Positions 1 to 25,125 of a stretch of DNA of 25,125 bases are shown in pieces. Position 1 is the first letter of the stretch, and the number at the start of each line of letters is the position of its first letter. A program made the translations under genes and the position numbers. Source of the stretch: a virus; the IMG/VR virus record IMGVR_UViG_3300034374_001468, positions 1-25,125 of that record. One strand, written 5' to 3'. The notes under the pieces were generated by a model that was not told the DNA's origin, did not search any database, and saw nothing but the letters and a program-made list of their open reading frames with translations.

Positions 1-42
1 CGACGACGCAAGGCCGATAATAGGTCCGAGTAATTGTATCAT
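1..42 (-). CDS. Start of a probable holin (partial, runs off the window)
   Basis: Only the first 14 codons are present, reading MIQLLGPIIGLASS on the minus strand. The ATG overlaps the stop of the preceding gene as ATGA, the same arrangement as at several other junctions here, so the start is credible although the fragment is very short. The hydrophobic start with two Gly/Pro-containing turns resembles the beginning of holins of the three-transmembrane type (GTA holin family), which open the inner membrane for the endolysin. Position just after a secreted protein and a membrane-anchored coiled-coil protein fits a lysis cassette. The identification rests on 14 residues and context, so it is tentative; another small membrane protein is possible. 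Confidence 0.5.
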   Translation of the reverse strand, partial: MIQLLGPIIGLASS

Positions 43-404
43 TCGGCGTGCCTCACGTTAGCGACGGGGACATGCCGCGAGTTGTGGATGTGGATGAGGT
101 GGTCGGTGTCTTTGCGGAGCTGCTCCACGGTGGAGGTGAGTGCGGCCATAGCCATGTGATCCCTGCGCAAGTTCTCCGGGGATGACATATTGGAAAGGAT
201 CGTGAGCCGCCCCTGTGTCGTCTCGGCGCGAACCTCGAGCTGATCGAGGCGCCGATCTAAGGAGCGAAGGCGAGATTCGAGATCCTCGAGCGTAGCGGTA
301 ATTTGTTTCACGGACGCCTTTATGACCCCCATAGCACTCGCCACGGATACGAGGATTCCCCCTAATGTAATCAGGAGGCGAACGTCGATGGCTCCATCCA
401 TCAT
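39..404 (-). CDS. Membrane-anchored coiled-coil protein, lysis-region candidate
   Basis: This 121-residue protein has a hydrophobic segment at about residues 7-27 and then a long charged heptad-like region (about 30-105) rich in Leu, Arg, Glu and Gln, the signature of a coiled coil. One N-terminal anchor followed by a coiled coil is the build of inner-membrane spanins (Rz type) and of several unnamed phage membrane proteins. The ATG overlaps the stop of the upstream secreted-protein gene as ATGA, and its own TGA overlaps the ATG of the next, holin-like gene. That context suggests lysis or membrane disruption, but I do not recognise a named family. It is unlikely to be the holin itself because it has one membrane segment and a large polar part. 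Confidence 0.7.
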   Translation of the reverse strand: MMDGAIDVRLLITLGGILVSVASAMGVIKASVKQITATLEDLESRLRSLDRRLDQLEVRAETTQGRLTILSNMSSPENLRRDHMAMAALTSTVEQLRKDTDHLIHIHNSRHVPVANVRHAE

Positions 405-667
405 GCTTGGTCCGGCCTCTTAATCGCACCCATCATGCTCGGCGCGGTACACCAGCGACCGTTGCGCTCAAACCAGACGCTCCATGTGTGGCGCGAGACA
501 AAGAGGCGAAGGGGAGTGCCGCCGACTGTCTCAAGCTCGAGCGCCAGCTCCTCATTCGCGTTGCGCGCCGCATCTTTCATTGCGCTCTCGTCCTCGACAC
601 ACGCCGTTTCTTGTGCGGCAGCCGGCGTTGCAAACAGGCACGCGGCAATGACGAGGGCGGCGCGCAT
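401..667 (-). CDS. Small secreted (periplasmic) phage protein
   Basis: The 88-residue product begins with a clear signal peptide: Arg at position 2, a hydrophobic core to about residue 16, and an Ala-rich cleavage region ending near TPAAAQ. The mature part is about 68 residues, with Cys at about 22 and 72 that could form a disulfide in the periplasm, and a Trp-rich end (WSVWFERNGRW). An IAAC stretch near residues 7-10 recalls a lipobox, but the hydrophobic stretch before it is too short for a convincing lipoprotein. The ATG overlaps the stop of the tail-protein gene (TAATG) and the stop overlaps the next ATG. Small exported proteins of this type occur between tail and lysis genes of proteobacterial phages; the function is not known. 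An outer-membrane spanin role is possible but unproven. Confidence 0.75.
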   Translation of the reverse strand: MRAALVIAACLFATPAAAQETACVEDESAMKDAARNANEELALELETVGGTPLRLFVSRHTWSVWFERNGRWCTAPSMMGAIKRPDQA

Positions 668-1440
668 TACAGCCGCACCCCGTAGAGCTTGGCGTAGCCG
701 CTGGCGATGTTGCCGCTGGACATCAGCAGGCGAAGCCCGTTGACCGCAGTCGCGGCACGATACATGCCGCTGCCCATGAGGCGTCGCGTGTTGCCGTCTG
801 CGCCACCATAAACCACATCGTACTGGAACTGCTGCGCGCGCGCGGCGTCGTCCGGGGACGTGAAGCGGATCAGTCCATTATACGCGGCGTCAGTTGCAGC
901 GTTACCGAGCCCTTGCGAGCCGCTTCCGCTGGGGCGGATGAAGGCGTTGCCACTGCCGTACTCGTTACCGCTCGTCGCTGTTGCGGCGCCCGCTCCAACG
1001 CGAACATGCGCCCAGTCGTAATCAGACGCACCCGACTTGTAGGTGCTGCCGCCATCAGTGGATACGCGCAGGTAGAGCGACACCGCGTCCGTCGCAGGGA
1101 CAAGATCAACGATCTCTAGTTCGTAGCGGTCGTAGGTGCTGTCAATGCCGGTGGTGAGATCAAGCGACGCCGACGCGCTGGCCGTCTGCGTGTCCAACAG
1201 GACGCGCATTGAAAGCGCAGCCGCAAGGTCGCCCAGCGCAATGGTGCCGTCAAGAATTGCGGCACTGGTGACGACGCCGGTCCCGAGTTTCGCCGCCGCG
1301 TCGATTGCGCCGTCCGCGATCTTCGCGGCCGTCACCGCGTCGTCTGAGATTTTCGCGGTCGTTACCGCGTCGTCCGCAATCGCTGCGGTCGCAACCGCAT
1401 CGTCTGCAAGAACGCTACTCGTGACCTTTGTCGTCGCCAT
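667..1440 (-). CDS. Repeat-containing tail/fibre-associated protein
   Basis: The 257-residue protein starts with a run of short imperfect repeats of the form A-D-D-A-V-T-(T/A)-A-K-I covering about residues 10-50, a pattern common in trimeric phage fibre shafts. After a short linker, residues from about 85 form a Thr/Ser/Gly-rich beta-type domain (YDRYELEIVDLVPATDAVS and onward) that resembles the C-terminal domains of small phage tail proteins. It sits after the tail fibre and its small partner genes, so a second fibre or receptor-binding attachment protein is the simplest reading. The ATG follows the previous stop by three bases, with only a weak GGTGG-type ribosome-binding sequence upstream. 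Receptor binding is inferred from location and composition. Confidence 0.8.
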   Translation of the reverse strand: MATTKVTSSVLADDAVATAAIADDAVTTAKISDDAVTAAKIADGAIDAAAKLGTGVVTSAAILDGTIALGDLAAALSMRVLLDTQTASASASLDLTTGIDSTYDRYELEIVDLVPATDAVSLYLRVSTDGGSTYKSGASDYDWAHVRVGAGAATATSGNEYGSGNAFIRPSGSGSQGLGNAATDAAYNGLIRFTSPDDAARAQQFQYDVVYGGADGNTRRLMGSGMYRAATAVNGLRLLMSSGNIASGYAKLYGVRL

Positions 1441-1443
1441 GTC

Positions 1444-1773
1444 TTACCACCCGGTAGGAAGTTTCTGCACGACCGGCGGGTCGCGATCATCAGCGATGCG
1501 CTGCGCGAGAGCGGCCTGAATGTCGGCCTCGCTCATGTCCAGCTTGTCGCTGACCCACGCGACGACCTGATCCTTGGTCAGCTCGTCGAACGCAACGAAG
1601 CTGTCCGCGTCCGGCGCGTCGAGGCCGACCGAGCCATAAGCCGTGGCCGACAGATCGTCGGTGTCGTCGTGCGCGTTGATGCGCCAGTGCACCTGCTTGG
1701 CGACGTCGCTCATGCCGTCTTCGCTTTTTGCGGTGTCAATGGTCTCGATGACCCATTCGTAGGTGATAGCCAT
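1444..1773 (-). CDS. Small fibre-associated protein, paralogue 2 (DUF7936-like)
   Basis: The 109-residue acidic protein opens with MAITYEWVIETIDT and matches the gene at 1919-2293 along its length: a T-Y-x-W-x-I start, a D-G-x-S/D-D-V segment, an LT/VT-x-x-x-V-x-x-W-V segment near residues 65-75, a D-A-D-I/L stretch and a Pro/Leu-Pro C-terminus. Proteins of this kind lie beside tail fibre genes in many podoviruses and are usually left unnamed; assignment to the DUF7936 group is from memory. A GAGGA ribosome-binding sequence lies just before the ATG, inside the end of the 47-codon gene upstream. The two copies suggest an old tandem duplication with a small gene between them. A role in fibre assembly or as a small tail component is a guess. 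Confidence 0.8.
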   Translation of the reverse strand: MAITYEWVIETIDTAKSEDGMSDVAKQVHWRINAHDDTDDLSATAYGSVGLDAPDADSFVAFDELTKDQVVAWVSDKLDMSEADIQAALAQRIADDRDPPVVQKLPTGW

Positions 1774-1775
1774 TT

Positions 1776-1919
1776 CTATTCCTCGGTTGTTTCTGCGTGC
1801 GGCATGTCCACAGCCGCGCTAAGTGCCTGCACGACTTCCATCAGAACCGGTGCCTCGTTGCCCTTGATGTCCACGCGAGCAAGGAAGGCGAGGGCGTTAT
1901 CAACAATTCGCTTTTCCAT
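1776..1919 (-). CDS. 47-residue phage protein between two paralogues
   Basis: An ORF of 47 codons plus stop begins MEKRIVDNALAFLARVDIKG and ends in an acidic tail (AETTEE). Its ATG shares a base with the stop of the upstream gene (TAATG) and its TAG falls seven bases or less from the next start, so it fills the gap exactly. The pattern of an amphipathic helix, L-x-R-V-(D/E)-I/L-K-G-x-E and a second helix is one I recognise from small proteins found near tail fibre genes in other podoviruses. No function is known. The tight junctions and protein-like composition make it a real gene rather than spacer. Confidence 0.75.
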   Translation of the reverse strand: MEKRIVDNALAFLARVDIKGNEAPVLMEVVQALSAAVDMPHAETTEE

Positions 1920-2293
1920 TAGGCAGCCTCTGACCACGGCAGCGGTGCGGACTCCGGTGCGGCAACCGCGTTGGCAAGCTGCTGTGCAAGGTCAGCGTCC
2001 GTCCGGTCGAGGGATGTGGTGCTGTTACCATCCTCGTCCTCAACAACGCCGTTGCTCGCCTCGAACGCTTCCACCCAACCAATCACATCTGCCTCGGTCA
2101 CATCCGCAAGCGGGATGAATGGGGCACTAAGGTCAGCAGGCGTCCATGTGGTAACGCGAGCGTCCTGCACTGTGTTGGTGCCATCCGTTGCGATACGAGA
2201 CGCGCTGATCTGCACGATCACACCGTCCGATCCATCAACAGGCTCGGGGTGCGTTGCGATGGAATTGATCTGCCATGAATAGGTTAAGGTCAT
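1919..2293 (-). CDS. Small fibre-associated protein, paralogue 1 (DUF7936-like)
   Basis: The 124-residue product starts MTLTYSWQINSIATHPEPVD and is acidic, with no signal peptide or membrane segment. It is related to the 109-residue product at 1444-1773 (shared start, shared V-T-E-A-D-V-I-G-W-V type segment, similar Pro-rich end). A very good ribosome-binding sequence (AAAGGAG) lies about seven bases before the ATG, in the 14-base gap after the tail fibre stop, so it is probably translated strongly in its own right. Genes of this type follow fibre genes in many podoviruses, which suggests a fibre-linked or tail-linked role; nothing in the sequence shows an enzyme. Confidence 0.8.
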   Translation of the reverse strand: MTLTYSWQINSIATHPEPVDGSDGVIVQISASRIATDGTNTVQDARVTTWTPADLSAPFIPLADVTEADVIGWVEAFEASNGVVEDEDGNSTTSLDRTDADLAQQLANAVAAPESAPLPWSEAA

Positions 2294-2307
2294 TTTTGTT
2301 TACTCCT

Positions 2308-5300
2308 TTAAGATGCTATGGCGCGGTCAGTAACCCGACGCCAGTTTGTTCCGTCACTGAATACAGGGACTGCCCCGCCTGTTTCATCCGAGCAATACGC
2401 CATATCTCCCGCCGAACTCGCGGGTAGACCAGCAACCGTGTAGGACCGCAACCGAACGGGGCCGAAAAATTGAGTGGTGCTGCTACCAACACGGATAGTC
2501 TCTGAGCCAGCAGCTATGACTGACAATTCGTTAGCACTACTCCACCCAATACCCGTATCAAGGTCAGCTTTGTTTGGGGCCAGAGTTGGGTTGGTGCTGG
2601 AAGCAGCCTCGTTCAGCAGCGCGGGGCCAGCGGCGTTGGTTCCTACAACATTACCTGCGAAAGCAACCTGACTTGTTGAGCGTGTGATATACATCGTCTC
2701 GATGACACCGCCGCCAGCATCGTTATAACTGCGAAGAACAAAATCCTCGAGGGCAGATGCTTCGTGCGTTCCAATCTCCCAACGCTTGACGCCAGCGGTT
2801 AGAAGACGAACGCCTGTCTGGTATCCGTTGGTTGCGTCAATGTTTAGCCATGCTGAGACTGTACCGCCATCGCGGTCGATGAACATATCTCCTGTGGTTG
2901 TGACGTTGCCGCTACTGTCCCAACGAAAAGCCTCTGCCCCACCTGCGATAGCAGCACCAACATTAGCGGAAACCCAGCCAATACCGGTGTCGAGGTCTGC
3001 TTTGTTGGGAGCGAGCGTCGGGTTCGTTGCCGTTGCGGCCTCGTTCAGCAGGGCGGGGCCAGCGGCGTTGGCAATATTTAACGCCGTAGGAGTGACGTTG
3101 AGAACCGAACCGGAGTTGTCATCGACGTACAGAATTCCGCTGCTGTCATATATTGTCCATGTGTCTGTTCCTGACAGACCACCGCGTTGAAATTGAAGAC
3201 CGGCATTTCCTGAGTCAGAAATGATTCGCATGAAGGATGAGTTTGCCCCGGTTTCCTCCACAATAAGTTGAGGAGCGGTTCCGGCACCTTTCACATGCAA
3301 TCGTGCAGATGGTCCAGATTCGCCAATACCGACGTTACCCGCGCTGGTGATGCGGACCTTCTCAGAGCCGCCCGTAATAAGCACAGTCGGGTGTGCGGAA
3401 AATGTACCAAACTGACCCTGACTGCCGCCGCCGCTGGAATACACGGCAGACTGGACAGAACCGCCAGTGTTTCTGAAAATGCTTTCAGTAACGCCGCCAA
3501 TATCAAGTTTGTAAGTAGGCGTAACTCCGATGCCGACGTTGCCGGTAGTTGTCGAAATGGAAAGACGTTCAGTGCTGGTGGACCAGTTATCCGATGTATC
3601 GGCAATTACAAAACGCCCATCCACATTACCGTCACGACCGATGCCCCACTGGTTATTTGTGTTGCCGACCGAGGCCATCGTGATCTGCACATCTTCGGCA
3701 TTGCTACCAGAGACATGCAACGCGCCATCACCGGCGACCGTTGATGATCCAATCAGGACTTGGCCGCTGCTGTCCATGCGGACCTTCTCAGAGCCGCTAA
3801 TATCAAAAGCAACTTGATTACCGCGCAGACGCAACTGCTCCCACGCAGAAAGATCACGGTCAAACGCCTGAACGGTGCCTTCACCGGCGACAAGCCCGAA
3901 GTTAATTTCTACGCCGCTGCCGCTTCCGGGCAATCCTGTCCCCTGCGCCGCAAAGCCGCCCTTGTTCTGCGTCACGTCTCCGGCTGCATCGCCCAGAGTT
4001 GTGTTGCCCGTCGCACTCAGCGTCGTAAACGTCCCCGCACCCGCAGACGACCCGCCGATCACCGTGCCGTCGATGGTGCCGCCGTTGACGTCGGCCGTGG
4101 TCGCGGTAAGGCCCGCGAAGGACGGGCTGTCCGTTGTAGCGACACCCTGATTGAGCGCCTTGACCGCCGTGATGTTGGTCAGCTCGCTGTCCATCAGCGC
4201 ACCGGCAGCGGTCACGTTTGCGGTATCGGTAACGTCCGCGTTGGTCTCAACCGTGTCCAGCTTCGTGCCGTCCACCGACACGTCGCGGCCATCAACCTCG
4301 CCGTCCTTCAGCAGCACGCCGTCAATGGTCACGCCAGCCGCGGCGGTCGTCTCAGCGATAGTGTCGGTCGTGATGCTGTCGCCAGCAGACACGACGATGT
4401 TCGTGCCGCCACTCGTGTTGCCGTTTGCCAGCACTTCCGACAGTTCGTTGTTCGACCCGATCTGCGCATCGACGTAAGTCTTCGTCGCGAGCGCAGTCGG
4501 CAGCGTGTCGTGTGAACCGGAGACGCTTGTCAGGTCCGTATCGACGGCAGCCGTCGCCAGCTTGCCGAACGTGATCGAGCCGTCGTCGGGCGTGTAAGTT
4601 GCCGCAGCCTGGCCGTGAACCACTTCGATCTTGACGCCGGAAGCGGGCGCAGTCGTGAAGGTCAGGGCGGTGCCAACCAGCGAGTAGTTCACCTTCAACT
4701 GATAAACGCCATCGAAGTAAACCTGCGTGTTGCCCTTCTGCCCCGGTTCCGCAGACAGCGTGAACGCAACAGTTGTGTTATCCCCGGTAAAGGTATCGAC
4801 CTGATAATCCGTGAACGCCTGAAGCGTCGAGACGGTCAGCGTGTCGGTGGAGGCAACACCCACATCGCCCGTCGCGCTAAAGAGCAGGAACTTGCCGGCG
4901 CGTGACGCCTTGGTAGGCAGCGTCATATCAATAGAGGTCGGATCCGTGACCGGCGCCTTAATCGCGCGCGACGCATCCTCCGACACCTGCTGCACAAAGA
5001 TCGTCTGGCTGTCGAGCTCGGTGTTAAGAGACGACGCAAGAAGATCGCCGGCGGTCACGAAGTCCGTCGTGCGCTCAATGTCGCGCGCCCCGACAATCGT
5101 GACGTTATCGCTGCCAGTTGCGGCGCTGACTAACGTGATCGAGCCTGTGCCGGTTACACCAATCGAGACAGTGTAGTCAGTGGTCAGCGTTTGCAGACTG
5201 TCGTTGACGTACACCGCGAGGTCGGTCTCTGCGAGCACGGGGAAGTTGAAGTTATAAGGCCCCACGCCGGCCGAGCCGGTGTAAACGACGCGGCGCGCGA

Positions 5301-5325
5301 CCGCTGTTATGGAGTAGTCAGCCAT
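2308..5325 (-). CDS. Tail fibre protein with T7-type N-terminal attachment domain
   Basis: The 1005-residue protein carries at its N-terminus (about 1-160) the domain that joins T7 gp17-type fibres to the tail: a V-Y-T-x-x-x-G-x-x-x-Y-N-F-N-F-P opening, a V-N-D-S-L-Q-T-L segment, and a helical stretch with Q-x-x-E-D-A-S-R-A-I-K-A-P at about 125-140. The middle is Gly/Thr/Ser/Asn-rich with many short beta repeats of the S-E-K-V-R-(M/I)-x-S-x-G-x-V-x-I-G type, as in trimeric fibre shafts. Two near-identical 33-residue blocks lie toward the C-terminus. The last 50 residues (VAGLPASSAGDMAYCSDETG and onward, then FSDGTNWRRVTD) form a tip motif common to many phage fibres. No lyase motif or intramolecular chaperone domain is obvious. 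It recognises the host surface. Confidence 0.93.
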   Translation of the reverse strand: MADYSITAVARRVVYTGSAGVGPYNFNFPVLAETDLAVYVNDSLQTLTTDYTVSIGVTGTGSITLVSAATGSDNVTIVGARDIERTTDFVTAGDLLASSLNTELDSQTIFVQQVSEDASRAIKAPVTDPTSIDMTLPTKASRAGKFLLFSATGDVGVASTDTLTVSTLQAFTDYQVDTFTGDNTTVAFTLSAEPGQKGNTQVYFDGVYQLKVNYSLVGTALTFTTAPASGVKIEVVHGQAAATYTPDDGSITFGKLATAAVDTDLTSVSGSHDTLPTALATKTYVDAQIGSNNELSEVLANGNTSGGTNIVVSAGDSITTDTIAETTAAAGVTIDGVLLKDGEVDGRDVSVDGTKLDTVETNADVTDTANVTAAGALMDSELTNITAVKALNQGVATTDSPSFAGLTATTADVNGGTIDGTVIGGSSAGAGTFTTLSATGNTTLGDAAGDVTQNKGGFAAQGTGLPGSGSGVEINFGLVAGEGTVQAFDRDLSAWEQLRLRGNQVAFDISGSEKVRMDSSGQVLIGSSTVAGDGALHVSGSNAEDVQITMASVGNTNNQWGIGRDGNVDGRFVIADTSDNWSTSTERLSISTTTGNVGIGVTPTYKLDIGGVTESIFRNTGGSVQSAVYSSGGGSQGQFGTFSAHPTVLITGGSEKVRITSAGNVGIGESGPSARLHVKGAGTAPQLIVEETGANSSFMRIISDSGNAGLQFQRGGLSGTDTWTIYDSSGILYVDDNSGSVLNVTPTALNIANAAGPALLNEAATATNPTLAPNKADLDTGIGWVSANVGAAIAGGAEAFRWDSSGNVTTTGDMFIDRDGGTVSAWLNIDATNGYQTGVRLLTAGVKRWEIGTHEASALEDFVLRSYNDAGGGVIETMYITRSTSQVAFAGNVVGTNAAGPALLNEAASSTNPTLAPNKADLDTGIGWSSANELSVIAAGSETIRVGSSTTQFFGPVRLRSYTVAGLPASSAGDMAYCSDETGGAVPVFSDGTNWRRVTDRAIAS
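2542..2640 (-). repeat. Fibre repeat, copy B (99 bp)
   Basis: This block encodes N-A-A-G-P-A-L-L-N-E-A-A-S-S-T-N-P-T-L-A and continues through D-L-D-T-G-I-G-W. It matches the block at 2974-3072 almost residue for residue, but with many third-base changes, so the duplication is old or the copies are held by selection on the protein. Confidence 0.85.
2974..3072 (-). repeat. Fibre repeat, copy A (99 bp)
   Basis: This in-frame block of the fibre gene encodes N-A-A-G-P-A-L-L-N-E-A-A-T-A-T-N-P-T-L-A and the following D-L-D-T-G-I-G-W. It pairs with the copy at 2542-2640; the centres are 432 bp apart, an exact number of codons, so recombination between them would delete or add one shaft segment in frame. 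Confidence 0.85.
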
Positions 5326-5361
5326 TGAAACGGTCCCTTTGCGTTATGGAAAAATTACCCA

Positions 5362-7824
5362 TTAGTTGCCAATCACGTTGCCCAAATCCGGGCCGCGCTC
5401 CGGTAGGAAGTCGCCCTGTTCCCACCATGATCTCTGATTGTAGTCGCGGTCCCAGCGCTGAGCGCGGCGTCGGAATGTCTTGCGGGCGTCGGGATCGGTC
5501 ATCAGCCTTATCTGGTCGATAAGCATCCGCTCCGTGGCGAGCCGCAAATACCAGACGCTCGAGCCCGGGGTGTATCGCGTGACGTAATCAGTCAGCTCGC
5601 GAGCGAAGTTGGTGTCCTCGCCCTGTGCAAGTTGCAGCATGTTGCCGAGAGTGAGGTTGATTGTGTCTGTGCCGAGGCCGGCGGTAGGGCCGGCAAGTGT
5701 GGCGCCGAAGCCGCTGCCGTAGCGGTTGATGTTTGAGAACAGAAAGTCGCCTACGATGCCCAGACCGCCGCCTTGCAGCAGCGCTGCGACCCAGAAATTA
5801 ACGTCATTGATTGGCCGTGGATCTCGGCCATAAACGATTTGCTTGGCCTCGAGGATCGCCGCGCCCATGACTGTCGTGCTTACAACGAAACCGGCAATCG
5901 CCGCATAGCGCTTTTTGGGGTCGGCGATTGCCCACATGCGGCCGAGGTTTTGATGCCACAGCGTCACCGGGAAGGATTTGAACTGTGCGACGCCGCGCAC
6001 GACCTCGCCAACAAACGTGCCTTTTGCAGTGCCTCCCCCAAGCGTTGCGCGAGCTCGCAAGGTCGCAACCGGCACCGCCTGATCCATTTGCCGCTCCATC
6101 ATCGACATGGCCTTCATGGCCAGCTCCTCGCGATACATGCGCGGGAGGTCGTCGCGAGAAGCGACATCGAGGATGCGCAGGAAGGTTGCGCCATCACGGT
6201 CGAGCAGCGGTGTGGCGCGGATCACGTCCCAATCTGCCGCGCTAATTCCCTCCGCATCCATGACCTGCTGAAGCCCGGGGTGCAGCTCGTCGAAGCGCTT
6301 GGCCACCTCGTCAGCAAGATAGCCTTGGAACTCGAGGCCGAAGGCTTGGCGGCCAGCTCGTGTAAACCCTGTCAGACCAGACGCGCGGTGAACGGTTTCA
6401 GCAATGCGGCGCGTGACACCTGGCTGCATGTGGTCGCCAAAGTAACGGGCGTTCATTGTGCCAACTTCGATATAGGAGTCAGCGACAAGGCCCATGCGCG
6501 CGGCAAACTTAGCGGCGTCCGCGTCCTGCCGCATTTCGCTGAATACTCGAGACATCAGCGGCGTGACCGGCATACCAATAAAGTTCGCCGCCATGCGCTG
6601 GGTATTGAAGTCGGACAGAGCCGTGATCGGTGCGCCACCAAGCAGCGCGCCAGAGACGACGTTGCGCGCGCCGCCCATAATCAATGCAGCTCGAGTGTTC
6701 GCGGTCGTGTCGCCCTTGTCCCAGAGCTTCCACATATTGTCGAACTTAACGAGGTCGCCCTGTAGTTTATCCAGCGCCTCATTGCCCGGACGCTCCGCTG
6801 CCTTCTTTTGTGCGTAGGCTCGCAGCGCAGAGATCGTGGCGTCCGGGTTTGGGCCGAGAACCTCGAGCTTGGTTATATCGCGCGCCATGTTGCGCAGGTG
6901 ATCGACCATCGTCTGAAATACGTCAGGGTCGCCAAACCGCTCCTGATACTCGCTCCAGCTCTTTGCGTCTTTGAACTTGAGGAAGCGGCTATCGGTGCGC
7001 CGGTTGTGAAGCGCTCGACCTCGAGGTGTTGTGCCTGGGATCAGATCGTTCAGGCCGTCCGACGCGATTGAATCGTAAACCTCGGAAAGCGCCGCACGGA
7101 TTGTGTCATCGTTGAAGGGCAGCCCGGTGCGGCCATCCACCATGTTCTCGATGTCGAGGCGGTCGCGGGTAAATTTAATCCATTCGTCCTTGGATACGTC
7201 GCGGATCAGCCGGCGGTCGTGGTGCTGCGGCAGCCCATAGTCGGCGCGCTTTGCAATCCGCATCCCAGCATTGTTTGCGCGCTGCCGCGCCAGCTCATGC
7301 GTTTGCTTCCACGCCTCTGCGAGCTCGCGGGCTGCCGGGTTTTTGCTGTCCTCGCCGAACGCTTCTTTTACTAGGTCGAGCTGCGTCGCGCGATTTCGCT
7401 CGCCGCCGGTGACGGTGCGTCGGAACTCGTACAGCACGCTGTCCATGTGCGCGAACAGCTCTTTCTCGACGCCTCGCTGATAGTAGGCAAGGGACACGCC
7501 CCGGCTAGAGTTGTCGGCCTCGATCAATGCTTGCAGCGCTCTGCCGGGGCGGAACGTGCCGCGCAGCTCGGGGTAGGCGAGCATGTCCTGTGCTCGAGCT
7601 TGAAACTTAACAGCCTGCAAGATCTTGACGCGCTTCGAGTGCGCTGCGTCTGCCTTCATACGGTCGAAAGTCTGGCGCCCGGCCGCTGCGTCAGCTTCCT
7701 CTGGCCCCATCGTTTTGACGTTTTCGTCATAGATGGCGTCGAAAAGGTCGCGCGAATATCGCGCCTGCTCCGGCGTTACGTCGCCAGCGGCTTCGGCTTC
7801 AGCAATACAATCGCGTAGGCTCAT
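5362..7824 (-). CDS. Large virion-associated protein, probably ejected with DNA
   Basis: The 820-residue protein follows the gp16-like gene directly. I place the start at the ATG at 7824, which overlaps the upstream TGA as ATGA and has a well-spaced AAGGA; an in-frame ATG at 7833 is closer to that sequence and less likely. The first 600 residues are mostly helical and charged, without a motif I can name. Residues about 643-662 (IAGFVVSTTVMGAAILEA) and 676-695 are hydrophobic and could insert in the host membrane. The C-terminal 70 residues (PGSSVWYLRLATERM, then RRRAQRW, WWEQGDFLPERGPDL) match the end of large structural proteins of many proteobacterial podoviruses. Placement among internal core genes suggests a role in DNA ejection. 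No lysozyme or transglycosylase motif was seen. Confidence 0.85.
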   Translation of the reverse strand: MSLRDCIAEAEAAGDVTPEQARYSRDLFDAIYDENVKTMGPEEADAAAGRQTFDRMKADAAHSKRVKILQAVKFQARAQDMLAYPELRGTFRPGRALQALIEADNSSRGVSLAYYQRGVEKELFAHMDSVLYEFRRTVTGGERNRATQLDLVKEAFGEDSKNPAARELAEAWKQTHELARQRANNAGMRIAKRADYGLPQHHDRRLIRDVSKDEWIKFTRDRLDIENMVDGRTGLPFNDDTIRAALSEVYDSIASDGLNDLIPGTTPRGRALHNRRTDSRFLKFKDAKSWSEYQERFGDPDVFQTMVDHLRNMARDITKLEVLGPNPDATISALRAYAQKKAAERPGNEALDKLQGDLVKFDNMWKLWDKGDTTANTRAALIMGGARNVVSGALLGGAPITALSDFNTQRMAANFIGMPVTPLMSRVFSEMRQDADAAKFAARMGLVADSYIEVGTMNARYFGDHMQPGVTRRIAETVHRASGLTGFTRAGRQAFGLEFQGYLADEVAKRFDELHPGLQQVMDAEGISAADWDVIRATPLLDRDGATFLRILDVASRDDLPRMYREELAMKAMSMMERQMDQAVPVATLRARATLGGGTAKGTFVGEVVRGVAQFKSFPVTLWHQNLGRMWAIADPKKRYAAIAGFVVSTTVMGAAILEAKQIVYGRDPRPINDVNFWVAALLQGGGLGIVGDFLFSNINRYGSGFGATLAGPTAGLGTDTINLTLGNMLQLAQGEDTNFARELTDYVTRYTPGSSVWYLRLATERMLIDQIRLMTDPDARKTFRRRAQRWDRDYNQRSWWEQGDFLPERGPDLGNVIGN

Positions 7825-10800
7825 GCGACGCATCCTTCAAAGCGATCTAACATTCTTTGATCTTGCTTGATCTCGTCGAGGAGCTGGCGCTTGCTGACGT
7901 TATCAACGACAGGCGTGCCGTCAGCCGCTTCGCGCGTTAGTGGCACGAAGTCGAGGAGATCAGATTGAGCTTGTGCGTCGGTGTCGAATAGGCCGACGTT
8001 CATAGGTGCGTCGCCGCCACGCAGCGGACGATCTACCTCGAGCTGCGCGCGCTGTGCGTCGGTAACGGGCTCGACGCCAGGAACCAGCGTTTGCTCGCCC
8101 TCACGCACCGTTTCGGTATTGTAATTTTGCGGCGCAGCATCTACACTTTCGTCGGAGGTTTGACCAATGCGGTTTTTCTCGCTCGAGGGCAAGTACCCCA
8201 CCGTGCTGCGCGACGACGGCGCGGCGTTCATACTTGATGACGACGGCACCTGGGGCGAGATCTCGGCCAAGGAGCTGCTGTCAGATACGCGCACCGACGA
8301 GCTGACCGCCGCAGAGTTTGACACAGAGCTGGCCGTGTTTGGCGGCAATCTCAGCACGTTGCCGACGACCTGACCGAACGACGCGTCCATCTGCGGCAAA
8401 ACACCCTCGTATAATTCAATCATCGCCTGATTAGCTGCGGCCTCAAGCGCGGGCCTGTCGTCTCGCAACGCCTCAAGTCGTGCTCTTAGCGCCTCGTCAG
8501 GGATGCCGGCGAAGGCTTCGTCGAGATCCTCGTCGCCGCGCACAATCTCATAAAGTTTGTGCCCGCCCCGACCATGCTTCGCATCGAAGAGGCCGCGCTC
8601 GATAATGATAACCTCGCCGATCACGCCGTCATCGTTGATGACCATCAGCTTCTTGTCGAAATAACCAGAATACGCCTCTTCGCCGACCGGAGCGCCTTTA
8701 TATCCCTCATCGACGATGTGGTACGTTTTACCCAGCTCTTTAACGAAAGCGTCTGCCTCGTCTGGTCGCGTAACCGTAACCGTCGCGCGGCTAACGTCGG
8801 CAATGCGGTTAAGGTTGCCGTTATACTTGTCCTGGATCTTCGCCTCGATCCGCTCGCGCCTTTTTGCCGGGCCTGGGTGATATTCAACGTCATGTTCGCC
8901 AGCGGCTCGCTTTACAGCCGCGTTAAGCTCAACATTAAAAATGTTGTTCCGCTCCACGATGTCGTCGATAGACGCATACGCTTGGCGCGATTGTAGTGTA
9001 GCGGCCAGACGCCTTAAATCTAACGGCTCCAGATCTTGCGCCAGGACAACGCGCTTCTTTTTCGCGTCAGGTCCGAGCTCGAGCATTTTTTCAGCGTTCT
9101 TTTGGGCGACTTCCTGCGCAAACTGTTCGTCGGTTACGACGCGAACCGGCAGCGTCTCCATGCCAGCTTCCGTGGCAATCGCATATGTCGAGTTGCCATC
9201 GAGTAGCGTATAGCTGCCGTCGCCGTTGTCCTTGACGGTGAGCGGGCCGCGCTTGGGCATCTCGTCTCGAGCAGCCTGCGCCATAAACTTGCGCGCGTTG
9301 GCAATGCCCTCTGGGCGAGCGCGGATCGGCACAATGTCCTCGCGCGCGATCTCGATGCTGTCAGGTGTGGGCTCAAGATAGTCGCGGTAATCCGGCCCGA
9401 TTGCGTCAGGATCACGCGGCGGCTCAGCGCCAACATAGTCACGCTCGAGCTGGTCAGCCTGCTGCTTTACGGCTGGGCCATCGGGCTCGTCGAACGCTGC
9501 TAGTTCTTCCCGGCTAGGGCTCGCCGCGAGGCGATTGCCTTCCTCCGCAACATCGACAGTGCGTCCTGCATCGCCAACATCTGCCCCATTGAAATCGCCT
9601 CGCTCAACTGCCGCTCGGACAGCATCGACGAAGGCTCGACTAGATCGGCTGATGTTTCCACTTTCTTTGAAGCTCCGGGCTGCCGCTGTGAGGGCGTCGC
9701 TAAGCTCGCCGCGTCTGTTGGCGACCGCCTGGACGATTTGGATCGCTTGGCCATCTGTTTCGCTCCTGCTTTGATTTTGCGCCGCCGCCAGCACGTTTCC
9801 TTCGCCTTCAATCCGTGCGCGGTTTTCGACGAGGGAATTGAACACGGCGCGGTCGCGGCGTAACTGCTTCAGCGCGGCGTCGAGAACACGAGCGCGCTCT
9901 TTGAATAGGCTGGTGGTAATCAGCTCCTCGCCGAACAAACCCACTTGTACGGCCGTGTCGAACTCCGCCTCGAGGGCCTGCCGCACAATCGCTTCAGCCT
10001 GCACCGTGTTGGTCGGCTCGGCTTCCGCCAAGAGCTGCATAATGGGGAGCTGGCGATCTTGGTCAGTGACAAGACGGCCAACGATAGCCGCATAGTTTGC
10101 TGGCACGACTTCGTTGACAACTGCGCCGAACGCTTCGTCCGATAGCCCAACAAGGTCACGCGCTTGGCGCACAAGGTTTGATCGAGGCGGCAGCTCGCCG
10201 ATACGCCCGGGCTCAACGCGGAGCACCTTCGCTGCGTCAATAGCAGTGCCGCTGCCTTCCGCAATGTTCTTCATCGCCGCAGTCACACGAGCTTGCTCTG
10301 GTGTGATGCCGTCTGATTCACGCAGCAGATTGCCGTAAATAACAGGTTTCTGGCTGGGATCTTGCGCCATGATGCGCTTGGCCAGACCAAGGCGCTGATG
10401 TCCGTCGGCTATGACGCGGCGGCCGTTGGCAAACTCATAAACAACGATCTGGCCGGCCTTTACGGGATCCCATTGCGTAATACCCTGCAAGCGCTCTGTA
10501 ACGCCGAACTCATCGCCGCCCATTTTGAACTGGAAGGTCTGCGCATCGACTTCGATGTCGTTTGGCTCAAACCGAAATATCGTCGCGTCGAGGTTGTCGG
10601 CGTGATGAATATCTTGCTGCCGGGGAGGGGCGGACGGCGCATCGACCAATGGACGCACATTGTCACTGTCACTAATGACCGCCTCGGCCTCGAGGGTGCG
10701 CTGCATGTGCTCGAGCTCTGCATCCTCGAGGGGATTGTCGTCAAACAAATCCTCCTGCGCCTGTATCTCCTCCTGCGCGCCACGGGCCACGGCCGGCAGC

Positions 10801-11720
10801 TCGACACCTGCTTCCTCTAATGCGCGGAGGCCGGCGGCGACCTCTCTATCGCTTAGGCTTTGCAGGCGCCGGTCCAGCTCGACAAGCGATGTCTCGTCGA
10901 TGCTTTGGTTGAGCTCGCGGGCGTATAGACCCAGCGGTGTCTCCAGCCGCCGCGCAGCGATCTCAAGCGGTGTAGCAATCGCGCCGCCAAACGCGGTGCC
11001 GCCAAGGAAGCCGGTTCCGACCGCCGCTGCAAATGTACCGGCGTCGTACTTGAGGCCAATCGAATCTCGCCACGCCGCCACGCTTGGTGACCCCTGCACC
11101 TCGATGCCGGCGTTAAGTAAGCCCTCGAACAGCGCGATCCTGCCGATGTTTTTAACCGCCAGGTCGCCGGGCTTGCGAACGACGCCGCCCATCACGTTCA
11201 TGGCGCCATAAGCAGGATCTTGCACCATGAGCCGCGCGTCGGCGCCCAAGGATCCGATAAACCCAAACACCTCGCCAAGAGCTGTGCGGCCTTGCTTCTT
11301 TGCGCGCTGCTCTGCGTCTAGAGCGAGCTGCTGCGTGGCGCTAATGTGCTGGTCGGCGCTAAGAACGCCCAGCTCGCTCTCGAGCTCTGGGTACTGCGCG
11401 ATAAGGGCGTTTATCTTCTCGACGCTGGTCGAGTAGCTATCCGACAGCAGGCCAAAGCGGTTGGCGAAGCGGTCAAGCGCGTCATACTCGACATTAAGCT
11501 CGATGTCGGGGCGCTCTGGCCGCTGGCCCGTAACCTCCTCGATGCGGTCGAGGATGGGCAGCCAATAGTTTCGATTGGCGGTGTTGTTGTTTTCGTACTG
11601 AGTCGTCAGGCGATCCCGCGTGTAGTCAGCCTCGAGCGCCTCCAGCAGTGACGCCGTAGGTGCGTAATCCTCGTCAAAAGTACGACCAAGAAGGTCGGGC
11701 TCTGAGTCGAATATCGTCAT
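7821..11720 (-). CDS. Giant internal virion protein with ParB-like and RelA/SpoT-like segments
   Basis: At 1299 residues and third in a gp14/gp15/gp16 order, this fits the T7 gp16 place (gp16 is about 1318). Residues about 140-260 hold weakly hydrophobic stretches. Residues 384-500 look ParB/Srx-like: a start of the F-E-P-N-D-I-E-V type, then A-N-G-R-R-V-I-A-D-G-H-Q-R-L at 431-444. A second ParB-like segment at about 796-862 carries L-L-D-G-N-S-T-Y-A-I-A-T. Residues 918-1115 resemble a RelA/SpoT nucleotidyltransferase fold: a basic R-R-E-R-I-E-A-K-I, D975-V-S-R978, a GEVIIIERG strand with E1036, and AKHG near H1049. Residues 1125-1185 are a Ser-rich linker lying opposite a plus-strand ORF. 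Such mixtures are known as polyvalent proteins. Catalytic activity is not shown. It overlaps its neighbours by ATGA at both ends. Confidence 0.88.
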   Translation of the reverse strand: MTIFDSEPDLLGRTFDEDYAPTASLLEALEADYTRDRLTTQYENNNTANRNYWLPILDRIEEVTGQRPERPDIELNVEYDALDRFANRFGLLSDSYSTSVEKINALIAQYPELESELGVLSADQHISATQQLALDAEQRAKKQGRTALGEVFGFIGSLGADARLMVQDPAYGAMNVMGGVVRKPGDLAVKNIGRIALFEGLLNAGIEVQGSPSVAAWRDSIGLKYDAGTFAAAVGTGFLGGTAFGGAIATPLEIAARRLETPLGLYARELNQSIDETSLVELDRRLQSLSDREVAAGLRALEEAGVELPAVARGAQEEIQAQEDLFDDNPLEDAELEHMQRTLEAEAVISDSDNVRPLVDAPSAPPRQQDIHHADNLDATIFRFEPNDIEVDAQTFQFKMGGDEFGVTERLQGITQWDPVKAGQIVVYEFANGRRVIADGHQRLGLAKRIMAQDPSQKPVIYGNLLRESDGITPEQARVTAAMKNIAEGSGTAIDAAKVLRVEPGRIGELPPRSNLVRQARDLVGLSDEAFGAVVNEVVPANYAAIVGRLVTDQDRQLPIMQLLAEAEPTNTVQAEAIVRQALEAEFDTAVQVGLFGEELITTSLFKERARVLDAALKQLRRDRAVFNSLVENRARIEGEGNVLAAAQNQSRSETDGQAIQIVQAVANRRGELSDALTAAARSFKESGNISRSSRAFVDAVRAAVERGDFNGADVGDAGRTVDVAEEGNRLAASPSREELAAFDEPDGPAVKQQADQLERDYVGAEPPRDPDAIGPDYRDYLEPTPDSIEIAREDIVPIRARPEGIANARKFMAQAARDEMPKRGPLTVKDNGDGSYTLLDGNSTYAIATEAGMETLPVRVVTDEQFAQEVAQKNAEKMLELGPDAKKKRVVLAQDLEPLDLRRLAATLQSRQAYASIDDIVERNNIFNVELNAAVKRAAGEHDVEYHPGPAKRRERIEAKIQDKYNGNLNRIADVSRATVTVTRPDEADAFVKELGKTYHIVDEGYKGAPVGEEAYSGYFDKKLMVINDDGVIGEVIIIERGLFDAKHGRGGHKLYEIVRGDEDLDEAFAGIPDEALRARLEALRDDRPALEAAANQAMIELYEGVLPQMDASFGQVVGNVLRLPPNTASSVSNSAAVSSSVRVSDSSSLAEISPQVPSSSSMNAAPSSRSTVGYLPSSEKNRIGQTSDESVDAAPQNYNTETVREGEQTLVPGVEPVTDAQRAQLEVDRPLRGGDAPMNVGLFDTDAQAQSDLLDFVPLTREAADGTPVVDNVSKRQLLDEIKQDQRMLDRFEGCVA
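8119..8158 (+). promoter_or_regulatory. Plus-strand promoter-like sequence and ribosome-binding site
   Basis: On the plus strand TTGTAA (8119-8124) and TACACT (8142-8147) are separated by exactly 17 bases, each matching four of six bases of the sigma-70 boxes. GGAGG follows at 8154-8158, eight bases before the ATG at 8167. Each element alone is ordinary; all three in the right order and spacing before the one protein-like plus-strand ORF make it a reasonable promoter and ribosome-binding pair. The distance from a start near 8154 to the ribosome-binding site would be very short, so initiation could instead occur further upstream. Confidence 0.45.
8167..8373 (+). CDS. Acidic 68-residue protein nested antisense in the gp16-like gene
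   Basis: This is the only plus-strand ORF here that reads like a protein. It encodes MRFFSLEGKYPTVLRDDGAA, then a D-D-D-G-T-W-G-E turn, a helical A-K-E-L-L-S-D-T-R segment and D-E-L-T-A-A-E-F; it is acidic, with 84% G/C at third positions. An ideal GGAGG stands eight bases before the ATG and promoter-like boxes lie upstream. The register is such that every Asp or Glu codon here reads as Ser on the other strand, which explains the Ser-rich stretch of the virion protein. Either this is a small added gene tolerated by a flexible linker, or the ORF is a mirror image of the linker; the ribosome-binding site favours the former. The fold recalls small unnamed phage proteins; function unknown. Confidence 0.55.
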   Translation: MRFFSLEGKYPTVLRDDGAAFILDDDGTWGEISAKELLSDTRTDELTAAEFDTELAVFGGNLSTLPTT

Positions 11721-13933
11721 TGCGGCAATCGCATTGGGCCAACCTCTGTGAGAACCTCCTTGGTGCTCTCAAGAGACCGGCGAAGTGCGGTGTGCAGGTT
11801 GGTAAAGGTAACGATCCTCGGGTTACCACGCGGCGCTTGGCCTCGAGCGTTTAAGATCTCGACGCTGTTCGCAACGCCAGTAGATCTGAGCTGGAAATTT
11901 GTAATGTCATCGTCAGACATTTCATCAGGCGTGATCTCAAAGCCGACCAGCGCCGACATGGCCTCGCGCGTCATATATCGACGATTGTCCTCTACAAATT
12001 CGGCGTCGCTGACCGGCGTCCGTGGATCGAGGATGATTTGGCTGTTGCCAAACTCATAAACGCCGCCGCTCACCTGCCTGTTGCCTTGGAACGTCGCGCC
12101 CATCGCTTCCTGCAAAGTGCGCTCCCACAGGGATCCACGAGAATCCTCGGTCACGCCCGTACCCAGTCGATGCTTGTAGGCGTGCTCGGCGGCTTTCAGG
12201 GCTTGCGCGCGTTTGGAGCCAGACAAGATTTGGCCGGCAATCCCAGCGCTGATTTTATCGCGCGTGTCTTTGTCGGCTTCCGGTTTAATTGTGGGGCCAT
12301 CGTAGTTGCGGCCCTCGAGAGCATCAGCCAGGAAATTTTGGTTGCCGGTTCGCGAGAAATTGGCTGCCGCAAAAGCCCAGTCTGATCCATTGCCGCTGTC
12401 GATCTGGTTAATCACGTTCGCAGTTTGGTCGCCAAATGCGTTTGCAAGCCCCATCACAAACGCTGTCTTTTCCGAATTGGGGACGTTTGCGTCTTGCATG
12501 AACTGCGTATAAGCGCGAGCCTCGGACTGGCTGAAATAGATTGGCTTGGCGTTATTAGAGGCGGCAAAGTCATCGATACTTCTCTTGCGCTCCAGCAACG
12601 GAGAGGAGGGATCGACGAGCATTGCATCGCCAGCGGCCGATTGCGCCACATCGCTCGGACCAACCTCGCCAACGCCCTGACCGTTCTCGCGAAGATAGGA
12701 AACCTGATCCGTCGCCAATGCGGTTCGCATAGCGGTTAATCTCGACTCAAACGCGGCGACGAGATCATTGTTGAGCTGTGCGTTAGCGGCGTTTGGATCT
12801 TTTCCTCTCAGGTCGTTCGCGTCATATACGAGCTGCTCTAAGCCAAATACGTTTTGGCCATTGGCAATCCCGAGCCTTTGGTGCAGTTGCTCGAGGCGGG
12901 CCGCATTGGCAATGGCTGTTTCATCGCCGGTGGCTCGAGCTTGCGCGAGGTTGTCCTGCACCGCAGCCTCGCTTACATCAGACCCGCCGGTCAGCGCCGA
13001 CGTGAGCTCGGTCGTCTGCCTATTGACGGCGGCCTTCCGTGATGCGGCAGCCGATCCTTCGCCCTTAATGATGGCGCGCATCTCAGCGGCCAGCGTCTTG
13101 TGTGTATCGCCGTCAACGCCGCGCGCAGGTCCAGTGCGGTCGTCTGCGTCCTCCATGAAATCACGGAGGAACTGCGCCTTGTCCGTAGCTCTTGCAAAGT
13201 CGCCGCGCACCCGCTCTTTCGAGGCGCGATCACGCAGGTTTATGACATTGCGCTCGACAGTCGAAGGATCGACACCAAGGTTCTGAGCGGTCGCGCGATA
13301 GGCCGCGATTGTGGGCTCTGGATCTATGCCGTTGCGGGCGCCGATCTCGATCTGCTCGCCGTAGCTGTTATGCGCCGCGATGCCGCCGGCCTGTAAGCGC
13401 TTGAGCTGCTCTTTTAGGTGCGTTTCCGAGTATTGCAGGAACGCGGAATTTCCAGCGCTCTCAAGCGTCAGATTTAGCTTTGCCGCCTCGATAGGGTCGA
13501 GCTCGCCGATTGCGCTGGAGTAGCCTTGGCTAATTGCTGAGAGGCGATCTCGCAGGGCTGTCGGGTCGCCTTTTTCTTGCTCCCATTGGAACAGGGCGTC
13601 AGCAATGTCTTTGCGCGCCTTAACCTCAATGTTCGCAGAGCTGATCTTAACGGCCGCCTCATAAGCCGCTTTGTCGTAGGCGGTTTGCGGCGCGCCATCC
13701 TGATACTGCTGCAACACGCCGCGAGGATTCTGTGCCGCGTCGCGCTGGCCGCGCGCAATGGACTGCTGCTCGATCTTGTCGGTGGCAAACGCCACCACGC
13801 GGTCGGCTGCCTGCGACACAAGCGTTGCGCTTTTACCTTGCTCGCGGAGCGCCGCAAAGTCCGCGCTTGGTGGAACCGCTATGCCGGCGGATAGGCGGCC
13901 GGTGCGCTGATATGTTGGATAACGCGGCGCCAT
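11717..13933 (-). CDS. Internal virion core protein, T7 gp15-like
   Basis: The 738-residue protein lies between the gp14-like and gp16-like genes and nearly equals T7 gp15 in length (about 747). It is polar, Ala/Gln/Asp-rich and largely helical, with no signal peptide, membrane segment or recognisable enzyme motif. In T7 the gp15 protein joins gp14 and gp16 to form the inner core that is ejected and spans the host periplasm; the same role is inferred here from size, composition and gene order rather than from a residue-level match. The ATG shares a base with the stop of the gene before it (TAATG), and its TGA overlaps the next ATG as ATGA, so the three core proteins are likely made in a coupled ratio. 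Confidence 0.82.
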   Translation of the reverse strand: MAPRYPTYQRTGRLSAGIAVPPSADFAALREQGKSATLVSQAADRVVAFATDKIEQQSIARGQRDAAQNPRGVLQQYQDGAPQTAYDKAAYEAAVKISSANIEVKARKDIADALFQWEQEKGDPTALRDRLSAISQGYSSAIGELDPIEAAKLNLTLESAGNSAFLQYSETHLKEQLKRLQAGGIAAHNSYGEQIEIGARNGIDPEPTIAAYRATAQNLGVDPSTVERNVINLRDRASKERVRGDFARATDKAQFLRDFMEDADDRTGPARGVDGDTHKTLAAEMRAIIKGEGSAAASRKAAVNRQTTELTSALTGGSDVSEAAVQDNLAQARATGDETAIANAARLEQLHQRLGIANGQNVFGLEQLVYDANDLRGKDPNAANAQLNNDLVAAFESRLTAMRTALATDQVSYLRENGQGVGEVGPSDVAQSAAGDAMLVDPSSPLLERKRSIDDFAASNNAKPIYFSQSEARAYTQFMQDANVPNSEKTAFVMGLANAFGDQTANVINQIDSGNGSDWAFAAANFSRTGNQNFLADALEGRNYDGPTIKPEADKDTRDKISAGIAGQILSGSKRAQALKAAEHAYKHRLGTGVTEDSRGSLWERTLQEAMGATFQGNRQVSGGVYEFGNSQIILDPRTPVSDAEFVEDNRRYMTREAMSALVGFEITPDEMSDDDITNFQLRSTGVANSVEILNARGQAPRGNPRIVTFTNLHTALRRSLESTKEVLTEVGPMRLPQ

Positions 13934-14487
13934 TAGAACGGATTCCCGTGGGGCAGCGGCGTCATGGACGAACTGCCGTAGTATGTGCCGCCGCCACTAA
14001 ACGCGCCTGCGTTGTAGGCACCCATCGCGGCTTGTCCGACAGACAATACGGCGCCGAAAATAGCGCTGTTCATCGCCTGCTTGCCTGCGGCTTGGTAAAT
14101 GCCCGCCTGGAATCGCGCTGCGCCTCGAGCGATCTCTGCGTTCGCGTCAGCAATCGCGACGTTATCGAGCGCAGTGAAGTAGTCCTCGACGCCTTCGCCA
14201 AGGTTCGCTGTCATTAAGTTGCCAGTGGAACCAGCAAACGGATTCAAAGTGCCGGCTGCGCCTCGAGCGTTGATTGTGGCCATATTGCGGCGCGTGTCCT
14301 CGAGCGCCTTAATGCCTTCCTGCCTGTAAGCAAGCGCTTCCTGCCGCGCCCGCAACGCTTGGCTGCGACCCTGTATCTCGGCCTGCTTAGCCTGCGCCTG
14401 ATACATAGCCTTTTGGGCTTGGCCTGCGCGGATCTGGCCCATCGCTGAAATCAGCGAGCCGGCCACCATAACTGCGGTCATTGTCAT
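13933..14487 (-). CDS. Internal virion protein, T7 gp14-like
   Basis: The 184-residue product has the usual form of gp14-type proteins (T7 gp14 is about 196): a hydrophobic N-terminal stretch (MVAGSLISAMGQIRAGQAQ), a long Ala/Gln/Arg helix with A-x-Y-x-A-Q-A-K-Q-A-E-I-Q-G-R repeats to about residue 70, an N-P-F-A-G-S-T middle, and a second Ala/Gly-rich hydrophobic segment around 145-165. In T7 gp14 leaves the capsid first and is thought to form a channel in the outer membrane. The start lies one base after the stop of the tail tubular B gene. The identification rests on the characteristic N-terminal half and position. Confidence 0.85.
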   Translation of the reverse strand: MTMTAVMVAGSLISAMGQIRAGQAQKAMYQAQAKQAEIQGRSQALRARQEALAYRQEGIKALEDTRRNMATINARGAAGTLNPFAGSTGNLMTANLGEGVEDYFTALDNVAIADANAEIARGAARFQAGIYQAAGKQAMNSAIFGAVLSVGQAAMGAYNAGAFSGGGTYYGSSSMTPLPHGNPF

Positions 14488-14488
14488 G

Positions 14489-16468
14489 TTATTGCCCCAC
14501 GCTGAGCTGGTAATCGAGGGCGAGCAGGTGCATGTCGAGCGGCTGATCCTGCGTCACGACGATTTCACCTTCGTCCACAAAACCCAGAAGGGGGCCAATG
14601 GATTTGACGCCTGTGAATTTGGTGACAGCGCCGTCGAGCACACCTTCGCCAAACTGACGAAAAGCTACCTGCTGCCCATTCACGGTCATGGCCTGCGTCT
14701 CATAGACCTCGGCGTTGACCTTAATGATGCGCTTCTTGAAGCCTTTGATAGAGCCCGACGCGAGACGCGGCTCGACCGGCATTGTTTTGATTTCGACGCT
14801 AAAGGGCAGGCCGATCTCATAGTCCGTCGTGGACGCACGCTCGAATGTGACGCTTCCAGAGCTAACGGTTTTATTCGCCTGCACCGTCCCATCGACAATG
14901 ACGTTTAGGCTTTCGCCCTCGAGGTGCGCGGCTGCGCCTGTCGCGCTGGCCGACGCAGAATAGACGGCGCTGTCAGTGTGCAGGCTGCTGTCAAAGACCT
15001 CGACGTAGTAAACGTCGGACGAATTGATGGTGCGCTTTACGATTGTATAGATCGTATCAACGTCAACGCCGACTGCCTTAAACTCGCCATCTGTCACGAT
15101 GGTTGACGGCGCAACAACCTGCTGCGCGCGCAAGAGAGAGTAAGCAGTGATCTGGCCGTCATCGCCGTTCACCAGAAACAGACGGTCAGCTTCCTCAGTC
15201 GAGGTTGCGCGGCGGATTGCCATATCGACCGGCGTTTTAAGCAGGTGGCCTGATAGCAGCGATATATTGCCGGTCGTGTACGAAAGCTCGACATCGGTAA
15301 ACAGCATTTCGTTGAGCTGCTTGCCGCTCCGCTGAATGAACAAGGTGCCGGAATCGAGGCCGACGACCGGGACACCCGGCTTTGCACCGTTTCGCGTCGC
15401 GGCTTTTACGACGATAGTGTCGGGAGTGATCGGATCGTTGGTGGTTTGCGGCACATAGAACTCGCCGCCGGTGGTGAAGATCTGGAGATCTCGGCCGCTG
15501 AAAATATCAACGATGGAGTTTAGGGATTCAGTGGTAATCGACGCGATAATCGCTCGGTCGTCGAAACCTTCCCCCAGGTCAAAATCGAAAAAGCTGTTTA
15601 CGACGCTGCCCCAGAAAGATGTGGGCAAGCTCTTGGCGCCGCCGAAATAGAGGCGGCCCTCATGGAAGGTTAGGGATTTAGGCCAGCCGCGTGATGCGCT
15701 CCACGCGTCCTCGTAACCCTCCTCGAGCTCCCAATCACCGGAGGAGACAGCCGTCGTGTCGAATAACGCAACCTCGGCATAGCAAGCGACCTTTGTGCTG
15801 CTGATCTGGTCAATAATCCGAAGCCGGCCAAAATTATTGACAATGTTAATATACTGGCCGACGTGCGAGCTCGAGAACACGCCAGAGCTTGCTGTTATCG
15901 TTACATTGCCTGATGCCTGATCGGGTGTGATCGTAGCACTCGGATTGCTGGTCGTGATCGAGTAGGCGTGGCGTGGCGCGTTTGTGAAGCTAATCGTCGA
16001 AGCCGTCCAATCAGAGTCCGTCGCGCCGCGCACAATCTTGAGCGGCTCGAGATCCTCGTGAACAAAAATGATTGTGTCGGCTGCCTGCGCGTGGCGCAGC
16101 TCGGATAGCATGGCGCTGGTGATGTCGGTTACAGCGAGGAAGTCATTTCCGCTTCCGTTAATGTCGGTGATGAGCGCGCCGTTCTTAAAAATATAGATCC
16201 GCTGATTGACCAGCGCGAACATATAGCTGTCGTCCACGCTAAACTCGAAAGGGATCAGCCGAACGCCATCCTGCGGATTTGCGGCTGCTGGCAGCTCAGA
16301 AATATATTTGAGGCCGGCACGGCGTTTGGCGCCACCCTGCGGCAGGATAAAGACGTTCTGCGCGGTCTGTAACGCTTGGTAATACTGCTTCAGATCAATG
16401 CGCGAGCGCAGAAGCGGGTCGATCTCGCCGGAGGCGAAATCCGTCTGGATGCGAACGACGCGAGACAT
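14489..16468 (-). CDS. Tail tubular protein B (nozzle), T7 gp12-like
   Basis: The 659-residue protein opens with R-I-Q-T-D-F-A-S-G-E-I-D-P-L-L-R-S-R-I-D, followed by Y-x-x-A-L-x-T-A-Q-N-V-F-I-L-P-Q-G-G and K-R-R-A-G, a start shared by tail tubular B or nozzle proteins of podoviruses. The rest is beta-rich, with W-x-x-x-R-G-W-P-K-S-L-T-F-H-E-G-R-L-Y-F-G-G at about 260-280, another motif of this family. It is shorter than T7 gp12 (about 794) but within the range of related phages. It forms the distal part of the stubby tail below gp11. Its start overlaps the stop of the tail tubular A gene by one base, so the two are translationally linked. Confidence 0.93.
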   Translation of the reverse strand: MSRVVRIQTDFASGEIDPLLRSRIDLKQYYQALQTAQNVFILPQGGAKRRAGLKYISELPAAANPQDGVRLIPFEFSVDDSYMFALVNQRIYIFKNGALITDINGSGNDFLAVTDITSAMLSELRHAQAADTIIFVHEDLEPLKIVRGATDSDWTASTISFTNAPRHAYSITTSNPSATITPDQASGNVTITASSGVFSSSHVGQYINIVNNFGRLRIIDQISSTKVACYAEVALFDTTAVSSGDWELEEGYEDAWSASRGWPKSLTFHEGRLYFGGAKSLPTSFWGSVVNSFFDFDLGEGFDDRAIIASITTESLNSIVDIFSGRDLQIFTTGGEFYVPQTTNDPITPDTIVVKAATRNGAKPGVPVVGLDSGTLFIQRSGKQLNEMLFTDVELSYTTGNISLLSGHLLKTPVDMAIRRATSTEEADRLFLVNGDDGQITAYSLLRAQQVVAPSTIVTDGEFKAVGVDVDTIYTIVKRTINSSDVYYVEVFDSSLHTDSAVYSASASATGAAAHLEGESLNVIVDGTVQANKTVSSGSVTFERASTTDYEIGLPFSVEIKTMPVEPRLASGSIKGFKKRIIKVNAEVYETQAMTVNGQQVAFRQFGEGVLDGAVTKFTGVKSIGPLLGFVDEGEIVVTQDQPLDMHLLALDYQLSVGQ

Positions 16469-17091
16469 TAGCTCGCTCGCGTGACAGTGAGCGGAAAGTC
16501 TTGGAAGCCAGCGACAGGTTTAGAGCCGCCGTCAATCTGCATCGCCTGCCGCATCATGCCGCCGCGCATGTTTTCGGATGGCGCACCCACGGCGAGCGTC
16601 TGGAAGTACTGAGCTTTCGTAATCTGGTCGGTAACAGCCTCGGCAATGTGCCACGCAGTCCAATATTTCAATAGCTGCACAAAGTAGGCCGGCATCACGT
16701 CCTCGGACGGACGGAACTGATAATCAATGTAAACGGTGTCGAAGTCGGTCTGCACTTCGCTGCCGTACACCTCCCAACCGTGCGTCGTGCTGCGCGCGCC
16801 TGCGCTGCCGCTCGTAAACAATGCGCGCGGGCCACTGCCTAAAATGTCGGAGGGCAAGGGGTAGGCGTAAGACCACTCGTTTGGCGGCGCATCAACACTG
16901 CGCGCGAGCTGCTGCTTTTTGAGTGAAAACGACCAAGGATAACAAAGGATGATCGTATCGCGAAGGTCGTCATAGAGGCGGTCGGTGATCTGCGCCGCGT
17001 CAGTGCCTTCGCTGAAAGAGCTAAGGGGCGAAGATCCAAGCATGATGAGGGCGTCGGAGCAGATAGATAGCTTCGTGTCGCCCGTGGCCAT
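16468..17091 (-). CDS. Tail tubular protein A (adaptor), T7 gp11-like
   Basis: The 207-residue protein matches gp11-type adaptors in size (T7 about 196) and pattern: S-I-C-S-D-A-L-I-M-L-G-S-S-P-L-S-S-F at the N-terminus, then A-Q-I-T-D-R-L-Y-D-D-L-R-D, and a Y-P-W-S-F motif near residue 50. A central Y-I-D-Y-Q-F-R-P-S-E-D segment precedes C-terminal helices. It forms the ring between the portal and the nozzle and carries the fibre attachment sites. A GAGG lies seven bases before the ATG. The gene is preceded by a 52-base gap containing a strong hairpin, so its level is probably lower than that of the capsid genes. Confidence 0.92.
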   Translation of the reverse strand: MATGDTKLSICSDALIMLGSSPLSSFSEGTDAAQITDRLYDDLRDTIILCYPWSFSLKKQQLARSVDAPPNEWSYAYPLPSDILGSGPRALFTSGSAGARSTTHGWEVYGSEVQTDFDTVYIDYQFRPSEDVMPAYFVQLLKYWTAWHIAEAVTDQITKAQYFQTLAVGAPSENMRGGMMRQAMQIDGGSKPVAGFQDFPLTVTRAS

Positions 17092-17112
17092 GCGTCGTCC
17101 TCAAGGGTTAAG

Positions 17113-17136
17113 GGCGGGGAGCCGAAGCCCCCCGCC
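17113..17136 (-). terminator. UUCG-loop hairpin after the capsid/decoration genes
   Basis: On the minus strand the stem GGCGGGG-G-GC closes over a UUCG loop and pairs with GC-T-CCCCGCC, ten base pairs with one G-U. This is a very stable hairpin seven bases past the stop of the small decoration-type gene. The bases after it, CUUAACCCUU, are a poor U-tract, so it may reduce rather than stop transcription into the tail genes, or protect the 3' end of the capsid message. The plus-strand reading lacks a T-run altogether. Confidence 0.7.
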
Positions 17137-17143
17137 GCAAAAC

Positions 17144-17425
17144 TTAGTCGCTGTCGGTTACGCTAACGACGGTGCCGTCGGATACATCGACGACGCCGGA
17201 AGCGTTCGACACGACAACGTGCAGGGTCGCCGTCGCCGTACCACCCGTGGAGGCCCACGAGTAGATCAGGTCGCCGACGGTCACGTCATCGCTAACCGCG
17301 TTGAAGTAGCCAGAGCCGTCGATGACGGTCTTGGCGTCGGTGCTGGTGTAAACCCAGATCTGCGGAGCAGAACCCTTACGGGACTGTCCGCCAATCGGAC
17401 CCCAGCCATCGCGAGAAAATGCCAT
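17144..17425 (-). CDS. Small head decoration-type protein
   Basis: The 93-residue product begins MAFSRDGWGPIGGQSRKGSA, and the rest is a Thr/Val/Gly-rich beta protein with Y-F-N-A-V-S-D-D-V-T-V-G-D-L-I. The ATG at 17425 lies two bases after the capsid stop; a longer in-frame ORF reaches upstream into the capsid gene, but that part is only the shadow of the capsid frame. Proteins with this S-x-x-G-W-x-P-I-G-G-Q-S-R-K-G start follow the capsid gene in many podoviruses and are taken to be head stabilising or decoration proteins. The role is inferred from neighbours and family habit. It is the last gene before a strong hairpin and so probably shares the high capsid expression. Confidence 0.82.
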   Translation of the reverse strand: MAFSRDGWGPIGGQSRKGSAPQIWVYTSTDAKTVIDGSGYFNAVSDDVTVGDLIYSWASTGGTATATLHVVVSNASGVVDVSDGTVVSVTDSD

Positions 17426-17427
17426 GA

Positions 17428-18285
17428 TTAAGCCTCCCGGCAGGTGATTTTGACGATGCCGCCAGCCGTGCCATCGTCGATAGCAACAGCGCCGGCGCCG
17501 AACATCGAAGCCACGAGATACGACGTTTTCTCGGGGACGTAGTTGACTTCGGACTTCTGTTTCATCGACATGCCGAGGCCCATCGCCGACCTGTGGAAGG
17601 CGTAGCAAGAGCGGTCGTTCGAGCCGTCCTTGGTCAAACCACCTTCGTCACGGTCGCCAATCACCACGATACGCATACCGAGGAACTGGTTGATCGAACC
17701 GTCCACCAGAGCCTTAACATTCGAGAAGTCGGAGCTCTGGACTTCGGTGTTGCCGATAAGCGCAGACAGGTTGTTTGCGTGGATCAAGCAAACGCGATCA
17801 TTCGCCGGCACGTTGTTGGCATCAAGGATGCGCTTGGCCTCGCGGAGCTTGCCCACATTGAGGTCGCTGGCGGAACCAGTGGTGCCGTCGTTGGCAATGG
17901 TGTTGGCGACGGAAACCGGGGTCGCTGCATCGAGGGCGTCGATGACGACCTGATCCATGCGGCGGCCAATCGCGTTGCCGACAGCCTGGACAAGTTCCTG
18001 GCGATCATTGAAGCCAACGTGGCTCTGATCGAAAATGTCGCTGTATTCGGCGGCGATGTAGTCGGTCATCGTCGCGGTTGCCAGCGAGTAGGTCAGGCTC
18101 ATCGGGGAGACATCGGCCTGCGGCGTGCGAACGGACGCAACACCCTTGCCGAGCTTGTTGAACTTTACGGTGTCGCCTTCGACACTTTTTTCGCGAACGA
18201 GGCCGGCCAGAGCGCGAGACGCCTGATATGCCTGCTTGACCTCGTTATCGAAGATCGTGACGAAAGCCGGGCTAATGGTAGCCAT
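17428..18285 (-). CDS. Major capsid protein
   Basis: The 285-residue protein shows the pattern of the podovirus capsid group related to Phage_capsid_2: an N-terminal F-V-T-I-F-D-N-E-V-K-Q-A-Y-Q segment, G-D-T-V-K-F-N-K-L-G near 37-46, a helical spine containing A-I-G-R-R-M-D-Q-V-V-I-D-A-L near residue 105, L-R-E-A-K-R-I-L-D-A-N-N-V-P, and a C-terminal A-V-A-I-D-D-G-T-A-G-G-I-V-K-I. It assembles as an HK97-type shell on the scaffold encoded just upstream. It lies after the only sizeable gap in the head region, with a strong ribosome-binding site, consistent with high expression. No CTCGAG sites occur in this gene or in its neighbours, unlike most of the window. Confidence 0.93.
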   Translation of the reverse strand: MATISPAFVTIFDNEVKQAYQASRALAGLVREKSVEGDTVKFNKLGKGVASVRTPQADVSPMSLTYSLATATMTDYIAAEYSDIFDQSHVGFNDRQELVQAVGNAIGRRMDQVVIDALDAATPVSVANTIANDGTTGSASDLNVGKLREAKRILDANNVPANDRVCLIHANNLSALIGNTEVQSSDFSNVKALVDGSINQFLGMRIVVIGDRDEGGLTKDGSNDRSCYAFHRSAMGLGMSMKQKSEVNYVPEKTSYLVASMFGAGAVAIDDGTAGGIVKITCREA

Positions 18286-18428
18286 AGAGCTTTCTCCTAA
18301 AGAAAGGTTGATTTTCGATTTTGCGGTTATCCAAGCGGGCCGCGTGTACGCGTGGCCGGCCGCTGAACGCGGTTATCGGACCTCCTGCATTTACTCATGT
18401 TCGACGCGAACAGGTGCCCAAATCTGGG
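18286..18428 (-). promoter_or_regulatory. Intergenic control region before the capsid gene
   Basis: This 143-base gap holds no convincing gene. It contains two copies of GATAACCGC (minus strand; 18323-18331 and 18369-18377) flanking a GGCC...GGCC hairpin at 18338-18357 that pairs best in the plus-strand reading, and a second hairpin, GCCCAGATTTGGGC, at 18416-18429 over the scaffold stop. A perfect AGGAGG (18381-18386) has no start codon at a usable distance. A 23-codon ORF here lacks a ribosome-binding site and is not called. The layout suggests a promoter, an RNA processing signal or a regulator site for the capsid message; I see no good sigma-70 boxes. Confidence 0.55.
18290..18306 (-). promoter_or_regulatory. 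Capsid ribosome-binding site in a hairpin loop
   Basis: On the minus strand CTTTC and GAAAG form a five-pair stem around TTTAGGA, which presents the AGGAG ribosome-binding bases in and beside the loop, eight bases before the capsid ATG. A loop-exposed site like this keeps the start region open and can stabilise the 5' end. The stem is short and A/U-rich, so its strength is uncertain. Confidence 0.5.
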
Positions 18429-19238
18429 CTAGAGCTTTTCGCCGTGCATCTCGTACACCTTGCGCTCGACTTGACGCGTAAAGGCTGGATCGACGCCGTA
18501 TTTCGGGTCGGCCATCATTACTTGGATGTCGTCCATAGTGATCGCGTCGGGCTCGACTACATCGGAGCGCGGGATGTCGGGCTCGTTGTAACTGCGCCGG
18601 ATCTTGTTCAGCGCCGAGATAAACGTGGCGTTGGTCGATGCGTTGGCAATCGACTCCATCTCAGCAGCAGATAGGACGCCGGCCGTGTTCATCTTCGTAA
18701 GCCAGTTATCCATCGACGCAATTACCTTGTCGGCATTGCGCCCGAGCTTGGCCATCTCCTGATCGCGTCGATAAGTGATCTCCTCATCGAGCGCGCCCAT
18801 TTGCTGCATGTAGAAGTTGGTCAGACGCTCGAACGCACCTTGCGACAGACCTTCGTCGCGAGCGATCTCAAGGAACTCGCCCAGCGTCGGATCCTCTGCA
18901 TCAACGCCTTCAACAGCGTCCAGACTATATTTGCCGTCCTTTGGAGCCTTGTGCTTACCGCTGTCCATTTTCGAGCGGAGGTCGCTGTAAGCCTTCGCCA
19001 TCGCGTCTGTATCGACGCTGCCATCCTTCCAAAACTGTTCTGGGATGTTCGCAGGGCGTTCCGCAGGTTGCTCGCTTTGTTCTTCAACCAAGCTGTCGCT
19101 TTCTCGAACAAGGTGCGGAACTTCATCGGCAGGAGCTGCTTCATTTGTTTCGACAGGTTTCGCTGAGAGGAGGCTCTGATTGTCGTCGGCACCGGCGCTT
19201 TCGGCGTTATCGGTTTCGACGGTCGAGGTGTCAGTCAT
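18429..19238 (-). CDS. Capsid scaffolding (assembly) protein
   Basis: The 269-residue protein is highly acidic and Ala/Glu/Ser-rich in its first 80 residues, followed by I-P-E-Q-F-W-K-D-G-S-V-D-T-D-A-M-A-K-A-Y, a motif I associate with scaffolds of T7-like phages, and long helices. The C-terminal 40 residues contain basic helical segments (TRQVERKVYEMHGEKL), as expected for binding the capsid protein. T7 gp9 is about 307 residues. The protein fills the procapsid and leaves before packaging. The gene lies just before the capsid gene and its ATG overlaps the stop of the preceding Bbp19-type gene by eight bases. Confidence 0.92.
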   Translation of the reverse strand: MTDTSTVETDNAESAGADDNQSLLSAKPVETNEAAPADEVPHLVRESDSLVEEQSEQPAERPANIPEQFWKDGSVDTDAMAKAYSDLRSKMDSGKHKAPKDGKYSLDAVEGVDAEDPTLGEFLEIARDEGLSQGAFERLTNFYMQQMGALDEEITYRRDQEMAKLGRNADKVIASMDNWLTKMNTAGVLSAAEMESIANASTNATFISALNKIRRSYNEPDIPRSDVVEPDAITMDDIQVMMADPKYGVDPAFTRQVERKVYEMHGEKL

Positions 19239-19491
19239 GCTGTTCCCTTACTCGTAAGATGCGACGCTCGATTTCACGCACGAGGCTGTTCTGCCCCTCG
19301 CGCGCGTATCCGTGGCTGGCGTCCTCGCCCGGATACCAGGTTGGCTGCTCGATGGTTGCACCGCGCAGGTGCGCCAATAACTTCTTGCCGTCGCGCGTCG
19401 AAAATACGCGGGCATATAGCCGGTCGAGATCGTCGGGTTCGTTTTCGACGGCGAGCTGCGCCGGCGGCGCAAGCAGGTCGTTCCAGTCCAT
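19231..19491 (-). CDS. Bbp19-type small phage protein
   Basis: The 86-residue protein has the family core L-Y-A-R-V-F-S-T-R-D-G-K-K-L-L-A-H-L-R and then E-Q-P-T-W-Y-P-G, A-S-H-G-Y-A-R-E-G-Q-N-S-L-V-R-E-I-E, which I recognise from Bordetella phage BPP-1 Bbp19 and relatives. These proteins are always found between the portal and scaffold genes in podoviruses; their function has not been established to my knowledge. The ATG overlaps the stop of the 43-residue gene (TAATG), and the stop overlaps the scaffold start. The strict conservation of the R-E-G-Q-N motif suggests interaction with the portal or the scaffold, but that is inference. Confidence 0.88.
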   Translation of the reverse strand: MDWNDLLAPPAQLAVENEPDDLDRLYARVFSTRDGKKLLAHLRGATIEQPTWYPGEDASHGYAREGQNSLVREIERRILRVREQHD

Positions 19492-19622
19492 TATTTCTTG
19501 AAGCCTTTTTTCATCGCCGAGTAAGCCTTCGGGCTCACGGTCGATTTACTTTTCGGGCGGCTGATGCCCTTCGCTTTGCGAGCGTTGATATTGGCGTACA
19601 GCCCCTTTTTCTTTCCCGGCAT
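19491..19622 (-). CDS. 43-residue very basic phage protein
   Basis: An ORF of 43 codons plus TAA encodes MPGKKKGLYANINARKAKGI, a Ser/Pro/Lys middle and a K-K-G-F-K-K end. Its ATG begins two bases after the stop of the DUF6321-type gene and its stop overlaps the next ATG, so it exactly fills the space between two certain genes. The G-L-Y-A-N-I-(N/H)-A-(R/K) start is one seen in small head-region proteins of many phages. Strong positive charge suggests contact with nucleic acid or with the acidic scaffold. Function is unknown. Confidence 0.82.
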   Translation of the reverse strand: MPGKKKGLYANINARKAKGISRPKSKSTVSPKAYSAMKKGFKK

Positions 19623-19624
19623 AT

Positions 19625-19921
19625 CTAGCCCTTCGATTTGTTGCGCTTTGAGATTGCGGCGGATTTACGCTTTGCGTCGGCCTTCGAGGTGGCGCCCCAA
19701 GCGCGCAGGCTCAGAAGCAGGCGTGTTGGATTGCCCTTGCTGTCACGCTCGGGGCCTGGCATCCCGCCCATGCGCGCGAGAAACGACGCGCGACGCGGAT
19801 TGTCGCCGGATTTGACGGGGGCCTTCAGCGTCCCGCCTTTGTAGGACGCGCGGCCTTTGGCATTTAGGCCGCCTTTCGGGTTCTGGCCCTCTTTACGAGT
19901 CCATGCCGGGGATTTGGCCAC
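19625..19921 (-). CDS. DUF6321-type basic protein
   Basis: The 98-residue protein opens MAKSPAWTRKEGQNPKGGLN, followed by A-K-G-R-A-S-Y-K and G-D-N-P-R-R-A-S-F-L-A-R-M-G-G-M-P-G-P; this is the DUF6321 pattern as I remember it. It is rich in Lys, Arg and Gly with a basic C-terminus (KRKSAAISKRNKSKG), consistent with nucleic acid or capsid-interior binding. It begins inside the connector gene, overlapping it by 29 bases, and is followed closely by another basic small gene. The function is not known; its constant location next to the portal gene suggests a head role. Confidence 0.88.
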   Translation of the reverse strand: MAKSPAWTRKEGQNPKGGLNAKGRASYKGGTLKAPVKSGDNPRRASFLARMGGMPGPERDSKGNPTRLLLSLRAWGATSKADAKRKSAAISKRNKSKG

Positions 19922-21437
19922 CCGCTTGCTCCTCTTGCTGCATAGCTGCGGCCATGTCCGCCATGAGCGCCTCGCGCTCCTCTGGCGTCGAAAGTAGCGA
20001 CGGCGGTACGCCGAGACGGTCGGCTACGAACTCGATGGCGCGATCTTGATTGACGGCCATCATGCCGGCCGGCCCGAGCTGCGAGGTGTACTGCATAAAT
20101 TGCAGGACGCTCTCGAGCTCCTCGAGGTTCTGCGCCTTCGCGAGCGGCGAGATCGGCACGACCTTTACTTCTTGGCCGTCAACCCGCAGCGGCATGTCGA
20201 TCAGGTTTTGCATATCCATGACCTTCAAGACGCGCGCGACCAGCGGCAGCATCGCTTCCGTGATGAGCCGGCCAAACGCGGAGCCCATGTTGCTGGCGAG
20301 CTCCTGCATCCGCGCGTTTACTTCCGTCGCGGAGCGCGCGGACATCGTGTCCGGCGGCAGCGTGTCGTCGAGCAAGATCTTTTTGATCGCGACAGACAGG
20401 TCGTTGATTACAATTTGCGCGAGGTTGAAATCGCCTGATCGGGGCAGGGGCGCTAGGCTTGGGCCTTGTGGCCCGCCGTTTCTCGCCACGGGAATGATTG
20501 CACCAGGCGCAATCGTGACGGTCTGCGGGTTTAGAACCCCATCATCAGCCGCCGTAAACATGCCAGCGATAGCAAGCGAAGCGTTCTGGAGCAGCATCCG
20601 CTTGGTCGCGTTCAGCGTTTTAATATCTGGCAGCGCCGTCACAAGCGGGCCGCGTCCGTAGATCTCGCCGGCCACTTTCATGTAACGGGCGATCACCCAC
20701 GGCGAGCTCGACATCTCGCGATAGACCAGCTCGGCGCGCTCGGTCGGCTCGATGACGTGATAGCACCAGTAATCCTCGCTCGGGATATAGACCGTCGCCT
20801 CGAGCAGCTCGATCTCATCGGTCGGCTTGTCGCGCACCGCGTCGCTGATCTTTTGCGACAGATCGGCGTCTGGCCACTGCTGCTGGATCGCCTCCGCCTT
20901 CAGCCGCATCTTGCGGTACACGTTGTCGATCTTGCCGTGCGGGCCTTCCTCGAGCGCCACAAGAAACTGTGGGACAGCCTCGAAGCGCACCGGCGTCAGG
21001 TCGTCGCCCGGCTGCACGAGCATGACGGCCGTGCCAACGGCGAGATCCATCAAGAACTCGCTCATAGCCAGGTCGAAATTGGTCTGGCGCAGGACGGCGA
21101 AAAGCCGCTCGTTGTAGAGATCGAGCGCTACCTGCACATCACGGCGCTGCTCGGCGGGGATATTGTCGCCGGCCACGAGGCGGCACCAGTTGCGATACGG
21201 CGGGAACAGCGTGGACTGGAGGCGGTTGGCGAAGCGCTGCGTCGAGTTGATCGCGGTCGAATCAAACACGCGATCCATCTTGCCCTGACCCGGGCTGCGG
21301 CCTTCGTAGTAGCCGCCGTACAGGTTGCGCTGTGGCAGCGCGAACTCGTAGCACTCCTCGAGGATCGAGCGCCATTGGTCTTTGCGCGACTGAGCTCGGT
21401 CAGCGCGCTTCAGCACGTCCTCGGGTTTGAGCCGCAT
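19893..21437 (-). CDS. Head-tail connector (portal) protein, T7 gp8-like
   Basis: The 514-residue protein is close to T7 gp8 in size (about 536). Family marks are W-R-S-I-L-E-E-C-Y-E-F-A-L-P and F-D-S-T-A-I-N-S-T-Q-R-F-A-N-R-L-Q-S at the N-terminus, a D-L-A-V-G-T-A-V-M-L-V segment, Y-G-R-G-P-L-V-T-A-L-P-D-I-K-T-L-N in the middle, and R-S-A-T-E-V-N-A-R-M-Q-E-L-A-S-N-M-G-S-A-F-G-R-L followed by a Gln/Glu-rich tail. It forms the dodecameric ring through which the terminase packs DNA and to which the tail attaches. The ATG follows the stop of the 79-residue gene with no gap, and the 3' end overlaps the DUF6321-type gene. Confidence 0.95.
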   Translation of the reverse strand: MRLKPEDVLKRADRAQSRKDQWRSILEECYEFALPQRNLYGGYYEGRSPGQGKMDRVFDSTAINSTQRFANRLQSTLFPPYRNWCRLVAGDNIPAEQRRDVQVALDLYNERLFAVLRQTNFDLAMSEFLMDLAVGTAVMLVQPGDDLTPVRFEAVPQFLVALEEGPHGKIDNVYRKMRLKAEAIQQQWPDADLSQKISDAVRDKPTDEIELLEATVYIPSEDYWCYHVIEPTERAELVYREMSSSPWVIARYMKVAGEIYGRGPLVTALPDIKTLNATKRMLLQNASLAIAGMFTAADDGVLNPQTVTIAPGAIIPVARNGGPQGPSLAPLPRSGDFNLAQIVINDLSVAIKKILLDDTLPPDTMSARSATEVNARMQELASNMGSAFGRLITEAMLPLVARVLKVMDMQNLIDMPLRVDGQEVKVVPISPLAKAQNLEELESVLQFMQYTSQLGPAGMMAVNQDRAIEFVADRLGVPPSLLSTPEEREALMADMAAAMQQEEQAGGQIPGMDS

Positions 21438-21677
21438 TTAGCTTCCCAGTTTGTCGTCGAGGCCCGTCTGCGGGTTATCACGCTGCTCGGAGAGCAGGAG
21501 ATACAGGCCGCCACGCCGGCGAGCTGCTGAGCCAGCCTGCAAGCGACGCGCTTCGGATGCCTGACGCTGCTCTGCGCGCTGCTCTTGCTTGGCAAGGCGA
21601 TCTTCCTGCTTCTGCTGAGAGATCGCGATTGACGGATCAGGAGGTGGAGGTTTCGGAGCCGAGAATACGCCGCCCAT
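21438..21677 (-). CDS. MGG-type small coiled-coil protein next to the portal
   Basis: The 79-residue protein starts with M-G-G-V-F-S-A-P-K-P-P-P-P-D-P, then a Gln/Arg/Glu/Ala coiled-coil stretch (about residues 20-50) and an R-R-G-G-L-Y-L-L-L-S segment. Small proteins of this build precede or follow portal genes in many phages; some are known as minor virion parts, others are unnamed. It overlaps the end of the GNAT-like gene by 41 bases and abuts the connector start. The function is unknown; association with the portal vertex is inferred from position. Confidence 0.78.
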   Translation of the reverse strand: MGGVFSAPKPPPPDPSIAISQQKQEDRLAKQEQRAEQRQASEARRLQAGSAARRRGGLYLLLSEQRDNPQTGLDDKLGS

Positions 21678-22161
21678 AGAGTCTGCTCATCATGTAGCTG
21701 TCGGTCTTGCCGAAGGCGCGCATTACGCCCTCACGGTTAAAACCTAGCCATTCGGCGTACCGCAGGGCGCCCAGATTTGAGCACTCGACGGTGAGCTGAC
21801 ACCGCCGCACCGCTGTTGCGGTATCGAGCGCGTTAAAAAAGTACCGCGACACAACCGCTGTCGGCTTTCCGCGTTCCGCAATGTCGCAATCGCGCATCAT
21901 CCACGCCTCGACAACAAGCGGGATGACTGGCGTCACGCCAAATATGGCCATAACGCGGCCGTGCTCGAGGATCGTAAAGCCGGCGCCGGCGGCCGCTTGC
22001 GCCTCGAGACGGTCGAGGTAGTCGGGGATCCGCGCGATAAGCGACTGCTGAAAGCTATCGTGCCGCATCACGACGGCATGATGACGCTGGAACGGCAGCA
22101 CGCGGGCCGTGGCGGGGAGGCGACGCAGGATTGCGGCCTCGAGGATGCTTGCGTTAATCAA
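21637..22161 (-). CDS. GNAT-like acetyltransferase-fold protein, TTG start
   Basis: The 174-residue ORF shows a GNAT-like core from about residue 60: G-F-T-I-L-E-H-G-R-V-M-A-I-F-G-V-T-P-V strands, a V-V-S-R-Y-F-F-N-A helix region, and a C-terminal V-E-C-S-N-L-G-A-L-R-Y-A-E-W-L-G-F-N-R-E-G-V-M-R motif typical of GNAT proteins near phage terminase and portal genes. The R/Q-x-x-G-x-G/A acetyl-CoA loop is not clear, so activity is uncertain. The only usable start in frame is TTG at 22161, overlapping the TGA of a 10-codon ORF that has a good ribosome-binding site. An in-frame TAA lies four codons further upstream. Either translation is coupled through the leader, or a one-base frameshift separates a true ATG start from the body. 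Confidence 0.8.
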   Translation of the reverse strand: MINASILEAAILRRLPATARVLPFQRHHAVVMRHDSFQQSLIARIPDYLDRLEAQAAAGAGFTILEHGRVMAIFGVTPVIPLVVEAWMMRDCDIAERGKPTAVVSRYFFNALDTATAVRRCQLTVECSNLGALRYAEWLGFNREGVMRAFGKTDSYMMSRLYGRRILGSETSTS

Positions 22162-22190
22162 ACGAACCGTTTAGGGTTTGCAAGGTTCAT
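22158..22190 (-). CDS. 10-codon leader ORF coupled to the GNAT-like gene
   Basis: After GGGGAGGAG, an ATG at 22190 opens MNLANPKRFV and a TGA whose first two bases are the last two of the TTG start of the GNAT-like gene. The ribosome-binding sequence is the best in this gap and serves this ATG, not the TTG. It may be a leader that loads ribosomes for the following gene, or the real N-terminus separated by a single-base change. It is not expected to have a function as a peptide. Confidence 0.55.
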   Translation of the reverse strand: MNLANPKRFV

Positions 22191-22211
22191 TTTGACTCCT
22201 CCCCAATACCT

Positions 22212-22245
22212 CGGGCCGTGGCTTTTGCGCGCGGCCCGTTTTTTT
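22212..22245 (+). terminator. Intrinsic terminator-like hairpin facing the plus strand
   Basis: CGGGCCG (22212-22218) and CGGCCCG (22232-22238) form a seven-pair GC stem around a 13-base loop, followed at once by seven T (22239-22245) on the plus strand. On the minus strand, where the genes run, the T-run becomes an A-run before the hairpin and no U-tract follows, so it would end transcription coming from the left rather than the gene transcript. The T-run overlaps the large terminase stop by one base. Confidence 0.7.
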
Positions 22246-23798
22246 CAGAACACGTTGAAATCCATCGAAGCGCGCACCGGCGCGTTGTGGCGCGAGTTAA
22301 AAGCGCCGCGTGTCAGGCGTCGATGCTCGCCGCCGCCCAACAGCAGATAGCCATAGGCGTCGCCGACGTGGCTGTTCTGGTCCTTGTTCGGGGCATCTCG
22401 GAAGCGGTCCATGCCGCCGGAGATCCCGACGCGCTTGAAATGATAGCCGCCAGCCAGCGCTTTGCGGAGGCGGCGGCAGCTCGCATCGACCTGGAGCCCG
22501 GGCTTGCCACCCACCAGCCGCGTCATGGGGGCTGCACCCGCCTCCCGCCGCACACCAAAATCGTTCGAGGCGGTCGGCTTCGCGTTCAAGCCAAGGGTGC
22601 GCAAGTGATCGAAGCTCGTAACCTCGAAGATCTCGTCGCGCTTTGAGCCGGCGGGGTCGCCCCAGATCATCGGCTCACAGCCCTTGAAGCGCGTGTTGAG
22701 CTCGTAAAGCAGCATCTGCCCGAAACGCTCGAGGCCCATGTCGTCGGTCACCAGCTCATGCTGGATACGCCACTGGCCATCGGAGCTGCGCTGCCCAAAG
22801 ACGGCGGCCGGCGTCAAGCCAAAGTCGAGGCCGACATGGATTGTGGCGCCTTCCTCGAGCGGCACACCTTCCATTGCCATCGTGACATCATCGTACTCGG
22901 GCCAGACCGGGCGGCCGTCTTTTACGAAAACATACTGGCCGTTCACATAGCACTGTATCCAGTCCAAATCCTTACCGCCGAGCTGCTGCTCGTAATAGCC
23001 GGCAGGCAGATTATTTATGTTCTCGGCCTTCGGGTTTATGGCCCAATGGCGACCCGCTGCGGGTATCGCTTCCGGCGCATCGGCGACGACCTCGACCATG
23101 CCCGGCGGCTGCTTAAAAAAGGTCCATTTGTACTTTCCGCGCACGGGTTCCTTCTCGGCCAGGCGATACCACCAATGGTCATCATCCATCGGGTTCGTAT
23201 CGGCCCATATACCGCGCCACGGCGCGCCTCCGTTGCTCTTGGTAGGGTAACGCCCCACACGATGCGTAAGGCCCTGTATGACGGCGAGAGGCAGCTCACG
23301 GGCCTCGTTGACCCAGCCGCCGGTCAGCTCGAGCGAGAGCAGCTTGCGCACATCCTTCGGCTGATCGAGCGCCAGAAAAATAACCTCGCAATCGACGCCC
23401 GGCACCTCGTCGCGCGGCGGCAGCTTGATATGGTGCGTGATCGGAGGCGACCAACGCAGCGGCCCCCATTGGCTCTCGGGAAACAGCTCGGTCCATGTCT
23501 TGAGCGTCGTCGTTCGCAGCTCGGGGTACGAGTTCCGCACAACCACGAAACGGCTGTAACGGATATTGTCCTTGGGCGAGGCGGGCTGCTTCGCGGCGCG
23601 CAGCATCACCTCGGCGGCGCAAGCATACGACTTGCCGCTGCCCACCGGACCCAGCAGGCCGCGAAAGAAGCTATCATCAGCCAGGAATTTCCACGTCGTA
23701 GGCGATTGGCTGAAATCAAGGTTCAGCGACCCAAGCGTTTCGGCGTCAGGGGCGCCGCGCTTGCGGCGAGGGGAGTTATCGGCGTTTCGGCGGGCCAT
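22245..23798 (-). CDS. terL: Terminase large subunit (ATPase and nuclease)
   Basis: The 517-residue protein packages DNA into the prohead. I use the ATG at 23798 (MARRNADNSP); a longer in-frame ORF to 23960 is only the shadow of the overlapping HTH gene. The ATPase part has Walker A GPVGSGKS at 50-57 and a likely Walker B region at about 155-168 (L-E-L-T-G-G-W-V-N-E-A-R-E). The nuclease part shows the RNase H-like acidic residues D325 (HVGLDFG), D381 (IWGDPAG) and D480 (HVGDAYGYLLLG). Length and motif order fit the Terminase_6-type large subunits of podoviruses. It overlaps the HTH gene by 23 bases and is followed by a plus-facing hairpin. Confidence 0.95.
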   Translation of the reverse strand: MARRNADNSPRRKRGAPDAETLGSLNLDFSQSPTTWKFLADDSFFRGLLGPVGSGKSYACAAEVMLRAAKQPASPKDNIRYSRFVVVRNSYPELRTTTLKTWTELFPESQWGPLRWSPPITHHIKLPPRDEVPGVDCEVIFLALDQPKDVRKLLSLELTGGWVNEARELPLAVIQGLTHRVGRYPTKSNGGAPWRGIWADTNPMDDDHWWYRLAEKEPVRGKYKWTFFKQPPGMVEVVADAPEAIPAAGRHWAINPKAENINNLPAGYYEQQLGGKDLDWIQCYVNGQYVFVKDGRPVWPEYDDVTMAMEGVPLEEGATIHVGLDFGLTPAAVFGQRSSDGQWRIQHELVTDDMGLERFGQMLLYELNTRFKGCEPMIWGDPAGSKRDEIFEVTSFDHLRTLGLNAKPTASNDFGVRREAGAAPMTRLVGGKPGLQVDASCRRLRKALAGGYHFKRVGISGGMDRFRDAPNKDQNSHVGDAYGYLLLGGGEHRRLTRGAFNSRHNAPVRASMDFNVF

Positions 23799-24000
23799 CG
23801 GCTTCCAGCGGTTGCGCCTCGAGCTCGTAGCCCAAGGCCATAAGTAACTTGTCAACGGTCTCGACGCTCGGGACATGCTCGCCCAGCTCGACGTTCTGGA
23901 TCGTCTGCCTCGGCACGTCGGCCTCGATACCGAGCTGGAACAGCGTCCAGCCCTTTTCACGACGCAACTCGTTAATCAGTGTTGTCGTCCAGTGGCTCAT
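23776..24000 (-). CDS. XRE-type helix-turn-helix regulator inside the terminase operon
   Basis: The 74-residue protein is a single lambda-repressor-like DNA-binding domain: I-N-E-L-R-R-E-K-G-W-T-L-F-Q-L-G-I-E-A-D-V at about 9-29, then P-R-Q-T-I-Q-N-V-E-L-G (recognition helix about 30-39) and P-S-V-E-T-V-D-K-L-L-M-A-L-G-Y-E-L. A short charged tail follows; there is no effector or cleavage domain. The gene overlaps both neighbours (29 bases into the small terminase gene, 23 bases into the large). That tight position means it is made with the packaging enzymes late in infection. It may control late genes, bind a packaging site, or serve as an accessory part of the terminase. The target is unknown. 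Confidence 0.88.
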   Translation of the reverse strand: MSHWTTTLINELRREKGWTLFQLGIEADVPRQTIQNVELGEHVPSVETVDKLLMALGYELEAQPLEADGPPKRR

Positions 24001-24367
24001 CTTCCTCAGGCCCCTTCAGGTTGATACCAATCAACGTCGGGCGATTTACATTCGGGTCCGCCTCGAGCAATCCGTGGTGTTTCGCGAGCAGGCGCAGCGC
24101 ACTGATCTTGTCGTGCATCTCGACCTCGACGTTGTGGCCATGCTGCGTCGCCGTGACCTTCACGCGCTTCACCGCCTTACGCGCGCCGTGGCTGAGCTGC
24201 TCAGAGCCCTTGAACGCGACGCGCCCGTGCTCATCCCACGCCACAATGTCCGTGATCTCGGACGCGGCAATCGCCTCGAGCTCCTGACGCACGGCTTCGC
24301 GGCGCTCGTCGTCTTGGCTTTGCAGCGCGGCGCGCGCCTCGCGGACGGATACGGGTTTGTCACTCAT
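23972..24367 (-). CDS. terS: Terminase small subunit
   Basis: The 131-residue protein (ATG at 24367, overlapping the stop of the 51-residue gene as ATGAGTGA) has a basic/acidic helical N-terminal half and a conserved C-terminal part: I-V-A-W-D-E-H-G-R-V-A-F-K-G-S-E-Q-L-S, K-A-V-K-R-V-K-V-T, and E-V-E-M-H-D-K-I-S-A-L-R-L-L-A-K-H-H-G-L-L. That last segment is the oligomerisation region seen in terminase small subunits of the Terminase_2 type, which usually have an HTH before it. Here the N-terminus (about 1-40) is the likely DNA-binding helix region. It recognises the phage DNA for packaging. An ATG 12 bases further upstream is in frame but lacks the neat overlap. Confidence 0.88.
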   Translation of the reverse strand: MSDKPVSVREARAALQSQDDERREAVRQELEAIAASEITDIVAWDEHGRVAFKGSEQLSHGARKAVKRVKVTATQHGHNVEVEMHDKISALRLLAKHHGLLEADPNVNRPTLIGINLKGPEEDEPLDDNTD

Positions 24368-24515
24368 CGGGGATCTCACCTAAGCCGTCGCACTCGACGC
24401 AATCTCGCGTGGAGTACGTCACCCACGGCCCGTGGCCGTTGACGCCGTGGCGCATAACCTCCTCGTAGCCGGCGCCGTCGCACTCAGGGCATGTCCGCCA
24501 GCCCGCGTCAGGCAT
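24360..24515 (-). CDS. 51-residue double zinc-knuckle protein
   Basis: An ORF of 51 codons plus TGA contains two DnaJ-type C-x-x-C-x-G-x-G motifs, CPECDGAG at residues 9-16 and CVECDGLG at 39-46, with an H-G-V-N-G-H-G-P-W linker between them. Four Cys would bind one zinc in a hairpin. The ATG overlaps the stop of the upstream gene by eight bases and the TGA overlaps the small terminase start, so translation is linked on both sides. Small proteins with this pair of knuckles occur in many phage genomes with no known role; binding to nucleic acid or a partner protein is likely. Confidence 0.82.
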   Translation of the reverse strand: MPDAGWRTCPECDGAGYEEVMRHGVNGHGPWVTYSTRDCVECDGLGEIPDE

Positions 24516-24756
24516 TTTTCGGGAAATCCCGCTTGAGGCGCTCCAGGTACAGGATCGCGTCCATCAGCTCCTCCTGCGCGTCGATAATCCATTGGCGTGT
24601 CGGCGCGTCGTTCTCGGCCATCGTCACGCCGTAATGGCGGATTCCCTCGGCGCTGCGGTCGTGGAACCGGCGCGTCACGGCGGCGACGACAGGATCCGGC
24701 TCCTGGGCCTTGTGCAACGCGCGGCGGCGCTGGCAATCGGCGCAATTACAGCTCAT
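24508..24756 (-). CDS. Small phage protein with Cys cluster and acidic helix
   Basis: The 82-residue protein begins M-S-C-N-C-A-D-C-Q, a cluster that may hold a metal, and ends with R-H-Y-G-V-T-M-A-E-N-D, W-I-I-D-A-Q-E-E-L-M-D-A-I-L-Y-L-E-R-L-K. The second segment recalls a helix of small phage proteins with an E-E-x-x-D-A-x-x-Y-L motif like that of MazG-type pyrophosphohydrolases, but one helix is not enough to claim that enzyme. I start at the ATG at 24756, which has AGGAG eight bases before it; an in-frame TTG lies two codons earlier. It is the first complete gene of the packaging group and follows a 159-base gap. Confidence 0.82.
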   Translation of the reverse strand: MSCNCADCQRRRALHKAQEPDPVVAAVTRRFHDRSAEGIRHYGVTMAENDAPTRQWIIDAQEELMDAILYLERLKRDFPKNA

Positions 24757-24915
24757 GGGCAAAACTCCTAAAATTTTGCGCGAGGCCCCCCTGTGAGTAA
24801 GGCCGGGGTGCCCCCCCTAGGGGTGGGGTCTCGAGGCCAAATCGGCCCGATCTGGGCCAACCGCGAGGTGGCTGCGGGATGCCCGAAGCTAAATCCCCGA
24901 TTGGGTTTTGTAACT
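24757..24915 (-). promoter_or_regulatory. GC-rich gap with inverted repeats before the packaging genes
   Basis: This 159-base gap lacks a believable gene. It carries GGCCCGATCTGGGCC (24844-24858), a five-pair inverted repeat with a five-base spacer; CCCCTAGGGG (24814-24823), a perfect palindrome; and ATCGGCCCGAT. Long C- and G-runs (24811-24828) lie between. AGGAG at 24765-24769 is the ribosome-binding site of the next gene. Promoter, terminator of the upstream transcript, or a packaging recognition site near the small terminase gene are all possible; I see no clear sigma-70 promoter. Confidence 0.55.
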
Positions 24916-25125
24916 CTAGCTCAAGCCGGCCCATGACGCCACCTGATTGAGCGTGAGCGGCGGTTGACGCCCGGATTTCAGCGCCTCGAGCGTCATCTGC
25001 ATGGCGTAATCCCGCACCGCTTCAGGCTCTACACCTTGCTCAGCAAGGGTTTCGGCCACGGCGAGGCTCGACTCGGCCGTGCGGTGGACGCCAGACGCGG
25101 CCGCGACGCCGCTGACAAACGCCTG
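24916..25125 (-). CDS. C-terminal end of an unknown phage protein (partial)
   Basis: The minus strand is open from the window edge to a TAG at 24916-24918, giving 69 residues: an Ala/Ser-rich start, E-S-S-L-A-V-A-E-T-L-A-E-Q-G-V-E-P-E-A-V, then M-Q-M-T-L-E-A-L-K-S-G-R-Q-P-P-L-T-L-N-Q, ending V-A-S-W-A-G-L-S. Composition, codon use and helical pattern are those of a real protein. The 5' end lies beyond the window. I do not recognise the family. Confidence 0.7.
   Translation of the reverse strand, partial: QAFVSGVAAASGVHRTAESSLAVAETLAEQGVEPEAVRDYAMQMTLEALKSGRQPPLTLNQVASWAGLS

What the first reader, a model, noticed from the sequence alone, without database searches (positions are those of the whole stretch)
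8370..8970. RelA/SpoT-like segment in a virion protein
Residues about 918-1115 of the 1299-residue protein show the order of a RelA/SpoT-type nucleotidyltransferase: basic R-R-E-R-I-E-A-K-I, D-V-S-R, a G-E-V-I-I-I-E-R strand, and A-K-H-G-x-G-G-H-x-L-Y-E. Known: polyvalent proteins of phages and conjugative elements mix such domains and enter the host with the DNA. Inference: the ejected protein could modify nucleotides or tRNA at the very start of infection, or be a decayed structural remnant.
Basis: partly seen in the sequence, partly recalled or inferred. Interest (0 to 1): 0.72.

Follow-up and report, generated by a model that had tools for sequence, protein, structure and literature searches.

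The report
Swappable enzyme slot in ejection protein
A short-tailed bacterial virus carries, inside a protein probably injected into the cell with its DNA, an enzyme domain related to bacterial alarmone-making toxins, and near-identical viruses exchange this domain for an unrelated kinase domain as an in-frame cassette.

Summary
Residues 905-1112 of the 1299-aa protein (window 8385-9008, minus strand) form a RelA/SpoT-family synthetase domain. A 30-sequence family profile finds the T6SS pyrophosphokinase Tas1/Apk1 at E=6e-16. The AlphaFold2 model (pLDDT 91.5) matches Tas1 at Z 14.6, and the first unrelated fold scores 8.3. K953, K961, D975, R978, K1024 and E1036 are invariant in the family. 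The window's own clade, however, has replaced the ATP-contacting Gln of the E-x-Q motif (I1038).

The larger finding is that this domain is cargo. It sits in a slot between a conserved ParB-like region and a conserved ~50-residue tail, in a gene placed like T7 gene 16. Among 99 distinct relatives, the slot holds RelA-like domains (33 clear, 2 Pfam-positive, 8 more divergent), a zeta-type kinase (41) or nothing (13). The tree needs at least 28 cargo changes. Phages 97-98% identical over kilobases on both sides differ by a clean in-frame swap of the cassette.

RelA/SpoT and zeta domains in phage-delivered polyvalent or MuF proteins are already published. I found no report of an exchangeable slot in a T7-like ejection protein. 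Activity, substrate and injection remain untested.

The parts
7821..11720 (-). Gene for the 1299-aa protein, at the position of the T7 gene 16-like ejection protein (after a 738-aa gp15-like ORF, before an 823-aa virion protein)
   Evidence: gene order terminase-portal-scaffold-capsid-tail tubes-internal proteins-tail fibre; overlaps the next gene by 13 nt
9444..10613 (-). Conserved ParB-like region, residues 370-759 (VIADGHQRLGLAKR), the constant part of the family
   Evidence: phrog_10691 E 6e-74; 297 and 342 relatives in viral contigs
8010..9443 (-). Cargo cassette, residues about 760-1237; borders inferred from swaps in relatives
   Evidence: left border within about 30 nt of the end of the ParB region; right border 125-180 nt before the stop in six of seven pairs (293 nt in one)
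9081..9326 (-). Second, weak ParB-like segment (residues 799-880, LLDGNSTYAIA), part of the cassette; absent from L008/L015
   Evidence: phrog_26387 E 0.013
8385..9008 (-). RelA/SpoT (Apk/Tas1-type) synthetase domain, residues 905-1112
8838..8864 (-). Basic helix K953-K961 (donor phosphate side); K953 and K961 invariant in 31
8787..8798 (-). D975-V-S-R978 = Tas1 D327..R330, SaEAS D121..R124; both invariant
   Evidence: PMC12691689
8649..8666 (-). G-loop/syn3 motif G1019-Y-F-D-K-K1024; D1022 and K1024 invariant, Y1020 in 30 of 31 (GxN in Apk, SxH in RelA)
8670..8687 (-). G-loop insertion residues 1012-1017, present only in the window, L001 and L005
8607..8615 (-). E1036-V-I1038: catalytic Glu invariant; the Gln of E-x-Q is replaced by I/L/K in the window clade only
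8547..8567 (-). GGHKLYE 1052-1058, aligned with GHKYYE of Tas1
7824..8009 (-). Conserved C-terminal tail (residues 1238-1299, ...LLDEIKQDQRMLDRFEGCVA) shared by all cargo classes and by empty-slot proteins
5362..7833 (-). 823-aa virion structural protein that follows directly; leaves no room for an immunity gene
   Evidence: phrog_684 E 8e-175

Best explanation
The domain is a RelA/SpoT-family pyrophosphokinase of the Apk/Tas1 type, carried as exchangeable cargo in the gp16-like ejection protein of a T7-like podovirus. Shown here by sequence and model: the fold, the family, the conserved ATP/Mg residues, the constant frame (ParB-like region plus tail), and in-frame cassette exchange with zeta-type kinases or an empty slot. 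Inferred: (1) the protein is packaged and enters the cell with the DNA; (2) the cargo reaches the cytoplasm; (3) it moves pyrophosphate from ATP to the 3'-OH of an acceptor, most likely a purine nucleotide and possibly tRNA; (4) this early burst alters host nucleotide pools, translation or a nucleotide-based defence in the phage's favour; (5) cargo is swapped by recombination in the flanking conserved DNA, driven by host or rival-phage counter-measures. Steps 3-5 are progressively less certain. The acceptor motif D-x-K fits neither GxN (ppApp makers) nor SxH (ppGpp makers), so the product is left open.
For: Fold and family. Catalytic columns: read against PMC12691689 and PMC11782079. A Pfam-positive RelA_SpoT domain sits in the same slot in L040/L041 (E 2.9e-6 and 2.8e-8, above the curated cut-off) and aligns in register with the window family (hhalign probability 95.8%, E 7.8e-9). 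Cargo slot. Swap history: (at least 28 changes; shuffled mean 39). Breakpoints: (L054/L056: 97.5% over 8,027 bp, swap, 96.2% over 3,393 bp; L051/L057: 98.3% and 98.7%). Selection. Zeta cargo keeps Walker A and other invariant acidic, His and Arg residues. Precedent for both cargo kinds fused to phage head proteins: PMC5512222, PMC5576092, PMC12226406.
Against: The window clade replaces the Gln that contacts ATP (Q384 in Tas1) by I/L/K, and the basic residue at Tas1 K353 by T/N/S in 4 of 6, so this particular copy may be weak or altered. No activity, packaging or injection data exist. Thirteen relatives have an empty slot, so the cargo is not essential. All cargo-bearing members come from metagenome contigs. 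The only isolate with the short form (SI2) has an empty slot, and in the isolate stretches read no cargo was found (two of the giant proteins were cut there).
Confidence: 0.6

Rival explanations
1. It is a polymorphic toxin in the MuF sense: the virion delivers it to poison susceptible cells, and producing cells are protected by an immunity protein.
For: Same two effector kinds (RelA-like, zeta) are fused to MuF head proteins; Apk2 domains are bactericidal in E. coli (PMC12226406, PMC5576092). PHROG head-protein profiles match the cargo. Variable C-terminal effector on a constant carrier.
Against: No immunity gene can sit next to it: in 91 of 100 ORFs tested the next large ORF frame opens within 200 nt (88 within 60 nt). 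Between 97%-identical G004 and G005 the other larger difference is the tail-fibre region, plus a 250-bp indel and smaller divergent stretches. No integrase was seen among the proteins annotated here, though contigs are partial.
Confidence: 0.17
2. The window copy is catalytically weak or dead and acts by binding (for example ATP, a host toxSAS partner or an antitoxin), as an anti-defence decoy or a folded spacer.
For: Loss of the E-x-Q Gln in all six window-clade members and of a basic residue in four; G-loop insertion in three.
Against: K953, K961, D975, R978, E1036 are still invariant; L007/L008 and L008/L015 dN/dS 0.14 and 0.29; the 25 siblings keep E-x-Q.
Confidence: 0.15
3. The cargo is an energy-using part of the DNA-entry motor: both cargo folds bind ATP and might drive translocation of the genome.
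For: gp16-C of T7 is proposed to ratchet DNA (PMC8954989); both cargos are ATP enzymes.
Against: Two unrelated folds and an empty slot are interchangeable between near-identical or related phages, which a motor part would hardly allow.
Confidence: 0.04
4. The cassette swaps are chimeric joins made by metagenome assembly of co-occurring strains that share the ParB region.
For: All cargo-bearing loci are metagenome contigs.
Against: Junctions are in frame with constant borders in unrelated pairs, and several cargo classes recur with the same backbone in different metagenomes (L054, L056, L059, L062, L060). A chimera still needs reads across the cargo-ParB junction.
Confidence: 0.04

Closest known systems
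Tas1/Apk1, type VI secretion (p)ppApp synthetase of Pseudomonas aeruginosa (PDB 6OX6)
   Same: Fold, full-length profile match, D-x-x-R signature, E at E382, GHKYYE motif; best structure match
   Different: PAAR carrier with an immunity protein; syn3 GxN against D-x-K here; E-x-Q against E-x-I in the window; about 20% identity
SaEAS / SaSAS, exported alarmone synthetase of Streptomyces albidoflavus (PDB 8VX3)
   Same: Fold, D121/R124/E182 equivalents; an alarmone synthetase that leaves the producing cell
   Different: Sec-secreted single domain; makes both ppGpp and ppApp
Apk2 / MuF polymorphic toxins of temperate phages
   Same: Virion-protein carrier with variable C-terminal effector; RelA-like and zeta effectors both known there
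   Different: MuF head protein next to portal, temperate phages, linked immunity genes; here a gp16-like ejection protein with constant C-tail after the cargo and no linked immunity gene
Polyvalent proteins of phages (Iyer et al. 2017, PMC5512222)
   Same: RelA/SpoT and DdrB-like ParB domains in one virion-delivered protein; mosaicism noted
   Different: There RelA/SpoT was placed in prophages of Spirochaetes and epsilon-Proteobacteria and in MuF fusions; here a fixed slot with two alternating enzyme folds in T7-like podoviruses
toxSAS (FaRel2, PhRel2, CapRel)
   Same: toxSYNTH fold, donor-site residue plan (CapRel Z 11.7, FaRel2 Z 7.4)
   Different: tRNA pyrophosphorylating, with antitoxin; canonical D-x-x-G-x-R against D-x-x-R here

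Membership tests
RelA/SpoT (SYNTH) nucleotidyltransferase superfamily | SYNTH fold | tested here: met
   pLDDT 91.5; Foldseek E 2.7e-6; VIA Z 14.6 to 9.1 for the first 26 rows, next fold 8.3
RelA/SpoT (SYNTH) nucleotidyltransferase superfamily | Mg-binding Asp on the first core strand and catalytic Glu on the last strand | tested here: met
   D975 and E1036 invariant in 31 sequences, aligned with Tas1 D327 and E382
RelA/SpoT (SYNTH) nucleotidyltransferase superfamily | E-x-Q motif (common, not strictly defining) | tested here: not met
   I/L/K at 1038 in the six window-clade members; met in all 25 siblings
RelA/SpoT (SYNTH) nucleotidyltransferase superfamily | Pfam RelA_SpoT (PF04607) above cut-off (a detection tool, not a defining property) | tested here: not met
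   No match for the window; met by L040/L041 cargo in the same slot
Apk/Tas1-type (p)ppApp synthetase | syn2 D-x-x-R-x-T and syn3 GxN | tested here: not met
   syn2 RAT met in the window clade; syn3 is D1022-x-K1024, not GxN
Apk/Tas1-type (p)ppApp synthetase | Makes (p)ppApp from ATP | not testable with these tools
   needs enzyme assay
MuF polymorphic toxin | N-terminal MuF domain | tested here: not met
   no MuF domain found by Pfam or PHROG in the 1299-aa protein; carrier is gp16-like by position
MuF polymorphic toxin | Linked immunity gene | tested here: not met
   for one near-identical pair
Phage polyvalent protein | Several effector-type domains in one virion-associated protein | tested here: met
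   ParB-like regions plus RelA-like domain in a head-tail gene module; virion presence inferred
T7 gp16-like ejection protein | Packaged and ejected with DNA | not testable with these tools
   position after gp14/gp15-like genes; ParB region shared with the 2571-aa protein at the gp16 position in Prochlorococcus phage P-SCSP1a
Zeta toxin-type kinase (alternative cargo) | Walker A and PF06414 above cut-off | tested here: met
   L022, L023, L024, L039 E 4e-14 to 9e-19; GPP-A-GKS invariant residues

The most novel reading that the evidence does not exclude
These T7-like phages run a polymorphic-effector system inside the ejection protein. A fixed slot is reloaded, by recombination between close relatives, with unrelated ATP-using enzymes (RelA-like pyrophosphokinases with a new D-x-K acceptor motif, or zeta-type kinases) that act in the first minutes of infection. 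They carry no immunity gene because the infected cell is doomed, and the alternation tracks an arms race with host nucleotide-based or translation-based defences.
Probability: 0.4. Interest if true: 0.85.

Novelty: new variant of a known kind. Interest (0 to 1): 0.62.

Why it matters
What short-tailed phages inject along with their DNA is mostly unknown beyond the entry channel. A slot that alternates between alarmone-type synthetases and zeta-type kinases between near-identical phages gives a natural experiment: same phage, different payload. It predicts which host pathways are under pressure at the start of infection, and gives a searchable signature (the constant ParB-like region and C-tail) for finding further payload types. 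It would also link these podoviruses to the effector repertoire so far known mainly from temperate-phage MuF toxins and secretion systems.

Tried and rejected
Pfam, PHROG and NCBIfam on the window domain gave no RelA assignment. tblastn of the domain in isolate phages and plasmids found nothing; a sibling domain found only Bordetella phage PHB04 weakly. The first HMMER alignment placed the inserted YSG (1017-1019) on Tas1 YSG. I rejected it because siblings without the insert align G-Y-F-D-R-K on G-Y-S-G-V-N. I tested decay by dN/dS; only window versus L001 is odd, because of a short cluster of changes. I looked for a T7-type RNA polymerase in eight related records and found none, but the control was silent too, so no family assignment is made. 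The eight-member 'RelC' cargo has no PDB profile match and only a weak match to the window family (hhalign probability 70%): RelA-like is likely but not proven. No structure coordinates were available, so catalytic overlay rests on profile alignment plus fold match, not on measured distances.

Full report
What the window is. The 25,125-base record is an unplaced IMG/VR virus fragment with a T7-like head-tail module on the minus strand: large terminase, portal (phrog_332, 1e-93), major capsid, tail tubes, then 184-, 738-, 1299- and 823-aa proteins and a long tail-fibre-like ORF. The 1299-aa protein lies where T7 has its gene 16 ejection protein. Its region 370-759 is ParB-like (phrog_10691, 6e-74) and matches the 2571-aa protein that follows the internal-protein genes in Prochlorococcus phage P-SCSP1a (Autographiviridae). 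That it is packaged and ejected is inferred from this.

The observation. The best PDB relative of the single sequence is Tas1 (E 0.09). Building the family raised this to E 7e-6 and then 6.3e-16 with full-length coverage; SaSAS follows at 4.8e-6. The AlphaFold2 model from 30 natural sequences has pLDDT 91.5 and pTM 0.85. Tas1 is the best match (Foldseek 2.7e-6; VIA Z 14.6, 167 residues, rmsd 4.1); RelP, RelQ-type, SaEAS, CapRel and long Rel enzymes fill the first 26 rows, and the first other fold scores 8.3. The RelA/SpoT identity is therefore not in doubt.

The active site. Residues named for SaEAS/Tas1 (PMC12691689) map as follows: Asp to D975, R330 to R978, E382 to E1036, all invariant in 31 sequences; N370 to K1024, invariant but different; Q384 to I1038, which is Q in all 25 siblings but I/L/K in the six members of the window's clade; K353 to position 999, K/R in 21 of 25 siblings but T/N/S in four of six of the window clade. 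K953 and K961 of the basic helix are invariant. The syn3 acceptor motif, GxN in ppApp makers and SxH in ppGpp makers (PMC12226406), is D-x-K here. So the donor/metal core is kept and the acceptor side is its own. The window copy itself carries two changes that could lower or alter activity.

Not decay as a family. Pairwise dN/dS within sub-families is 0.03-0.29 in most pairs (0.57 in one pair with only three changes), and 0.14 and 0.29 in the window clade. Window versus L001 has 8 nucleotide differences in the domain, all within 33 bases of the donor helix and nearly all non-synonymous, which looks like a short conversion tract.

The slot. Searching with the ParB-like region instead of the domain recovered hundreds of relatives (297 and 342 confirmed; best 80 kept each time). 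What follows the ParB region differs from protein to protein, but all complete ones end in a conserved tail of roughly 50 residues. Of 99 distinct proteins: 33 carry the window-type RelA-like domain (three sub-families), 2 a Pfam-positive RelA_SpoT domain, 8 a more divergent RelA-like candidate, 41 a zeta-type kinase (Pfam Zeta_toxin E 4e-14 to 9e-19 in the four tested; Walker A and further residues invariant), 13 nothing, and 2 are cut. The Pfam-positive domain aligns in register with the window family (hhalign 95.8%), an independent support for the identification.

Exchange. On the tree of the ParB region, cargo class needs at least 28 changes in 81 proteins, several between tips that are almost identical. 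At the DNA level L054 (RelA-like) and L056 (zeta) are 97.5% identical for 8,027 bp up to 27 nt past the ParB region, unrelated for 0.8-0.9 kb, then 96.2% identical for 3,393 bp from 142 nt before the stop. L051 (zeta) and L057 (RelC) are 98.3% and 98.7% identical on the two sides. The same borders recur in unrelated pairs. Comparing the whole contigs behind L054 and L056, the other larger difference is in the tail-fibre region, with small indels elsewhere. The next gene starts at the end of the cargo gene in nearly all cases, so no immunity gene accompanies the cargo.

Interpretation. A constant carrier with alternating enzyme payloads is the logic of polymorphic effectors. RelA/SpoT and zeta-type domains are both already reported as payloads of phage MuF and polyvalent proteins (PMC5512222; PMC5576092), and Apk2 domains are shown to make (p)ppApp and to be toxic (PMC12226406). 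Papers read or searched here on ejection proteins (PMC8954989) mention lysozyme-domain swapping but no such slot; only open-access papers were searched. I therefore call it a new variant of a known kind. The most likely job is an early, short-lived change to host nucleotides or tRNA in the phage's favour, with no need of immunity because the cell is lost anyway. This is inference.

Limits. No enzyme, proteomic or infection data exist; cargo-bearing members are all metagenomic; assembly chimerism is unlikely but not formally excluded; the RelC class is only probable; the host is unknown.

Noticed in passing
window 8832-8867 against L001: Five amino-acid changes (A952I, R954E, E956K, A960D, I962V; 8 nt in 33 bp) cluster in the donor-site helix, with no difference for about 220 nt before and nearly 490 nt after: probably a short gene-conversion tract.
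   Followed up: partly
L117:2792-6812 and L119:155-3659: The 97%-identical phages that differ in cargo also differ in the tail-fibre region, so payload and host recognition change as two separate hot spots.
   Followed up: no
L045 (HQ332136.1): Dunaliella viridis virus SI2, deposited as a virus of a green alga, carries this podoviral gene set (empty-slot form); it is probably a bacteriophage.
   Followed up: no
L017 (PANU01000051.1): A 'Flavobacteriaceae' MAG contig is a phage contig whose cargo protein matches L008; probably a binning error or a phage of that host.
   Followed up: no
window 9444-10613: The ParB-like region also matches the C-terminal part of a PHROG portal-protein profile (phrog_21, positions 1025-1338 of 1362), so this module seems to be fused to other virion proteins elsewhere.
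   Followed up: no
window 9081-9326: A second ParB-like segment precedes the RelA-like domain in the window, L005, L007 and L097 but not in L008/L015, so the cassette itself is modular.
   Followed up: partly
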